DNA from: Streptomyces sp. V3I7
GTDB lineage: Bacteria > Actinomycetota > Actinomycetes > Streptomycetales > Streptomycetaceae
Reading direction: 5' to 3'
Length of the DNA stretch: 64,000 nt
Assembly (NCBI RefSeq): GCF_030817495.1
Contig: NZ_JAUSZK010000001.1
Span: 4,505,001-4,569,000, forward strand
Shown here: one piece after another, positions 1-64,000 of the stretch
Layout of the letters: every line of letters begins with the position of its first letter
Numbering within the stretch: position 1 is the stretch's first letter
Position numbers and translations under genes: made by a program
Notes under the pieces: model-generated
What the model was told of the DNA's origin: nothing
Database searches by the model: none
The model's input: the letters and a program-made list of their open reading frames with translations, nothing else

Positions 1-62
1 ACGGCGCACGCCCGGCACAACCGGAGGGGTGTGCGCTCCTGGCGGCTGAGAGGGGTCAGTTC

Positions 63-1148
63 GTGCACGCTTTCTCACACGGCACCACATCGACGCCCAC
101 GGCGGTGGCGGTACCGCCGTCGCTCGCACTTGAGGAGATCGAGGCGGCGTTTCCCCGGCAGCTGCATCCGTATTGGCCGCAGCTCCAGGAGAAGACGCGC
201 CTCTGGCTGCTCGAAAAACGGCTCATGCCCGCGGACAAGGTGGCGGAACATGCCGACGGCCTGCGCTACACGGACCTGATGGCCGGGTACTACCTCGGCG
301 CCCCCGACGAGGTGATGCAGGCGATCGGCGACTACAGCGCCTGGTTCTTCGTCTGGGACGACCGGCACGACCGCGACGTCGTGCACGGCCGCACCGCCGA
401 CTGGCAGCGGCTCAGGGCCCGGCTGCACACGGCACTTGACGCCCCCGGGCACCATCTGCACCACGCGGATCCCGTGGTGGCCGGTTTCGCGGACAGTGTG
501 CTGCGGCTGTACTCCTTCCTGCCGCACACCTGGAACGCCCGCTTCGCCCGCCACTTCCACGCGGTGATCGACGCCTACGACCGCGAGTTCCGCAACCGCA
601 CCGAGGGACGCGTGCCCGGGGTCGAGGAGTATCTCGCCCTGCGGCGGCTCACCTTCGCGCACTGGATATGGACGGATCTGCTGGAACCGAGCGCCGGCGT
701 CGAACTGCCCGACCAGGTGCGAAAACACCCGGCATTCCGGCGGGCGGCGTTACTGAGCCAGGAGTTCGCCGCCTGGTACAACGACCTGTGCTCACTTCCC
801 AAGGAAATAGCGGGAGATGAGGTCCACAACCTCGGAATCAGCCTCATCACCCATGAGGAAATGAATCTGGAAGAGGCGGTGGCGGACCTCCGGCGGCGCG
901 TCGATTCCTGCGTCACGGAATTCCTCGAAGTGGAAGGCGCGGTCCTGGAGTTCGCCGACCAGCTCGCCGACGGAACGACCCGCGGAAAGGAACTCGACGC
1001 CGCCGTCCGGACCTGCGTCGGCAATATGCGGAACTGGTTCAGTTCCGTCTACTGGTTCCACCACGAATCAGGCCGGTACCGGGTCGACAGCTGGGACGAC
1101 CGGTCCACGCCCCCGTACGTCAACAACCAAGCGGCAGGTGAGAAATGA
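63..1148 (+). CDS. epi-isozizaene synthase (sesquiterpene cyclase)
   Basis: Class I terpene cyclase that converts farnesyl diphosphate to (+)-epi-isozizaene, the first step to the sesquiterpene antibiotic albaflavenone. It has 361 residues, the length I know for the S. coelicolor enzyme. Both metal-binding motifs are visible: the aspartate-rich DDRHD at 99-103 and the NSE triad NDLCSLPKE at 240-248. The GTG start at 63 follows GAGAGGGG with a 7-nt gap. The stop overlaps the next gene's start (ATGA), so the P450 is translationally coupled. One TTA leucine codon (residue 230, bases 750-752) suggests dependence on the bldA tRNA. No prenyl diphosphate synthase is adjacent, so FPP must come from elsewhere. 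Confidence 0.95.
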
Positions 1149-2521
1149 CCGTCGAGTCCGTGAATCCCGAAACCGAGGCCCGCTCGGCGACGGAACTGTG
1201 TGAGCCGCCCCTCGCGGGCGGCGGGGTCCCGGTCCTCGGCCACGGCTGGAAGCTGGCCCGCGATCCGCTGGCCTTCCTGTGCCGACTGCGCGACCACGGC
1301 GACCTCGTACGCCTGAAACTCGGCCCGAAGACGGTGTACGCCGTCACCGCGCCCGCCCTCACCGGGGCTCTGGCGCTCAGCCCCGACTACATCGTCGCCG
1401 GCCCGCTCTGGGAGTCCCTGGAGAGCCTGCTCGGCAAGGAGGGCGTGGCCACCGCCAACGGCCCCCTGCACCGGCGCCAGCGGCGCACCATCCAGCCCGC
1501 CTTCCGGCTCGACGCGATCCCCGGGTACGGGCCGATCATGACCGAGGAGGCGCATGCGGTGGTGGAGCGCTGGCGCTCCGGCGAGGTGCTCGACGTGACC
1601 GCGGAGTCGTTCCGCGTGGCCGTCCGCGCCGCCGCCCGCTGCCTGATGCGCGGCAGCTACATGGACGCCCGCGCCGACCGTATCTGCGCCGCGCTCGCCA
1701 CCCTGTTCAGTGGCATGTACCAGCGCATGGTCGTCCCGCTCGGACCGCTTTACCGCATACCGGTGGCGAGCAATCGCGAATTCAACCGGGCCCTGGCCGA
1801 TTTGCACCTGCTGGTCGACGAGATCGTCGCCGAGCGCCGGGCGAGCGGTCAAAAACCGGACGATTTGCTGACGGCCTTGCTGGAAGCGAAGGACGAGAAT
1901 GGCGAGCCCATCGGGGAACAGGAGATCCACGACCAGGTCATCGCCATCCTCACCCCGGGAAGCGAAACCGTCGGCTCCATGGTCATGTCGCTGCTCCTCG
2001 TTCTCACCGAGCATCCGGATGTCGGTGACAAGATCCGCGACGAGGTGAAATCCGTCGTGGGTGACCGGCCGGTCGCATTCGAGGACGTCCGCAAGCTGAG
2101 GTACACCGCGAATGTCGTCGTCGAGACCATGCGGCTGTATCCCGCCGTCTGGATATTGACCCGCCGGACGGTGGCCGACACCGAGCTCGGCGGCTATCGC
2201 ATCCCGGCGGGCGCGGACGTCATCTACAGCCCCTATGCCCTCCAGCGCGACCCGCGTTCCTACGACCGGCACGAGGAGTTCGACCCGGAGCGCTGGCTCC
2301 CCGGGGGGTCCAAGGAGGTCCCGAAGCACGCGATGGCCCCGTTCGGCGTGGGCAACCGCAAGTGCCCGAGCGACCACTTCTCGATGGCCGAACTCACGCT
2401 GTTCACCGCGGCGATCGCCGCCGCCTACCGCTTCGAGCAGGCCCCCGGCTCCGACCCCAGGCCGCGCATCGGCATCACGCTGCGCCCGCGCCGCCTGATG
2501 GTGCGGGCCCTGCCCCGCTGA
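1145..2521 (+). CDS. cyp170A1: cytochrome P450 CYP170A1-type, albaflavenone synthase
   Basis: P450 of 458 residues that, in this family, oxidises epi-isozizaene via albaflavenol to albaflavenone. Seen in the sequence: an I-helix motif TPGSETV, the K-helix ETMR, and the haem-thiolate loop [11 protein letters not shown] near the C-terminus. It overlaps the cyclase by ATGA, which fixes the start at 1145. The S. coelicolor homologue is reported to have a second, moonlighting farnesene synthase activity; whether this copy does cannot be told here. The gene ends 21 bp from the stop of the convergent regulator gene, with only a short GCGC-arm hairpin between them. Confidence 0.93.
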
Positions 2522-2542
2522 CCGGTGCGCGAGAGCGCGCGT

Positions 2543-3508
2543 TCAGGCGGCCTCCGGGCCCCTGAACGCGCGCCGGTACGCGTGCGGGGTCGTGCCCAGC
2601 GCCCGGACGAACTGGTGGCGCAGCGCCGCCGCCGTACCGAAGCCGGTGCGGCCGGCGATCGCGTCCATGGTCTCGTCCGTGCCCTCCAGCAACTCCTGGG
2701 CGGCGAGCACGCGTTGGCGCAGGATCCAGCGGTAGGGAGTGGTGCCCGTCTCCTGCTGGAAGCGGCGCGCGAAGGTGCGCGGGGCCATGTGGGCGCGGGC
2801 GGCGAGCTGCTCGACGGTGACCTCCTGGTCGAGATTGCGCTCCATCCAGGCCAGCACCTCCCCGACGGTGTCGCACGCGCCCTTCGGCAGCGGCCGCTCG
2901 ACGTACTGCGCCTGCCCGCCGTCCCGGTGCGGCGGCACCACCATCCGCCGGGCGATCTTCTTGGCGACCTCGGGGCCCTGCTCCTTGCGCACGATGTGCA
3001 GACAGGCGTCGATGCCCGCCGCGGTCCCGGCGGAGGTGATCACCGGGTCCTCGTCGACGTAGAGCACGTCCGGCTCGATGATCGCCCGCGGATTGCGCAG
3101 GGCCAGCTCCGTGGCCTGCCGCCAGTGCACACTGCACCGCCGGCCGTCCAGCAGCCCGGCCGCGCCGAGCACGAAGACGCCGGAGCAGACGCTCAGCACC
3201 CGGGTCCCGCGCGCCACGGCCCGGCGCAGGGCGTCGAGCAGCTCCGGCGGGTAGTCGCGCGTGACGTAGCCGGTGCCGGCCGGCACGGCGATCAGGTCCG
3301 CCTCGTCCAGCCGGTCGAGTCCGTACGGCGTCGAGACGGTCAGGCCGCCGACATGGGTGTCCAGCGTCGGACCCTCCGCCGAGACCACGGCGAAGTCGTA
3401 CACCGGCAGGCCCTCGTCGCTGCGGTCGATGCCGAACACCTCGCACACGACACCGAGCTCGAAGGGATGCACGCCGTCGAGGAGGACGGCGGCCACGTTC
3501 TTCAGCAT
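2543..3508 (-). CDS. nrdS: AraC-family regulator with DJ-1/PfpI-like domain (NrdS)
   Basis: Transcription regulator of 321 residues. The N-terminal half is a glutamine-amidotransferase-like (DJ-1/PfpI) domain opening with NVAAVLLDGVHPFELG and containing the nucleophile-elbow segment VLSVCSGVFVLGAAG. The C-terminal ~100 residues are two AraC helix-turn-helix motifs (VEQLAARAHMAPRTFARRF, then AGRTGFGTAAALRHQF). The position downstream of nrdA-nrdB identifies it as nrdS, the third gene of the B12-controlled nrdABS operon. The ATG at 3508 matches where family members begin; an upstream GTG at 3565 would add 19 residues. The gap to nrdB is about 250 bp, so a separate promoter is possible. Its regulatory target is not apparent. 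Confidence 0.85.
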   Translation of the reverse strand: MLKNVAAVLLDGVHPFELGVVCEVFGIDRSDEGLPVYDFAVVSAEGPTLDTHVGGLTVSTPYGLDRLDEADLIAVPAGTGYVTRDYPPELLDALRRAVARGTRVLSVCSGVFVLGAAGLLDGRRCSVHWRQATELALRNPRAIIEPDVLYVDEDPVITSAGTAAGIDACLHIVRKEQGPEVAKKIARRMVVPPHRDGGQAQYVERPLPKGACDTVGEVLAWMERNLDQEVTVEQLAARAHMAPRTFARRFQQETGTTPYRWILRQRVLAAQELLEGTDETMDAIAGRTGFGTAAALRHQFVRALGTTPHAYRRAFRGPEAA

Positions 3509-3601
3509 GTCGTCAGTGCGCCTCGGATATGGCAGGAAATCGAGGGAGTGCGGCAGTCCTGCCACTGACGGTAAGGAGTATCCGGCGCGACAGTGGTGTC
3601 C

Positions 3602-3844
3602 ATGAACGGAAACCAGATCGAAGGCCTCGTCGGAATGCTCTCCGTCCTCGCGATCCTCGTCCTCCTGGTCCTCCCGTCAGTGCTCGGCATCGTGCGCGAG
3701 CGGCGCATCGACCGGCAGCTGCGGGAGTCCCAGGAGGGACGCGGGAGCGAAAGGGATCAGAAGTCCTCGTCCAGGTCGACGGTGCCCTCCACCGCCACCT
3801 GGTACGCCGAGGCGCGGCGCTCGAAGAAGTTCGTCAGCTCCTGA
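3602..3844 (+). CDS. possible small single-pass membrane protein
   Basis: Eighty-residue reading frame on the strand opposite the nrd operon. It starts in the nrdB-nrdS gap and overlaps the last 88 bp of nrdB. The first ~30 residues form one strong hydrophobic segment (MLSVLAILVLLVLPSVLGIV), followed by a basic amphipathic stretch (RERRIDRQLRE), the look of many tiny Streptomyces membrane proteins. The part that overlaps nrdB is low complexity and resembles a shadow. No convincing ribosome site precedes the ATG. This may be a genuine short gene or chance; I cannot decide. Confidence 0.33.
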   Translation: MNGNQIEGLVGMLSVLAILVLLVLPSVLGIVRERRIDRQLRESQEGRGSERDQKSSSRSTVPSTATWYAEARRSKKFVSS

Positions 3845-4770
3845 ACACCCTGGAGTTCCATGAAGGAGAACGGGTTCTCCGAGCCGTACACCGGGGCGAA
3901 GCCGAGCCGCGTCAGACGCTGGTCGGCGACGCACTCGAGGTACTGGCGCATCGACTCGGTGTTCATGCCCGGGAGACCGTCACCGCACAGGTCGCGCGCG
4001 AACTGCAGCTCGGCCTCGACGGCCTCCCGCAGCATGTCGGTGACCTGCTGCCGGAGCTCGTCGTCGAACAGCTCCGGCTCCTCCTTGCGGACGGTGTCGA
4101 CCACCTCGAAGGCGAAGGACATGTGCATCGTCTCGTCGCGGAACACCCAGTTGGTGCCGGTCGCGAGACCGTGCAGCAGACCCCGGCTGCGGAACCAGTA
4201 GACATACGCGAAGGCGCCGTAGAAGAACAGGCCCTCGATGCACGCCGCGAAGCAGATCAGGTTCAGCAGGAAACGGCGGCGGTCCGCCTTGGTCTCCAGC
4301 CGCTCCAGCTTCTCGACCTCGTTGATCCACTTGAAGCAGAACCCGGCCTTCTCGCGGATGGAGGGGATGTTCTCCACCGCGTCGAACGCGGCCGCGCGGT
4401 CCTCCGGATCGGGCAGGTAGGTGTCCAGCAGCGTCAGATAGAACTGGACGTGCACGGCCTCCTCGAAGAGCTGACGGCTCAGGTAGAGCCGCGCCTCGGG
4501 GGAGTTGATGTGCTTGTACAGCGTCAGCACCAGGTTGTTCGCCACGATCGAGTCACCCGTGGCGAAGAACGCCACCAGACGGCCGATCAGGTGCTGCTCC
4601 ATGGGGGACAGCTTCGCGAGGTCGGCGACGTCCGAGTGGAGGTCGACCTCCTCCACGGTCCAGGTGTTCTTGATCGCGTCCCGGTAGCGCTCGTAGAAGT
4701 CCGGGTAGCGCATGGGGCGGAGCGTCAGCTCGAAGCCCGGGTCCAGGAGGTTGGCGTTTCGGTTGGACAT
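3757..4770 (-). CDS. nrdB: ribonucleotide reductase class Ia, beta subunit (NrdB)
   Basis: Radical-generating small subunit (337 residues) of aerobic class Ia ribonucleotide reductase, which makes dNTPs with NrdA. The di-iron ligands can be read: D73 in TGDSIVANN, E104 and H107 in FEEAVH, the later glutamate in IEGLFFYG, and RDETMHMSF. The radical tyrosine is present as Y111, four residues after H107, so this is a tyrosyl enzyme, not the Phe-containing Ic type. The start codon shares one base with the nrdA stop (TAATG), giving tight coupling. Streptomyces also has a B12-dependent class II enzyme elsewhere; this one is the B12-independent alternative. Confidence 0.96.
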   Translation of the reverse strand: MSNRNANLLDPGFELTLRPMRYPDFYERYRDAIKNTWTVEEVDLHSDVADLAKLSPMEQHLIGRLVAFFATGDSIVANNLVLTLYKHINSPEARLYLSRQLFEEAVHVQFYLTLLDTYLPDPEDRAAAFDAVENIPSIREKAGFCFKWINEVEKLERLETKADRRRFLLNLICFAACIEGLFFYGAFAYVYWFRSRGLLHGLATGTNWVFRDETMHMSFAFEVVDTVRKEEPELFDDELRQQVTDMLREAVEAELQFARDLCGDGLPGMNTESMRQYLECVADQRLTRLGFAPVYGSENPFSFMELQGVQELTNFFERRASAYQVAVEGTVDLDEDF

Positions 4771-7151
4771 TACTGGCAGGCCTCGCAGGACTCGGGGTTC
4801 TCAAGGGAGCAGGCGACGGCGTCGGCCTCGGCCACCTGCTGGACGGGGATGGTGGGCTGCGCCTTGCCGGCGGCGCGGGCGATGCGGGTCGCCGGGCGCG
4901 AGCGCAGGTAGTACGTCGTCTTCAGGCCCTGCTTCCAGGCGTACGCGTACATCGAGGAGAGCTTGCCGATGGTCGGCGTCTCCATGAACAGGTTCAGCGA
5001 CTGCGCCTGGTCCAGGTACGGGGTGCGGGCCGCGGCCATGTCGATCAGACCGCGCTGCGGGATCTCCCACGCCGTGCGGTACAGCGCCCGTACGTCCGCC
5101 GGGATCCACGCGAAGTCCTGCACCGAGCCGCTCGATTCGCGCAGCGCCTCGCGGGTGCGGGCGTCCCAGACGCCGAGCTTCTTGAGTTCCTCGACCAGGT
5201 AGGAGTTGACCTGGAGGAACTCGCCGGAGAGCGTCTCGCGCTTGAAGAGGTTCGAGACCTGCGGCTCGATGCACTCGTAGACGCCCGCGATCGAGGCGAT
5301 CGTGGCCGTCGGCGCGATGGCCAGCAGCAGCGAGTTGCGCATGCCGGTCGCGGCGATCCGCTCGCGCAGCGCCGCCCAGCGCTCCGGCCAGGTGAGCTCG
5401 ACGTCGAAGTGGTCGGGGTGCAGCACGCCCCGGGCGGTACGGGTCTTCTCCCAGGCCGGGAGCGGCCCGTGGCGCTCGGCGAGGCCCGCGGAGGCCTCGT
5501 ACGCGGCGAGCATGATGCGTTCGGCGATCCGCGTGGACAGGGCGCGCGCCTCGGCGGAGTCGAAGGGCAGGCGCAGCTTGAAGAAGACGTCCTGCAGACC
5601 CATGGCGCCGAGACCGACCGGACGCCACTGGGCGTTGGAGCGGCCCGCCTGCTCGGTCGGGTAGAAGTTGATGTCCACGACGCGGTCGAGGAAGGTCACG
5701 GCCGTGCGGACCGTCTCGTCCAGCCGCTCCCAGTCGATGTCCCCGGTCGCTGTGTCGACGAAGGCGCCCAGGTTCACCGAACCGAGGTTGCAGACCGCCG
5801 TCTCGCCGTCGTCCGTGACCTCCAGGATCTCCGTGCAGAGGTTGGAGGAGTGCACGACGTGGCCCGGCAGCGCCGTCTGGTTGGCGGTGCGGTTGGCGGC
5901 GTCCTTGAACGTCATCCAGCCGTTGCCGGTCTGCGCGAGGGTGCGCATCATGCGGCCGTACAGGTCGCGGGCCGGCATGGTCTTCTTCGCGAGACCCGCG
6001 GCCTCCGCCTTGCGGTACGCGGCGTCGAACTCCTCGCCCCACAGGTCGACCAGCTCGGGCACGTCCGCCGGGGAGAACAGCGACCACTCGGCGTCGGCGT
6101 TGACCCGGCGCATGAACTCGTCCGGGATCCAGTGCGCGAGGTTGAGGTTGTGCGTACGGCGCGCGTCCTCACCGGTGTTGTCGCGCAGCTCCAGGAACTC
6201 CTCGATGTCGGAGTGCCAGGTCTCCAGGTAGACGGCCGCGGCGCCCTTGCGCCGGCCGCCCTGGTTGACCGCGGCGACCGAGGCGTCGAGGGTCTTCAGG
6301 AACGGGACGATGCCGTTGGAGTGCCCGTTGGTGCCGCGGATCAGCGAACCACGGCTGCGGATACGGGAGTATGAGAGCCCGATGCCGCCCGCGTGCTTGG
6401 AGAGCCGGGCCACCTGGTGGTAGCGGTCGTAGATGGAGTCCAGCTCGTCCAGCGGGGAGTCGAGGAGGTAGCAGGACGACATCTGGGGGTGCCGCGTACC
6501 GGAGTTGAACAGCGTGGGGGAGGACGGGAGGTAGTCGAGGCGGCTCATGAGCCCGTAGAGCGCGGCGACTTCGTCGACGGAGCGGGTGCTGTCGTCCTCG
6601 GCGAGACCGGCGGCGACGCGCAGCATGAAGTGCTGGGGCGTCTCGACGACCTTACGGGTGATCGGGTGCCGCAGCAGGTAGCGGCTGTACAGCGTGCGCA
6701 GGCCGAAGTAGCCGAAGCGGTCGTCGGCGGCCGGGTCGACCAGCGCGTCGAGCCGCTCGGCGTGCAGCCGGACGAACTCGGCGGTGCGGTCGGCGATGAG
6801 ACCTTCCCGGTGTCCCACGGCGACGGACTCGGTGAAGGTCGTGGAGCCCTGCGAGGCGGCCTCGGTGCGGATGCCGATGGCCAGCAGCCGGGCGGCCAGC
6901 CGGGAGTAGGCGGGGTCCTCGGAGATGAGACCCGCGGCCGCCTCCGTGGCCAGCTCGCGCAACTCCCGCTCGTCCGCCCGCGCGGACCGGCCGCGCAACG
7001 CGGCGGCTGCGACCCGGCCGGGGTCGGCGTCGGGGAGGTCGGCGGTCAGCTCGGTGAGCGTCCGCAGCAGCGCGGCACCGGGACCGTCGGTCTCGGTACC
7101 TGCGTCAAGAACGCCTGCTGCTGAAGCCGGGTCTGCTGGCGCGATGGTCAC
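4770..7151 (-). CDS. nrdA: ribonucleotide reductase class Ia, alpha subunit (NrdA)
   Basis: Catalytic large subunit, 793 residues from a GTG at 7151 that follows a GGGAG ribosome site. The active-site cysteines are visible: MSSCYLL and VCNLGSVNLG form the redox pair and SSNLCTEILE holds the thiyl-radical cysteine with its Asn and Glu partners. The shuttle pair for thioredoxin is at the extreme C-terminus (ESCEACQ). The first ~100 residues look like a degenerate ATP-cone (LRTLTELTADLP, then the LAARLLA helix), so allosteric activity control may be altered. The frame stays open upstream of 7151, but that part lies inside the riboswitch and is not coding. It heads the nrdA-nrdB-nrdS operon. Confidence 0.96.
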   Translation of the reverse strand: MTIAPADPASAAGVLDAGTETDGPGAALLRTLTELTADLPDADPGRVAAAALRGRSARADERELRELATEAAAGLISEDPAYSRLAARLLAIGIRTEAASQGSTTFTESVAVGHREGLIADRTAEFVRLHAERLDALVDPAADDRFGYFGLRTLYSRYLLRHPITRKVVETPQHFMLRVAAGLAEDDSTRSVDEVAALYGLMSRLDYLPSSPTLFNSGTRHPQMSSCYLLDSPLDELDSIYDRYHQVARLSKHAGGIGLSYSRIRSRGSLIRGTNGHSNGIVPFLKTLDASVAAVNQGGRRKGAAAVYLETWHSDIEEFLELRDNTGEDARRTHNLNLAHWIPDEFMRRVNADAEWSLFSPADVPELVDLWGEEFDAAYRKAEAAGLAKKTMPARDLYGRMMRTLAQTGNGWMTFKDAANRTANQTALPGHVVHSSNLCTEILEVTDDGETAVCNLGSVNLGAFVDTATGDIDWERLDETVRTAVTFLDRVVDINFYPTEQAGRSNAQWRPVGLGAMGLQDVFFKLRLPFDSAEARALSTRIAERIMLAAYEASAGLAERHGPLPAWEKTRTARGVLHPDHFDVELTWPERWAALRERIAATGMRNSLLLAIAPTATIASIAGVYECIEPQVSNLFKRETLSGEFLQVNSYLVEELKKLGVWDARTREALRESSGSVQDFAWIPADVRALYRTAWEIPQRGLIDMAAARTPYLDQAQSLNLFMETPTIGKLSSMYAYAWKQGLKTTYYLRSRPATRIARAAGKAQPTIPVQQVAEADAVACSLENPESCEACQ

Positions 7152-7284
7152 GTGGGGGCTCTCCCTCGCTCGGCACGGGGCCTTGCGGAGGGCGGCAGGG
7201 CAGCACACGAGCGCACGCGGCGTCGCGTCCACCGGCCCATTCCGCGAGGCCCGGACGTCGAAACACCCGGACCGGACGGCCGGG

Positions 7285-7415
7285 CGCACTGTCGACAGGT
7301 CCTCGGACTGACGCTCGTACGGCCCCGCTCGGCCCCGCTCAACCGGGGGGACGGACGCGTACAAGTACACCGTTGCGGGACAGTTCCGGATTCGCACCGG
7401 ATTCCCCTGCGACGA
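7285..7415 (-). ncRNA. cobalamin (B12) riboswitch upstream of nrdA
   Basis: The minus strand carries a textbook cobalamin aptamer. The core runs from GGGGAATCCGGTGCGAATC through ACTGTCCCGCAACGG (7408 to 7370), followed by variable peripheral stems and the 3' B12 box CAGTCCGAGGACCTGT (7310 to 7295). A GC-rich stretch (7285-7152) lies between the box and the nrdA GTG and must hold the expression platform. Established work on Streptomyces shows that the nrdABS operon is repressed by adenosylcobalamin through such a riboswitch, so class Ia reductase is made when the B12-dependent class II enzyme cannot work. Confidence 0.95.
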
Positions 7416-7426
7416 CAGCGAGCATG

Positions 7427-7473
7427 AGCATACATCTTGTGCCGGGTGGTGAGCGCGCCCCCATATGTTGTGT
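7427..7473 (-). promoter_or_regulatory. two NrdR-like boxes 31 bp apart over the nrdABS promoter
   Basis: On the minus strand, ACACAACATATGGGGG (7473-7458) matches 12 of 16 positions of the NrdR box as I know it (ACACWATATATWGTGT), and GCACAAGATGTATGCT (7442-7427) matches 10 of 16. The two starts are 31 bp apart, the helical-phase spacing typical of tandem NrdR boxes. The second overlaps a likely -10, TATGCT (7432-7427). Bound NrdR would block transcription when dATP is high, adding a second layer of control over the riboswitch. The second box is weak. Confidence 0.65.
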
Positions 7474-7493
7474 CGCGGTAACTCCGGAACGTG

Positions 7494-8000
7494 TCAGAGT
7501 GTCAACTCATAGGTGATCAGCACGAGGTCCTCCAGGTCCGGGAGTGGCTGCCAGTCCCGCTCGGGTGTGCGGACGAAGCCCAGCCGTTCGTAGATGCGGT
7601 GGGCGGCGTGCATGATCCCCAGGCTCGACAGCACGACGCGCGTGCAGCCGTCCGTGGCCCGAGCCCGCTCGACGCACGCCCGGACGAGCGCCTCGCCGAT
7701 GCCCCGGCCGCGGGCGTCGTGGCCGACCGCGAGCATCCGTATCTCGGCCTCCCCGGGTCCGGCGATGTCCGCCATGGGGCCGGGGGACGGCACGAAGGTG
7801 ACGCCGCCGAGGACGCGGTCGTCGTCGGCCGCCACCAGGACCTCGGCGGCGGCCGCCCGCCCGGCGACGTCCTTCAGCACCGCGAGGTAGGTGTCGTCCT
7901 CGCCGAAGGTGAGCAGCCCGTCCCGCAGATAGGCCTGGCCGGTGATCTCACCGAGGGTCTCGTACTCGCCGGGCTCCGCGCTCCTGATCACGATGTCCAT
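7494..8000 (-). CDS. GNAT-family N-acetyltransferase
   Basis: Soluble 168-residue acetyltransferase of the GNAT fold. The acetyl-CoA-binding motif A is clear: IRMLAVGHDARGRGIGEALV, with the R/Q-x-x-G-x-G/A signature as RGRGIGEA. The C-terminal part LGIMHAAHRIYERLGFVRT is the usual motif B. The ATG at 8000 is chosen because the family begins with MDIVIRSA; the longer open frame upstream crosses a terminator and is not coding. The acyl acceptor cannot be inferred. It lies just downstream of the symporter terminator and is probably transcribed alone. Confidence 0.88.
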   Translation of the reverse strand: MDIVIRSAEPGEYETLGEITGQAYLRDGLLTFGEDDTYLAVLKDVAGRAAAAEVLVAADDDRVLGGVTFVPSPGPMADIAGPGEAEIRMLAVGHDARGRGIGEALVRACVERARATDGCTRVVLSSLGIMHAAHRIYERLGFVRTPERDWQPLPDLEDLVLITYELTL

Positions 8001-8030
8001 GGAGCCGAGTGTGCCCGACGGGTACGACAA

Positions 8031-8058
8031 CGGGCCGCCGGTTTTCTCCGGCGGCCCG
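8031..8058. terminator. hairpin after the symporter gene
   Basis: Perfect 11-bp stem, CGGGCCGCCGG / CCGGCGGCCCG, with loop TTTTCT. It lies 26 bp beyond the minus-strand symporter stop and before the GNAT start, in the position expected of an intrinsic terminator. Like many Streptomyces terminators it lacks a long U-tract. Confidence 0.75.
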
Positions 8059-8083
8059 TCGGTGACGTACGACGTGCTCGGTT

Positions 8084-9712
8084 CTAGTGCGAGGCGCCCG
8101 CCGTCGCCGGCGGCAGCTCCGTCTGGACGCCCGGGTCGCCCGCGTCCGCCGTGTAGTCCTCGGGACGCGTCTCGTCGACGCCGTCCGGGGCCTTGACGGC
8201 CTTCAGGACGAAGGTGAGGACGACGGTGACGGCCACGTTCAGGACGAACGCCGTGAGGCCGATGTAGCCGATCTGGCCGATGCCGGGGATCTCGGCCGCC
8301 GAGCCGCCGAAGTGCTTCTGCGTCGGGGAGGCGACCCCGTACGCGGCGAGGGTGCCGTAGATCATGCCGACGGCCCAGCCGGCGAGCAGGGCCCATCGGT
8401 GGAACCAGCGCGTGAACAGGCCGCCGACCAGCGACGGGAAGGTCTGGAGGATCCAGATGCCGCCCAGGAGCTGGAAGTTGATGGCCACGGTCTTGTCCAT
8501 GGTCAGGACGAAGACCAGCGCGCCGACCTTCACCAGCAGCGAGACCAGCTTGGAGACCTTGGTCTCCTGCGCGGCGGTCGCGTCGGGCTTGATGAAGTCC
8601 TTGTAGATGTTGCGGGTGAACAGGTTGGCCGCCGCGATCGACATGATGGCCGCCGGGACCAGCGCGCCGATGCCGATGGCCGCGAAGGCGACGCCCGCGA
8701 ACCAGGACGGGAACATGTCCTCGAACAGCTGCGGGATGGCCAGCTGCCCGTTGGTGACCTTGATCCCGGCCGCGATCGCCATGAAGCCCAGCAGCGCGAG
8801 CAGGCCCAGCATCAGGGAGTACAGCGGCAGGATCGTGGTGTTGCGCCGGATCACGTCACGGCTCCGGGAGGACAGCGTCGCGGTGATCGAGTGCGGGTAC
8901 ATGAACAGCGCGAGCGCGGAGCCCAGCGCCAGCGTGGCGTACGTCCACTGGCCCGCCTCCGGCGGGAAGACGGCGCCGCGCGGCTTGCCCGTGGCCGGGT
9001 TGGTCTGCGCGAAGGCCTCGCCGGCCTTGGCGAAGATGTGGTCGAAGCCGCCGAGCTTGATCGGGATGTAGATGATCGCCACCGCGATGACGATGTAGAT
9101 CAGCGTGTCCTTGACGAACGCGATCAGCGCGGGGGCCCGCAGACCCGACGAGTACGTGTACGCGGCAAGCACACCGAAGGCGATCAGCAGCGGCAGGTCC
9201 TTGACGAACCAGTTCGTGCTCTCGCCACCGCCGACGCCCATCACGTCCAGTACGGCCTGGATGCCGACCAGCTGGAGCGCGATGTACGGCATGGTCGCGA
9301 GGATGCCGGTGAGCGCCACCGCCAGCGACAGCCCCTTCGAGCCGAAGCGGCCGCGCACGAAGTCCGAGGTCGTCACGTAGCCGTGCTTGTGCGAGACCGA
9401 CCACAGGCGGGGCAGGAACGTGAAGATCAGCGGGTACACGAGGATCGTGTACGGCACCGCGAAGAAGCCCGCCGCGCCCGCCGCGTAGATCGCCGCCGGG
9501 ACCGCCACGAACGTGTAGGCCGTGTACAGGTCGCCGCCGAGCAGGAACCAGGTGATCCAGGTACCGAACGACCGCCCGCCCAGGCCCCATTCGTCCAGGC
9601 TGTGCTCGTTCTCGGCCTTGCGCCACCGCGCGGCCAGGAAGCCCACGACCGTGACGGCCAGGAAGAAGAAGACAAAGACGCCGAGAGCGACGCCGTTCAC
9701 GCCGTCCTTCAC
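8084..9712 (-). CDS. sodium:solute symporter (SSS family)
   Basis: Multi-pass membrane transporter of 542 residues with about 13 hydrophobic segments and the SSS pattern: N-terminal GGRSFGTWITWFLLGGDLYT, the mid-protein ALGSALALFMYPHSITATLS, and conserved GIGALVPAAIMSIAAANLF. It probably carries a small organic solute (a monocarboxylate, proline or pantothenate are typical) with Na+. It overlaps the upstream DUF3311 gene by ATGA, a pairing seen repeatedly with monocarboxylate-type symporters, so the small protein is likely its partner subunit. The substrate is not deducible. Confidence 0.9.
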   Translation of the reverse strand: MKDGVNGVALGVFVFFFLAVTVVGFLAARWRKAENEHSLDEWGLGGRSFGTWITWFLLGGDLYTAYTFVAVPAAIYAAGAAGFFAVPYTILVYPLIFTFLPRLWSVSHKHGYVTTSDFVRGRFGSKGLSLAVALTGILATMPYIALQLVGIQAVLDVMGVGGGESTNWFVKDLPLLIAFGVLAAYTYSSGLRAPALIAFVKDTLIYIVIAVAIIYIPIKLGGFDHIFAKAGEAFAQTNPATGKPRGAVFPPEAGQWTYATLALGSALALFMYPHSITATLSSRSRDVIRRNTTILPLYSLMLGLLALLGFMAIAAGIKVTNGQLAIPQLFEDMFPSWFAGVAFAAIGIGALVPAAIMSIAAANLFTRNIYKDFIKPDATAAQETKVSKLVSLLVKVGALVFVLTMDKTVAINFQLLGGIWILQTFPSLVGGLFTRWFHRWALLAGWAVGMIYGTLAAYGVASPTQKHFGGSAAEIPGIGQIGYIGLTAFVLNVAVTVVLTFVLKAVKAPDGVDETRPEDYTADAGDPGVQTELPPATAGASH

Positions 9713-9975
9713 TTCGCCGCACCCCCCTTCGCGGCCTTGCGGCTCCGCTGGTCACGCTGCCACAGCTGGTACGCGAGCATGGTGAGCGCGGTCGAGATGA
9801 GCACCCACAGCATCTGGTACCAGTAGAAGAACGGGATCCCGATGAACGCGGGGTCCGTCTTGGCGTACGAGCCGACCCACAGGGTCGCCACGAACGGCGC
9901 GACGAGACACAGGGCGATGACGACGCGCACCGGTGTGACCACCGGTGGTCTTGCTTCTTCGGGTGTAGCGGGCAT
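9709..9975 (-). CDS. DUF3311 small membrane protein
   Basis: Eighty-eight residues with two transmembrane segments (VRVVIALCLVAPFVATLWV and FYWYQMLWVLISTALTMLAY) and a basic C-terminus, the DUF3311 pattern. It overlaps the symporter start by four bases (ATGA), so the two are co-translated. By analogy with the two-gene layout of other actinobacterial SSS transporters it is likely an accessory subunit; no catalytic residues are seen. The short proline-rich N-terminus should face the cytoplasm. Confidence 0.85.
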   Translation of the reverse strand: MPATPEEARPPVVTPVRVVIALCLVAPFVATLWVGSYAKTDPAFIGIPFFYWYQMLWVLISTALTMLAYQLWQRDQRSRKAAKGGAAK

Positions 9976-10121
9976 GCGGCGGCTCCGTCCCCTCGCTGAT
10001 CAGCGGCGTAATGAGCAGGCAATGTAGGTGACGGTGCCACGCAGTGGAACCCCTCGTCCGCATATCGGTCCCGAACAGAAACCTGCGGGTGGCGGAGGGG
10101 TTGGAGCTGACGGGGCGTCGG

Positions 10122-11041
<920 letters not shown>

Positions 11042-11091
11042 CCAACGCGGCCTCGGCGGCACCGGACGCGGGGCGCCACGCGGGAACACCC

Positions 11092-11120
11092 TTGACAGGC
11101 CTATTGGTCTGGGCCAGGCT
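11092..11120 (+). promoter_or_regulatory. dasD promoter with an embedded dre (dre 2)
   Basis: A -35 TTGACA (11092-11097) and a -10 CAGGCT (11115-11120) are separated by 17 bp. A second dre-like site, TGGTCTGGGCCA (11105-11116), fills most of the spacer, so bound DasR would exclude RNA polymerase. Confidence 0.75.
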
Positions 11121-11127
11121 CCGGTGT

Positions 11128-11139
11128 TGGTCTACACCA
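11128..11139. promoter_or_regulatory. DasR operator (dre) 3, dasD leader
   Basis: TGGTCTACACCA lies just after the predicted dasD transcription start and 31 bp before the ATG. It is a good palindromic dre with two mismatches to the core. Together with dre 2 it would give cooperative or double-lock repression. Confidence 0.8.
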
Positions 11140-11169
11140 TTGGCCCGGTTCGTGAAGGGATGTCACCCC

Positions 11170-12672
11170 ATGACGACACTCGCCGGCGGCACCGACACCC
11201 TGACCCCGGACGCCCTGACGGTGCTCCAGCCCGGGTTCACCGGCACCACCGCCCCCGACTGGCTGTTGCGTCGGCTCGGCGAAGGACTGTCGGCCGTGGG
11301 TCTGTTCGGTCGCAACATCACCTCGCCCGAGCAACTGGCCGCCCTCACCGCCCAGTTGCGCGCCGAGCGCGAGGACGTCCTGGTGGCGATCGACGAGGAG
11401 GGCGGCGACGTCACGCGGCTGGAGGCGCGCACCGGATCGAGCTTCCCCGGCAACCACGCGCTCGGCACCGTCGACGACGAGGACCTCACCCGCGAGGTGG
11501 CCCGCGAGATCGGCCGCCGCCTCGCCGCCTGTGGCGTGAACCTCGACTGGGCGCCGTCGGTCGACGTCAACTCCAACCCCGCCAACCCGGTCATCGGCGT
11601 CCGCTCCTTCGGCGCCGGCACCGACCTGGTCGCCCGGCACACCGCGGCCTTCGTCACCGGCCTGCAGTCGGCCGGGGTCGCCGCCTGCGCCAAGCACTTC
11701 CCCGGCCACGGCGATACCTCCGTCGACTCCCACCTCGCGCTGCCCCGCATCGACGCGAGCACCGACGTGCTGAACTCCCGCGAACTCGTGCCCTTCCGTG
11801 CCGCGATCGCCGCCGGCGCCCAGGCCGTGATGAGCGCCCACATCCTGGTCCCGTCCCTGGACCCGGACCGCCCGGCCACCCTCTCCCACCGCATCCTCAC
11901 GCGCCTTCTGCGCGGCGAACTCGGCTACGAGGGCCTGATCATCACCGACGGCATGGAGATGCGCGCCATCACCACCACCTTCGGCCTCGAACGCGGCACC
12001 GTCCTCGCCCTCGCCGCCGGCGCCGACACCATCTGCGTGGGCGGCGGCCTCGCCGACGACGAGACGGTCCGCCACCTGCGGGACACCCTGGTCGACGCGG
12101 TCAGAACGGGCGAACTCGCCGAGGAACGCCTCGCGGACGCGGCGGCGCGGGTACGGCGGCTGGCCCGGCGGCCGGCGGAGGCGGCGCCCGCCTCCGCCCC
12201 CGAGCCGCGGGAGGACATCGGCCTGGCCGCCGCCCGGCGCGCGCTCGCGGTGACGTCCCCGGAGCCGTTCGAACCGCTGACCTCGCCGCCGTACGTCGTC
12301 GCCCTCAGCTCCGCCGCGAACATCGCCGTCGGGGAACAGACCCCGTGGGGCGTCGCCACCGAGCTGGACCTGCTGCTGCCCGGCACGAAGGCGGGCACCT
12401 TCGCGGGCGAGCCGGGGGAGTCGGCGGGACGGGCCGCCCTGGCCGCGGCGGGGGAGCGCCGGATCGTCGCCGTGGTGCGCAGCGAGCACCGGCACCCCTG
12501 GATGGCCGCCGCCCTCGACACCCTCCTGACGGCCCGCCCGGACACGATCGTCGTCGAGATGGGCGTCCCCCAGGCCACCCCGCGGGGCGCCCTCCACCTC
12601 GCCACCCACGGCGCGGCCCGCGTCTGCGGCCGTGCTGCGGCAGAGGTGATCGCGGGACGGGTGGCGCCGTAG
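11170..12672 (+). CDS. dasD: GH3 beta-N-acetylhexosaminidase (DasD-like)
   Basis: Glycoside hydrolase family 3 enzyme of 500 residues that releases N-acetylglucosamine from chito-oligosaccharides or muropeptides. The NagZ-type signature is clear: KHFPGHGDTSVDSH holds the acid/base His-Asp dyad, and LIITDGMEMRAI carries the catalytic Asp nucleophile. No signal peptide is seen, so it acts inside the cell on imported sugars. A second alpha/beta domain follows from about residue 350. The ATG at 11170 is 31 bp after dre 3. It is called DasD because it lies between dasR and nagB and is dre-controlled; the dasABC import genes that normally precede it are missing. Confidence 0.88.
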   Translation: MTTLAGGTDTLTPDALTVLQPGFTGTTAPDWLLRRLGEGLSAVGLFGRNITSPEQLAALTAQLRAEREDVLVAIDEEGGDVTRLEARTGSSFPGNHALGTVDDEDLTREVAREIGRRLAACGVNLDWAPSVDVNSNPANPVIGVRSFGAGTDLVARHTAAFVTGLQSAGVAACAKHFPGHGDTSVDSHLALPRIDASTDVLNSRELVPFRAAIAAGAQAVMSAHILVPSLDPDRPATLSHRILTRLLRGELGYEGLIITDGMEMRAITTTFGLERGTVLALAAGADTICVGGGLADDETVRHLRDTLVDAVRTGELAEERLADAAARVRRLARRPAEAAPASAPEPREDIGLAAARRALAVTSPEPFEPLTSPPYVVALSSAANIAVGEQTPWGVATELDLLLPGTKAGTFAGEPGESAGRAALAAAGERRIVAVVRSEHRHPWMAAALDTLLTARPDTIVVEMGVPQATPRGALHLATHGAARVCGRAAAEVIAGRVAP

Positions 12673-12685
12673 GGAGGGTGTCGAC

Positions 12686-12712
12686 GGTGGCAGGGTCAAA
12701 TGCCCTGCCACC
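12686..12712. terminator. hairpin between convergent dasD and nagB
   Basis: Perfect 10-bp stem GGTGGCAGGG / CCCTGCCACC with a 7-nt loop. It spans the nagB stop codon (12696) and lies 13 bp past the dasD stop, so it can serve both convergent genes. Confidence 0.75.
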
Positions 12713-13481
12713 CCGGCTTGTTGGCGTACGAGTGCCGGAAGTAGGGCGCCAGCTTCAGTTTCGACGCGGCCGCCTCGTCGGTCACCACCGTGGCGTGTGG
12801 GTGGAGTTGGAGTGCTGAGGCGGGGCAGATCGCCGCGACCGGGCCCTCGACGGTCGCGGCGACCGCGTCCGCCTTGCCCTCGCCGGTGGCGAGCAGGACC
12901 AGGTGCCGCGCCTCCAGGATCGTGCCGATGCCCTGGGTGACGACATGCTGCGGTACCTGTGCGACGTCGCCGCCGAAGAAGCGCGCGTTGTCGCTCCGGG
13001 TCTGTTCCGTCAGCGTCTTGATCCGGGTGCGCGAAGTGAGCGACGAACAGGGCTCGTTGAAGCCGATGTGCCCGTCCGTGCCGATTCCGAGCAGCTGGAG
13101 GTCCACACCGCCGGCCGCCGCGAGCGCCCGCTCGTACGCCGCGCACGCGCCCGGCACGTCCTCGGCCGTGCCGTCCGGCCCCAGGAACGCGCTCATGGGG
13201 ATGGCGAGCGGCTCCAGCACCTCCCGGCGCAGCACCGAACGGTACGACTCCGGGTGGTCCGCGGGCAGTCCGACGTACTCGTCGAGCTGGGCGATCCGCG
13301 CGCGCGAGGTGTCGACCTCGCCGGAGCGGACCCGGGCCGCCAGCGCCCGGTAGACGGGAAGCGGGGTGGAGCCCGTGGCCACCCCGAGCACGGCGTCGGG
13401 CTTGTGCCGCAGCAGCCGGGCGACGGCCTCCGCGATCAGTTCACCGCCGCCGGCGGCGTCCGGAACGATGACGACTTCCAC
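12696..13481 (-). CDS. nagB: glucosamine-6-phosphate deaminase
   Basis: Cytoplasmic enzyme of 261 residues that converts glucosamine-6-phosphate to fructose-6-phosphate and ammonia, the exit of GlcNAc into glycolysis. Family motifs are visible: GVATGSTPLPVYR at the phosphate site, RIAQLDEYVGL, and the catalytic GIGTDGHIGFNEP. The GTG at 13481 opens with VEVVIVPDAAGG as in homologues. A dre 37 bp upstream puts it under DasR. With dasD and dasR it forms the local GlcNAc regulon core. Confidence 0.95.
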   Translation of the reverse strand: MEVVIVPDAAGGGELIAEAVARLLRHKPDAVLGVATGSTPLPVYRALAARVRSGEVDTSRARIAQLDEYVGLPADHPESYRSVLRREVLEPLAIPMSAFLGPDGTAEDVPGACAAYERALAAAGGVDLQLLGIGTDGHIGFNEPCSSLTSRTRIKTLTEQTRSDNARFFGGDVAQVPQHVVTQGIGTILEARHLVLLATGEGKADAVAATVEGPVAAICPASALQLHPHATVVTDEAAASKLKLAPYFRHSYANKPGWQGI

Positions 13482-13518
13482 GCTGGGCCCGCCGTTTCGA
13501 AGAGGACGAAGAAAGAAG

Positions 13519-13530
13519 TGGTTTAGACCA
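13519..13530. promoter_or_regulatory. DasR operator (dre) 4, nagB promoter
   Basis: TGGTTTAGACCA (in AGTGGTTTAGACCAAT), one mismatch from the dre core, 37 bp upstream of the nagB GTG. This matches the well-known DasR control of nagB. Confidence 0.85.
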
Positions 13531-13669
13531 ATCTAGCAGCGACGGAGTCCCCGAGTGCACCCCCGATGTGGCGGAAATCGCCGTCGCCATCCGATCCCCT
13601 ACCCCGCTCCTGCGGGCTAGGCTGCGGGGTGCCGTCTGTGAACATCCTCCAACGCATGGACACGCATCG

Positions 13670-13681
13670 TGGTCTAGTCCA
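13670..13681. promoter_or_regulatory. DasR operator (dre) 5, far from any start
   Basis: TGGTCTAGTCCA, identical to dre 1, framed by short inverted arms (GCAT and ATGC). It lies 189 bp upstream of nagB and 260 bp upstream of the sensor kinase, too far for simple promoter occlusion of either. Confidence 0.75.
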
Positions 13682-13940
13682 CAATGCGTAAGTGGATTTC
13701 GTGCGCTAAGCGCGCGACGCAGCCGCGTTCTTCCGCCTTCCCCGCACAGGAGGGCGGACCGAGGATCCGGAGCTCTCTGCCCTGACTGCCCCGGTTCCTC
13801 ACCTTCGGCCGACCGGGACCGCACACCCCACGGCCGATGCTGCTCCGGGCTGCGGTGCCGGGAGGGTTGAGGGTCCCTCCCAGGCGCCGCGGCCCGCGGG
13901 TGTCTCCGGGCCCGTACGACCCCCCGGGTACGCTCGCACT

Positions 13941-15416
13941 GTGCCCTCCATGAACGAACTCGTACGCCAGCACACAGCCCTCGACGACTCCGATCTCGAG
14001 TGGCTCCACCTGCTGGTCTCGGAGTGGCAACTGCTCTCCGACCTCTCCTTCGCCGACCTGGTCCTGTGGATCCCCACGCGCGACGGCACCCGGTACGTCT
14101 CGGTCGCCCAGATGCGGCCCAACACGGGCCCGACCTCGTACCAGGACGACATGGTCGGCCACCTCGTCCCGCGCGGCCGGCGCCCCATGCTGGACGCGGC
14201 CCTCGACGAGGGCCGGATCGTGCGCGAGGGCGACCCCGAGTGGCGCGAGGAGGTCCCGGTCCGGGTCGAGTCGATCCCCGTCCGGCGCGAGGGCCGCGTC
14301 CTCGGCGTCATCGCCCGCAACACCAACCTGCTCACCGTGCGCACCCCGAGCCGGCTGGAGCTCACCTATCTCCAGAGCGCCTCGGACCTCGCGCAGATGA
14401 TCGCGGCCGGCTCCTTCCCGTTCCCCGACCAGCAGGTCGACATGGACGCCTCGCCCCGCGCCGGCGACGGCCTGATCCGGCTCGACGCGGACGGCATAGT
14501 CCAGTACGCCTCCCCGAACGCGCTCTCCGCCTACCACCGCCTCGGCCTCGCCGCCGACCTCGTCGGCCACCACCTCGGCCAGATCACCGCCGAACTCGCA
14601 CCGACCCGGGGGCCGGTGGACGAGGCACTCGCCAAGGTGGCCAGCGGCTGGGCGCCGCGCGAGTTCGAGATCGAGGCCAACGACGGTGTGATCCAGTTCC
14701 GGACCATCCCGCTCAAGCCCAAGGGCACCCGCATCGGTTCGCTGGTGCTGTGCCGGGACGTCACCGAACTGCGCCGCCGCGAACGCGAGTTGATCACCAA
14801 GGACGCGACCATCCGGGAGATCCACCACCGGGTGAAGAACAACCTCCAGACGGTGGCCGCCCTGCTCCGCCTCCAGGCCCGCCGTATCGACTCCGCCAGC
14901 GGCCGGGAGGCGCTGGAGGAGGCCGTGCGCCGCGTGGGCTCGATCGCGATCGTGCACGAGACGCTCTCCCAGAACCTGGACGAGCGCGTGGAGTTCGACG
15001 AGATCGCCGACCGCGTGCTCGCCATGGTCGCCGAGATCTCGCCCGGCCGCGTCACCGGCCGGCGCAGCGGACGCTTCGGCGTGCTCGACGCCGAGGTCGC
15101 CACCCCGCTGTCGATGGTCCTGACCGAGATCCTCCAGAACGCCTTGGAACACGGCTTCCGCGAGGGCGACACCGGCACGGTCGAGGTCTCCGCGGTGCGC
15201 GGCGGCACCACCAAGGAGGCCCGCCTCCTCGTCACCGTCCAGGACGACGGCATCGGCCTGCCCGAGGACTTCGACCCGCACCGCTCGGGAAACCTGGGCC
15301 TGCAGATCGTACGAACCCTGGTCGAGGGCGAGTTGGGCGGCACGTTCGACATGTCGCCGGCGCCCGAGGGCGGTACGCGGGTCCTGCTGGACATTCCGGT
15401 GCGAACGCAGAAGTAG
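13941..15416 (+). CDS. PdtaS-like sensor histidine kinase
   Basis: Cytosolic sensor kinase of 491 residues with no membrane segment. The N-terminal ~150 residues are GAF-like, a PAS-like domain follows (about 155-275), then a HisKA_2 phosphoacceptor region with EIHHRVKNNLQTVAALLRLQ, and an HATPase with NALEHGF, DDGIGLP and NLGLQIV. This is the architecture of PdtaS, which signals to an ANTAR-domain RNA-binding regulator encoded elsewhere. A -10 TACGCT 7 nt before the GTG indicates a leaderless mRNA and supports the start at 13941. A strong terminator follows at 15473. Confidence 0.9.
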   Translation: MPSMNELVRQHTALDDSDLEWLHLLVSEWQLLSDLSFADLVLWIPTRDGTRYVSVAQMRPNTGPTSYQDDMVGHLVPRGRRPMLDAALDEGRIVREGDPEWREEVPVRVESIPVRREGRVLGVIARNTNLLTVRTPSRLELTYLQSASDLAQMIAAGSFPFPDQQVDMDASPRAGDGLIRLDADGIVQYASPNALSAYHRLGLAADLVGHHLGQITAELAPTRGPVDEALAKVASGWAPREFEIEANDGVIQFRTIPLKPKGTRIGSLVLCRDVTELRRRERELITKDATIREIHHRVKNNLQTVAALLRLQARRIDSASGREALEEAVRRVGSIAIVHETLSQNLDERVEFDEIADRVLAMVAEISPGRVTGRRSGRFGVLDAEVATPLSMVLTEILQNALEHGFREGDTGTVEVSAVRGGTTKEARLLVTVQDDGIGLPEDFDPHRSGNLGLQIVRTLVEGELGGTFDMSPAPEGGTRVLLDIPVRTQK

Positions 15417-15472
15417 CCCGGAAATCGGGGAAGTTTCCCGGAAAGCTCAGGGAGGTCCCCCGAAACGCAATG

Positions 15473-15499
15473 GAGCCCCGGACCAGTGGTCCGGGGCTC
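15473..15499. terminator. strong hairpin between the sensor kinase and wblE
   Basis: GAGCCCCGGACC / GGTCCGGGGCTC, a 12-bp stem with a 3-nt loop, followed by TTTGTCTATT on the plus strand. It lies between convergent genes and probably works for both. Confidence 0.85.
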
Positions 15500-15593
15500 T
15501 TTGTCTATTGCTGCGCGCTGCGGCTCGGGGGCGGGAGAAGCGCACGCGCTGTACGCGCCGCCAAGCTCAGGCTGTCAGATCGTGGGGGGTGTG

Positions 15594-15851
15594 TCAGGCG
15601 GAGGCCTGACGGGCCCGGTTGCGGGCGGCGCGGCGCTTCATGGCGCGGCGCTCGTCCTCGCTGAGACCACCCCAGACGCCGGAGTCCTGGCCGGACTCGA
15701 GCGCCCACTGCAGACACTGCTCGATGACGGGGCAGCGCCGGCAGACGGCCTTGGCTTCCTCGATCTGCAGCAGCGCAGGACCGGTGTTGCCGATGGGGAA
15801 GAAGAGCTCGGGGTCTTCCTCGCGGCAAACGGCGTTGTGACGCCAGTCCAT
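15594..15851 (-). CDS. wblE: WblE, WhiB-like iron-sulfur regulator
   Basis: WhiB-family protein of 85 residues, ortholog of mycobacterial WhiB1. Four cysteines that bind a [4Fe-4S] cluster are at C9, C37, C40 and C46 (CRRCPVIEQC). The turn GVWGGLSEDERR and the basic tail KRRAARNRARQ are the sigma-A-contact and DNA-binding parts. Members sense nitric oxide and oxygen through the cluster and are often essential. The ribosome site AAGGAGAGG lies just upstream of the ATG. A Crp-like operator sits about 50 bp upstream. Confidence 0.97.
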   Translation of the reverse strand: MDWRHNAVCREEDPELFFPIGNTGPALLQIEEAKAVCRRCPVIEQCLQWALESGQDSGVWGGLSEDERRAMKRRAARNRARQASA

Positions 15852-16173
15852 GGCTGCTACCTCTCCTTGGATGTTACGTGCAGGTTGCTTGTGAATGTGA
15901 ACGCTTTCACGAATCCCTCAACAGATGAAGGGCCGCACGACAGGATCGTCCCTGGCGTGCTCCTGGGTTTGAAGAGGGGTTCTGGTGATCAGCGGATGCC
16001 AATGTTACGGGCCGTCCCGATCGCCACGTAGAGACTCGCAAACCTCAGCGGCGGATACAACCCCTTCCGGAAAGTTTTTTTTGATTCCTCGGTGTCGACT
16101 AGGTCACAGCCGTACTTCCATGGGGTGGATCCTGGCCTAAACGTTCGAGTGAAAGGAGTTTGCCTCGATCCAC
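15852..16173. other. intergenic region with the wblE leader
   Basis: Holds the Crp-like site, the wblE leader, and an unusually AT-rich patch with eight consecutive T on the plus strand near 16075-16082 just after TTCCGGAAAG. No RNA gene or reading frame with family support is seen. Confidence 0.5.
15896..15911. promoter_or_regulatory. Crp-like operator upstream of wblE
   Basis: TGTGAACGCTTTCACG fits TGTGA-N6-TCACA with one mismatch. It lies 45-60 bp upstream of the wblE ATG. The mycobacterial ortholog whiB1 is controlled by cAMP receptor protein, so a conserved Crp link is plausible. The inner dyad GAACGCTTTC would also suit a LacI-family regulator. Confidence 0.6.
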
Positions 16174-17142
16174 TCACACAATCACACGCAGTGCTCGGCG
16201 AACGCCTGTGAACGTCACGCTTGTACGCAGTCCGAGGTGGTCGCCGTCCATCTGGAGGGGCAATGGCACCTTGGAATGCAAGGTGAACCGGTCCAGATCG
16301 TGCAGCGACAAGGCATGTCTGCTATGCGGTCCCCGCTCGGGGGACGAAGTGAGCAACTGGGTTCCATACCGGGCAACCGCGGCCGTCGACAGGCGGCTGA
16401 GACCGAGTACGTCGAGGCCTTTATCGAACGAGGCCTTAGGCGACGTGTACATCGGGCGATTGCCGAGATACGTCCACGGGGATGTGTTCGAGACTATGGC
16501 GACCACCAGATCGGTGACCGGATCCGCGTCCGCCCGCTCCAGCGTGACCGTGCCGTGCCGGCGGTGCGGTTCGCCGAGGAACTGCCGGACGACCTGACGG
16601 ACGTACAGCGCGTGCGTCGACTTCTTGCCGCGCTCGCGCTGCTGCTCGACCCGGCCGACCACGCCCGCGTCGAAGCCGAGCCCCGCGTTGAAGGTGAACC
16701 AGCGGGCCGGAACCGTCTCGTCCGCGGTGCCGGGCGTGCCCGAGGTCAGCCCGAGACCGATGATCCGCTCCCGCTTCTCGCGGAGGGCGTCCAGGAGGGC
16801 GCCGGTCGCCTCGACCGGGTCGTTGGGCAGGCCGAGGGCGCGGGCGAAGACGTTGGTGGAGCCGCCGGGAACCACGGCGAGGCCGGGCAGGCGCTCGGGG
16901 TCGGGGCCGGCGTGCAGCAGACCGTTGACCACCTCGTTGACGGTGCCGTCACCGCCGAGGGCCACCACCAGGTCGACGTCCTGGCCCGCCGCCGCCTGCC
17001 GGCCGAGGTCGCGCGCGTGCCCGCGGTACTCGGTCATGACCACGTCGAGCTTCATCTCGCTCGCCAGTGCGTGGATCAGTACGTCGCGCGTACGTGCGCT
17101 TGTGGTGGTTGCCGCCGGATTGACCACGAGAAGTGCACGCAT
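16174..17142 (-). CDS. diacylglycerol kinase-like lipid kinase
   Basis: Soluble lipid kinase of 322 residues (DAGK catalytic domain). It shows the ATP site GGDGTVNEVVNGL, preceded by the start motif LLVVNPAA, and the substrate-loop segment GGSTNVFARALGLP. Such enzymes phosphorylate diacylglycerol or related lipids for phospholipid recycling. The ATG at 17142 is supported by family alignment and a likely -10 TACGCT about 9 nt upstream, which implies a leaderless transcript. The next gene is divergent; its start is 125 bp away. Confidence 0.88.
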   Translation of the reverse strand: MRALLVVNPAATTTSARTRDVLIHALASEMKLDVVMTEYRGHARDLGRQAAAGQDVDLVVALGGDGTVNEVVNGLLHAGPDPERLPGLAVVPGGSTNVFARALGLPNDPVEATGALLDALREKRERIIGLGLTSGTPGTADETVPARWFTFNAGLGFDAGVVGRVEQQRERGKKSTHALYVRQVVRQFLGEPHRRHGTVTLERADADPVTDLVVAIVSNTSPWTYLGNRPMYTSPKASFDKGLDVLGLSRLSTAAVARYGTQLLTSSPERGPHSRHALSLHDLDRFTLHSKVPLPLQMDGDHLGLRTSVTFTGVRRALRVIV

Positions 17143-17267
17143 GACTGGCAGCGTACCTACTGGGGGGTACCGAGCCCAGAGCCGGTTGGGAATCCGGTAA
17201 GAAGAAGGGGCGTGAGCCTGGCCACCGGGCGGCCCGGGGCGCGAGGAGCCAGGGCTACTCTTCTGAT

Positions 17268-17711
17268 GTGAGCAGTGAGCAGAGCCCCGCCCCCACGCCC
17301 GAGGCCGCCGAAGGCCCCCGCCCGCGCCGGCTGACGTACGCGGCGGCGCTGGCCGCACTCGAAGGAGCGGCCCTGCTGGCCGCGGGTGTGCTGATGCTCG
17401 TCCTCGGAGTGACGGGCGACCCGGACGGACGGCGCCAGGCCGTCACCGGGGGAGTCACGGTGCTCGTGCTCGCCCTGCTGCCGCTGTTCGCCGCGCGCGG
17501 GCTGCTCCTGCGCCGCAGCTGGAGCCGCGGCCCCGCCGTGATCACGCAGATCATGGCGCTGCCGGTGGCCTATAGCCTGCTCCAGGCCGACAGCGTCGCC
17601 ATCCCCGCCGGCATCGCGCTCGCCGCGGTCGCGGTGACCTCGCTGGTCCTGCTGGTCAACCCGGCGACGACCCGGGCCCTCGGCGTGAAGGGACCGGGCC
17701 GCACCGACTAG
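17268..17711 (+). CDS. small integral membrane protein
   Basis: Protein of 147 residues with four predicted membrane segments between residues 23 and 130 (ALEGAALLAAGVLMLVLGV, TVLVLALLPLFAARGLLL, ITQIMALPVAYSLLQAD, AGIALAAVAVTSLVLLV) and a proline-rich cytoplasmic N-terminus. No function is recognised. A -10 TACTCT about 7 nt before the GTG suggests a leaderless mRNA. Its TAG stop lies within the CTAG at the left end of MITE copy 1, so the stop codon is shared with the element boundary. Confidence 0.8.
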   Translation: MSSEQSPAPTPEAAEGPRPRRLTYAAALAALEGAALLAAGVLMLVLGVTGDPDGRRQAVTGGVTVLVLALLPLFAARGLLLRRSWSRGPAVITQIMALPVAYSLLQADSVAIPAGIALAAVAVTSLVLLVNPATTRALGVKGPGRTD

Positions 17712-17933
17712 GGCCTGTCGTTTGGATAATCCCGGCATCGCGGGGCCTGGCACGCACATCTGCCGCGTTGTCGTCGGTTGCCAACTCCCCCACGCTCGGC
17801 TCCGCTCGCGCGGGGGGACCCCCATCGCGTTGACGCCCTCCTCCGCCTTGCAGCTGCACGCACCAGACCCCGCTCGGGTCGGTCGAGAAGTACCGCACCT
17901 CACAGCCGGCCTGATCCAAACGACAGACCCTAG
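17708..17933. mobile_element. MITE-like repeat, copy 1 (226 bp)
   Basis: First of three near-identical copies. Its ends are inverted repeats: left CTAGGGCCTGTCGTTTGGAT, and the right end read backwards CTAGGGTCTGTCGTTTGGAT (19 of 20). Both ends carry CTAG, consistent with a TA or CTAG target-site duplication. It encodes no transposase; a short open frame on the minus strand is conserved between copies but resembles nothing I know. The middle holds a nested palindromic block (about 17788-17828). It sits between convergent genes and overlaps the TAG stop of the left one. Confidence 0.85.
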
Positions 17934-17968
17934 CCGTACCGCGTGTTCCTCTGTTCCTCGTACGAGGA

Positions 17969-19201
17969 CTACTCCTCCACCAGGAGCTTCTCCCGCAGCT
18001 GCGCCAGCGTGCGCGCCAGCAGCCGCGAGACGTGCATCTGCGAGATGCCGACCTCTTGCGCGATCTGCGACTGCGTCATGTTGCCGAAGAAACGCAGCAA
18101 CAGGATCCGCTTCTCGCGCGGCGGCAGATCCTCCAGCAGCGGCTTGAGCGACTCGCGGTACTCGACGCCTTCGAGAGCCTCGTCCTCGGCGCCGAGGGTG
18201 TCGGCGACCGCGGGAGACTCGTCGTCGGTGTCGGGGACGTCCAGCGACAGGGTGGAGTAGGCGTTCGCCGACTCCAGGCCCTCCAGGACCTCCTCCTCCG
18301 AGATGGCGAGCTTCTCGGCCAGCTCGTGGACCGTGGGGGAGCGGCCGTGCTGCTGGGACAGCTCGGCCGTGGCCGTGGTGAGCGCCAGCCGCAGCTCCTG
18401 CAGGCGGCGCGGGACGCGCACGGCCCAGCCCTTGTCGCGGAAGTGCCGCTTGATCTCGCCGACGACCGTCGGAGTGGCGTACGTCGAGAACTCCACGCCG
18501 CGGTCGGGGTCGAAGCGGTCCACGGACTTGATCAGGCCGATGGTGGCGACCTGCGTGAGGTCGTCCAGCGGCTCACCGCGGTTGCGGAACCGGCGCGCCA
18601 GGTGCTCGACGAGCGGCAGGTGCATGCGGACCAGCCTGTTGCGCAGTTCCGCGTACTCGGCGCTGCCGTCCTTCAGCGCGCGCAGCTCGACGAACAGCGC
18701 GCGCGCCCCGCTCCGGTCCTGGGGGGCGTGCTGCGTGCCCTGTGCGTTCTGGGCGCCCAGCGCTTCGTCCTCGGAGTTTCGCTCGTGCTCGCTCATCGTC
18801 CCCGTTGCCCTTCCCCGAGCTCCCGCCTCCTCCCTCACGGCCGGCTTCGCTCGGGCGGGGGTGCCTCCCTGGTCGGTGGGCACGGCCCCGGTCCGTCCCT
18901 CCGGCGCCGCGCCGCGCGTGGCATCGGCCACGTCCCGCCGCGCGCCGTCCGGGGTGCCCGGCCGCACGGATTCGTCCTCCGGGTGCGGCCTGGCCTGCTC
19001 GGGAATGCCGTCGACGCCCTCGGCGCCGTCCGCCAGGAACCGGGAGGATTCCCCAGGGCCCTCGCTCCGGCTCTGTCCCTCGCTGTCGGCGCCGCCCGGG
19101 CGCGCGGAGCCCCACGAGCCGGGGGCAGTGCCCGCGTTCTCGCCCGGCAGCTCCCGTGTGCCGCGCTCTTCGTCCCGCACCGGCCCGTCCCCGTTCCTCA
19201 C
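17969..19201 (-). CDS. sigH: SigH, SigB/F/G-type stress sigma factor
   Basis: Group 3 sigma factor of 410 residues if read from the GTG at 19201, which overlaps the ushX stop (GTGA). Region 2 (LVRMHLPLVEHLARRF, FDPDRGVEFSTYATPTVVGE), region 3 and region 4 (MTQSQIAQEVGISQMHVSRL) occupy the last ~250 residues. The first ~135 are a low-complexity acidic/proline-rich extension. S. coelicolor SigH is known to be made in several sizes with such an extension; an internal ATG at 18796 would give a 275-residue form. Role by homology: osmotic stress and septation. The extension includes a palindromic repeat also found inside the MITE. Confidence 0.93.
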   Translation of the reverse strand: MRNGDGPVRDEERGTRELPGENAGTAPGSWGSARPGGADSEGQSRSEGPGESSRFLADGAEGVDGIPEQARPHPEDESVRPGTPDGARRDVADATRGAAPEGRTGAVPTDQGGTPARAKPAVREEAGARGRATGTMSEHERNSEDEALGAQNAQGTQHAPQDRSGARALFVELRALKDGSAEYAELRNRLVRMHLPLVEHLARRFRNRGEPLDDLTQVATIGLIKSVDRFDPDRGVEFSTYATPTVVGEIKRHFRDKGWAVRVPRRLQELRLALTTATAELSQQHGRSPTVHELAEKLAISEEEVLEGLESANAYSTLSLDVPDTDDESPAVADTLGAEDEALEGVEYRESLKPLLEDLPPREKRILLLRFFGNMTQSQIAQEVGISQMHVSRLLARTLAQLREKLLVEE

Positions 19202-19611
19202 GCCGGCCCGGGACCCGCGCCGCGCTGTTTGTAGAGGCTGATCGACACGGTCTTGTCCTCGTCGACGGCCGACGAGACCTTGCCCGCCAGGGCCGACAGC
19301 ACGGTCCAGGCGAAGGTGTCCCGCGAGGGCGCGTTGCCGTCGGTCGTCGGTGCGGACACCGTGACCTCGAGCGAGTCGTCGACGAGCCGGAAGACGCAGC
19401 TGAGCACCGAGCCGGGCACGGCCTGCTGGAGCAGGATGGCGCAGGCCTCGTCGACCGCGATGCGCAGGTCCTCGATCTCGTCCAGGGTGAAGTCCAAGCG
19501 GGCCGCGAGTCCGGCCGTGGCCGTCCGCAGCACCGACAGGTAGGCACCCGCTGCCGGCAGCCGGACTTCCACGAAGTCCTGGGCCGCGGGCTCGCCTGCG
19601 ATCTGGGACAC
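19198..19611 (-). CDS. ushX: UshX/PrsH, anti-sigma factor for SigH
   Basis: Anti-sigma factor of 137 residues in the RsbW/SpoIIAB-like GHKL ATPase family. Partial ATPase motifs are seen: IAVDEACAILLQQA (N-box-like, with the usual Asn replaced) and the later ALAGKVSSAVDEDKTVSISL. It would hold SigH inactive until stress. The GTG at 19611 is preferred over the ATG at 19623 because GGAGG sits 5 nt ahead of it. The stop overlaps the sigH start by GTGA, giving coupled, stoichiometric synthesis. Confidence 0.9.
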   Translation of the reverse strand: MSQIAGEPAAQDFVEVRLPAAGAYLSVLRTATAGLAARLDFTLDEIEDLRIAVDEACAILLQQAVPGSVLSCVFRLVDDSLEVTVSAPTTDGNAPSRDTFAWTVLSALAGKVSSAVDEDKTVSISLYKQRGAGPGPA

Positions 19612-19820
19612 CCTCACCTCCAAGGTGGTACAAGCTTCTCGGGGCCGAGGGTCGCCCCTCGGGGTAACGCGATTGCTGGTTCAGCGGTGACGCTATCGCG
19701 CTCCGAACGTTCGTGTCCCCGGGACCCCGTCCCCCTGGTGTCACTCACAGTAAACCTGTGGATACGCTCCGTGTCTAGGGGTCTGCGGGCCCAATTGGGA
19801 AGAGCGCGCGCCGGATTGAC

Positions 19821-19846
19821 GTACCCAGACGTCAGACGCGCGAACC
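19821..19846 (-). promoter_or_regulatory. sigma-B-type promoter of ushX-sigH
   Basis: On the minus strand, -35 GGTTCG (19846-19841), 14 bp, then -10 GGGTAC (19826-19821). This fits the SigH/SigB consensus (GTTT, 14-16 bp, GGGTAY) and suggests autoregulation, as reported for a sigH promoter in S. coelicolor. It leaves a leader of about 200 nt. Confidence 0.6.
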
Positions 19847-19895
19847 GTTCGAACCGGCGGTCGTCATGCAGTGTCACACGACTTCGTGGCCGACG

Positions 19896-20156
19896 TCACA
19901 CGAGTACATGATCGACGTAGCACCAGCGCCAGTCCTCGCCCTGCTCGAAGGTCCGCATGACCGGGTGACCGGACGTCTCGTGGTGCTTCGTCGCGTGCCG
20001 GTACGGCGAGGAGTCGCAGCAGGCGACGTGGCCGCACGTCAGGCACATCCGCAGCTGGACCGGGTTCGTGCCGAGCGCGAGACACTCCGGGCAGGTCCCG
20101 TCCTGCGGCTCGGGCTCCGGGTGCGGCAGCGCGCCGGCGTGCGTGCACTGTTTCAT
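19896..20156 (-). CDS. UBP-type zinc-finger protein
   Basis: Protein of 86 residues that is almost entirely a ZnF-UBP domain: CPECLALG, MCLTCGHVACCDSS and the histidine cluster HATKHHETSGHPVMRTF supply zinc ligands, ending with the WRWCYVDH core. In eukaryotes the fold binds ubiquitin tails; in actinobacteria its partner is unknown. It is divergent from the Na+/H+ antiporter 61 bp away, and such zinc-finger domains are often found fused or next to CPA1 antiporters, which hints at a regulatory role. Confidence 0.85.
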   Translation of the reverse strand: MKQCTHAGALPHPEPEPQDGTCPECLALGTNPVQLRMCLTCGHVACCDSSPYRHATKHHETSGHPVMRTFEQGEDWRWCYVDHVLV

Positions 20157-20217
20157 GATTGCCAGATTACGACGGGCCGGCCGGGAGCCGCGCGGACAAT
20201 CGAGGGCGGGCGAGGAC

Positions 20218-21813
20218 ATGGACGTGATGCCGCTGCTGTTGCTGGTGGCGGGCAGTACGGTGGTCGCCGCGGCCGCCCGGCGCACGCCCGTCCCGGCGCC
20301 CCTGCTCCTGGTCGCGGTCGGGCTGGCCGTCTCGTACATCCCCGGCATGCCGGACTACACCCTCGACCCCGAGGTCGTCCTCCCGCTGCTGCTGCCCCCG
20401 CTGCTGTACACCTCGGCCTCCGACAGCTCCTACCTCGACCTGCGGGCCCAGCTGCGGCCCGTCGCGCTGCTGTCGGTCGGCTACGTGCTCTTCGCGACCT
20501 TCGTCGTCGGCGGGGCGGCCTACGCGCTCGTGCCCGGGCTGCCGCTGCCCGCCGCGCTGGTGCTGGGCGCGGTGGTGGCGCCCCCGGACGCGGTCGCGGC
20601 GACGGCGGTGGCCCGCCGGCTCGGACTGCCGTCCCGGATCACGACCATCCTCCAGGGCGAGTCCCTGCTGAACGACGCCACCGCGATCACCGCCTACAAG
20701 GTGGCCGTCGCGGCGGCGGTCGGCGAGGCCGCCACCTGGTCCGGCGCGGGGGTCGAGTTCCTGGTCGCGGCGGTCGGTGGCGTCGCCGTCGGCCTGGTGC
20801 TGATGGTCCCACTGCACTGGCTGCGCACCCACCTGAAGGAACCGCTCCTGCAGAACACGCTCTCGCTGCTCGTCCCGTTCGTGGCGTACGGCGTCGCCGA
20901 GCAGCTGCACGCCTCCGGCGTCCTCGCGGTCGTGGTCGTCGCCCTGTATCTGGGGCACCGCGCGTGGGAGGTCGATTTCGCCACCCGGCTCCAGGAGGAC
21001 GCCGTGTGGAAGATGGTCGCCTTCATCCTGGAGTCCGCCGTCTTCGCCCTCATCGGACTGCAACTGCCCATCGTCCTCAGGGGCCTGGAGGCGTACGACG
21101 CCGCCGACGCCGCCTGGTACGCGGTGGCCGTCTTCCTGGTGGTCGTCGCCACCCGGTTCGTCTGGATCTATCCGGCGGCCTTCCTGCCGCGGCTGCTGTC
21201 GGCGCGGATCAGGGAACGCGAGGCCAACCCCACCTGGCGGAGCCCGGTGGTCACCTCCTGGGCCGGGATGCGCGGGGTGGTGTCCCTGGCCATCGCGTTC
21301 TCCATCCCGCTGACCGTGCACGGCGGCGCCCCGTTCCCACAGCGCAACCTGATCCTGTTCCTGACGTTCACGACGGTCATCGGCACGCTGGTGGTCCAGG
21401 GGCTGACGCTGCCCCCGCTGATCCGCCGGCTGCGGTTCCCCGCCCCGGACCCGCAGGCCCAGACCCTCGCCGAGGCCAACGCCCAGGCCCAGGCCTCCCG
21501 CGCCGCCGAGACCCACCTCGAAGAACTCCTCGCCGACGAACGCAACGCCCTGCCCCCGCCCCTCGCCGACCGCCTCATCGGCGTCCTGGAACGCCGCCGC
21601 AACGCCGTCTGGGAGCGCCTCGGCGCCCCGAACCCGGTGACCGGTGAATCGGTCGACGACACCTACCGCCGCCTCTCCCGCGAAGTGATCGGCACCGAAC
21701 GCGCGGTCTTCGTCAAACTCCGCGACCTGCGCTACATCGACGACGAAATGCTCCGCACCCTGCTGCGCCGACTGGACCTGGAGGAGGCGGCGGCTTATCG
21801 GGAGGCGGCGTAG
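20218..21813 (+). CDS. CPA1-family Na+/H+ antiporter
   Basis: Membrane antiporter of 531 residues with 11-12 transmembrane helices followed by a soluble tail of ~120 residues. CPA1 marks are visible: LPPLLYTSASDSS early on, the ion-binding region GAVVAPPDAVAATAVARRLG, and GESLLNDATAITAYK with the Asn-Asp pair, then WAGMRGVVSLAIAF. It would export Na+ using the proton gradient and control pH. The tail (AEANAQAQASRAAETHLEEL) is helical. The start ATG at 20218 gives a membrane segment at once (MDVMPLLLLVAGS). Confidence 0.92.
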   Translation: MDVMPLLLLVAGSTVVAAAARRTPVPAPLLLVAVGLAVSYIPGMPDYTLDPEVVLPLLLPPLLYTSASDSSYLDLRAQLRPVALLSVGYVLFATFVVGGAAYALVPGLPLPAALVLGAVVAPPDAVAATAVARRLGLPSRITTILQGESLLNDATAITAYKVAVAAAVGEAATWSGAGVEFLVAAVGGVAVGLVLMVPLHWLRTHLKEPLLQNTLSLLVPFVAYGVAEQLHASGVLAVVVVALYLGHRAWEVDFATRLQEDAVWKMVAFILESAVFALIGLQLPIVLRGLEAYDAADAAWYAVAVFLVVVATRFVWIYPAAFLPRLLSARIREREANPTWRSPVVTSWAGMRGVVSLAIAFSIPLTVHGGAPFPQRNLILFLTFTTVIGTLVVQGLTLPPLIRRLRFPAPDPQAQTLAEANAQAQASRAAETHLEELLADERNALPPPLADRLIGVLERRRNAVWERLGAPNPVTGESVDDTYRRLSREVIGTERAVFVKLRDLRYIDDEMLRTLLRRLDLEEAAAYREAA

Positions 21814-22019
21814 CGGGGGGCCGGTGGGCTGCGGGGCGCCCTGCTTGGCGGCGAGCGGTCGGGCGGGGACGGTGGCGGTCGGGCGGTGGATGGGTGCCGC
21901 GCGGGCGTGTTTCGGCGTAGCCGTTGAGGCGTGCGCGCGTCGAGCGGTCATACGGTGCGGGCGGGGGCGCGTGCGCAGCGGCGGCCTATCGCAGCGGCGG
22001 CCTGCGGGGTGCTCCCGGT

Positions 22020-22919
22020 CTACCCGTCGGGGAACGGTCTGCCCGTGATCACCGCGGCGACCGTCGTGCCGCGCGGGAAGGAGCCCTCGGCGGTCAGGGT
22101 GGTCAGGCCGTAGAGCAGCTTGGCGACATAGTGGCGTTCCACGGGGAGGCCGTGGCGCTGTTCGAAGTCGTCGGCGAAGCCTTCGAGTTCGGGGGTGGTG
22201 TGGGCGTAGCCGCCGAAGTGGAAGCGTTCGTCGAGCGACCAGGTGCCGCGTCGGGCGCCGAAGGCGTGCTCCTGGAGGGTCTGGGTGTCGGCGGCCAGGA
22301 AGCCGCCCTTGAGGACCGGTATGCCGAGGGCCCGCTGCTCGGGAGCGAGTCCGGCGGCCAGTCCGGCCAGCGTGCCTCCCGTGCCGCAGGCGACCGCGAC
22401 GACGTCGGCCCGTCCCCGCAGTTCCTCACCGAGCGCCCGGCAGCCGCGTACCGCCGCCGCGTTGCTGCCGCCCTCGGGGACGACGTGGGCGCTCTCGGCG
22501 TCGGCCGCTCGCAGGAGGGCGGCCAGGGTGTCCGGGTCGGTCTTGTGGCGATACGTCGATCTGTCGACGAAGTGCAGGCGCATGCCGTTCGCCGCGCAGC
22601 GGGCGAGGGAGGGGTTGAGGGGGCGGCCGGCCAGTTCGTGGCCGCGGACCACACCGATCGTCGTGAGGCCCAGGAGCCGGCCCGCGGCGGCGGTGGCACG
22701 GAGGTGGTTGGAGTACGCGCCGCCGAACGTGACCAGCGGACGTCCCGCCGCGGCCTCGATGTTGGGTAGCAGCTTGCGCCACTTGTTGCCGATGAGTTCC
22801 GGGTGGATCAGGTCGTCGCGCTTGAGCAGGAGACGGACGCCGTGCCGGGCGAACCGGTCGTCGGCCACGTCCTCCAGGGGCGAGGGGAGCCGGGGGGCGA
22901 GCGCGGCGTAGCTGGTCAC
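22020..22919 (-). CDS. ACC deaminase/D-cysteine desulfhydrase-family PLP enzyme
   Basis: Tryptophan-synthase-beta-fold PLP enzyme of 299 residues. The PLP lysine lies in LIGNKWRKL; the substrate-loop TFGGAYSNHLRATAAAGR and the phosphate-binding glycine run ACGTGGTLAGLAAGL are characteristic. Members include 1-aminocyclopropane-1-carboxylate deaminase and D-cysteine desulfhydrase; the sequence alone does not separate them. The GTG at 22919 is in frame where homologues start. About 200 bp of non-coding DNA separate it from the antiporter. The amidase gene on the same strand ends 35 bp upstream, so they may be co-transcribed. Confidence 0.85.
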   Translation of the reverse strand: MTSYAALAPRLPSPLEDVADDRFARHGVRLLLKRDDLIHPELIGNKWRKLLPNIEAAAGRPLVTFGGAYSNHLRATAAAGRLLGLTTIGVVRGHELAGRPLNPSLARCAANGMRLHFVDRSTYRHKTDPDTLAALLRAADAESAHVVPEGGSNAAAVRGCRALGEELRGRADVVAVACGTGGTLAGLAAGLAPEQRALGIPVLKGGFLAADTQTLQEHAFGARRGTWSLDERFHFGGYAHTTPELEGFADDFEQRHGLPVERHYVAKLLYGLTTLTAEGSFPRGTTVAAVITGRPFPDG

Positions 22920-22954
22920 GGCTTCATTGTCGCCCCCGCGGTCGATCCGGGCCG

Positions 22955-23548
22955 TCAGTCCTTCAGGCGGTCCCTGATCCGCTCGCGCATCCCGGCCATC
23001 GTGAAGCCGCGCGGATCCACCTTCCCCGGCTGCCACTCCAGGTGCCCGATGACCGAACGCTCCGTCCACCCGTGATGGCGGCAGAGCGCGGCCGCGGCCT
23101 TCTCGATCGCCTCCAGCTGGACCTCGGGCCACGGGTCGTCGCCGTCGCCCAGGTTCTCGCACTCGAACCCGTAGAAGTACCGGTTCCCGTCGGTGTCGGC
23201 CGTGTTGTCCGGCGGCAGCCGCTTCTCGGCGATCACCGCGCGGAGCACGTCGGGGTCGCCGAGCCCGGCATGGTTGGCGCGGCCGTGGCCGACGAGGTGG
23301 ACCCGGCCGTCCTTGGTGATCACGCCGTGGCAGAGCGGGCCCGGCAGCTCCGGGGGGCCGCTGCGGCACAGGTCCACCGTCCGCCGGCTGCCCTGGGTGA
23401 CCGTGTGGTGGATCATCACGCCGTGCACGGGCCCCCACGGACCCTTGTGGTTGCGGTTGTGGCGCTCCCAGTCGCCGACCTCGACGACGGTGAGCCCCTC
23501 TTCCCTCAAGGCGTCCAGAAAAGCCCTCGCGGACATGGGTGAGGCCAT
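22955..23548 (-). CDS. N-acetylmuramoyl-L-alanine amidase (Amidase_2)
   Basis: Peptidoglycan amidase domain protein of 197 residues. Zinc ligands and fold motifs are seen: VHGVMIHHTVTQGS (first His), FYGFECENLGDGDDPWPE, and RSVIGHLEWQPGKVDPRGF (second His and Asp). No signal peptide is present, so export by another route, a cytoplasmic role in recycling, or a phage-derived origin are all possible. The start at 23548 gives the family's compact form; the open frame continues upstream without likeness. Confidence 0.88.
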   Translation of the reverse strand: MASPMSARAFLDALREEGLTVVEVGDWERHNRNHKGPWGPVHGVMIHHTVTQGSRRTVDLCRSGPPELPGPLCHGVITKDGRVHLVGHGRANHAGLGDPDVLRAVIAEKRLPPDNTADTDGNRYFYGFECENLGDGDDPWPEVQLEAIEKAAAALCRHHGWTERSVIGHLEWQPGKVDPRGFTMAGMRERIRDRLKD

Positions 23549-23848
23549 GGGTGCCTCCTTCGCTCCGTGTCCGGCGGCCACCGGGCGTGGCCGCCTCGTA
23601 TCGCTGCTTCTCCGAAAACGGACGTCCCGGACCACGCGTTCGTACAGCGTGCGAGCCGATCCGGACAACTTCCGGAGGTGGGATCCCCCGTCAAATCGCC
23701 GTCTTTTCCCACTAGTTCGATGATCCATTCCCGCTCGATCGGGTAATGGCAGCGACACGGTCCGTGATGGAAGCTGGTTGTGCGATTGATGCACCGGCGC
23801 AGTTCGGCTCCGGTGCACGACTGGGCATGACTGGGAGGGCAGTTCTCT
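23549..23848. other. divergent intergenic region, amidase / encapsulin
   Basis: Three hundred bases with no gene. It must hold both promoters. The encapsulin leader ends with GGGAGGGCAG 10 nt before its ATG. Lower-GC patches near 23640-23720 are the likely promoter zone, but I do not see a convincing -35/-10 pair. Confidence 0.5.
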
Positions 23849-25255
23849 ATGTCGGTAGGCGAAGAGGTCCGCACGGATCAGAGCAAGCCGCAGCAGTCTC
23901 TCGGTACGGCGGCAGCGCGGAACCTGGCCACCACCACCAAGTCCGTGCCTCAGATGCAGGAGATCAGCTCCCGCTGGCTGCTGCGCACGCTGCCATGGGT
24001 GAACGTCCAGGGCGGCACGTACCGGGTGAACCGGCGGCTGACCTACGCGGTCGGCGACGGCCGCATCACCTTCGTGAAGACCGGCGACCGCGTCGAGGTC
24101 ATCCCGGCGGAACTGGGCGAGCTGCCGGCCCTGCGCTCGTACGAGGACGAGGAGGTCCTCTCGGAGCTGGCCCAGCGCTGCCGCCAGCGCAACGTCGCCC
24201 CGGGCGAGGTGATCGCCTCGTTCGGCAGCCAGACCGACGATGTGTACCTGCTCGCGCACGGCAGGGTCGAGAAGATCGGCACCGGCCCGTACGGTGACGA
24301 CGCGGTCCTCGGAGTCCTCGCCGACGGCGCGTACTTCGGCGAGCAGGCGCTCCTCGACCCGGACGCCATCTGGGAGTACACGGCCCGCGCCGACACGGCC
24401 TGCACGATGCTGATCCTCTCCCGCCGGGACTTCGAGCAGGTCGCGGAGCGCGCCGACTCCCTGCGCGAGCACCTCCAGGAACTGCGCGCGCTCCCGGCGC
24501 AGCGCACCAACAAGTACGGCGAGAAGGAGGTCGACCTCGCCGCCGGCCACACCGGCGAGCCGGACATCCCGCACACCTTCGTCGACTACGAGGCGAGGCC
24601 CCGCGAGTACCAGCTGAGCATCGCCCAGACCGTGCTGCGCATCCACTCGCGCGTGGCCGACCTCTACAACCAGCCCATGAACCAGACCGAGCAGCAGCTG
24701 CGGCTCACCGTCGAGGCGTTGAAGGAACGCCAGGAGCACGAGCTCATCAACAACCGCGAGTTCGGGCTGCTGCACAACTGCGAGTACGACCAGCGGATCC
24801 AGCCCCACGACGGCGTGCCCAGCCCGGACGACATGGACGAGCTGCTCTGCCGACGGCGCGGCACCAAGCTGTTCCTCGCCCACCCGAAGGCGATCGCCGC
24901 GTTCGGCCGCGAGCTCAACAGCCGCGGACTCGTGCCGGAGACCGTCGACATCGGCGGCAATCGCATCCCCACCTGGCGCGGGGTGCCGATCTACCCGTGC
25001 AACAAGATCCCCGTCACCGAGGCGCGGACCACCTCGATCATCGCCATGCGTACCGGCGAGGAGGACCAGGGCGTCGTCGGGCTGCGGCAGTCCGGCATCC
25101 CGGACGAGATCGAACCGAGCCTTTCCGTGCGCTTCATGGGCATCAACGAGCAGGCCATCATCAAGTATCTCGTGACGGCCTACTATTCGGCGGCGGTCCT
25201 GGTGCCGGACGCGCTCGGCGTCCTGGAGAACGTCGAGATCGGCCGCTGGAGGTGA
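23849..25255 (+). CDS. Family 2B encapsulin shell protein with cyclic-nucleotide-binding-like domain (EshA-like)
   Basis: HK97-fold nanocompartment protein of 468 residues. Residues 1-95 form the N-terminal arm and first shell strands ([22 protein letters not shown]). About 105-215 is an inserted cyclic-nucleotide-binding-like domain ([31 protein letters not shown]). The rest is the shell P/A domain ([26 protein letters not shown] to [13 protein letters not shown] end). This is the architecture of Family 2B encapsulins and of Streptomyces EshA. In the phosphate-binding cassette the arginine expected after FGExAL is not at its usual place ([12 protein letters not shown]), so cAMP binding is doubtful. 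The polyprenyl synthase gene 112 bp downstream is the likely cargo. Confidence 0.9.
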
Positions 25256-25367
25256 CGTTTCCGCACGTCGCGGCCGTGTCCGCGCCCGTGGGCGTGGGTA
25301 AGCCCTCGTGGTACAAGCCCAGTTGGGCCGGACGCGCCATCGTCCGCGGCCTCCGCGAGGGAGAAGC

Positions 25368-26576
25368 ATGGCCGAGTTCATGACGGAGACGAAGCAGCGT
25401 CCCACCGGGTCGCTGGAGACACGTGAGCGACGAAGGCCCGCACCCGCCGCCGACGGGGCGGGCCCCCTCGAGGGCCCCCGCGACGGCTATCTCGACGGGT
25501 GCTTCGACGGGCAACCGGACCGGCAGCCCGAGGGGACCGGGGACGGGCAGGCCGACGGCCACGAGGCCGCGGTGATCCTGGAGCACGCGCGCACCCTGGT
25601 CGACCCGGGGCTGCGCGCCGCCCTGGAGTCGCTCCCTGATTCGATGCGCCGGGTCGGGCTCTACCACTTCGGGTGGGAGCACGCCGACGGCACACCGGCC
25701 GCGGGCAACGCGGGCAAGGCGATACGCCCGGCCCTGGCCCTCACGGCGGCCGCCGCGCTCGGCGGACCGACGGCCCGTACAGGGGCCGTACGGGCGGCGG
25801 CGGCCGTGGAGCTGGTGCACAACTTCACGCTGCTGCACGACGACGTGATGGACCGGGACACCTCCCGCAGGCACCGGCCCACGGCCTGGACCGTGTTCGG
25901 CGTCCCCGACGCGATCCTCGCCGGGGACGCCCTGCAGGCGCTGGCCCTGCGGCTGCTCGCCGAGGACCCGCACCCGGCGGCCGGGGCGGCCACCGCCCGG
26001 GTCGCGGACTGCGTCGTCGAGCTGTGCGCGGGCCAGCACACGGACACGGCCATGGAGCTGCGCGCCCCCGGCGAGGTCACCCTCGACGAGGTGCTCACCA
26101 TGGCCGAGGCCAAGACCGGCGCCCTGCTCGGCTGCGCCTGCGCCCTCGGCGCGCTGTACGCGGGCGCAGGGGAGGAGGAGGTGGCGGCGATGGACCGGTT
26201 CGGCCGTGAGGCCGGCCTCGCCTTCCAGCTGATCGACGACGTCATCGGCATATGGGGCGACCCGACCCGTACCGGCAAGCCGGCCGGTGCGGACCTCGCC
26301 GCCCGCAAGAAGTCGCTGCCGGTGGTGGCGGCCCTGGCCTCCGGCACCCCGGCGGCCGCGGAACTCGCCGAGCTGTACGCCCGGCCCTACGCGGAGGAGG
26401 ACCTGGAGAGGACCGTGCTCGCCGTGGAGCGTGCGGGCGGCCGGGACTGGGCGCAGGCCCAGGCGGCCGACCGGATGGCCACGGCCGTGCAGGAACTGGC
26501 CCGCGCGACCCCCGATCCGGAGCGGGCGGACGGTCTGCTCGCCCTGGCGGAGTTCGTCACGCGCCGCAGCGCCTGA
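25368..26576 (+). CDS. polyprenyl diphosphate synthase, likely encapsulin cargo
   Basis: Trans-isoprenyl diphosphate synthase of 402 residues. The first Asp-rich motif is DDVMD at 158-162 with Phe153 five residues ahead, and there is no two-residue insertion; the second is DDVIG at 290-294, with Gly in the last position. Residues 1-65 are a low-complexity Gly/Asp/Pro/Arg-rich extension (DGYLDGCFDGQPDRQPEG) not needed for catalysis and typical of the disordered cargo-loading regions of Family 2 encapsulin cargo. The ATG at 25368 follows GAGGGAGAAGC. Product chain length cannot be read with certainty. Co-directional with the shell gene; probably one operon. Confidence 0.88.
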   Translation: MAEFMTETKQRPTGSLETRERRRPAPAADGAGPLEGPRDGYLDGCFDGQPDRQPEGTGDGQADGHEAAVILEHARTLVDPGLRAALESLPDSMRRVGLYHFGWEHADGTPAAGNAGKAIRPALALTAAAALGGPTARTGAVRAAAAVELVHNFTLLHDDVMDRDTSRRHRPTAWTVFGVPDAILAGDALQALALRLLAEDPHPAAGAATARVADCVVELCAGQHTDTAMELRAPGEVTLDEVLTMAEAKTGALLGCACALGALYAGAGEEEVAAMDRFGREAGLAFQLIDDVIGIWGDPTRTGKPAGADLAARKKSLPVVAALASGTPAAAELAELYARPYAEEDLERTVLAVERAGGRDWAQAQAADRMATAVQELARATPDPERADGLLALAEFVTRRSA

Positions 26577-26715
26577 GCCCAGCCCACCGGCTCTCGGCCG
26601 ACGACGCCCGTCGTCGGCCGGCAGCCGCCGGTGTTCGTGTCCATGTCCATGTGCTGCGTGCTGCCCGTTCCTGGGCGGAGAGCGCCGGATCGCCGGCCGA
26701 CCTACCCTTGAAGAC

Positions 26716-26958
26716 ATGGACAGCCAGGCCGGCCGGGCCCGTCGGGACCAGCACGCCTGCCCCGTCTGCGGTCAGCCCGTGGACACGGTGGTGCGGCGGC
26801 ACAAGACGCTGGGCGCCTGGGTCCCGGTGTGGGGCGCGGGACCCTGCCACAACCCCGACTGCGCGGCGTCCGTGGAGTCCTCGGCCCCTGCTCCGGCCCC
26901 CGCCCCAGCTCCCGGGCCGCAGCAGCCGGCCCAGGAATCCGCGGAGGAGAACCCGTGA
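26716..26958 (+). CDS. small zinc-ribbon protein
   Basis: Eighty-residue protein with four metal-binding cysteines (CPVCGQPVD and CHNPDC) around a conserved-looking core VRRHKTLGAWVPVWGAGPC, followed by a proline/alanine tail. No known function. A -10-like TACCCT 7 nt before the ATG implies a leaderless transcript. Compositionally normal for the genome. Confidence 0.7.
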   Translation: MDSQAGRARRDQHACPVCGQPVDTVVRRHKTLGAWVPVWGAGPCHNPDCAASVESSAPAPAPAPAPGPQQPAQESAEENP

Positions 26959-26978
26959 GCGTCCCGTAGCGTGGCCGC

Positions 26979-27311
26979 ATGCCGAAACTCCCGTACATCT
27001 TCCACATCACGGAACGCGCCCTGTGGGACGCGGCGCGCGAGCACGGCGCCTACGAGATGTCGACCCGCGGCCGCACCCTTCAGGAGGAGGGCTTCGTCCA
27101 CTTCTCCACCCGCGACCAACTCCCGCGCGTGGCCGCCTTCCTGTACGGCTCCTACGACGGCCCGGACGAGCTGGTGGTGCTGAGCGTGGACCCGGCCCGG
27201 CTCGGTGTCCCCGTGAAGTACGAGTCCGTGGCACCGGGCGGCGAGGAGTTCCCGCACGTGTACGGCCCCGTCCCGGTCGACGCCGTGGTGGACGTACGGC
27301 CCTGGAGCTGA
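26979..27311 (+). CDS. DUF952 family protein
   Basis: Soluble 110-residue protein that matches DUF952: IFHITERALWDAAREHG at the start, EGFVHFSTRDQLPRVA, and the closing FPHVYGPVPVDAVVDVRPW. The family fold resembles ADP-ribosyl-type enzymes but no reaction is established. The gene begins 20 bp after the zinc-ribbon gene, and a TAGCGT about 6 nt before its ATG suggests its own leaderless start. Confidence 0.85.
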   Translation: MPKLPYIFHITERALWDAAREHGAYEMSTRGRTLQEEGFVHFSTRDQLPRVAAFLYGSYDGPDELVVLSVDPARLGVPVKYESVAPGGEEFPHVYGPVPVDAVVDVRPWS

Positions 27312-27328
27312 CGGCCGTACGCCGTGCG

Positions 27329-27745
27329 TCAGTCCCCGGACCGCTCCATGAAGCGCAGCATGTTCCCGGCCGGGTCGCGGAACGCGCAGTCGCGCACCCT
27401 GTACGGCTGGTCCGTCGGCTCCTGGAGCACGTCCGCCCCGGCCTCCTGGACGCGCGCGAACAGGGCGTCGCAGTCGGTCGTGGTGAAGTTGACCCCGCGC
27501 AGCATGCCCTTGGCGAGCAGTTCGGCCATCGCCTGCTTGTCGGCGGGGGAGGCGTCCGGGTGTGCGGCGGGCGGCTCCAGCACGATCTCCACATCCGGCT
27601 GGAGCGGTGAGCCCACGGTCACCCATCGCATCCCCTCGAAGCCGACGTCGTTGCGCACCTCCATGCCGAGCACGTCGCGGTAGAAGGCGAGCGCCTTGTC
27701 GTGGTCGTCCACGGCGATGAAGCACTGCTTGAGTTTGATGTCCAT
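27329..27745 (-). CDS. VOC/glyoxalase-family protein
   Basis: Protein of 138 residues with the paired beta-alpha-beta-beta-beta units of the vicinal-oxygen-chelate superfamily: CFIAVDDHDKALAFYRDVLG at the N-terminus and VRDCAFRDPAGNMLRFME at the C-terminus. Possible metal ligands are present but the substrate is unknown; such genes are often antibiotic- or electrophile-defence proteins. It lies 59 bp downstream of the AraC gene on the same strand and may be regulated by it. Confidence 0.88.
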   Translation of the reverse strand: MDIKLKQCFIAVDDHDKALAFYRDVLGMEVRNDVGFEGMRWVTVGSPLQPDVEIVLEPPAAHPDASPADKQAMAELLAKGMLRGVNFTTTDCDALFARVQEAGADVLQEPTDQPYRVRDCAFRDPAGNMLRFMERSGD

Positions 27746-27804
27746 GGGCTCACGCTAGGCCGCCGGCCACCTTCCCGCCCCGCCGAGGCAAGGGCGGCGA
27801 CGGG

Positions 27805-28212
27805 TCAGTACGACGGCTTGTGCCGCCGTGGCCGGGTGAACGCGCGGGCCACACAGGGCGGGATCACCGCGCTCTCCTCGTGCGACCGCGCCCGGTACGC
27901 GCTCGGGGTCTCACCGACCAGCTCCGTGAACCGTGAGCTGAAGGAACCCAGCGAGATACAGCCGACGGCCATGCAGACCTCGGTCACCGTGAGGTCGCCG
28001 CGGCGCAGCAGCGTCTTGGCCCGCTCGACGCGCCGGGTCATGAGGTAGCTGTACGGAGTCTCCCCGAACGCCTTACGGAAGCTGCGCTGGAAGTGGCCCG
28101 GGGACATCAGCGCGGTACGCGCCAGTTCGGTCATGTCGAGCGGCTCGGCGTACTCGCGGTCCATCCGGTCGCGCGCCCGCCGCAGACGCACCAGATCCTC
28201 GATGCTGCTCAC
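27805..28212 (-). CDS. short AraC-family regulator
   Basis: Stand-alone AraC DNA-binding domain of 135 residues. Two helix-turn-helix units are visible: DMTELARTALMSPGHFQRSF and LTVTEVCMAVGCISLGSFSS, with the family-typical GETPYSYLMTRRVERAKTLL. No sensor domain is present. The GTG at 28212 is chosen because the longer open frame upstream runs into the divergent gene's leader. The likely target is the adjacent VOC gene. Confidence 0.86.
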   Translation of the reverse strand: MSSIEDLVRLRRARDRMDREYAEPLDMTELARTALMSPGHFQRSFRKAFGETPYSYLMTRRVERAKTLLRRGDLTVTEVCMAVGCISLGSFSSRFTELVGETPSAYRARSHEESAVIPPCVARAFTRPRRHKPSY

Positions 28213-28315
28213 CCCACCACGATGCCACGCGCCCGGCCGGATCGTGCCGGTCTCTGGCGTCCGACGACGATCGCAACTACCAAGGGGAGCACTGATCTTG
28301 AAGGGAAGTGCCGCT

Positions 28316-28663
28316 GTGCGAGTCCACATCGTCTGGTGGGACCTGGCCGGTTCCGGGCAGACCATCGAGTCCCTGCGCGCGTACCTGCGCGACGAGTCCG
28401 TCGCCGCGTTCTCCGAGGTGCCCGGGCTCCGGCTCAAGACCTGGCTCTCCGACGAGGAGACCAACCGCTGGGGAGCCGTCCTGCTGTGGGAGACGGAGGA
28501 GGCCACACGCGGCCCGCTGCCCAGCCGCGCGCTGGAACTCATCGGCCACCCACCGGCGTTCAGCCACAGCTTCGACGTGGAGGCCGTCACCGAGGGCCAC
28601 TACGAGACGGAGCGGCTGACCCTGCGCGGATTGGTCTTCGCCGAGCCGCACGAGGCGAGCTGA
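28316..28663 (+). CDS. YdhR-like monooxygenase-fold protein
   Basis: Small alpha/beta-barrel protein of 115 residues resembling the YdhR / antibiotic-monooxygenase-like group (VRVHIVWWDLAGSGQTIESL, then VPGLRLKTWLSD, WGAVLLWETEEA, and ELIGHPPAFSHSFDVEA). The GTG at 28316 follows AAGGGAAG with a 7-nt gap. A TTG at 28298 behind AAGGGGAG is an alternative start that would add six residues. Divergent from the AraC gene. Function unknown. Confidence 0.72.
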   Translation: MRVHIVWWDLAGSGQTIESLRAYLRDESVAAFSEVPGLRLKTWLSDEETNRWGAVLLWETEEATRGPLPSRALELIGHPPAFSHSFDVEAVTEGHYETERLTLRGLVFAEPHEAS

Positions 28664-28668
28664 GAAAA

Positions 28669-28727
28669 GCCCGCACCCGGACCGTCGTCCACCACCGCGT
28701 GCGGCGGGACACGGCCCGGGTGCGGGC
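28669..28727. terminator. long-loop hairpin between convergent genes
   Basis: GCCCGCACCCGG and CCGGGTGCGGGC form a perfect 12-bp stem with a 35-nt loop, between the YdhR-like gene and the sodN stop. A second short stem (CCGCGC / GCGCGG) follows near 28737-28757. Probable bidirectional terminator. Confidence 0.6.
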
Positions 28728-28778
28728 AGCGGAACCCCGCGCATCTGCAACGCGCGGTCCCGCAAGGCCGAGCGGAGA

Positions 28779-29174
28779 TCAGGCCTTCTTGGTCTCCCAG
28801 AAGATCTTGGCGACCTGGTCGATGTAGTCCAGGGCCTTCTGACCGGTGGCCGGGTCCGTAGAGGCCTTGGCGGCCGACAGGGACTTGACGGCGTCGTTCA
28901 GGAGCGTGTGCAGCTCCGGGTAGCTGTCGAAGTGCGGCGGCTTGAAGTAGTCGCTCCAGAGCACGTCCAGGTGGTGCTTCGCGAGCTCGGCGCGCTGCTC
29001 CTTGATCACCGTGGCACGGATCTGGAAGTGGGGGTCCTCGTTGGCGGCCATCTTCTCCTGGATGGCCTTGACCGACTCCGCCTCGATGCGGGCCTGAGCC
29101 GGGTCGTACACACCGCAGGGCAGGTCGCAGTGCGCGCTGACCTTGACCGTGGGGGCAAACAGGCGGGAAAGCAT
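28779..29174 (-). CDS. sodN: nickel superoxide dismutase
   Basis: Ni-SOD of 131 residues. The 14-residue propeptide (MLSRLFAPTVKVSA) is followed by the nickel hook HCDLPCGVYDPAQ, in which the new N-terminal His plus two Cys bind nickel after cleavage. The remainder is a four-helix bundle ending in IFWETKKA. It removes superoxide as a hexamer. The ribosome site GAGGAAGGAA precedes the ATG. Maturation needs the SodX protease, encoded about 1 kb away on the other strand. Nickel supply controls this gene in Streptomyces, partly via a small RNA from sodF; the target is not testable here. Confidence 0.97.
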   Translation of the reverse strand: MLSRLFAPTVKVSAHCDLPCGVYDPAQARIEAESVKAIQEKMAANEDPHFQIRATVIKEQRAELAKHHLDVLWSDYFKPPHFDSYPELHTLLNDAVKSLSAAKASTDPATGQKALDYIDQVAKIFWETKKA

Positions 29175-29423
29175 GGAGCATTCCTTCCTCGTGATCGTCT
29201 TCTCAGGTGGGACATTACTCCCTGGAGCACGGGTTTTCTCGAGTGCCCCTGTGGGCTTAGGGCAAAAGTCCCGGGTTGGCGGCTGTGGGTCGGGGTCTTG
29301 GCCATGCGTGGCCGTCATGTCCCTCGCAGGGGTGAACGGGGCAGGTTTGTGTGATGGCGCAGAGGCTGGGAACGCATGATCGGTGGTGGTAGTTGAGTTC
29401 CCTGCAACCGGGGGGAGGAACCA

Positions 29424-30151
29424 GTGGCGCGCAAGCGGGGGCGGAAGCGGGAACACCTGGGCTTTGCCGAGGCTCGTGCCACCGGCCCCACGAGCACCCG
29501 GGACGGGCGGCTGCGCGCCGCGATCAGTGAGCTGATCGCGCTGGCCCGCGAGAACGCCGACCACCTCGCCGCCTGTGTCCTTGACCCGCACGGCAACCCG
29601 ATCGGCACACCACTCACGATCCCGGCCGGGAGACCATGGGCCGGGGCAGACGTGGAAAGGCGTTCCGCCGCACGGTGGCCGGCATTCCCACCGCCCGCTT
29701 CCGCGAACGCCTGCGCGGCATGACTCACCACGCCGGCCTCGTGGTGATTGCCGTCGACCCCGCCTACACCAGCCGCTGGGGCGGCCAGTACTGGACCGCA
29801 CCCCTGCAGCAGCAGTCCAGGAACAAGACTCAGGTCACCCGGCACAACGCCGCCTCGGTGGCCATCGGACGGCGCGCCCTCGGGCACGGGATTCGGCGTC
29901 GGCCAGGTGTGACCGGCCACCACCGGAGGATGGTGGCGCGGAGGGCTACCGGCCAGGCCACATCCCTACCCCGGGCGTGCGGGACCGCGAGTCCACCCAG
30001 GACAGCGGGCACGCCCACCCAGGGCGGCAAGACCCGACCGTGCCGAAGTGGCCAACTCGCGCTGTTCCCCGGCCCCCAGGACCGTTCGGAGGGCCACCGG
30101 ACCAGACGTCGGGATCACGGTGAGTTGACCAACACCGGCCAACAGCCCTAG
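29424..30151 (+). pseudogene. scrambled TnpB/OrfB-type transposase remnant
   Basis: Fragments of an IS605-type OrfB (TnpB-like) protein, broken and out of order. One frame (29424-29723) reads LGFAEARATG, then STRDGRLRAAISELIALA, then ADHLAACVLDPHGNPIG. In family members that I recall these three blocks occur in the opposite order. After a frame change the remainder is collinear: GRGRRGKAFRRTVAGIPTA, VVIAVDPAYTSRWGGQYW, RHNAASVAIGRRALGHGIRR. The N-terminal half and the left end are missing. It lies between divergent sodN and sodX. A ribosome-like GGGGGAGGAA precedes the GTG at 29424, so a short 99-residue product is conceivable. Confidence 0.75.
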
Positions 30152-30200
30152 GAACGGTGAGACTGAGACTGTGGAGGAACGGATCGGGGAGGTGCCGGGG

Positions 30201-30635
30201 ATGCCGGAGCTGTCGCAGGAGCCGGAGCGGGGAAGGCCCGCGCCGCCCTTCGGACTGGCCGAGGTGACGGGCCCGTCGATGGTGCCCACGCTCCATCACG
30301 GCGACCTGCTCCTGCTGCGGTACGGGGCCGTGGTCAGGCCCGGTGACATCGTCGTCCTGCGTCATCCGTTCCAGCAGGACCTGCTGGTCGTCAAGCGGGC
30401 CTCGGAGCGGCGCGAGGACGGCTGGTGGGTGCTGGGGGACAACCCGTACGCCGGTGGGGACAGCACCGACTACGGGACCGTGCCGGAGGAGCTGATCCTC
30501 GGCCGGGCCCTCGCGCGGTACCGGCCGCGCAAGCCCGGTCAGCGCTCGCCGCTGGCGCTGGTGCGCTGGGCGCTGTCGGCGGCCCGGCCCGTCTTCCCCG
30601 ACCGGTCGGCCTCCAGGCGCTTGCGGGCGCGGTAG
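30201..30635 (+). CDS. sodX: SodX, signal-peptidase-like Ni-SOD maturation protease
   Basis: S26-type serine protease domain of 144 residues. The nucleophile is in EVTGPSMVPTLHHGDLLLL (Ser of GPSM) and the general-base lysine in LLVVKRASER; the closing box GDNPYAGGDSTDYGTV is standard. It lacks the membrane anchor of true signal peptidases, as expected for the enzyme that trims the cytoplasmic SodN propeptide. The ATG at 30201 is preferred to the GTG at 30171 because GGGGAGG lies 8 nt ahead of it. The 3' end overlaps the convergent CGNR gene by 97 bp. Confidence 0.88.
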   Translation: MPELSQEPERGRPAPPFGLAEVTGPSMVPTLHHGDLLLLRYGAVVRPGDIVVLRHPFQQDLLVVKRASERREDGWWVLGDNPYAGGDSTDYGTVPEELILGRALARYRPRKPGQRSPLALVRWALSAARPVFPDRSASRRLRAR

Positions 30636-31168
30636 GCGGCGACGTTGGCGCGGGTCGCGCAGCGGTCGGAGCAGTAGCGCCGTGAGCGGTTGGTCGAGGT
30701 GTCGAGGTAGGCGTTGCGGCAGGGCGCGGCCTCGCACAGGCCGAGGCGGTCGACGCCGTACTCGGTCAGATGGAACGCCAGGCCCATCGCGGCGATGGCC
30801 GCGAAGCCCGCGGTGGCGTTGGACGGATGGTCGGCCAGGTGCATGTGCCACAGCGGCCGGCCGTCGTCGTCCCGGTGGTCGTGCCCGGAGATCTGCGGGC
30901 TCACCGGGAACTCCAGGAGCAGGGAGTTCAGCAGGTCGACCGCGAGGGTCTCGTCGCCCTGGTCGGCCGCCTCGAAGACGCCGCGCAGCCGGGCCCGCAC
31001 CGACCGGAAGCGCGTGACGTCGGCGTCGGTGGCGCGGCGGGCCGCCGACTGGTTGACGCCGAACAGGTCGCGGACGGCCTCGACCGAGGTCAGGGAGTCC
31101 TTGCCCCGCGCCGGTTCCTCGCTGTTGACGAGACGGACGGCGTAATCCGAGTAATAGGCCAGTTCCAC
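30539..31168 (-). CDS. ABATE-domain, CGNR zinc-finger protein
   Basis: Protein of 209 residues with an N-terminal ABATE domain (LAYYSDYAVRLVNSEEPARG) and a C-terminal CGNR-type zinc finger: CEAAPCRNAYLD, then RRYCSDRCATRANVAAYR. Members are thought to be stress-linked transcription regulators. A basic tail (ARKRLEADRSGKTGR) follows. Its last 97 bp overlap the end of sodX on the other strand, so each transcript is antisense to the other there. Confidence 0.87.
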   Translation of the reverse strand: MELAYYSDYAVRLVNSEEPARGKDSLTSVEAVRDLFGVNQSAARRATDADVTRFRSVRARLRGVFEAADQGDETLAVDLLNSLLLEFPVSPQISGHDHRDDDGRPLWHMHLADHPSNATAGFAAIAAMGLAFHLTEYGVDRLGLCEAAPCRNAYLDTSTNRSRRYCSDRCATRANVAAYRARKRLEADRSGKTGRAADSAQRTSASGER

Positions 31169-31267
31169 TTGTAGTCCTTACGGATGCGCTCTAGGGTCAT
31201 GCCTGCGGTCGGGTAATAGACGGTCGCGCTTTCAGGGTATTACAGGTGCGAGGGGAAGGGGATCTCC

Positions 31268-32026
31268 ATGACTATCAGTACGGGAACCGACTGGGCCGCG
31301 TGGCAGGAGAGCTGGGACCGGCAGCAGGAGTGGTACATGCCGGACCGCGAGGAACGGTTCCGGATCATGCTCGACATGGTCGAGGCGCTCGTCGGCACCG
31401 CACCCCGCGTGCTGGACCTCGCCTGCGGCACCGGCAGCATCACCGCCCGGCTGCTCGCCCGCTTCCCCGAGGCCACGAGCACGGGCGTCGACCTCGACCC
31501 CGCCCTCCTCGCCATCGCCGAGGGCAGCTTCGCGGGCGATGACCGGGTCACCTTCGTCGAGGCCGACCTGAAGGATCCCGACTGGCGCGCCCGGCTGCCG
31601 TACGAGTCGTACGACGCCGTCCTGACCGCCACCGCCCTGCACTGGCTGCACGATGAGCCCCTCGCCGCCCTCTACGGCCAGGTCGCCGAACTCGTGCGCG
31701 ACGGCGGTGTGTTCATGAACGCGGACCGCATGATCGACGAGAGCACGCCCCGGATCGACGCGGCCGAGCGCGCCCTGCGCCACGCCCGCATGGAACAGGC
31801 GCGCCGGGCCGACGCCCTGGACTGGGCCGAGTGGTGGCAGCTCGCGGCGCAGGACCCGGTCCTGGCCGGGCCCACGGCCCGCCGCTTCGAGATCTACGGC
31901 GAGCACGCCGACGGCGACATGCCCTCCGCCGCCTGGCACGCCCGCGTACTGCGCGAGAAGGGCTTCGCGGAGGCCCGTCCGGTGTGGTGCTCGCCCTCGG
32001 ACACCCTGCTGCTCGCGCTCAAGTAG
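31268..32026 (+). CDS. class I SAM-dependent methyltransferase
   Basis: Protein of 252 residues with a Rossmann-type SAM fold: motif I VLDLACGTGSITARLLARF, acidic loop STGVDLDPALLAIAEG, and motif IV region YDAVLTATALHWLHDE. The methyl acceptor is unknown; the ALHWLHD signature resembles trans-aconitate or small-molecule methyltransferases. The ATG follows GAGGGGAAGGGG. Ends at the bidirectional hairpin 32063-32097. Confidence 0.87.
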   Translation: MTISTGTDWAAWQESWDRQQEWYMPDREERFRIMLDMVEALVGTAPRVLDLACGTGSITARLLARFPEATSTGVDLDPALLAIAEGSFAGDDRVTFVEADLKDPDWRARLPYESYDAVLTATALHWLHDEPLAALYGQVAELVRDGGVFMNADRMIDESTPRIDAAERALRHARMEQARRADALDWAEWWQLAAQDPVLAGPTARRFEIYGEHADGDMPSAAWHARVLREKGFAEARPVWCSPSDTLLLALK

Positions 32027-32062
32027 GGCTCCGGGCCACCCGGTTCGATGCCGGGCATGCGG

Positions 32063-32097
32063 AAGGGGGCGGTACGAGGATCACGTACCGCCCCCTT
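32063..32097. terminator. bidirectional hairpin, methyltransferase / ABC operon
   Basis: AAGGGGGCGGTACG / CGTACCGCCCCCTT, a 14-bp stem with a 7-nt loop, in the 79-bp gap between convergent genes. The flanking AA and TT make it a plausible intrinsic terminator on both strands. Confidence 0.85.
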
Positions 32098-32105
32098 GCG
32101 CTCGC

Positions 32106-32900
32106 CTACAGCACCTTGGACAGGAAGGACCGGGTCCGCTCGTGCTGGGGGTTGGTCAGGACCTCCCGCGGATGGCCGGACTCGACCACCACGCCGTCGT
32201 CCATGAAGACCAGCGAGTCGCCGACCTCGCGCGCGAAGCCCATCTCGTGCGTGACGACGATCATCGTCATGCCGTCCTCCGCGAGGTCCCGCATGACGTC
32301 GAGCACCTCGCCGACGAGCTCCGGGTCGAGCGCCGAGGTCGGCTCGTCGAAGAGCATCAGCTTCGGCTCCATCGCGAGCGCGCGGGCGATGGCGACGCGC
32401 TGCTGCTGACCACCGGAGAGCTGGGCCGGGTAGTGGCCCTTGCGGTCACCGAGGCCCACGCGGTCCAGCAACCGCTCGGCGCGCTCCCGGGCGACGGCCT
32501 TGGTCTCGCGCCGGACCTGGAGCGGTGCCTCCATGACGTTCTCCAGCGCCGTCATGTGCGGGAAGAGGTTGAAGCGCTGGAACACCATGCCGATGTCCCG
32601 CCGCTGCGCCGCGACCTCCTTCTCCTTCAGCTCGTAGAGCTTGTCGCCCTTCTGCCGGTAGCCGACCAGGTGGCCGTCCACGGACAGGCGGCCCGCGCTG
32701 ATCTTCTCCAGGTGGTTGATGCACCGCAGGAAGGTGGACTTGCCGGAGCCGGACGGGCCGATCAGGCAGAACACCTCGCGCGGGTTCACCTCCAGGTCGA
32801 TGCCCTTGAGGATGTGCGCGAGCCCGAAGGACTTGTGTACGCCCTCGGCCTTGACCATCGGCCCGCGGCTGGTGCTCTCGCTCTTGCCGATACCGGTCAT
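32106..32900 (-). CDS. polar amino-acid ABC transporter, ATP-binding protein
   Basis: ATPase subunit of 264 residues of a PAAT-type importer. Walker [20 protein letters not shown], the signature [16 protein letters not shown], Walker [16 protein letters not shown] and the switch His in VVTHEMGF are intact. The N-terminal ~15 residues are extra. It overlaps the permease stop by ATGA and is the last of a three-gene operon (binding protein, permease, ATPase). Confidence 0.93.
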
Positions 32901-33826
32901 CGGGCCACCTCCGGGCGACGGAACGAACCGAACAGACGGAGGTTCTGCTTCAGGCGCTGCAGCGGGGTCGGCGGCAGGCTGCGCGTCGAGCCGCGGGCGT
33001 AACGCCGCTCCAGGTAGTACTGGAAGACGCTGAAGACGCTGGTCAGGATCAGGTACCAGATCGACGCCACGAAGTACAGCTCCACCACGGCGAGCGAGGC
33101 GCTGGAGATGTCCGTGGCCCGCTTGATCAGCTCGTTGAACTGCACGGCGTAGGCCAGCGACGAGGTCTTCAGCATGTTGATGAACTCGTTGCCGGTCGGC
33201 GGCACGATCACGCGCATCGCCTGCGGGAGAACCACGCGCCGCAGCGTCTTGCCCTGGGTCATGCCCAGTGCGTGCGACGCCTCGGTCTGCCCCTCGTCCA
33301 CGGACTGAATGCCCGCGCGGACGATCTCGGACATGTACGCGGCCTCGTTGAGGCCCAGGCCGAGCAGCGCCGCCAGGAACGGCGTCATGACCTGGTTCAT
33401 CTCGTCCTTGTAGAACCCCAGGTTGAGGATGGGGAAGATGAGGGCGATGTTGAACCAGAGCAGGAGCTGGACCAGGACCGGCGTCCCGCGGAAGAACCAG
33501 ATGTAGAGCCACGCCACGTAGCTCGTGACCGGGTTCGACGACATCCGCATGACCGCGAGGATCACGCCCAGGACCAGGCCGAGCACCATCGCCAGCACGG
33601 AGATGTAGAGCGTGTGCCAGACGCCGGACAGGATCGTCGGGTCCGTCAGGTAATCGGGGATGACGGCGTAGTTGATCTTCGCGTTGGAGAACGCGAGCCC
33701 GATCAGTACCAGGATGGCGATGACCGCGGCGGCGGCCACCCAGCGGCCCCAGTGGCGTACGGGGATGGCCTTGATGTGCTCCGGCGGCACGGTGGACGCC
33801 GGAGCCTTGTCGACAGTGTCAGTCAA
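32897..33826 (-). CDS. polar amino-acid ABC transporter, permease
   Basis: Membrane subunit of 309 residues, with about five or six membrane helices and the HisM/GlnP-type EAA loop ([22 protein letters not shown]). The N-terminus ([24 protein letters not shown]) is an extra anchor. A single permease gene implies a homodimer. It begins 29 bp after the binding-protein stop and overlaps the ATPase by ATGA. From the family, substrates are glutamate, glutamine, arginine or similar. Confidence 0.92.
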
Positions 33827-33855
33827 GGTGACTGCCCTTCAGGGTCGTGCAGGGC

Positions 33856-34812
33856 TCAGGAGCCGCCGTTGATCTTGGCCTCGGTCACGGCGCCGTCCGT
33901 GACGTTCCACTTCTTGAGGATCTTCTGGTAGTCGCCGTTCTTGACGATCGCGTCCATGGCCGCCTGGAGCGCGTCGCGCAGCTGGGTGTTGCCCTTGCTG
34001 ACGCCGATGCCGTACGGACCGGCCTCGATCTGGTCGCCGACCACCTCGAAGTCCTTGCCCGCGCCCGAGGTCTTCGCGTTGTACGCGGCGACCGGGAAGT
34101 CGTTGAGGTCCGCGACGGACGCGCCCTGCTTGAGGCGGAGCAGCGCCTCGGGGTCGGTGTCGAAGGTCTGGAGCTTGATGGCCTTCTTGTGGTCCTTGGC
34201 GCACTTCTTGTTCTGCGCCTTGGCGATGCCCTCGGAGGTGGTGCCGCGCTGGAGCGCGACGACCTTGCCGCACAGGTCGTCCAGGGTCTTGATGCCCTTG
34301 GGGTTGCCCTTCTGGACGAGGATCGAGGTACCGGCGGTGAAGTAGTCGACGAAGTCGATGCCCTGGCCGGCCTTCTTGCCCGTCTCCGAGTCGATGCCGT
34401 TCTGGCGGTCCTTCGTGTCGTTCATCGCCGACATGACCACGTTGAACCGCTTCGACTGCAGACCCACGATGAGCTGGTCGAACTTGCCGTTCTGGAACTG
34501 GAACTTCACGCCCAGCTGCTTGCCGAGGGCGTCCGCGATCTCCGGGTCGATGCCGACGGCCTTGCCGCCCTGCATGTACTCGACCGGCGGGTACGCGATG
34601 TCGGAACCCACCTTGATGACGCCCGCCTTGCGGATGTCGGCGGGGAGCTTGTCTGCGAGCGGGGCGTTGGCCGTGGTGGAGCCGCCCCCATTGGCCTTGT
34701 CTGTCTGGTCACCGCAACCGGTGAGCAGCAGGGCGCCGGCGACCGCGATCGCACCGACCGCTGCTAGCCGGGAGTGCGCCGCGGTCGTACGACGGGTGGA
34801 GCTTGCGGTCAT
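33856..34812 (-). CDS. amino-acid-binding lipoprotein of the ABC transporter
   Basis: Extracellular solute-binding protein family 3 of 318 residues. The lipobox LLLTGC ends the signal peptide (cleavage before Cys near residue 33). The mature part starts with a GGGSTTANAP linker, then DIRKAGVIKVGSDIAYPPVEYM, the typical ligand-lobe opening. It would be tethered to the membrane and deliver an amino acid to the permease. First gene of the operon; the ATG at 34812 follows GGAGGAACCCACG on the minus strand. Confidence 0.93.
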   Translation of the reverse strand: MTASSTRRTTAAHSRLAAVGAIAVAGALLLTGCGDQTDKANGGGSTTANAPLADKLPADIRKAGVIKVGSDIAYPPVEYMQGGKAVGIDPEIADALGKQLGVKFQFQNGKFDQLIVGLQSKRFNVVMSAMNDTKDRQNGIDSETGKKAGQGIDFVDYFTAGTSILVQKGNPKGIKTLDDLCGKVVALQRGTTSEGIAKAQNKKCAKDHKKAIKLQTFDTDPEALLRLKQGASVADLNDFPVAAYNAKTSGAGKDFEVVGDQIEAGPYGIGVSKGNTQLRDALQAAMDAIVKNGDYQKILKKWNVTDGAVTEAKINGGS

Positions 34813-35225
34813 CGTGGGTTCCTCCGGCGGTGGATGGATTGCCGATGGGTCGACGAGAACACACACCTTCGCGTGTTGCGACCTCGCGGGTTGACCGCAT
34901 CCTGCCACCCGAGCTGGGCCATTCAGGGGAGTCGCAATGTCAAAATCGCATAACGGGTGGTCCCGAACCCCCGCAGATCGTACATCCGCCAGACGATCCC
35001 CTGAACCGACCGAGATGTGACCTTGCGCCCATGGGACTCGTCGCCGGGGCCGTCCGTCCGGTAAGAAGGTTCTTTACTCCCCTCATCCGGGGCAGGGCGC
35101 GTTGTGCGGCGCGCCCGTCGTGTCGTGCCCGTCCGTGACAGACGAATCGGGTGGTACACGGTCCCGCCCGCTCTCCACCAGGAGCGGTCAACCCTCAACC
35201 ATGCATACCTAAGGGGTACAACGAA
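34813..35225. other. 413-bp divergent intergenic region
   Basis: Between the amino-acid transporter and malic enzyme. The malic enzyme leader ends AAGGGG 9 nt before its GTG, within an AT-richer patch (CATGCATACCTAAGGGGT). A TTGACC near 34895 and an A/T-rich CAAAATCGCATAAC near 34940 are possible promoter parts. I see no small gene or RNA fold that I can name. Confidence 0.5.
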
Positions 35226-36449
35226 GTGGCAGCGGAGATCGTCAATCCTCGCAGCGACAGCGGTACGGATCAGGACGGCGGGCCCGAGCCCCTCGACTCC
35301 TTCGACCCGGCCTTCGCGCTCCACCGCGGCGGCAAGATGGCCGTGCAGGCCACCGTGCCGGTCCGCGACAAGGACGACCTGTCCCTCGCGTACACGCCCG
35401 GCGTCGCGCGCGTGTGCACCGCGATCGCGGAGCAGCCGGAGCTGGTCAACGACTACACCTGGAAGTCGTCCGTCGTCGCTGTCGTCACCGACGGTACGGC
35501 CGTCCTCGGCCTCGGCGACATCGGCCCCGAGGCCTCCCTCCCGGTCATGGAGGGCAAGGCGATCCTGTTCAAGCAGTTCGGCGGCGTCGACGCGGTGCCG
35601 ATCGCGCTCGCCTGCACGGACACCGACGAGATCGTGGAGACCGTCGTCCGCATGGCCCCCTCCTTCGGCGGGGTCAACCTGGAGGACATCTCGGCGCCGC
35701 GGTGCTTCGAGATCGAGAAGAGGCTCCAGGAGCGGCTCGACATCCCGGTCTTCCACGACGACCAGCACGGCACCGCCGTCGTGACGCTGGCCGCGCTGCG
35801 CAACGCCGCGCGGCTGAGCGGCCGCGAGATCGGGCAGCTGCGCGCCGTCATCTCGGGTGCCGGCGCCGCTGGTGTCGCCATCGCGAAGATGCTGGTCGAG
35901 GCCGGTATCGGGGACGTCGCGGTGACCGACCGCAAGGGCGTCGTCTCCGCCGACCGGGAGGACCTGACGCCGGTCAAGCGCGAGCTGGCCTCGTTCACCA
36001 ACAAGGCGGGCCACACCGGGTCGCTGGAGGACGCGCTGGCCGGCGCCGACGTCTTCATCGGCGTCTCCGGCGGTACGGTCCCGGAGGAGGCCGTCGCCTC
36101 CATGGCCGAGGGTGCCTTCGTGTTCGCGATGGCCAACCCCAACCCCGAGGTGCACCCCGACGTCGCCCACAAGTACGCGGCGGTCGTCGCGACCGGGCGC
36201 TCGGACTTCCCGAACCAGATCAACAACGTGCTGGCGTTCCCCGGCATCTTCGCGGGCGCGCTCCAGGTGCGGGCCTCCCGGATCACCGAGGGGATGAAGA
36301 TCGCCGCGGCGGAAGCCCTGGCCTCCGTGGTCGGCGACGATCTCGCGGCCGACTACGTGATCCCCTCGCCGTTCGACGAGCGGGTCGCCCCCGCGGTGAC
36401 GGCGGCGGTCGCCGCCGCCGCCCGGGCCGAGGGCGTTGCCCGTCGCTGA
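35226..36449 (+). CDS. malic enzyme (malate dehydrogenase, oxaloacetate-decarboxylating)
   Basis: Enzyme of 407 residues that converts malate to pyruvate and CO2 with reduction of NAD(P). Seen motifs: [28 protein letters not shown], the metal-binding [12 protein letters not shown], and the dinucleotide fold [19 protein letters not shown]. This is the short bacterial form without a phosphotransacetylase domain. The order matches the S. coelicolor locus that I recall as the NAD-dependent enzyme, but cofactor choice is not decided by the sequence. A terminator follows at once. Confidence 0.94.
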
Positions 36450-36459
36450 CGTCGGGCTG

Positions 36460-36489
36460 AATGGCCCCGCCCGTTTGGGCGGGGCCATT
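36460..36489 (+). terminator. intrinsic terminator after the malic enzyme gene
   Basis: AATGGCCCCGCCC / GGGCGGGGCCATT, a 13-bp stem with loop GTTT, followed by TCTCCATT, 11 bp after the stop codon. Confidence 0.88.
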
Positions 36490-36649
36490 TCTCCATTCCC
36501 GCCCGTATGCGGTGGGCTGGGTGGTCGTTCGGGGGCTGCGCCCCGCCCCCCGCTTCGGTATGGCTGGGACTTTCGTCGTCGTGCAAGAGGGCGTGTGTCA
36601 CAGGCCCGTGCGGTTCCGTCCGCCGGGCCGAGAACCTATCGTCAAGTCC

Positions 36650-37615
36650 ATGTTCGCTGTCTACGCCGCCCGAATCGACCGGGACCAGCCGCTCACCGGC
36701 CTTGAGTTGGGGGAGCGCCCGGCCCCCGAGGCCCGCCCCGGCTGGAGCACCGTGAACGTCCGGGCCGCCTCCCTCAACCACCATGACCTCTGGTCGCTCC
36801 GCGGCGTCGGCCTCCCGGAGGAGCGGCTGCCGATGATCCTCGGCTGCGACGCCGCCGGCATCGACGCGGACGGCAACGAGGTCGTCCTGCACTCCGTCAT
36901 CGGCCAGACCGGTCACGGCGTCGGCCCCAAGGAGCCCCGCTCCATCCTCACCGAGCGCTACCCGGGCACCTTCGCCGAGCAGGTTTCCGTGCCGACCTGG
37001 AACATCCTGCCCAAGCCCAAGGGGCTCTCCTTCGAGGAGGCCGCCTGTCTGCCCACGGCCTGGCTGACGGCGTACCGGATGCTCTTCACCAACGCCGGGG
37101 TGCGCCCCGGCGACTCGGTCCTCGTGCAGGGCGCGGGCGGCGGCGTCGCCACCGCGGCGATCGTGCTCGCCAAGGCGGCCGGGCTGCGGGTCTTCGCCAC
37201 CAGCCGGGACGAGACCAAGCGCAAGCGGGCGCTGGAGCTCGGGGCCGTGGAGGCGGTGGAGCCGGGTGAGCGGCTGTCGCAGCGCGTGGACGCCGTCATC
37301 GAGACGGTCGGCGCCGCGACCTGGTCCCACTCGGTGAAGTCGCTGCGGCCGGGCGGCACCATCGTCATCTCCGGTGCCACGAGCGGCGACCGGCCGTCCC
37401 ACGCCGAGCTGACCCGGATCTTCTTCCTCGAACTCAAGGTCGTCGGCTCCACGATGGGCACCAAGGAGGAGCTGGAGGACCTGCTGTCCTTCTGCGCCGC
37501 CACCGGTGTGCGCCCCGTCATCGACGAGGTCCTCCCCCTCGACCGCGCCCGCGAGGGCTTCGAACGGATGGAGTCGGGCGGCCAGTTCGGAAAGATCGTG
37601 CTCACCAACAGCTGA
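36650..37615 (+). CDS. zinc-less alcohol dehydrogenase / quinone oxidoreductase-like
   Basis: MDR-superfamily oxidoreductase of 321 residues. The GroES-like part has SLNHHDLWSLRGVGLP and the nucleotide fold has VLVQGAGGGVATAAIVLAKAAG and FATSRDETK. The second, structural zinc cysteine cluster of classical ADH is missing, so it resembles NADPH:quinone reductases. The ATG at 36650 follows a CCTATCGT patch, possibly a -10 of a near-leaderless mRNA. Substrate unknown. Confidence 0.86.
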   Translation: MFAVYAARIDRDQPLTGLELGERPAPEARPGWSTVNVRAASLNHHDLWSLRGVGLPEERLPMILGCDAAGIDADGNEVVLHSVIGQTGHGVGPKEPRSILTERYPGTFAEQVSVPTWNILPKPKGLSFEEAACLPTAWLTAYRMLFTNAGVRPGDSVLVQGAGGGVATAAIVLAKAAGLRVFATSRDETKRKRALELGAVEAVEPGERLSQRVDAVIETVGAATWSHSVKSLRPGGTIVISGATSGDRPSHAELTRIFFLELKVVGSTMGTKEELEDLLSFCAATGVRPVIDEVLPLDRAREGFERMESGGQFGKIVLTNS

Positions 37616-37696
37616 TCGCCGCCGCCGTACGACGGCCGGTCCGGGCGCCCCCCGGACCGGCCGTCGGCGTCTGCGTGGGCGTCTGCCTCTGCCGGG

Positions 37697-38791
37697 TCAG
37701 ACCGTCGGGCGGCGCAGTATCGCGCCGATGTGGGCCGCAGCCGTCGACAGATGCCGCCGGGCGTCGTCGAGTTGGCCCGGCGTGACCCCGTGGTCGCGGG
37801 CCGCGTCGCGGATGTCGTCCCGGAAGCGGTCCAGCAGTCGGTCGAGGTCGCGGACCGGGTCGCCGGTGGGGCTCTCGTGCGCCCAGGCCGGTTCGTACGC
37901 CGCCGGGAAGTCCTCGGGGGTCTCGGTGTACTCCGGCGCGGGCGCCGACTTGGCGGAACCGGAACCGGAACCGGAACCGGAACCGGAACCGGAACCGGAA
38001 CCGGCGCCGGCGCCGCTGCCGGGGCGGCCGAAGCTGTAGTCCTTCCCGAACTCCTTGCCGAACTCGCCGAACTCCTTGGCCAGTTCGGTCAGCCCCTCGC
38101 GAACGCCATTGGGCCAGTCGCCCCGGGTGAAGTGGTCCTGCACCCGTTCCTGGACCCGCTGTGCGATGCGCTGGACCTCCTCCTGGGCCTGGGCCCGTGC
38201 CCGCGCCTGGGCCTCCTGGGCCTGGTGGCGGGCGCGCTGGGCCTCCTCGCGGGCGCGGCGGCTCTCGTCCTTGGCGCGCCGGGCCTGCTCCTTCCACTCC
38301 TGCTTGGCGCGGCGCATCTCCTCCTTGGCCGCGCGCCAGGCCTCCTTGTCGCCCCGGTCGCCGTACTCCCCGAAGGTGCCGCGCTCGCCGTACGCCGGCC
38401 CGCGCCTCGCCTCGGAGGCGGCGGCCCGCACCTCGCGGCGCAGATCGCCCGCGGCGCCGCGCACGTCCGCCCGTATTTCGGCGGCGAGTTCGGCGACCGA
38501 CTCACCGATCTCCAGCTCCAGATCGGCCAGTTCACCGCTGCGGTCGGCCAGTTCGGCGCGGCCGGCGTCGGTGATGGCGTACACCTTGCGGCCGCCCTCG
38601 GTGGTGTGGGTGACCAGGCCCTCGGCCTCCAGCTTGGCCAGCCGGGGGTAGACGGTGCCCGCCGACGGTGCGTACAGCCCCTGGAAACGCTCCTCGAGGA
38701 GGCGGATCACCTCGTAGCCGTGGCGCGGGGCCTCGTCGAGCAGCTTGAGCAGGTAGAGGCGGAGGCGGCCGTGGGCGAAGACGGGAGGCAT
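37697..38791 (-). CDS. PadR-like regulator with long C-terminal coiled coil
   Basis: Protein of 364 residues. Residues 1-80 are a PadR winged helix (LYLLKLLDEAPRHGYEVIRLL, SAGTVYPRLAKLEAEGLV). Residues ~95-235 are a highly charged helical region (KEEMRRAKQEWKEQARRAK). A (Gly-Ser)n linker from the GGAACC microsatellite follows, and a final helical part ends LSTAAAHIGAILRRPTV. It lies 1 bp after the DUF4097 gene and is surely co-transcribed. PadR proteins usually repress their own operon; a palindromic AT-rich operator is present upstream of DUF4097. Confidence 0.88.
   Translation of the reverse strand: MPPVFAHGRLRLYLLKLLDEAPRHGYEVIRLLEERFQGLYAPSAGTVYPRLAKLEAEGLVTHTTEGGRKVYAITDAGRAELADRSGELADLELEIGESVAELAAEIRADVRGAAGDLRREVRAAASEARRGPAYGERGTFGEYGDRGDKEAWRAAKEEMRRAKQEWKEQARRAKDESRRAREEAQRARHQAQEAQARARAQAQEEVQRIAQRVQERVQDHFTRGDWPNGVREGLTELAKEFGEFGKEFGKDYSFGRPGSGAGAGSGSGSGSGSGSGSGSAKSAPAPEYTETPEDFPAAYEPAWAHESPTGDPVRDLDRLLDRFRDDIRDAARDHGVTPGQLDDARRHLSTAAAHIGAILRRPTV
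37955..38002. repeat. hexanucleotide microsatellite (GGAACC)8
   Basis: Eight perfect tandem GGAACC units inside the PadR-like gene. On the coding strand they read GGTTCC, giving eight Gly-Ser dipeptides. Changes of unit number keep the frame and would alter only linker length between the coiled coil and the C-terminal helix. Confidence 0.97.
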
Positions 38792-38792
38792 G

Positions 38793-39770
38793 TCAGAGCA
38801 CCTTCTTGTCGGTCGTGCCGTCGGCCGGGGTGCTGCTCGCGCCGCCACCCTGGCCGGAATCTGCATTCTCCCCCGTGTCGTCCGGTGCTCCGGCCGTGCT
38901 CCCGGCGGGCTTCGCGCCCGCTGCCGAAGACTTGGTGCCGTCCGAGCCGGCGATGTCCTCGTCCTCCCGGGGCGGGCGGCGCAGCAGCGCGATGGAGCCG
39001 GAGACCGTCGTGGCCCGGAGCTTGCCGTTGCCCGCGCCGAGGCGGCCGGTGATCTTGTGGGCGCCCCACTGGCCGTGGACGCGCAGTCCGTCGAAGGCGT
39101 TGGAGATCGTGCCGCTCGCCGTGTTCGCCTCCACCTCCGCGTCCGCCGGATGCGGCAGACGTATGGCGATCTCCCCGGAGACGCTGGTCAGCCGGACGTC
39201 GGTCGGCCCGTCCGGATCGAGGTCGATGATCACCGAGCCGCTGACCGAGTCGGCCCGCACGGCGGAGCCCGCGCCTTCGAGGACGGTCAGGTCGCCCGAG
39301 ACGGAGTTGAAGCGCAGATCGCCGGTGACGGCCTGGGCCTCCAGGTTCCCCGACACCGTGTCCGCGCGCACCGGGCCGGACAGCCCGACGAGTGTCGTGT
39401 CACCGGTGACGCCCTTGACCACCGACGTCCCCCGGATCCCCGAGACCACGGCGCCGGCGCCGACCACGCCCACCTCCACGCGCGTGTCCGCCGGGACCGC
39501 GAGGGAGACCACGGCGCTGCGCCGCCAGCCCTTGCGGTCGAGCCACTTGAGGAAGCCCTTCCAGGGCAGGTCCTCGTACGCCACGGTCAGCGTGCCGCCC
39601 TCCTGGGTCACCACCAGGGGCGGTCCCTCGATCGAGGTGACCTCCAGGCGGGCGGAACCCTCCTCGGTGCCCACGACGTTGACCGTTCCGTTCACGATGC
39701 GCACATGCAGGTCGCTCACGGGAGCGTCGAAGGTGAGTTTCCTCGGCTCGGCGACGGACCACTCGGACAT
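38793..39770 (-). CDS. DUF4097 beta-solenoid-like protein
   Basis: Protein of 325 residues built from repeated short beta units (VSGDLTVLEGAGSAVRADSV, then VSGEIAIRL, then TASGTISNAF), the DUF4097/adhesin-like fold. No signal peptide is seen. A disordered C-terminus (residues ~270-325) is Gly/Ala/Asp-rich. It is the first gene of an operon with the PadR-like regulator, a common pairing whose function is unknown; it may sense envelope stress. The ATG at 39770 is preferred to upstream starts that lie in the operator region. Confidence 0.85.
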   Translation of the reverse strand: MSEWSVAEPRKLTFDAPVSDLHVRIVNGTVNVVGTEEGSARLEVTSIEGPPLVVTQEGGTLTVAYEDLPWKGFLKWLDRKGWRRSAVVSLAVPADTRVEVGVVGAGAVVSGIRGTSVVKGVTGDTTLVGLSGPVRADTVSGNLEAQAVTGDLRFNSVSGDLTVLEGAGSAVRADSVSGSVIIDLDPDGPTDVRLTSVSGEIAIRLPHPADAEVEANTASGTISNAFDGLRVHGQWGAHKITGRLGAGNGKLRATTVSGSIALLRRPPREDEDIAGSDGTKSSAAGAKPAGSTAGAPDDTGENADSGQGGGASSTPADGTTDKKVL

Positions 39771-39807
39771 GGTGCTGGACCTCCTCGACCGACACGACAC
39801 GCCATAT

Positions 39808-39838
39808 CGCGTCTTCCTGAGAACACGATATATCGCGG
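39808..39838. promoter_or_regulatory. palindromic AT-rich operator of the DUF4097-padR operon
   Basis: Contains the perfect palindrome CGATATATCG (39826-39835) within ACACGATATATCGCG, and a second half-like copy CGCCATATCGCG just before it (39810-39821). It lies 38-68 bp upstream of the DUF4097 start, where a PadR autorepressor would bind. It is one of the most AT-rich spots in the window. Confidence 0.65.
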
Positions 39839-39947
39839 CTTTGGAAAGTCAAGGCACTTGTTCCACCACCAGTTGCTTAGGCTGTCGGCATAACCCGAGT
39901 GCACCCGAGCCCACCGGAGTGCAGACGTAGCGCAGGAGAGACAGCCC

Positions 39948-40127
39948 ATGTACTTCACCGACCGCGGCATCGAGGAGCTGGAGAAGCGGCGCGGCGAGGA
40001 GGAGGTCACTTTCGAGTGGCTTGCCGAGCAGCTGCGGACCTTCGTCGACCTCAACCCGGACTTCGAGGTTCCGGTGGAGCGCCTGGCGACCTGGCTGGCC
40101 CGGCTCGACGACGAGGACGACGACTAG
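39948..40127 (+). CDS. small acidic protein (DUF6104-like)
   Basis: Protein of 59 residues (MYFTDRGIEELEKRRGEEEV to LARLDDEDDD), acidic with a helical middle, matching a small conserved actinobacterial family that I associate with DUF6104. Function unknown. The ATG follows GCAGGAGAGAC. The TAG stop is in the CTAG at the left end of MITE copy 2. If the element inserted after the gene formed, the stop codon was kept by the target duplication. Confidence 0.82.
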   Translation: MYFTDRGIEELEKRRGEEEVTFEWLAEQLRTFVDLNPDFEVPVERLATWLARLDDEDDD

Positions 40128-40349
40128 GGCCTGTCGTTTGGATCATCCCGGCGTCGCGGGGCCTGGCACGCACATCTGCCGCGTTGTCGTCGGTTGCCAA
40201 CTCCCCCACGCTCGGCTCCGCTCGCGCGGGGGGACCCCCATCGCGTTGACGCCCTCCTCCGCCTTGCAGCTGCACGCACCAGACCCCGCTCGGGTCGGTC
40301 GAGAAGTACCGCACCTCACAGCCGGCCTGATCCAAACGACAGACCCTAG
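40124..40349. mobile_element. MITE-like repeat, copy 2 (226 bp)
   Basis: Same length as copy 1 and in the same orientation, differing by only a few bases (for example GGATCATCCCGGCGTCGC against GGATAATCCCGGCATCGC). Inverted ends and CTAG at both borders are as in copy 1. It overlaps the TAG stop of the small acidic protein gene and is followed by the kgd terminator. Confidence 0.87.
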
Positions 40350-40370
40350 CGGGACCGCGGACAAGCCGAA

Positions 40371-40402
40371 GGGCCCGGCACCGGAAATCCGGTGCCGGGC
40401 CC
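40371..40402 (-). terminator. kgd terminator
   Basis: GGGCCCGGCACCGG / CCGGTGCCGGGCCC, a perfect 14-bp stem with loop AAAT, 36 bp past the kgd stop on the minus strand. Confidence 0.85.
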
Positions 40403-40437
40403 CTCCGCGTCAGGCCGCGTCAGGCCACTTCAGAGGC

Positions 40438-43400
40438 TCACGCCTCGAAGACCTCGCGGACCAGCTGCTCCTGCTCGGCCTGGTGGCGCTTCGCGGAGCC
40501 CACCGCCGGGGACGAGCCGTGCGGGCGCGAGATGCGGCGCAGGCGCTCGCCGTGCGGGACGTCCGCGCCGACCGCCAGGTCGAGGCAGTCGATCAGGTTG
40601 AGAGCCATGAACGGCCAGGCACCCTGGTTCGCCGGCTCCTCCTGCACCCACAGGTACTTCTCGGCACCCGGGTACTTGTTGACCTCGGCCTGGAGCTCGG
40701 CACCCGGCAGCGGGTACAGGCGCTCGAGGCGGATGATCGCCGTGTCCGTGGCGCCGCGCTTCTTACGCTCGGCCTCCAGGTCGTAGTAGACCTTGCCCGC
40801 GCAGAAGACGACCTTGCGCACCGCGGCCGGGTCCACCGACGCGTCGCCGATGACCGGGCGGAACTCGCCCGACGTGAACTCCTCCGCCTTCGAGGCCGCG
40901 GCCTTCAGGCGCAGCATCGACTTCGGGGTGAAGACGACCAGCGGCTTGTGGTGCGGGTTGTGCACCTGCCACCGCAGGAGGTGGAAGTAGTTCGACGGCA
41001 GGGTCGGCATGGCGACCGTCATGTTGTTCTGGGCGCAGAGCTGCAGGAAGCGCTCCGGGCGGGCCGACGAGTGGTCGGGGCCCTGGCCCTCGTAGCCGTG
41101 GGGGAGGAGGAGCGTTACGCCGCTCGTCTGACCCCACTTCTGCTCCGCGGACGAGATGAACTCGTCCACGACCGTCTGCGCGCCGTTGACGAAGTCGCCG
41201 AACTGCGCCTCCCACATCACCAGCGCGTCCGGGCGGGCGAGCGAGTAGCCGTACTCGAAGCCCATCGCCGCGTACTCGGAGAGCAGCGAGTTGTAGACGT
41301 TCAGCCGGGCCTGGTCCTCGGAGAGGTAGAGCAGCGGCGTGAAGTCCTCGCCCGTGGCGCGGTCGATGAGGACCGCGTGGCGCTGGCCGAAGGTGCCGCG
41401 CTGGGAGTCCTGGCCCGCCAGGCGGACCGGGGTGCCCTCGAGGAGCAGCGAACCGATGGCCAGGGTCTCGCCCATGCCCCAGTCGATCGTGCCGTCCTCG
41501 ACCATCGCCGCCCGGCGCTGCAGCTGCGGCAGCAGACGCGGGTGGACGGTGATGTTGTCGGGGATGTTGACCTGCGACTCGGCGATCCGCTTGACGGTCT
41601 CCGAGGAGATCGCGGTCGGGACCGCGACCGGGAAGCCGTCCTGCGGCGCCTGGGACTCGCCCTGCGGCGACTGGGCCGTGGCCTCGCGGACCTCGGTGAA
41701 GACCTTCTCCAGCTGGCCCTGGTAGTCCTGCAGCGCCTGCTCGGCCTCTTCCAGGGTGATGTCGCCGCGACCGATCAGGGACTCGGTGTAGAGCTTGCGC
41801 ACCGAGCGCTTCTTGTCGATCAGGTCGTACATCAGCGGCTGGGTGAAGGCCGGGTTGTCCGACTCGTTGTGACCGCGGCGGCGGTAGCAGATGAGGTCGA
41901 TCACCACGTCCTTGTTGAACGCCTGGCGGAACTCGAAGGCCAGACGGGCAACCCGCACGACGGCCTCGGGGTCGTCGCCGTTCACGTGGAAGATCGGGGC
42001 CTCGATCATGCGGGCCACGTCCGTCGCGTACATGGAGGAACGCGAGGACTCGGGGGCCGCGGTGAAGCCGACCTGGTTGTTGATGACGATGTGGACCGTG
42101 CCGCCGGTGCGGTAGCCGCGCAGCTGCGACATGTTCAGGGTCTCGGCCACCACGCCCTGGCCAGCGAAGGCCGCGTCGCCGTGGATCGCCACCGGCAGGA
42201 CGGTGAAGTCCGTGCCGCCCTTGTTGATGATGTCCTGCTTGGCGCGGGCGACGCCCTCCAGGACCGGGTCCACCGCCTCCAAGTGCGAGGGGTTGGCGAC
42301 CAGGGAGACCGCGATCTGCTCGCCGTCCAGGCCCGTGAAGGTGCCCTCGGCGCCCAGGTGGTACTTCACGTCGCCGGAGCCGTGCATCGACTTCGGGTCG
42401 AGGTTGCCCTCGAACTCGCGGAAGATCTGCGCGTACGACTTGCCGACGATGTTGGCCAGGACGTTCAGGCGGCCGCGGTGGGCCATTCCGATGACGACCT
42501 CGTCCAGACGGGACTCGGCGGCGCTGTCGATGACCGCGTCCAGCAGCGGGATGACGGACTCGCCGCCCTCCAGCGAGAAGCGCTTCTGGCCGACGTACTT
42601 CGTCTGCAGGAAGGTCTCGAAGGCCTCGGCCGAGTTCAGGCGGCGCAGGATGCGCAGCTGCTCCTCGCGCTCCGGCTTGGTGTGCGGGCGCTCGACGCGG
42701 TCCTGGATCCACTTGCGCTGCTTGGGGTCCTGGATGTGCATGAACTCGATGCCGGTGGTGCGGCAGTACGAGTCGCGCAGCACGCCGAGGATGTCGCGCA
42801 GCTTCATCATCGACTTGCCGGCGAAGCCGCCGACGGCGAACTCGCGCTCCAGGTCCCACAGGGTGAGGCCGTGCTCGGTGATGTCCAGGTCGGGGTGCTT
42901 GCGCTGCTGGTACTCCAGCGGGTCGGTGTCGGCCATGACGTGGCCGCGGACCCGGTAGGAGTGGATCAGCTCGAAGACGCGGGCGGCCTTCGTGACGTCG
43001 TCGTCGTGGCTGGCGTCGATGTCCTTGAGCCAGCGGACCGGCTCGTAGGGGATGCGGAGCGCCTCGAAGATCTCGTCGTAGAAGCCGTTCTCGCCGAGGA
43101 GGAGGTTCGCGACCTGGCGCAGGAACTCGCCGGAGGCGGCGCCCTGGATGACCCGGTGGTCGTAGGTCGACGTGAGCGTCATGACCTTGGAGACACCGAG
43201 CTTGTTCAGGGTGTCCTGGCTGGTGCCCTGGAACTCCGCGGGGTAGTCCATGGAGCCGACGCCCATGATGACCGACTGGCCGGGCATCAGACGCGGGACC
43301 GAGTGGACGGTGCCGAGGCCGCCGGGGTTGGTCAGGGAGACCGTGACACCGGTGAAGTCGTCCATCGTCAGCTTGCCGTCGCGGGCGCGGCGGACGATGT

Positions 43401-44220
43401 CCTCGTAGGCCTGCCAGAACTCGAAGAAGTTCAGCGTCTCGGCCTTCTTGATCGCCGCGACGACCAGCTGGCGGTCGCCGTTGGGCTTGACCAGGTCGAT
43501 GGCGAGACCGAGGTTGACGTGCGGCGGCTTGACGAGGGTGGGCTTCCCGTCCTTCTCGCCGAACGACCAGTTCATCGCCGGCATGGCCTTGATGGCCTGC
43601 ACCATCGCGAAGCCGATCAGGTGCGTGAAGGAGATCTTCCCGCCCCGGGCGCGCTTCAGGTGGTTGTTGATGACGATGCGGTTGTCGAACAGCAGCTTCA
43701 CCGGGACCGCGCGGACCGAGGTGGCGGTCGGCAGCTCCAGCGAGGCGTTCATGTTCTTGGCGACCGCGGCGGCGGGACCGCGCAGCGTGATCAGCTCGGG
43801 ACCCTCTGGCGCCTCGCCCGCGGGCTTCGCCTTCGGCGCGGCGGCGGGCTGGGCGGCCTTCGCCGGGGCGGCGGCCGCGGGCTTCGCGGCGGCGGGCGCC
43901 GGGGGCGCGGCCGGGGCAGCGGGCTGTGCGGCGGCGGGAGCCGGCGCCGGAGCCGCCGGGGCGGCCGGAGCGGGCGTGGTGGTGGTCGCTGCGGCCCCCG
44001 CGGCCGCAGTACCCGCCGGAGCCTGCGAGGCGGCGGCCCCCGGCTTGTAGTCGGCGAAGAAGTCCCACCAGGCACGGTCTACCGAATTCGGGTCCTGGAG
44101 GTACTGCTGATAGATCTCGTCGACGAGCCACTCATTGGGACCGAACGCAGCAGCGGGGTTCTTCCCCGCTTGATCGTCGGTCGAGATGCTCGATGCGTTA
44201 CTCGGGGACTGTGGCGACAC
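40438..44220 (-). CDS. kgd: multifunctional 2-oxoglutarate dehydrogenase E1/E2 (Kgd/SucA)
   Basis: Actinobacterial fusion of 1260 residues for the TCA step from 2-oxoglutarate. Residues 1-50 carry the E1 N-terminal segment ([16 protein letters not shown]). A long Ala/Pro linker (~50-125) follows. The E2 acyltransferase core has [18 protein letters not shown] with catalytic His. The E1 part has [17 protein letters not shown], the TPP site [20 protein letters not shown] and [10 protein letters not shown]. It has no lipoyl domain and is expected to work in a mixed complex with pyruvate dehydrogenase E2, regulated by a GarA-type protein. The GTG at 44220 reads [13 protein letters not shown] as in homologues. 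Confidence 0.96.
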
Positions 44221-44523
44221 GGCGGCAACCGCCCTCTTCCGCTTCACAAGGTGATGGACAGCGGGAATAAAGGCTACGCCTCCCCGGGCGAGAAGGTCAG
44301 GTCGGGCTGGTCCTTCGTCGCGCAAGTCACATCGGAAAGTGTGTTTCGAGGGTGAATTTGGCGGGAAACAAGCGGGGTTAGCCTACGGCGGGGGTACGGC
44401 GATCAGCGCTCAGGGACCCTGCTGACGTGCGAGGTCGCCGCTCGAAGGGGGCTCGTACCTGCTCACACGTGTCCAGCTGCGGGGACGTTCGTGGATCTTG
44501 TCACTCCGGGGTCGAACTGTACG
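44221..44523. other. kgd upstream region
   Basis: About 300 bp between kgd and the upstream sensor kinase on the same strand. A TAGGCT (44385-44380, minus strand) and an AT-richer patch near 44330-44360 mark the likely promoter zone. The leader is ~160 nt. No small gene is supported. Confidence 0.5.
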
Positions 44524-45633
44524 TCAACCCGATGCGGACAGATCTCCCGGAAGGCTGATGAAGATCCGGCAGCCGCGCTCGGATTCGGCCACGCCGATCC
44601 GGCCACCGTGCAGATCCACGGCCCAGCGGGCGATGGCGAGGCCGAGTCCGGTGCCGCCGTCGCTGCCGGGCCCGTGCGGACGGCTGACGGCGCCCCGGTT
44701 GAACCGCTCGAAGACGTGGCGCCACTCCGACTTCGGGATGCCCGGACCCTCGTCCAGGACCTCCAGCTCCAGCGACTCCGGCTGCTGCCCGCGCCGCGCC
44801 CGCACCGTGACGCGGCCGTGCGGCGGGCTGTGCTTGACCGCGTTGTCGATCAGGTTGGCGACGACCTGGTGGATGCGCTCGGGGTCCGCGTGCGCGGTCA
44901 GCTCCGGCGGGGACACGTCGAGGTGCAGATGGACGTCGGTGCGCTGGTGGCTCCCGGAGCCGGAGGCGATGCCCGCGCGCGCGGAGGCGACCATGTTGGC
45001 CTCCTTGAGCACGCCCGAGAGGTACGGCCACACCTCGAAGCGCCGCTTGCGCAGCGGGACGACGCCGTTGTCCAGCCGTGACAGGTCCAGCAGCGTCTCC
45101 ACCAGCCGGCCGAGCCGCTCGGTCTGCTTCAGGGCCGTGCGCATCGTCTCGGGATCCGCCTCGGCGATGCCGTCGACGACGTTCTCCAGGACCGCGCGCA
45201 GGCCCGCGATGGGGGTGCGCAGCTCGTGCGAGACGTTGGCGACGAGCTCCTTGCGCTGGAGGTCCTGCGCCTCCAGCTCGTCGGCCATCGCGTTGATCGT
45301 CTGGGCCAGGTCGCCCAGCTCGTCCCGGCGGTTCTCCCGCACCCGGCGGGTGTAGTCGCCCTGCGAGATGGACCGGGCAACCGCGTTCATGTCGTCCAGC
45401 GGCGCGGTGAGCGAGTGCGCCACGAACTGTGTGATCAGCAGCGTGGCGATCATCGAGAAGACGGTGATGAAACGGATCTCCGTCTTGGTGGTCACCGCGA
45501 TCATCGACAGACCTGTGGTGATCAGCACCGAGATGACCACCAGTCCGCCGAGCTTGGTCTTGATCGAGAACGGGCGTACGCCGCCCCAGGGCTCCCTGGG
45601 GCTCCTCCGTGGGGCCGGCCGCCCGCCGCTCAT
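44524..45633 (-). CDS. sensor histidine kinase (EnvZ/BaeS type)
   Basis: Membrane sensor of 369 residues with two close hydrophobic segments (LGGLVVISVLITTGLSMIA and ITVFSMIATLLITQFV) and almost no extracellular loop, then HAMP, the H-box NVSHELRTPIAGLRAV, N-box NLIDNAVKHSPP, and GTGLGLAIARW. The small sensor region suggests it reads membrane state or a partner. Start overlaps the response regulator stop by ATGA; together they are one two-component unit upstream of kgd. Confidence 0.92.
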   Translation of the reverse strand: MSGGRPAPRRSPREPWGGVRPFSIKTKLGGLVVISVLITTGLSMIAVTTKTEIRFITVFSMIATLLITQFVAHSLTAPLDDMNAVARSISQGDYTRRVRENRRDELGDLAQTINAMADELEAQDLQRKELVANVSHELRTPIAGLRAVLENVVDGIAEADPETMRTALKQTERLGRLVETLLDLSRLDNGVVPLRKRRFEVWPYLSGVLKEANMVASARAGIASGSGSHQRTDVHLHLDVSPPELTAHADPERIHQVVANLIDNAVKHSPPHGRVTVRARRGQQPESLELEVLDEGPGIPKSEWRHVFERFNRGAVSRPHGPGSDGGTGLGLAIARWAVDLHGGRIGVAESERGCRIFISLPGDLSASG

Positions 45634-46370
45634 GGCGTCGGGGTCTCCAGCGCGTACCCGACGCCGTGCACCGTGCGGATCCGCTCGGCGCCGATCTTCC
45701 GGCGCAGGGCCTTGATGTGGCTGTCGACGGTCCGGGTGCCGGAGGCGTCCGCCCAGTCCCACACCTCGGCGAGCAGCTGCTCACGGGAGAGCACCGCGCG
45801 CGGGGTGTTGGCCAGGCAGACCAGCAGGTCGAACTCGGTCGGGGTGAGGTGGACGTCCTCGCTGCGCACGCGCACCCGGCGCTGCGCGTGGTCGATCTCC
45901 AGCTCGCCGAGGCGCAGGATGCCCGAGCGCGGCGTGGCGGCGGCGAGCGCGGCGCGCTCCACCCGGCGCAGCAGCACGTGGACGCGCGCGGCCAGTTCGC
46001 GCATCGAGAACGGCTTGGTCATGTAGTCGTCGGCGCCGACGCCGAGACCCACGAGCATGTCCGTCTCGTCGTCGCGGGCGGTGAGCATCATCACCGGCAC
46101 CGGGCGCTGGGCCTGCACGCGGCGGCAGACCTCCAGGCCGTCGAAGCCCGGCAGCATGATGTCGAGGATCAGCAGGTCAGGCTGCCAGGCCTCGGCGGTG
46201 TCGACGGCGGCCGGTCCGTCGCCCGCGGTTTGCACGAGGAATCCCTCGGCGCGCAGCCGGGCCGCGATGGCGTCGACGATCGTCGCGTCGTCCTCGACCA
46301 CCAGGACTCGGCGCTGCGCGCCCTGGGTGGCCGCCGCCGTGCCGTTGTGCGAGGTGTGTGTCTGCTCCAT
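45630..46370 (-). CDS. OmpR/PhoB-family response regulator
   Basis: Regulator of 246 residues. The receiver domain has VLVVEDDATIVDAI, phosphoacceptor D70 in LILDIMLPGFDG, and the lysine in YMTKPFSMREL. The C-terminal winged helix has LTPTEFDLLVCLA and TRTVDSHIKALRRKIG. The first ~18 residues are an unstructured extension. It pairs with the kinase by a four-base overlap. No target can be named. Confidence 0.93.
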   Translation of the reverse strand: MEQTHTSHNGTAAATQGAQRRVLVVEDDATIVDAIAARLRAEGFLVQTAGDGPAAVDTAEAWQPDLLILDIMLPGFDGLEVCRRVQAQRPVPVMMLTARDDETDMLVGLGVGADDYMTKPFSMRELAARVHVLLRRVERAALAAATPRSGILRLGELEIDHAQRRVRVRSEDVHLTPTEFDLLVCLANTPRAVLSREQLLAEVWDWADASGTRTVDSHIKALRRKIGAERIRTVHGVGYALETPTP

Positions 46371-46483
46371 CGCCCGCCCCTGAAGTGTGCTTTCCGGAAT
46401 CCGTGGGGTGATCCCATGTCTGCGTTTGACGCTTGAATGATCTGCGTCAGGGCAGCACATTACGGGGACAGGCCGGGCCGTCG

Positions 46484-47161
46484 CTATCCAGGTCGTACGG
46501 CGAGGTGCACGGCGTCCGGAACTCCCCGGGCAACGGGGACCTCTTTGGTACGCACCTGCCGGAACCCGGCATTCCGCAAGGTTTCCTCAAACCCGGAGGA
46601 GGGCTGCGCCGACCATACGGCAAGCACTCCGCCGGGCCTCAACGCCCTTGCGCAGCCTGCCAGTCCGGCCGGGGAGTAGAGGCCGCCGTTGTCCTCGGTG
46701 ACAGTCCAGCCCGGACCGTTGTCGATGTCCAAGCACAGTGCGTCGAATGTGGCACATCTCTCATTGACGTACGTCAGGAGGTCGCTCTCGACGATCTTCG
46801 TCCGCGGGTCGGCCAGCGCGGCCGCGGTCACGGCGGACAGCGGGCCCTCGCGGTGCCAGCCGATCACGGCCGGCTCGCGCTCGACGACCGTGATCCGGCC
46901 CCAGCGGGGATCCGCCGCCGCGTGTGCGAGTGAGAACCCCACGCCCAGGCCGCCGATCAGCACGTCCGGTTCCGCCCGCCCGTCCAGCGCGTCGTACGCC
47001 GCGTCGACGAGCAGCCGCTCCGAGCGGCCGTCGGAGGTGTCCATCAGGAAGCAGCCGTTGGCGATGATCTGGAGAAGGTCGCCGTGCCTGCGCAGGACCA
47101 CTTCGCCGTACGGGCCCTCGCGGCGGTCCAGGACATGGGGGGTGTCGTGCGCGGCGGTCAT
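46484..47161 (-). CDS. spermidine-synthase-like SAM/dcSAM-binding protein
   Basis: Protein of 225 residues with the spermidine synthase fold: GPYGEVVLRRHGDLLQIIANG at the N-terminus, IGGLGVGFSLAHA at the cofactor loop, ITVVEREPAVIGWHREGP, and ESDLLTYVN. The catalytic segment DALCLDIDNGPGW departs from that of true aminopropyltransferases, so a methyltransferase-like or unknown activity is possible. The ATG at 47161 is in keeping with homologues. Divergent from lon. Confidence 0.83.
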   Translation of the reverse strand: MTAAHDTPHVLDRREGPYGEVVLRRHGDLLQIIANGCFLMDTSDGRSERLLVDAAYDALDGRAEPDVLIGGLGVGFSLAHAAADPRWGRITVVEREPAVIGWHREGPLSAVTAAALADPRTKIVESDLLTYVNERCATFDALCLDIDNGPGWTVTEDNGGLYSPAGLAGCARALRPGGVLAVWSAQPSSGFEETLRNAGFRQVRTKEVPVARGVPDAVHLAVRPG

Positions 47162-47350
47162 GGCCCCATCATCCCCGAACGGGGCTTGGCGGGCAGGGGA
47201 ATTACGGAGGACCGCGGCGCGTAGACGTGGAGGAGAGCGCGCGCCGGACAGGTTCACCCGACCGAGGCCGGTCCGGAGGCCGGTCCGAGGTCTTCGGAGT
47301 CGATCGCTCAGAGCGAACAGCCCCTGGGGAACAATGGACGACTCACGTGC

Positions 47351-47371
47351 ATTGAGTCCATGTAACTCAAG
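47351..47371. promoter_or_regulatory. HAIR operator (HspR-binding) upstream of lon
   Basis: ATTGAGT, 7 bp, ACTCAAG: one mismatch from the HspR inverted repeat CTTGAGT-N7-ACTCAAG. It lies 22-42 bp upstream of the lon ATG, over the promoter zone. HspR with DnaK is known to repress heat-shock genes including lon in Streptomyces. Confidence 0.9.
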
Positions 47372-47392
47372 TTGATTGCTCTAGGGGAGATC

Positions 47393-49822
<2,430 letters not shown>

Positions 49823-49842
49823 CGGACGCGGCCGGACGGATC

Positions 49843-49878
49843 GAAGGCCCGGGTCCCGTGAGGGAGGCCCGGGCCTTC
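49843..49878. terminator. hairpin between lon and the muramidase gene
   Basis: GAAGGCCCGGG / CCCGGGCCTTC, an 11-bp stem with a ~14-nt loop, 20 bp after the lon stop and 27 bp before the convergent gene's stop. Confidence 0.8.
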
Positions 49879-49904
49879 GCCGTACCGGTGGCACCTGGCG
49901 CGCG

Positions 49905-50729
49905 TCAGCCGTTGGCGAGGGCCACGACGCGGTCCAGAGCTCCGTTGAACTTGTCGTGATCACCAACCGTCGGGCCGGTCGAGGTGTACTGCCACATGGT
50001 GTAGTACCCCCAGCCCGCCGGCAGCGTCCCCGGATCCGTCGCATACCGCGCGATCCACAGCGGGTTGTTGGCAGCGAAGCCGCCGTAGTTGCCGGTGCAC
50101 TGGGTCCACCAGCTGGTGGCCGTGTAGATGACGGCCCAGCGGCCGGTGCGGGCGTGGTACTGGTTGATGAAGTCGGCGATCCAGCTGACCATCCCGCTCT
50201 GGGTCTTGCCGTAGCAGGCGGCGCCGTAGGGGTTCCACTCGATGTCGAGCACGCCCGGCAGGGTCTTGCCGTCCTGGGACCAGCCGCCGCCGTGGTCGAC
50301 GAAGTAGTTGGCCTGGGTGGCGCCGGTCGTGGTGTCCGGGGTCGCGAAGTGGTACGCGCCGCGGATCATGCCGACGTTGTAGGACCCGTTGTACTGCTGG
50401 GCGAAGTACGGGTTCGTGTAGTACGTGCCTTCGGTCGCCTTGGTGTACGCCCACCGGACCCCGCTGTTCCACAGGGTCGACCAGGCGACGTTGCCCTGGT
50501 AGCCGGAGACGTCGACGCCCTCGGTCTGGGTGGCGTCACCGGAGCTGGGCGTGCCGCCCTGGCCGTCGTGGGCGGCGACGCCCATGCCCATGAAGGCGGA
50601 GCCGCGGGCGGGGGCGGTCGCCGCGTCGGCGCTGGAGAGGGGAAGGGTGAGGGACAGCGCCGCGAGCAGTCCGGCCACGAGGGCGGTGAGGGCGCGGGGG
50701 CGGAGCGAACCAGGTCTGTGCACGGGCAT
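49905..50729 (-). CDS. secreted GH25 muramidase (lysozyme M1-like)
   Basis: Exported cell-wall hydrolase of 274 residues that cleaves the MurNAc-GlcNAc bond. A Sec signal peptide covers residues 1-37 (ALTALVAGLLAALSLTLPL, then ADA cleavage). The GH25 domain starts GVDVSGYQGNVAWSTLW with the first catalytic Asp and has VLDIEWNPYG with the Asp/Glu pair; YYTMWQYTSTG closes the barrel. The start at 50729 sets the basic n-region. It stands alone between lon and the MarR gene. Confidence 0.94.
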   Translation of the reverse strand: MPVHRPGSLRPRALTALVAGLLAALSLTLPLSSADAATAPARGSAFMGMGVAAHDGQGGTPSSGDATQTEGVDVSGYQGNVAWSTLWNSGVRWAYTKATEGTYYTNPYFAQQYNGSYNVGMIRGAYHFATPDTTTGATQANYFVDHGGGWSQDGKTLPGVLDIEWNPYGAACYGKTQSGMVSWIADFINQYHARTGRWAVIYTATSWWTQCTGNYGGFAANNPLWIARYATDPGTLPAGWGYYTMWQYTSTGPTVGDHDKFNGALDRVVALANG

Positions 50730-50947
50730 GACGTGCCTCCGAGGTGTTGGTGGGGAGCCGCGGATGACGCACTGGCGTGAGCATGCCATTCAGTGGTGCG
50801 GCCTCGACGCTACGCACGTAGACCCGGGCTGGGAAGAGGGGCAGGAGGCTGCCGTTGGTCTACTCCTGCGAAATACTTACGGAGCTGCGGCAATGGCGTC
50901 GTTTGGCAGAAACTTTCAGGACCGCGAAACCGATCAGGGGTGCTGAC

Positions 50948-51439
50948 GTGCACGAGAAGGCAAACGGCGACGGACCGCACGTCGCCGGAGGGGTGGCGCC
51001 GAGTGGTGCAGACCAGGAGTTCCTGGATCTGGAGCGCGAGTTGACGGTGCTGCTGCGGCGGGCCCGGGCCAGCCAGGGGGAGATGGCCCGCGAGGTCCAC
51101 CCCGATCTGGAGCCCGCCGCCTACGGCCTCCTCGTGCGCCTCGACGAACACGGCAGCCAGCGTGCCACCGAACTCGCCTGCTACATCGGCGTCGGCAAGG
51201 CCACCATGTCCCGCCAGCTGCGCGCCCTGGAGGAACTCGGCCTGGTCGCCCGCGAACCGGACCCCGCCGACGGCCGGGCCTGGCTGGTCACCCTGACCGA
51301 CGAGGGCCGCGGCCGGGTCGGCAGCGTCCGCGACGCCCGCCGCGCCCGCTACGTCCGCAAGCTCGCCCACTGGGACCGCCACGAGGTCGCGGAACTGGCC
51401 CGACTGCTCCACCGGTTGAACGCGGGCGCGGGGGAGTAG
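50948..51439 (+). CDS. MarR-family transcription regulator
   Basis: Regulator of 163 residues with a central winged helix: LEPAAYGLLVRLDEHGSQRA, ELACYIGVGKATMSRQLRAL, then the wing REPDPADGRAWLVTLTDEG. The GTG at 50948 is the chosen start; an upstream in-frame GTG at 50855 has poorer support. The last seven codons and the stop are part of a 143-bp unit that is tandemly repeated downstream. Target genes are unknown. Confidence 0.9.
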   Translation: MHEKANGDGPHVAGGVAPSGADQEFLDLERELTVLLRRARASQGEMAREVHPDLEPAAYGLLVRLDEHGSQRATELACYIGVGKATMSRQLRALEELGLVAREPDPADGRAWLVTLTDEGRGRVGSVRDARRARYVRKLAHWDRHEVAELARLLHRLNAGAGE

Positions 51440-51810
51440 CCCGCCCTGGGACCGGGCCGGGCTGTGGCTGATTGCGTGTGGCGCCGGCCGGCCGGGTCGC
51501 GTGCTCGCTCGTTTTGCGTGGTCCCGGGGGCGTTGGACCGGCCCGGTTGCCGCGCTGGTTGAACGCGGGCGCGGGGGAGTAGCCCGCCCTGGGACCGGGC
51601 CGGGCTGTGGCTGATTGCGTGTGGCGCCGGCCGGCCGGGTCGCGTGCTCGCTCGTTTTGCGTGGTCCCGGGGGCGTTGAACCGGCCCGGTTGCCGCGCTG
51701 GTTGAACGCGGGCGCGGAGGAGTGGCCCGGGCCGGCTGTCTGCTCCCGGCGTGGGGCTCCAGCCGCCAGGGTCGCGTGCTCGCCCGTTGGCGCGGGCCCC
51801 GGGCGTCGCT
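51416..51810. repeat. 143-bp tandem duplication downstream of marR
   Basis: Unit 1 (51416-51558) and unit 2 (51559-51701) are identical but for one or two bases. A diverged third unit runs from 51702 to about 51810. Each begins with the end of the MarR coding sequence (TTGAACGCGGGCGCGG...GAGTAG), so the gene tail and stop codon are copied. The rest is GC-rich non-coding DNA. This explains the whole 380-bp gap to the phosphatase gene. Confidence 0.93.
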
Positions 51811-51819
51811 GCTCCGGGG

Positions 51820-52608
51820 TCAGAGCTCGGCGTACACCACCGTCGCGTCGTCGTGGGTCTTGCCGCGGCGCAGGAAGGCGCGCTCGTCGCGGTCCGCGGT
51901 CTCCAGGGTGCGTACGCGGTCGATCAGGGCCCGCGCACCCTCCTTGCGGACGAGGGCGAGGCAGTCCGCCCACTCGCCCGCACCGAACTTCTCGACCCAG
52001 CGGGCCGCCCCGTCGGTGAGCGCCGCCAGGGCGCGGACCTCCCGGCGCGGGAGGGTGCCGGTGACCGCGCGGGAGGCGGCCGAGGGATCGGCGGCGGCGG
52101 TGAAGAAGCCGCCCTCCTTGTTGCGGACGGTGGCGTCGGCGACGGCGTCGCTGATCAGGAGGGAGCGAGGGACACGGGAGAGCCGGTCGTCCAGGACCGG
52201 GGTGACCGTGCCGTCCGGGGACTCCAGGAGCAGGGCGGAGTCCGACAGCACCAGGTACTCCACGCGGGCGGCCGACCAGCGGGCCAGGACCACCGTCGCC
52301 TGAGGGGTGCGTGGGTGAGAAAGGTCACAGGTTTGAGCGTGGGCGTCCGCGGTGCGGCTGATGGCGCGGGCGAGGATCTCCGGCAGCGTCAGATCTCGGT
52401 CGGAAACGGTCAGTTCGGCCAGTGCCCCGCCGAGTCTCGCCGTGAACCAGGGAACGGAGTGCTCGCATCCGGTCCCGCTCTCCGGTGGTGTCACCCCGTC
52501 CAGGGCGATCACGCAACCCCCCTGCCCGCAGGCCGGTAGTCCGACAGCGGCGAAGTCCTCGTTGGGGCGGGCGGGGTCGCCGGGTTCCGAAATGACTTCA
52601 GTGCGCAT
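51820..52608 (-). CDS. PP2C-like protein phosphatase
   Basis: Protein of 262 residues with PP2C (PPM) features: ARPNEDFAAVG near the N-terminus, CVIALDGVTPP with the metal-binding Asp-Gly, ALTDGAARWVEKFG, and the closing GKTHDDATVVYAEL. Some metal ligands look changed from the classical DGxG set (here DGVT), so activity may be altered. No membrane part. It is divergent from the conservon kinase, though no serine/threonine kinase is adjacent. Confidence 0.82.
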   Translation of the reverse strand: MRTEVISEPGDPARPNEDFAAVGLPACGQGGCVIALDGVTPPESGTGCEHSVPWFTARLGGALAELTVSDRDLTLPEILARAISRTADAHAQTCDLSHPRTPQATVVLARWSAARVEYLVLSDSALLLESPDGTVTPVLDDRLSRVPRSLLISDAVADATVRNKEGGFFTAAADPSAASRAVTGTLPRREVRALAALTDGAARWVEKFGAGEWADCLALVRKEGARALIDRVRTLETADRDERAFLRRGKTHDDATVVYAEL

Positions 52609-52980
52609 CGGGTCAGTCTGCACGAGCCCTTCACAGGCGCCGCCAAAGGACGGCATCCGTTCCCGAATTGACGCCCGCGGGCCTGGTCGCCGCCGGGTTT
52701 GTGCGGGATTGGACCGTTCCGGGAAGGCGTGGCGGCGAATACTGCCAAAGGCTGCCCCCCGAGTCCAACCGGCCCGCCGGAAGACGTTCATGTGGCCGGT
52801 CGAGTAACTTGCCCGTCAACTCCCCTCCGAGGTTCACTCCTTGAGGTGGCGGGTCAGGTGATGCTCGACCACTGACCACTGGCACTGGGAGTGTCGGGCA
52901 CCGGCCGTACGGGTCGTACGCGCCGGCCCGGCATCGACTTGACGGAGTGCCACCCGGGCCCATGGGTACACGAGTTCAGA
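52609..52980. other. conservon upstream region with a candidate promoter
   Basis: 372-bp divergent gap. Near its right end, -35 TTGACG (52939-52944) and -10-like TGGGTA (52963-52968) are 18 bp apart, about 12 nt before the cvnA ATG, implying a very short leader. A GTG-started frame from 52891 is in phase with cvnA but has no ribosome site. Nothing else recognised. Confidence 0.5.
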
Positions 52981-55767
52981 ATGCGAGCACCGGTGCAGAA
53001 AAAGCGGCCTCGGCGCAAAGGCAATCAGACGGCTCCTGAGGGGGCCGCCGAGCGCACCCCCGTCGGCCGTGGCCGGCCGACCCACGTACGCAACCGGCTC
53101 ATCGTCGTCGTGGCCGTCGTGGCCGCCGCGACGGCAGCCGCGGGCGCCCCGTCCGTCCTGGCCGCCTCCGGGCAGGTGAGCGACTCCCAGGAGCTGGTGA
53201 CCCTCGCCGGGCGCACCCAGGACGCCCTCGCGCTCGCCCACTCCCTGGCCGACGAGCGCGACGAGGTCACCTCCTACATCGCGGCCGGACGCCCCAGGAC
53301 CAGCGCGCCCTCCGGGCAGCGCAGCGCCCGCGTCGACCGGCAGGTCGCCGAACTGCGCGCGGAATCCGGCGCCCCCGCCTCGCTGCGCGAGGACCTCGAC
53401 GCCGTCAAGACCGCGCGCGAGAACGCCCTGAGCGGCAAGAGCACGGCACTGGAGGCGCACCAGGCGTACACCGACGTCATCGTCGGACTGCACCAGCTCG
53501 CCGAGCAGCTGGCCGAGCGGATGTCCGCCCGGTCGGGCTCCGGCGCCTACGCGCTCGTCGACCTGGACGCGGCCGTCCAGCAGTCCGCCGCCGCCCGCGG
53601 TCTGCTCCTCGCCGCCCTCAACGTCCCGGGGACCCCCCAGACGGTCGTCAGCCCGGTCACCGGTCTGCCCGTCACGACCACCGTCCCCACCGCGCAGGGC
53701 AGAAAGCAGCGCGACGCGCTCACCGCCGTCGCCCAGCAGGCCCGGCTGCGGGCCGACGCCGCGCTCGCCGACTTCCGCGACAGCGCGCCCGACTCCGCCG
53801 TGGCCTCGTACGACTCCACGGTCACCGGCACGGACGTCAACTCCGCCGCGAGGTACCTCGCCGTCCTCACCGCGCAGCCGACGCTCTCCACGAACGGCGC
53901 GGCGGTCAGCGCCAAGAGGCTGGACGCGGCCCTGTCCGCCCGCGTCGACCTGATGCGCGGCGCCGAGTCCGCCCTCTACAACCGGCGCGCCAAGGACCTC
54001 GCCCAGACGCGGGACGAGGACGTCACCGCGCTGGAGATCCGCATCGCGGTGCTCGGCGCCCTGATGCTGGTCTCCATCGGCGTCTCCACCGCCATGGCGC
54101 GCACCCTCACCCAGCCGCTCTCGGTGCTGCGCCGCGGCTCCGCCCGCCTCGCCCAGGCCGCGGACCCGCTGGCCGAGGAACCGATCAAGTACACCGGCCG
54201 CAACGACGAGTTCGCCCAGGTCGTCCGCTCCGTCAACGCCCTGCAGGCGTACGCCGAGACCCTGCGCGCCGGCGCCGCCCCCCTCAACGAGCGCATCGCC
54301 ACGCTGGAGTCCGACCGCAAGCACCTGGTCGCCCAACGCCAGCAGATGGCGGACGCCCGTGAGAAGCTGCGCGCGGAACTCGCCCACGCCACCGAGCAGA
54401 TGGAGCAGCTCCGCCTCAGCATCGGCGGCACGTTCGTCAACCTCGCCCTGCGCACGCTGGGCCTGGTGGAGCGCCAACTGGCCGTCATCGAGAGCCTGGA
54501 GGAGCGCGAGCAGGACCCCGACCGGCTCGCCACCCTCTACAAGCTCGACCACTTCGCCACGGTCATGCGCCGGTACAGCGAGAACCTCCTGGTCCTCACC
54601 GGCACCGAGCACCTCCAGCAGCGCCCCGACCCGGTCCCGCTCGTCGACGTCGTGCGCGCCGCGGTCAGCGAGGTCGAGCGCTACGAGCGCGTCCGGATCG
54701 CCGCGCTCCCCCCGCACGCCCATGTGGCGGGCTTCGTGGCCGACGACCTCTCCCACCTGCTGGCCGAACTCATGGAGAACGCCACCGCGTTCTCCCCGCC
54801 GGACATGCCCGTCGAGGTCTCCGGCTGGCTGCTGGAGAGCGGCGAGATCATGCTCTCCGTGCAGGACGAGGGCATCGGCATGACCGAGGAGCGCATGGCG
54901 CGCCTCAACGCACGCCTCACCGCCTTCGACCCCGAAAGCCCGTACGACCACGAGGGCGGCGACGGCCTCGGCCTCGGCCTGTACGTCGTGGCCCGCCTCG
55001 CGCACCGCCACGGTGTCCGCGTCCAGCTGCGCGAGCAGAAGCAGGGCGGAGTGGCGGCGGTCGTCGTCCTCACCCCGTCCCTGCTGGCGCAGGCCCCGGC
55101 CACGGCCGGCCCGGCCACCACCGTGCGCGGCGGCGGGCAGGGCTACTCCCTGCCGGGAGCGGACGCCGAGGCCAACTCCAACGTCCTCCCGGCCCGTCCG
55201 GTCCAGGGGGACCCGCTGGTCGCCCTCGCCGAGAAGGCCGTACGGGACGCGGGACAGGCTCCGACGACAGGCGACACGACCGCCCCGACCGCCGCCCCGG
55301 CCACCCCCCTGGCCCCTGCGGAGACCCCGGCCGAGAGCACGATGGAGCTGATGGCCCCGGTGGCCCCCGCGGGCCCCATCGCCCCCGCGGACCCCGTGAC
55401 CCCCGCGGACCTCTACGCGATAGGCCCCGACATCCACGAGCGGACCCCGGACGCCACCGCGCCCGGCACCTCCGGCACCTCCCCGGCGTCCGACGACGCC
55501 GCCGAGGAGGAGGTCATCACCAACAAGGGCCTTCCCAAGCGCACACCCAAGATCACCGCACCCGTCCAGGCCCCGCGCCAGCGGACCGGCTCCGTCGACG
55601 CCGAAGCCCTGCGGCGACGGCTCGGCGGCTTCCACCGCGGTGCGGACGCCGGCCGCCGTGACGTCGAGGCGGAGATCGAACAGACGACCCGCAACCAACG
55701 GCCCGACGCCGCACCACCCCAGGCGCAAGCAGCCGCGGGGGGCACAGTCGAGGAGGCAACCAGTTGA
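52981..55767 (+). CDS. cvnA: CvnA, nitrate/sulfate-sensor-type histidine kinase of a conservon
   Basis: Membrane histidine kinase of 928 residues. Basic N-terminus, TM1 (LIVVVAVVAAATAAAGAPSV), a large extracellular helical sensor (~60-345), TM2 (IAVLGALMLVSIGVSTAMA), HAMP, a DHp-like region with YKLDHFATVMRRYSENLLVL, and HATPase boxes LLAELMENATAFSPP and GDGLGLGLYVVARLA. The last ~230 residues are a Pro/Thr-rich tail. First gene of a four-gene conservon, a set that works as a membrane complex like a G-protein-coupled system. The stop overlaps cvnB (TTGA). Confidence 0.92.
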   Translation: MRAPVQKKRPRRKGNQTAPEGAAERTPVGRGRPTHVRNRLIVVVAVVAAATAAAGAPSVLAASGQVSDSQELVTLAGRTQDALALAHSLADERDEVTSYIAAGRPRTSAPSGQRSARVDRQVAELRAESGAPASLREDLDAVKTARENALSGKSTALEAHQAYTDVIVGLHQLAEQLAERMSARSGSGAYALVDLDAAVQQSAAARGLLLAALNVPGTPQTVVSPVTGLPVTTTVPTAQGRKQRDALTAVAQQARLRADAALADFRDSAPDSAVASYDSTVTGTDVNSAARYLAVLTAQPTLSTNGAAVSAKRLDAALSARVDLMRGAESALYNRRAKDLAQTRDEDVTALEIRIAVLGALMLVSIGVSTAMARTLTQPLSVLRRGSARLAQAADPLAEEPIKYTGRNDEFAQVVRSVNALQAYAETLRAGAAPLNERIATLESDRKHLVAQRQQMADAREKLRAELAHATEQMEQLRLSIGGTFVNLALRTLGLVERQLAVIESLEEREQDPDRLATLYKLDHFATVMRRYSENLLVLTGTEHLQQRPDPVPLVDVVRAAVSEVERYERVRIAALPPHAHVAGFVADDLSHLLAELMENATAFSPPDMPVEVSGWLLESGEIMLSVQDEGIGMTEERMARLNARLTAFDPESPYDHEGGDGLGLGLYVVARLAHRHGVRVQLREQKQGGVAAVVVLTPSLLAQAPATAGPATTVRGGGQGYSLPGADAEANSNVLPARPVQGDPLVALAEKAVRDAGQAPTTGDTTAPTAAPATPLAPAETPAESTMELMAPVAPAGPIAPADPVTPADLYAIGPDIHERTPDATAPGTSGTSPASDDAAEEEVITNKGLPKRTPKITAPVQAPRQRTGSVDAEALRRRLGGFHRGADAGRRDVEAEIEQTTRNQRPDAAPPQAQAAAGGTVEEATS

Positions 55768-56267
55768 CCGCGCCCAGCACCTACGGGCTGAGCAATGAAG
55801 CCCGTAACCTGCACTGGCTGCTGACCAATCTGGTCGAGGAGGTGCCGGGCATCCAGTCGGTCGCCGTGGTCTCCTCCGACGGCCTGCTGCTCCTGGCCTC
55901 CGACCCGGGCGTCGCCCGCGGGGCCCGGGAGTCCTACGGCGAGCGGCGCAGCGGGCCTCGCGGCTCCGCCGCCGACCTCGCGACCATCGTCTCGGGCATC
56001 GGCTCGCTGACCATCGGCGCCGCCAAGCTGATGAAGTACGGCGGCGTGAAGCACACGATGGTCGCGATGGACGAGGGCAGCCTGTTCGTGATGTCGGTCA
56101 GCGACGGCTCGCTGCTCGGCGTCCACGGCTCCGCCGACTGCGACATGAGCGTGGTGGCCTACCACATGGCGCTCTTCGTGGGCCGCGCCGGCCACGTCCT
56201 GACGCCCGAACTCCGCAGCGAGCTTCGAAAATCCCTGGAGTCCGATTCCACGGGGAGCGCCCGATGA
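55764..56267 (+). CDS. cvnB: CvnB, roadblock/LC7-domain protein
   Basis: Roadblock/LC7 protein of 167 residues (LHWLLTNLVEEVPGIQSVAV, SSDGLLLLASDPGV, and FVMSVSDGSLLGVHGSADCD). It is thought to act as a regulator of the CvnD GTPase, like MglB for MglA. The start is a TTG at 55764 that overlaps the cvnA stop, a rare start but forced by context. About 20 extra residues with Arg and Gly after position 50 are a family-typical loop. Confidence 0.9.
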   Translation: MTAPSTYGLSNEARNLHWLLTNLVEEVPGIQSVAVVSSDGLLLLASDPGVARGARESYGERRSGPRGSAADLATIVSGIGSLTIGAAKLMKYGGVKHTMVAMDEGSLFVMSVSDGSLLGVHGSADCDMSVVAYHMALFVGRAGHVLTPELRSELRKSLESDSTGSAR

Positions 56268-56689
56268 ACAGCAGTAACTCCAAGAACAACCTCCCGGTAC
56301 GCGGAGGCGGTCGCAAGGCCGCCCGCGTCCGCCCCTATTCGCTCACCGGCGGCCGTACCCGCTTCGGCCACGTCCTGCTCGTCGAGACCATGGTGGCGAG
56401 CACCGCGGCTCTGGAAGCCGGCGAGGAGCGAAAGGAACTGACGAACGGTTCCCTCAGTACCCGGGTCATGCCGGAGATGAGGGCCATCGTCGAACTCTGC
56501 CGCCGTATGCGTACGGTGGCAGAGATCGCCGCGCTGCTGCAGATGCCGCTCGGCGTGGTCCGCGTGCTCCTGAGCGACCTGGCGGACCAGGGAAAGATCC
56601 GCGTGTACGGAACCGGAACCGGTCACGGCGTCGGCCGCCCGGACCGCGCTCTGCTGGAAAGGGTGCTGAATGGACTCCGCCGTCTCTGA
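56264..56689 (+). CDS. cvnC: CvnC, DUF742 protein
   Basis: DUF742 protein of 141 residues: VRPYSLTGGRTRFG opening, then RAIVELCRRMRTVAEIAALLQMPLGVVRVLLSDLADQG, a winged-helix-like core. In conservons it binds the other Cvn components; DNA binding is not shown. Overlaps cvnB by ATGA and cvnD by 20 bp. Confidence 0.92.
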   Translation: MNSSNSKNNLPVRGGGRKAARVRPYSLTGGRTRFGHVLLVETMVASTAALEAGEERKELTNGSLSTRVMPEMRAIVELCRRMRTVAEIAALLQMPLGVVRVLLSDLADQGKIRVYGTGTGHGVGRPDRALLERVLNGLRRL

Positions 56690-57305
56690 CGCCGCCGGCG
56701 TCGCCCGCTTCGTCGATCCCGACGAGGAACCGAAGTCCTGGCAGACGGACCGCACCCGCGCTCCCGTCGCCACGAAGATCGTGGTGGCGGGCGGCTTCGG
56801 CGTCGGCAAGACCACCCTGGTCACCGCCGTCTCGGAGATCACGCCTCTGCAGACAGAGGCGGCCATGACCGAGGCGAGCGAGGAACACGACGACCTCTCC
56901 GACACCCCGGACAAGCGGACCACCACCGTCGCCATGGACTTCGGGCGCATCACGCTCGACGAGGACCTGGTGCTCTACCTGTTCGGCACGCCCGGACAGC
57001 AGCGCTTCTGGTTCATGTGGGACGACCTGGTGCGCGGCGCGATCGGCGCCGTCGTGCTGGCCGACACCCGCCGCCTGAAGGACTGTTTCCCCGCGCTCGA
57101 CTACTTCGAGAGCTGCGGACTGCCGTACATCGTCGCCGTCAACCAGTTCGACGGCAGCGATCGGTTCGACCCGGAGGACGTACGCGAGGCCTTGACCATC
57201 CCCGCGCACATACCCGTCATGATCATGGATGCGCGCCGCCGGATTTCGGCGATCGAGACCCTCCTTACCCTGGTCGGCCACGCGCTGGCCGAAACCCCCG
57301 AGTGA
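56670..57305 (+). CDS. cvnD: CvnD, small GTP-binding protein
   Basis: Ras-like/MglA-type GTPase of 211 residues. P-loop VVAGGFGVGKTTLVTAVSE, switch region with TTTVAMDFGRI, G3 LFGTPGQQRFWFMW (Gln in place as for Rag/MglA types), and the base-specificity motif VAVNQFDG. The start lies inside cvnC, so coupling is by overlap. It would relay signals from CvnA to effectors, here perhaps the next gene. Confidence 0.93.
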   Translation: MDSAVSDAAGVARFVDPDEEPKSWQTDRTRAPVATKIVVAGGFGVGKTTLVTAVSEITPLQTEAAMTEASEEHDDLSDTPDKRTTTVAMDFGRITLDEDLVLYLFGTPGQQRFWFMWDDLVRGAIGAVVLADTRRLKDCFPALDYFESCGLPYIVAVNQFDGSDRFDPEDVREALTIPAHIPVMIMDARRRISAIETLLTLVGHALAETPE

Positions 57306-57331
57306 ACCCTCTCTAGGAGCACCACACCCTC

Positions 57332-58597
57332 ATGCGGAAGATACTCGTCGTCGGAGCCGGCCAGTCCGGGCTCCAGCTGGCCCTCGGACTCCAGTCGCAC
57401 GGATACGAGGTCACCCTGATGTCGAACCGGACCGCGGACGAGATCCGCGCCGGGCGCGTCATGTCGACACAGTGCATGTTCGACACGGCACTGCAGCACG
57501 AGCGCGATCTCCAGCTGAACTTCTGGGAGTCCCAGGCCCCGAAGATCGAAGGGCTCGGCGTCTCGGTCGCGGCCCCCGGTTCCTTCGACCCGGGCCCCTC
57601 GCAGCGCGCGATCGACTGGGTCGGCAAGCTGGACGGGTACGCGCAGTCGGTCGACCAGCGCGTGAAGATGGCCGGCTGGATGGAGACCTTCGCCCAGCGC
57701 GGCGGTCAGCTCGTCATCCACGGTGCCGCCGTCTCCGACCTCGACTACTTCTCCCGCGCCTACGACCTGGTGCTGGTCTCGGCCGGCAAGGGCGAGCTGG
57801 TCCAGATGTTCGGCCGCGACGCCTCCCGCTCCCCCTACAGCGAGCCGCAGCGCGCGCTGGCGGTGTCGTACGTGCACGGCATGGGCCCGCGCCCGGAGCA
57901 CCCGGAGTTCGACGCCGTCCGCTGCAACCTGGTCCCGGGTGTCGGCGAGCTGTTCGTCATGCCGACCCTGACCACCTCCGGCCGCGCGGACATCCTGTTC
58001 TGGGAGGGCATACCCGGCGGCCCCCTCGACGTCTTCAACGGCGTCAAGGACCCCGCGCAGCACCTCTCCCTGACCCTGGAACTCATGGAGAAGTTCCTGC
58101 CCTGGGAGTACGACCGCGCCCGCAAGGTCGAGCTCACCGACGCCGGCGGCACCCTCGCCGGCCGCTACGCCCCGACCGTCCGCAACCCCATCGGCCGGCT
58201 CCCCGGCGGCGGGCTGGTCCTCGGCGTGGCCGACGTGGTCATCGCCAACGACCCGATCACCGGCCAGGGCTCCAACTCGGCGTCCAAGTGCGCGGCCACC
58301 TACCTCGCCTCGATCCTCGAGCGCGGCGAGCGGGAGTTCGACGAGGCCTGGATGCAGGCCACGTTCGACCGCTACTGGGACATCATGCAGCACACCACCA
58401 AGTGGACGAACGCCATGCTGGCCCCGCCGCCGGAGCACATCCTGAACCTCATCGGCGCGGCGGGCCAGCTCCAGCCGGTCGCCGACCGCTTCGCCAACGG
58501 CTTCGACAACCCGGCCGACTTCGAGAACTTCTTCTACGAGCCGGCCAAGGCCGAGGCCTACCTCGCCGAGGTGGCGGGCGCGGCCGCGGAGGCGTAA
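57332..58597 (+). CDS. styrene-monooxygenase-like FAD protein (StyA type)
   Basis: Flavoprotein of 421 residues with a Rossmann FAD site ILVVGAGQSGLQLALGL at the N-terminus and a later dinucleotide-contact region (LVLGVADVVIANDPITGQGSN), as in the StyA/indole monooxygenase group. It needs a separate flavin reductase, which is not nearby. It starts 27 bp after cvnD behind CTAGGAGCAC, so it belongs to the conservon operon as a fifth gene. In other conservons the fifth gene is often a P450, so an oxygenase as output fits. Its end overlaps the convergent NlpC gene by 40 bp. Confidence 0.86.
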   Translation: MRKILVVGAGQSGLQLALGLQSHGYEVTLMSNRTADEIRAGRVMSTQCMFDTALQHERDLQLNFWESQAPKIEGLGVSVAAPGSFDPGPSQRAIDWVGKLDGYAQSVDQRVKMAGWMETFAQRGGQLVIHGAAVSDLDYFSRAYDLVLVSAGKGELVQMFGRDASRSPYSEPQRALAVSYVHGMGPRPEHPEFDAVRCNLVPGVGELFVMPTLTTSGRADILFWEGIPGGPLDVFNGVKDPAQHLSLTLELMEKFLPWEYDRARKVELTDAGGTLAGRYAPTVRNPIGRLPGGGLVLGVADVVIANDPITGQGSNSASKCAATYLASILERGEREFDEAWMQATFDRYWDIMQHTTKWTNAMLAPPPEHILNLIGAAGQLQPVADRFANGFDNPADFENFFYEPAKAEAYLAEVAGAAAEA

Positions 58598-59694
58598 CCC
58601 TCGTTGCTCCCGTGCAGCGCGCTCGCGGGAAGCCTCGGCGGTGCGTAGCGCCCCAGAGGCTTCCCGCGAGGGTCGGGCCGTACGGCACCGAGCACCGGGT
58701 TGGCCGCGATCGGTGACACCTTGACGTGCGCCCCCGGCCGCGGCGCCTGCACCACCATCCCGCCGCCGAGGTACAGGGCGACGTGCGTGGCCTCGGGGAA
58801 GTACACGACGAGGTCGCCGGGCCGCAGCGCGGACAGCGGCACGTGCCGCAGCCGCGCCCACTGCTCCTGACTGGTCCGCGGGATCGGTTTGCCCGCGTGG
58901 TCCCAGGCCTGCGAGGTCAGCCCCGAGCAGTCGTACGCCCGCGGCCCCTGCGCGCCCCACACGTACGGCTTCCCGAGCTGGTCCACCGCGTAGCGCACCG
59001 CCCGCTCGCCCTCAGCCGACGGGGCCCGGCTGCCGCTCAGGGCTCCTGACGCCATCATCCGGTCCTGGGCCTTGGCGATCCCGTCGCGCTCGAACGCGGC
59101 CAGCGCCGCGAGCTGGTCGCCGCTGAGCGAGGAGATCATCTCCTCGACGCCGGCGAGCCGCGCCCGTACGTCGTCGCGCTGCTTCTCCTGCTGCCGGGCG
59201 AGGGCGACCTGCTCGTTCAGCGCCGAGCGCGCCCGGCGCGCGAGCGTGTCGGCCCGCCGTTCGCCGGTGGTGAACCGCCTCAGCGTCCGCGCCCGCTCCC
59301 GCGCCAACTGCCCGATCACATGGCCCTCTTCGAGCGCGTGCTGGGGATCGCGGGCGAGCAGCAGCCGTACGTACGGCGAGATGTCCGTGCTGCCCTGGTA
59401 CTGCTGGCGGGCCAGCCGGCCGGCCGCGCGGCGGCTGTCGTGCAGGGCGGTGCGGGCGCGGGCGAGGTCGCGTTCCAGCCGTCTCGCGTCGGCACGGCGC
59501 TCCTTCAGCTTCTCCTCGGTGGCGTTGTAGGCCTCGGTGGCCTGCTCGGTCTCGCGGTACAGCCGCTGAAGGTCCGTCAGCAGCTGCGAGACGGACCGCT
59601 GGGGGTCGGGCGCGGCCGTGGCGGGGACGGGAACGAGGGCGGCCTGGACCGCCACCGTGGCCGTGCAGATCAGACGCAGAAGCCGTCCTGACAC
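58558..59694 (-). CDS. secreted NlpC/P60 peptidoglycan endopeptidase
   Basis: Exported protein of 378 residues. Signal peptide 1-27 (LICTATVAVQAALVPVPATA, Ala-Ala cleavage), a long coiled coil (~35-215, LLTDLQRLYRETEQATEAYN), then an NlpC/P60 domain with GAQGPRAYDCSGLTSQAW (catalytic Cys), ATHVALYLGGGMVVQAP (His) and a third polar residue. This RipA-like layout cuts stem peptides during growth or division. The GTG at 59694 follows GGAGGTGATGAC. Its 3' end overlaps the flavoprotein gene by 40 bp. Confidence 0.93.
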   Translation of the reverse strand: MSGRLLRLICTATVAVQAALVPVPATAAPDPQRSVSQLLTDLQRLYRETEQATEAYNATEEKLKERRADARRLERDLARARTALHDSRRAAGRLARQQYQGSTDISPYVRLLLARDPQHALEEGHVIGQLARERARTLRRFTTGERRADTLARRARSALNEQVALARQQEKQRDDVRARLAGVEEMISSLSGDQLAALAAFERDGIAKAQDRMMASGALSGSRAPSAEGERAVRYAVDQLGKPYVWGAQGPRAYDCSGLTSQAWDHAGKPIPRTSQEQWARLRHVPLSALRPGDLVVYFPEATHVALYLGGGMVVQAPRPGAHVKVSPIAANPVLGAVRPDPRGKPLGRYAPPRLPASALHGSNEGYASAAAPATSAR

Positions 59695-59856
59695 GTCATC
59701 ACCTCCGGTGCGAAGGGAGCAGCGGGATCTGTCCGCTCCTCTGTGCACCGTGAGCCTTAGACATACGCGGGCGATCCGCGCGCCCGGTGTACGCGGTCCG
59801 GAGCAACCACGTCACCCGTCCGCGTCATCCGGCTTGCCGGACGGCGTGGCGTGTGG

Positions 59857-60046
59857 CTAGGGCCTGTCGTTTGGATCATCCCGGCGTCGCGGGGTCTGGC
59901 ACGCACATCTGCCGCGTTGTCGTCGGTTGCCAATGCTCCGCGTTGACGCCCTCCTCCGCCTTGCAGCTGCACGCACCAGACCCCGCTCGGGTCGGTCGAG
60001 AGGTACCGCACCTCACAGCCGGCCTGATCCAAACGACAGACCCTAG
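59857..60046. mobile_element. MITE-like repeat, copy 3 (190 bp)
   Basis: Third copy, same orientation, shorter by 36 bp because the nested palindromic block in copies 1 and 2 is absent (GTTGCCAATGCTCCGCGTTG at the junction). Ends and CTAG borders match. Here the right-hand CTAG supplies the TAG stop of the minus-strand hypothetical gene. Confidence 0.87.
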
Positions 60047-60366
60047 GCGGGCGGCTGGGTGCCGGGACCGGTCTCCGGCTCGGTGCCGGGCTTCGACCAC
60101 GGCCACTTCAGGCGGCCGCGCTTCTTCCCCTCCGGGTCGTACACGTACTTCCACCCCTGCACGAGCCCGAGCCTCCTGCTGTGGCCGCGGGGCTCGCGCC
60201 GGTAGACCAGGACGGCGGGCGGGCCGCCGTGGGCGTCCGGGACCGGGATGCGGTACGTCTTCGGGGGGTGGCCGGTGGCGCCCAGCAGTACGGGCAGCAC
60301 GCGCCCGTCCATGGGGCCGCCCTCGAAGGGGGTGTCCTGACTCTTCACGCCACCAGTCTCAGTCAT
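60043..60366 (-). CDS. conserved hypothetical protein
   Basis: Protein of 107 residues with no recognised domain; a likely beta-rich middle (HPPKTYRIPVPDAHGGPPAVLVYRR split by turns) and a basic Lys/Trp patch (KKRGRLKWPW) before a Pro/Thr tail. A GTG at 60348 (VKSQDTPFEGG) is a possible shorter start. The first start overlaps the TetR stop, so it is co-transcribed with it. The TAG stop coincides with the CTAG border of MITE copy 3. Confidence 0.65.
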   Translation of the reverse strand: MTETGGVKSQDTPFEGGPMDGRVLPVLLGATGHPPKTYRIPVPDAHGGPPAVLVYRREPRGHSRRLGLVQGWKYVYDPEGKKRGRLKWPWSKPGTEPETGPGTQPPA

Positions 60367-61009
60367 CCGCCGGCGCGGCGACGAGTGCGGCCGTCTGCGG
60401 GTCGCGGGCGGCGGTCACCGCCAGGGAGGCGGTGAACTGCTCGACCAGCCAGTCGCGCAGCTCGGCGGCGGGCGGCTGCTTGTCCTCGTCGAGCCGGATG
60501 AGGGAGGCCGCCTCCACGGCCGCGATCCACACCCGCACGGTCATGCGCAGGCGCGGCCCCGGATCCGTCGCGCCGAGGTGGCTGAGGATGTGCTCGGCGG
60601 CGGCCCGCCGCACCCCGTCGACGAGGGCGGTCGTCCGGCTGGTCTCCACGACGCTGCCGCCGCGCAGCAGCGCGCTGAAGCCGGTGTCGTGCTCGTCGAC
60701 GAACGCGAGGTAGCGGTCCAGCGCACGGGCGAGGCGCGGGACGAGCGGCCCCTGGCGCGGCTCGTCGAAGCACTGCTTCAGCTGCTCGGCCGCCGACCCG
60801 AGCGCCGCCTCGTACAACTGCTGCTTGCCGCCGGGGAAGTACCGGTACACCAGCGGGCGCGAGACCCCGGCCGCCTCGGCCACGTCGTCGATCGACACGT
60901 CCTCGGGCTGTCGGTGCGCGAAGAGCGACAGCGCGGCGTCGAGCAGCGAGGCACGACGCGCCTCGACGCTGAGCCGGCGGTAGGCGGGAGCGGCGGCCTG
61001 CTGGGTCAT
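60359..61009 (-). CDS. TetR-family regulator
   Basis: Regulator of 216 residues. The N-terminal helix-turn-helix DDVAEAAGVSRPLVYRYFPG follows RRASLLDAALSLFAHR; the C-terminal ~150 residues form an alpha-helical ligand domain. The ATG at 61009 is 57 bp downstream of the AurF-type gene, same strand, so the two probably form an operon under TetR autorepression. A candidate operator lies in the promoter before the AurF-type gene. Confidence 0.9.
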   Translation of the reverse strand: MTQQAAAPAYRRLSVEARRASLLDAALSLFAHRQPEDVSIDDVAEAAGVSRPLVYRYFPGGKQQLYEAALGSAAEQLKQCFDEPRQGPLVPRLARALDRYLAFVDEHDTGFSALLRGGSVVETSRTTALVDGVRRAAAEHILSHLGATDPGPRLRMTVRVWIAAVEAASLIRLDEDKQPPAAELRDWLVEQFTASLAVTAARDPQTAALVAAPADD

Positions 61010-61065
61010 GACCGGCAGCGTATTACCGGATCGGCACCCACGGCCCCGCACTCCGGTCACTCCGG

Positions 61066-62004
61066 TTAAGCCAGCAGTCCCGACGACTTCCACATGCGCC
61101 GGCCGACACCCCGCAGGACGCCGATCTCGTCCAGGAAGTCCGTCAGCCGCTTCGCCCCGGTCTGCATGACCTCCCGCCGGTGGGCGCTCGCCCTGACCTG
61201 GGCCAGCGCCTCCCGCCGGTCCAGGCCCACGTTCGTGTAGACCTCGGGATTGATGAAGGCCACGGAGAAGACGCGGGCGAACTCGCCGGAGGTGAGCCGG
61301 GTGAACTCCTGGGACCAGCGGGGAGCCGTCATCATCTGGCGGCGCAGCTCCTCGCGGGCGTAGCGCACGTGCCGGGCCTCCTCGACCACATGGATCCGGG
61401 TCACCCCGCGGATCAGCGGCTGGACCCGTTCGTCGGGGAAGGTCAGCCGCTGCATCCAGTCCAGGATCTCCTCGCCGAGCAGCGTCGCCGTGAAGGAGCC
61501 CGGGGTGGTCGAGACCGTCTTGAACAGGCGCCCCAGGTTGTGGTGGAAGCGGCCCACCGGGTACCAGGGCGTGTCCCCGTGCGCGATCAGCCGGGCGAAC
61601 ATCTTGGAGTGGCGGCACTCGTCCTCGATCTCGGTGAGCGCGTAGCGCACGTGCGCGCTGGTCGCCGCCTTGTCGTAGATGTGCCGGGTGAGCAGCTGCA
61701 TCAGGATGATCTCGAACCAGATGCCCAGCGAGGCCAGCGCCGCCGCCTCGTGCTGGGAGAGCAGGATCCGCTGCTCCTCGCCCATCCGCCGCCACAGCGG
61801 GGTGCCGTACAGCGACACCAGCTCCGGTGGCCAGAACCACTTGCCCTCCTCGAAGGGCGCGTCCCAGTCCAGCTCCTCGTCCGGGTCGAAGGAGTGCTTC
61901 GCGGAGGAGGCGAGCAGCCGCCGGGCGACCTGCTCCCGGTCCTTGAGCAGACCGAGCGCGTCACGCATGCCGCCCGGCGCGTCGGCTTCCGTCAGGGTCG
62001 TCAT
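61066..62004 (-). CDS. AurF-type diiron N-oxygenase-like protein
   Basis: Ferritin-like diiron protein of 312 residues, related to p-aminobenzoate N-oxygenase AurF. Carboxylate/His ligands are visible as EIEDECRHSKMF and VVEEARHVRYAREE, with a further Glu in LSQHEAAAL. Such enzymes oxidise arylamines to nitro groups or carry out other O2 chemistry; here no biosynthetic genes adjoin, so the substrate is unknown. The ATG follows GAGGGAGCG. First gene of an operon with tetR and the small hypothetical gene. Confidence 0.88.
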   Translation of the reverse strand: MTTLTEADAPGGMRDALGLLKDREQVARRLLASSAKHSFDPDEELDWDAPFEEGKWFWPPELVSLYGTPLWRRMGEEQRILLSQHEAAALASLGIWFEIILMQLLTRHIYDKAATSAHVRYALTEIEDECRHSKMFARLIAHGDTPWYPVGRFHHNLGRLFKTVSTTPGSFTATLLGEEILDWMQRLTFPDERVQPLIRGVTRIHVVEEARHVRYAREELRRQMMTAPRWSQEFTRLTSGEFARVFSVAFINPEVYTNVGLDRREALAQVRASAHRREVMQTGAKRLTDFLDEIGVLRGVGRRMWKSSGLLA

Positions 62005-62045
62005 CGCTCCCTCACTCAGTCACCGCGGGTACGCATTCCCTTCTT

Positions 62046-62074
62046 ATGAGACTGCTCGTCAGCAAGTCAGTCAA
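62046..62074 (-). promoter_or_regulatory. candidate promoter/operator of the AurF-tetR operon
   Basis: On the minus strand, -35 TTGACT (62074-62069), 17 bp, then TCTCAT (62051-62046). The spacer is filled by the imperfect palindrome GACTTGCTGACGAGCAGTC (62068-62050), with arms GACTxGCT / AGCxAGTC type, a natural TetR operator. The -10 is weak. Confidence 0.5.
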
Positions 62075-62115
62075 TCCCCTGTACGTCAATTGCCGCCGCC
62101 TCTCGTGCGGTTGAG

Positions 62116-63624
62116 TCAGCGGCGATGCGCGGGCCGGCCGCCCGCCCCGCGACGCTGGTCCGCGTCCCGCAGCCCGAGCACCGCCTCCATCACCGACTTC
62201 GCGATCGGCGCCGCGTCCCCGCCCCCGCTGATGTCTCCCCGGTCCGCAGACGCGTCCTCGACCACCACCGCGACGGCCACCTTCGGCTCCAGATCGTCGT
62301 CCGCCTGCGCCCAGGACACGAACCAGGCATACGGCGTACCGGAGTTGTCGACGCCGTGCTGCGCGGTGCCGGTCTTGCCGCCGACCGTCGCGCCCGGGAT
62401 CGCCGCGTTGGTGCCGGTGCCCTCCCGCACCACGTCGGTCATCAGCTCCCTCAGCCGCGCCGCCGTCGTCGGCCGCATCGCCTGCCGCACGTCATGAGTG
62501 CCGGCGCCCTCGACCGTCTCGCCGCCCTTGCGCGTGGTCCGCTCCACCAGATACGGCTCCCGCACCTGCCCGCCGTTCGCCACCGCCGCCGCCACCATCG
62601 CCATCTGAAGCGGCGTCGCCCGCGTGTTGTACTGCCCGATCGACGACAGCGCCAACTGCGCCCTGTCCACGGTGGTGTCGAAGGTGCTCTGCGCCACCGA
62701 GAACGGGATCTTCAACCCGGTGTCGTTGAAGCCGAACGCCTGGGCCGTCGACACCATGTCCTCCGCGCCGACGTCCACGCCGAGCTTCGCGAACACCGTG
62801 TTGCACGACCACGCGAAGGCCACCCGCACCGAGGCGTCCGCACAGTCCTCGGACTCGTTCGTCAGCCAGGTCCGGGTGCCGGGCAGCGTGTACGGGTCGG
62901 GGGAGTCCGTCCGCTCGTCGAGGTCCGTCACCACCCCGGCGTCCAGCGCCGCCGCCGCGGTGACCACCTTGAACGTCGAACCCGGCGGATACGTCTGCCG
63001 GACCGCCCGGTTGAGCATCGGCTTCCGCGGATCGCGGTTCAGCCGCGCCCAGGCCGACGTCACCGCGTCCCCGTTCCCGGACAGCTCCGCCGGGTCGTAC
63101 GACGGCGTGGACACCAGCGCCAGCACCCGCCCCGTCGACGGCTCCACGGCCGCCACCGCCCCCTTGCGCCCGGCCAGCCCCCGGTACGCCGCCTCCTGCG
63201 CCGCCCGGTCCAGCGTGGTGACGACGTTGCCCGACGGGCTGCGCGCCCGCGTGACGTCGTTCCACAGCGGCAGCGGCGCCAGCATCGGATCGGAGCCGGA
63301 CAGGATCCCGTCCTCCGTGTGCTCCAGGAGCGTCGTCCCGTACACCTGCGAGGCGAAGCCGGTCACCGGGGCGTACAACGGGCCGTCCGCGTACGTCCGT
63401 TCGTGCCGGAGCTGCTCGCCGCTGTCCCGGGTGCCGGTGACCGACCTGCCGCCGACCAGGATGTCGCCGCGCGGCTGGGCGTAACGGGCGATCGTGGCAC
63501 GGCGGTTGGCCGGGTTGGCGTCGTACGTGCTCGCCTCGAAGACCTGGACCCGGGTGGCGTTGACGAGCAGCGCCAGGAGGAGCAGGGCGCAGAAGACGCC
63601 CGCGTGCCGGATGTACGTCGTCAC
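62116..63624 (-). CDS. class B penicillin-binding protein (PbpA-like transpeptidase)
   Basis: Transpeptidase of 502 residues with one N-terminal membrane anchor (GVFCALLLLALLVNATRV) and a dimerisation part, followed by the penicillin-binding domain: SxxK in QTYPPGSTFKVVTA, SxN in FAWSCNTVF, KTG in TVGGKTGTAQHG. It cross-links peptidoglycan outside the membrane. Its start overlaps the FtsW/RodA stop (ATGA), the conserved SEDS-bPBP pairing; in actinobacteria this pair lies in the pstP/pknAB-type locus. Confidence 0.94.
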   Translation of the reverse strand: MTTYIRHAGVFCALLLLALLVNATRVQVFEASTYDANPANRRATIARYAQPRGDILVGGRSVTGTRDSGEQLRHERTYADGPLYAPVTGFASQVYGTTLLEHTEDGILSGSDPMLAPLPLWNDVTRARSPSGNVVTTLDRAAQEAAYRGLAGRKGAVAAVEPSTGRVLALVSTPSYDPAELSGNGDAVTSAWARLNRDPRKPMLNRAVRQTYPPGSTFKVVTAAAALDAGVVTDLDERTDSPDPYTLPGTRTWLTNESEDCADASVRVAFAWSCNTVFAKLGVDVGAEDMVSTAQAFGFNDTGLKIPFSVAQSTFDTTVDRAQLALSSIGQYNTRATPLQMAMVAAAVANGGQVREPYLVERTTRKGGETVEGAGTHDVRQAMRPTTAARLRELMTDVVREGTGTNAAIPGATVGGKTGTAQHGVDNSGTPYAWFVSWAQADDDLEPKVAVAVVVEDASADRGDISGGGDAAPIAKSVMEAVLGLRDADQRRGAGGRPAHRR

Positions 63625-64000
63625 GGGGCCACCCGCGCTGTCCCGTACGCCCGGCGTTGCTCGGGCTGTCCGTACGGCGCGCCCTGCCGCCGGGCAGAGT
63701 CGCTGAGCCGGATCAGCAGCGCGGTGATCGCCCAGTTGGTGACGACCGAGGAGCCGCCCTGCGCCAGGAACGGCATTGCCATGCCGGTCAGCGGGATCAG
63801 GCCGGTCACCCCGCCCGCGATGACGAACACCTGCAGCGCCACGATCGAGGCGAGGCCGACCGCGAGCAGCTGCCCGAACGGGTCGCGCAGGGCGAGGCCC
63901 GCCCGGTAGCCGCGCTCCACGAGGAGGCCGTACAGCAGGAAGATCGCCGACAGTCCGGCCAGCCCCAGCTCCTCGCCCGCCGTCGCCAGGATGAAGTCCG
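63621..64000 (-). CDS. FtsW/RodA/SpoVE-family glycosyltransferase, partial (C-terminal part)
   Basis: The last ~126 residues of a SEDS peptidoglycan polymerase; the N-terminus lies beyond the window edge. Visible: EELGLAGLSAIFLLYGLLV, then VFVIAGGVTGLIPLTGMAM and PFLAQGGSSVVTNW, the highly conserved C-terminal SEDS signature. The frame is open to 64000. Coupled by ATGA to the class B PBP gene. It would polymerise lipid II glycan strands with that PBP as partner. Confidence 0.93.
   Translation of the reverse strand, partial: DFILATAGEELGLAGLSAIFLLYGLLVERGYRAGLALRDPFGQLLAVGLASIVALQVFVIAGGVTGLIPLTGMAMPFLAQGGSSVVTNWAITALLIRLSDSARRQGAPYGQPEQRRAYGTARVAP

Follow-up and report, generated by a model that had tools for sequence, protein, structure and literature searches.

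Genes for Family 2b encapsulin shells and for polyprenyl diphosphate synthases are known partners: in the accessible portion of one survey the synthase gene is the commonest neighbour of Family 2b shell genes (PMC8049743), and another, as far as its accessible text goes, counts 900 polyprenyl synthase encapsulin operons, 888 of them in Actinobacteria, whose synthases carry 50–100 disordered N-terminal residues and have no conserved targeting motif (PMC8346489, Andreas and Giessen 2021). The available part of a study of S. lydicus describes a two-component shell of the xylulose kinase type (9bix/9bje) of which one component, Sl-Enc1, cannot form shells alone; it also places the insertion domain above the two-fold pore, reports a lack of cyclic-nucleotide binding by this domain, and refers to TC/PT operons (PMC12407261). 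In S. coelicolor, according to the accessible text of each source, eshB (SCO5249), encoding a nucleotide-binding protein, rises during development (PMC3878966) and SCO5250 is named together with the MEP/DOXP pathway (PMC7494193); the two, adjacent by gene number, join a nucleotide-binding protein and an isoprenoid-pathway gene as the pair described here does. The searchable literature, with most subscription journals outside its scope, yielded no experimental study in which a polyprenyl synthase is shown inside a shell.

The window analysed here, a 64,000-nucleotide stretch of DNA from Streptomyces sp. V3I7, holds a well-formed member of this known system, the pairing itself being already described and common. 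Like the operons in the accessible part of PMC8346489, which are mostly from Actinobacteria, it combines a shell carrying a cNMP-like insert with an adjacent synthase whose N-terminus is disordered (Table 1). It shares fold family and cNMP-like insertion with the S. lydicus shell but has one shell gene in place of two components, and its RRR-type diagnostic motif 1 is that of Sl-Enc2 and not of the component reported, in the available part of PMC12407261, as unable to assemble alone.

Table 1. Features of the shell–synthase cassette, in window positions
Feature	Position	Strand	Basis
Family 2B encapsulin shell protein, 468 aa	23849..25255	+	NF041163, PF19307, PF00027, 9bhu match
Shell N-arm, residues 17–31	23897..23941	+	S17, L18, T20, A22, A23 and R24 invariant in 26 aligned shells
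Inserted cyclic-nucleotide-binding-like domain, residues 114–201	24188..24451	+	PF00027 61.5 bits (whole protein), cut-off 27.5
W175, opposite the cAMP-contact Arg of Crp	24371..24373	+	Shell alignments; alignment to the genome's own Crp-like protein
SrpI-like (HK97-type) shell domain, residues 216–466	24494..25246	+	PF19307 458.6 bits
Shell loop, residues 364–375, at the position of luminal diagnostic motif 2 (PMC12407261, accessible part)	24938..24973	+	GNRIPT counts
112-bp intergenic gap with ribosome-binding-like GGGAGAAG ahead of the synthase start	25256..25367	+	
Encapsulin-associated isoprenyl diphosphate synthase, 402 aa, ATG at 25368	25368..26576	+	NF041169, PF00348, model pLDDT 84.9
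Synthase N-terminal box MAEFMTETKQR	25368..25400	+	Recurrent M[AGTS]E[FLIS] start
Synthase extension preceding the fold, residues 1–65	25368..25562	+	pLDDT < 50 for residues 1–61
First aspartate-rich motif DDVMD, residues 158–162	25839..25853	+	D158, D159 and D162 invariant in 22 aligned synthases
Second aspartate-rich motif DDVIG, residues 290–294	26235..26249	+	D290, D291 and G294 invariant in 22 aligned synthases

The shell protein and its inserted domain

We compared the locus with 80 close relatives, the best 80 of 527 and all of them Streptomyces records, and with a class-wide draw of 296 genomes, 37 of which have a synthase and 78 a shell over cut-off. The positions of the two open reading frames and their 112-bp spacing on the + strand are as the first-pass annotation gave them, and a consensus scan of 23400–27000 found neither a promoter-like site nor a + strand terminator-like site.

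The shell protein scores 775.2 bits against NF041163, the NCBI model for Family 2B encapsulin shells (cut-off 400), and its closest solved relative is 9bhu, named as the S. griseus Family 2B shell (phmmer E 7.8e-204; 54% identity over 410 alignment columns in Foldseek), both of which uphold the earlier assignment to Family 2B. 9bhu has the same architecture, but the cargo genes differ, the one in the window encoding a different enzyme; we take 9bhu to be the protein formerly called EshA, with 2-MIB synthase as its cargo. The order of Pfam domains, cNMP_binding (PF00027) and then SrpI-like (PF19307), indicates that the cNMP-like domain is an insertion. The AlphaFold model of the shell is weak (mean pLDDT 53.9; TMq 0.30 to its top Foldseek match, 9bhu), the cNMP-binding-like insert being its well-predicted portion, and an HK97 fold is predicted from sequence homology, not from the protein's own model. 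The same genome has a second intact Family 2B shell (L145:12069–13484; G000:C1, about 405 kb), which scores 748 bits and is 63% identical to the shell in the window; the 19-kb region around it contains no recognised cargo gene, as judged by eye from the starts of its genes.

The phosphate-contact Arg of the canonical cyclic-nucleotide-binding cassette is absent from the inserted domain, and in its place stands W175, which aligns with the Arg of GPRTAT in the same genome's Crp-like protein. A Trp is found opposite the cAMP-contact Arg in all 78 shells scored among the 80 loci (L006 has no shell and that of L060 is partial). Of the 26 shells in alignment A1, 25 have it and L134 has F; A1 comprises 22 of the 29 class-sample shell loci together with the window, the genome's second shell, and L062 and L070, two of the 80 loci. 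The earlier observation that the usual cAMP-contact arginine is missing thus holds, with a conserved Trp occupying the position. Because the phosphate-contact Arg is replaced in this way, cAMP sensing is predicted to be unlikely; a more plausible role, we infer, is the gating of flux in response to a different ligand, or a structural one.

The synthase and its pairing with the shell

The product of the downstream gene scores 482.4 bits against NF041169 ('family 2 encapsulin cargo polyprenyl transferase'; cut-off 450), a model that starts at residue 68, and PF00348 (polyprenyl_synt) covers residues 114–347. Its predicted structure (mean pLDDT 84.9) is confident over residues 62–398, which form isoprenyl synthase helices, and the nearest structures are 3nf2, followed by the archaeal GGPP synthases 1wy0 and 5jfq. 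Family scores and fold match alike support its identification as an isoprenyl/polyprenyl diphosphate synthase; the more specific label of GGPP synthase IdsB (NF045549) was rejected at 363.1 bits against a cut-off of 475. Both aspartate-rich catalytic motifs are intact (alignment A2, 22 synthases in all), and the best reading of the sequence is a short-chain (C15–C20) enzyme, the product length being a prediction; Phe at position –5 of the first aspartate motif would, as a general rule, go with C20 chain length. 3nf2, a standalone S. coelicolor polyprenyl synthetase, has the same fold and 44% identity (Foldseek) and resembles the standalone paralogues, which occupy a separate branch of the tree described below, from which 3nf2 itself was left out. 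There are three other PF00348 proteins in the genome, which could make the enzyme redundant.

A quick tree of 62 rows, with SH-aLRT as the sole measure of support, sets the shell-adjacent synthases apart from nine standalone paralogues. On the shell-adjacent side there are also five synthases that have no adjacent shell (L110, L151–L153 and L163), of which L163 has a long branch and an unsure placement. The Streptomyces synthases form two groups, one of 29 rows that includes the window (support 96) and mostly has long extensions and one of nine rows (support 92) with mostly short tails as called.

In 79 of the 80 loci the synthase gene follows immediately behind the shell gene on the same strand; the contig of the exception, L006, ends at the synthase. 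Across the class the two are adjacent, by their listed positions, in 33 of the 37 genomes with a synthase over cut-off (L147 and L149 were scored adjacent from partial shells at contig ends), leaving four, L110 and L151–L153, that lack an adjacent shell. Within Streptomyces the pairing is common: of 28 same-genus genomes, 23 hold a synthase over cut-off, and all 23, the window's own included, have it beside a shell. The upstream neighbours are often retained, an amidase in 67, a deaminase-like gene in 73 and an antiporter in 68 of the 80 loci; short contigs score as misses in these counts. The region downstream is variable, and an acetyltransferase gene found there in 47 of the 80 loci is absent from the window. 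By synteny, the pair presumably corresponds to SCO5249–SCO5250 of S. coelicolor. The cargo-type pairing proposed by the first-pass annotation is supported by this adjacency and by the named families, which together make the synthase a putative cargo of the shell.

A different reading of the pairing is joint regulation without co-assembly, with the synthase in the cytosol and the shell carrying another cargo or acting alone. It could draw on the four synthases that are not shell-adjacent, on the second intact shell with no recognised cargo gene nearby and on the failure to find a universal loading motif among the compared extensions (see below), yet the pairing persists in nearly all of the close loci although the downstream flank changes, and it is retained across genera; we regard this reading as improbable.

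No terpene cyclase was found in the 80 loci, within at most 6 kb on each side, by tblastn with three cyclase queries from the same genome. A terpene cyclase gene and, behind it, a putative P450 gene lie at window positions 63–2521, 21 kb upstream of the cassette, and the two are presumably of the epi-isozizaene synthase/CYP170 type. Elsewhere in the genome, a 2-MIB-synthase-like gene (L174:7108–8261; G000:C1, about 269 kb) scores 423 bits against a cut-off of 400, and just upstream of it lies a shell-like remnant of 26 residues in another frame; this locus has apparently lost its shell. A geosmin-synthase-like gene sits beside the short-tail synthase of three shell-adjacent pairs from other genera (L114, L115 and L149), and its presence there hints at FPP as the product of those synthases.

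These cyclases raise the prospect of a two-step compartment, in which the shell would house the synthase together with a terpene cyclase encoded in trans. The three geosmin-synthase-like neighbours and the TC/PT operons in the available part of PMC12407261 would fit such an arrangement, as would the geosmin-synthase-like and 2-MIB-synthase-like genes elsewhere in this genome, the second of which has only a shell remnant beside it. However, the geosmin-synthase-like gene falls under the encapsulin-cargo cut-off (1136 bits against 1200), and none of the three queries matched in the close loci, so we hold out little expectation of an in-trans partner.

The N-terminal extension and cargo loading

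As the first-pass annotation described, some 65 Gly/Asp/Pro/Arg-rich residues lie outside the catalytic fold: residues 1–65 include 11 G, 7 D, 7 P and 7 R, and residues 1–61, with pLDDT below 50, are predicted to be disordered, which matches the published figure of 50–100 residues. Its further suggestion, that this extension is what loads the enzyme, finds no support as a general rule. To be independent of the chosen start codons, which were picked by ribosome-binding-like sequence, we measured how many residues fit between the stop codon of the shell gene and the catalytic fold. The room is 103 residues in the window and fewer than 25 in 11 of the 33 shell-adjacent class-sample synthases, the window counted among the 33 (L093, L097, L098, L099, L104, L112, L114, L115, L147, L148 and L149), so these 11 depart from the N-termini described in the accessible part of PMC8346489. 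With a third of the sample lacking the room, an extension of 50 residues cannot be needed by every synthase, provided that all are cargo. N-terminal tails of 23–35 residues, as called, also occur on standalone paralogues (L155, L156 and L158–L161). The extensions differ greatly in sequence and in length, the longest being called at 203 residues; the called starts gave negative lengths in three rows, are wrong in L112, L157, L162 and L164 and are probably over-long in L095.

Motif counts were made on extensions of 20–120 residues only, with 13 chosen class rows, and removal of redundancy took the set from 80 to 66. The full terpene-cyclase tag GPxG[LIV]GT occurs in none of the 66 and was rejected as a tag common to the synthases. 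A shorter form, GP[TSIAV]G, is over-represented (14/66 against a shuffled mean of 2.8), [LIV]GT occurs in 8/66 (shuffled mean 2.9, highest shuffle 9), and PTG, also in 8/66, shows no excess over a shuffled mean of 5.5; the window's own PTGSLETRERR resembles the cyclase tag at chance level only (L.T...R in 1/66, mean 0.5). Since some extensions share pieces of the cyclase tag in this way, the extension may yet contribute to loading. ER[RH] (16/66) and DG[HQ]E (38/66) are both above shuffles and confounded by ancestry.

The first residues of the synthase form a recurrent box, EFMTETxQ, with FMT in 23 of the 66 extensions and 40 of 81 rows beginning with M[AGTS]E[FLIS], and the 80 loci are enriched for it because MAEFMTET was among the search peptides. 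In a codon test on 49 rows the third bases of codons 4–7 are about as conserved as the first two, while codons 3 and 8 lean to conservation at the protein level. This outcome is compatible with conservation of either the protein or the DNA, and we do not take the box for an established protein motif; constraint on the DNA, common descent or the initiation of translation could explain it. Among the extensions compared, no loading motif common to all shell-adjacent synthases was found.

In the strongest form of the earlier proposal the whole disordered extension would be the cargo-loading domain, as in Family 2B terpene cyclases. The predicted disorder of residues 1–61, the view in the accessible part of PMC8346489, the box recurrent in the window's clade and the excess of GP[TSIAV]G all lend it some weight, but they are set against the synthases that have no room for such a domain, the missing full tag, the high variability of the extension and the tails of standalone paralogues, and on balance we consider it less likely than not. 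For the long extension, the role of a spacer is more probable than that of a universal signal. Tandem repeats occur in some of these spacers, of 30/60 bp at L028:5723–5930 and of 36 bp at L075:6113–6269, and the extension in the window has a weak 12-bp repeat only.

The shell offers two further observations. Its N-arm pattern S-L-x-T-x-A-A-R, invariant in the 26 aligned shells, resembles the GPTGLGTSAAR-type tags of terpene cyclases. Cyclases bearing such tags lie beside shells in L114, L150 and L154 and are found also in L179–L238, taken irrespective of shell adjacency; an LGTxxxR-type match is present in 12 of 30 geosmin-synthase-like frames (3 of the 30 over the cargo cut-off), and 20 of 30 2-MIB-synthase-like frames carry a P[TSA]G[LIV]GT core (one of these 30, L223, is a shell frame and not a cyclase). 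The cargo tag of terpene cyclases may mimic the shell arm. The second observation concerns the loop GNRIPT, which is present in all 15 class-sample shells whose synthase sits in the window's tree group and in one of the 18 remaining (L091, outside the window's synthase clade); among the 80 loci, 77 of the 78 shells read have GNRIPT or a one-letter variant. The loop tracks the synthase clade, a pattern confounded with ancestry, and is suggestive only as a receptor for the synthase.

A probable stand-alone cassette

The explanation that we judge probable is a stand-alone Family 2B cassette, in which a self-assembling shell would enclose a C15–C20 synthase held by an N-terminal stub or a folded face. 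By analogy with its solved homologues, the shell protein is expected to assemble into an icosahedral cage, and the conserved pairing and the named families point to the downstream synthase as its cargo. Retention of the synthase would most likely depend on a short N-terminal stub or on a surface of its folded domain, and in this Streptomyces clade a variable Gly/Asp/Pro-rich spacer, with tandem repeats in some species, lies between N-terminus and fold. The inserted domain would sit above the two-fold pore, as published for relatives, where it might gate flux for a ligand other than cAMP or serve a structural purpose. As no cyclase was found beside the cassette, the product probably feeds the isoprenoid supply at large, perhaps during development, and not a neighbouring cyclase.

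More speculative is a mode of loading distinct from the full GPxGLGT tag of the Family 2B terpene cyclases, in which the N-terminal box or a folded face docks on the co-changing GNRIPT luminal loop, the extension is a tether grown by repeats, and the cassette makes a one-enzyme isoprenoid diphosphate compartment whose pore domain answers a non-cAMP ligand at the Trp; we put this forward tentatively and think it unlikely.

For the question of what the pore domain binds, the conserved Trp that has taken the place of the phosphate-contact residue is a specific position to probe, and the natural short-tail and long-tail synthases, each with its own shell, offer a comparison already at hand for locating the loading signal.
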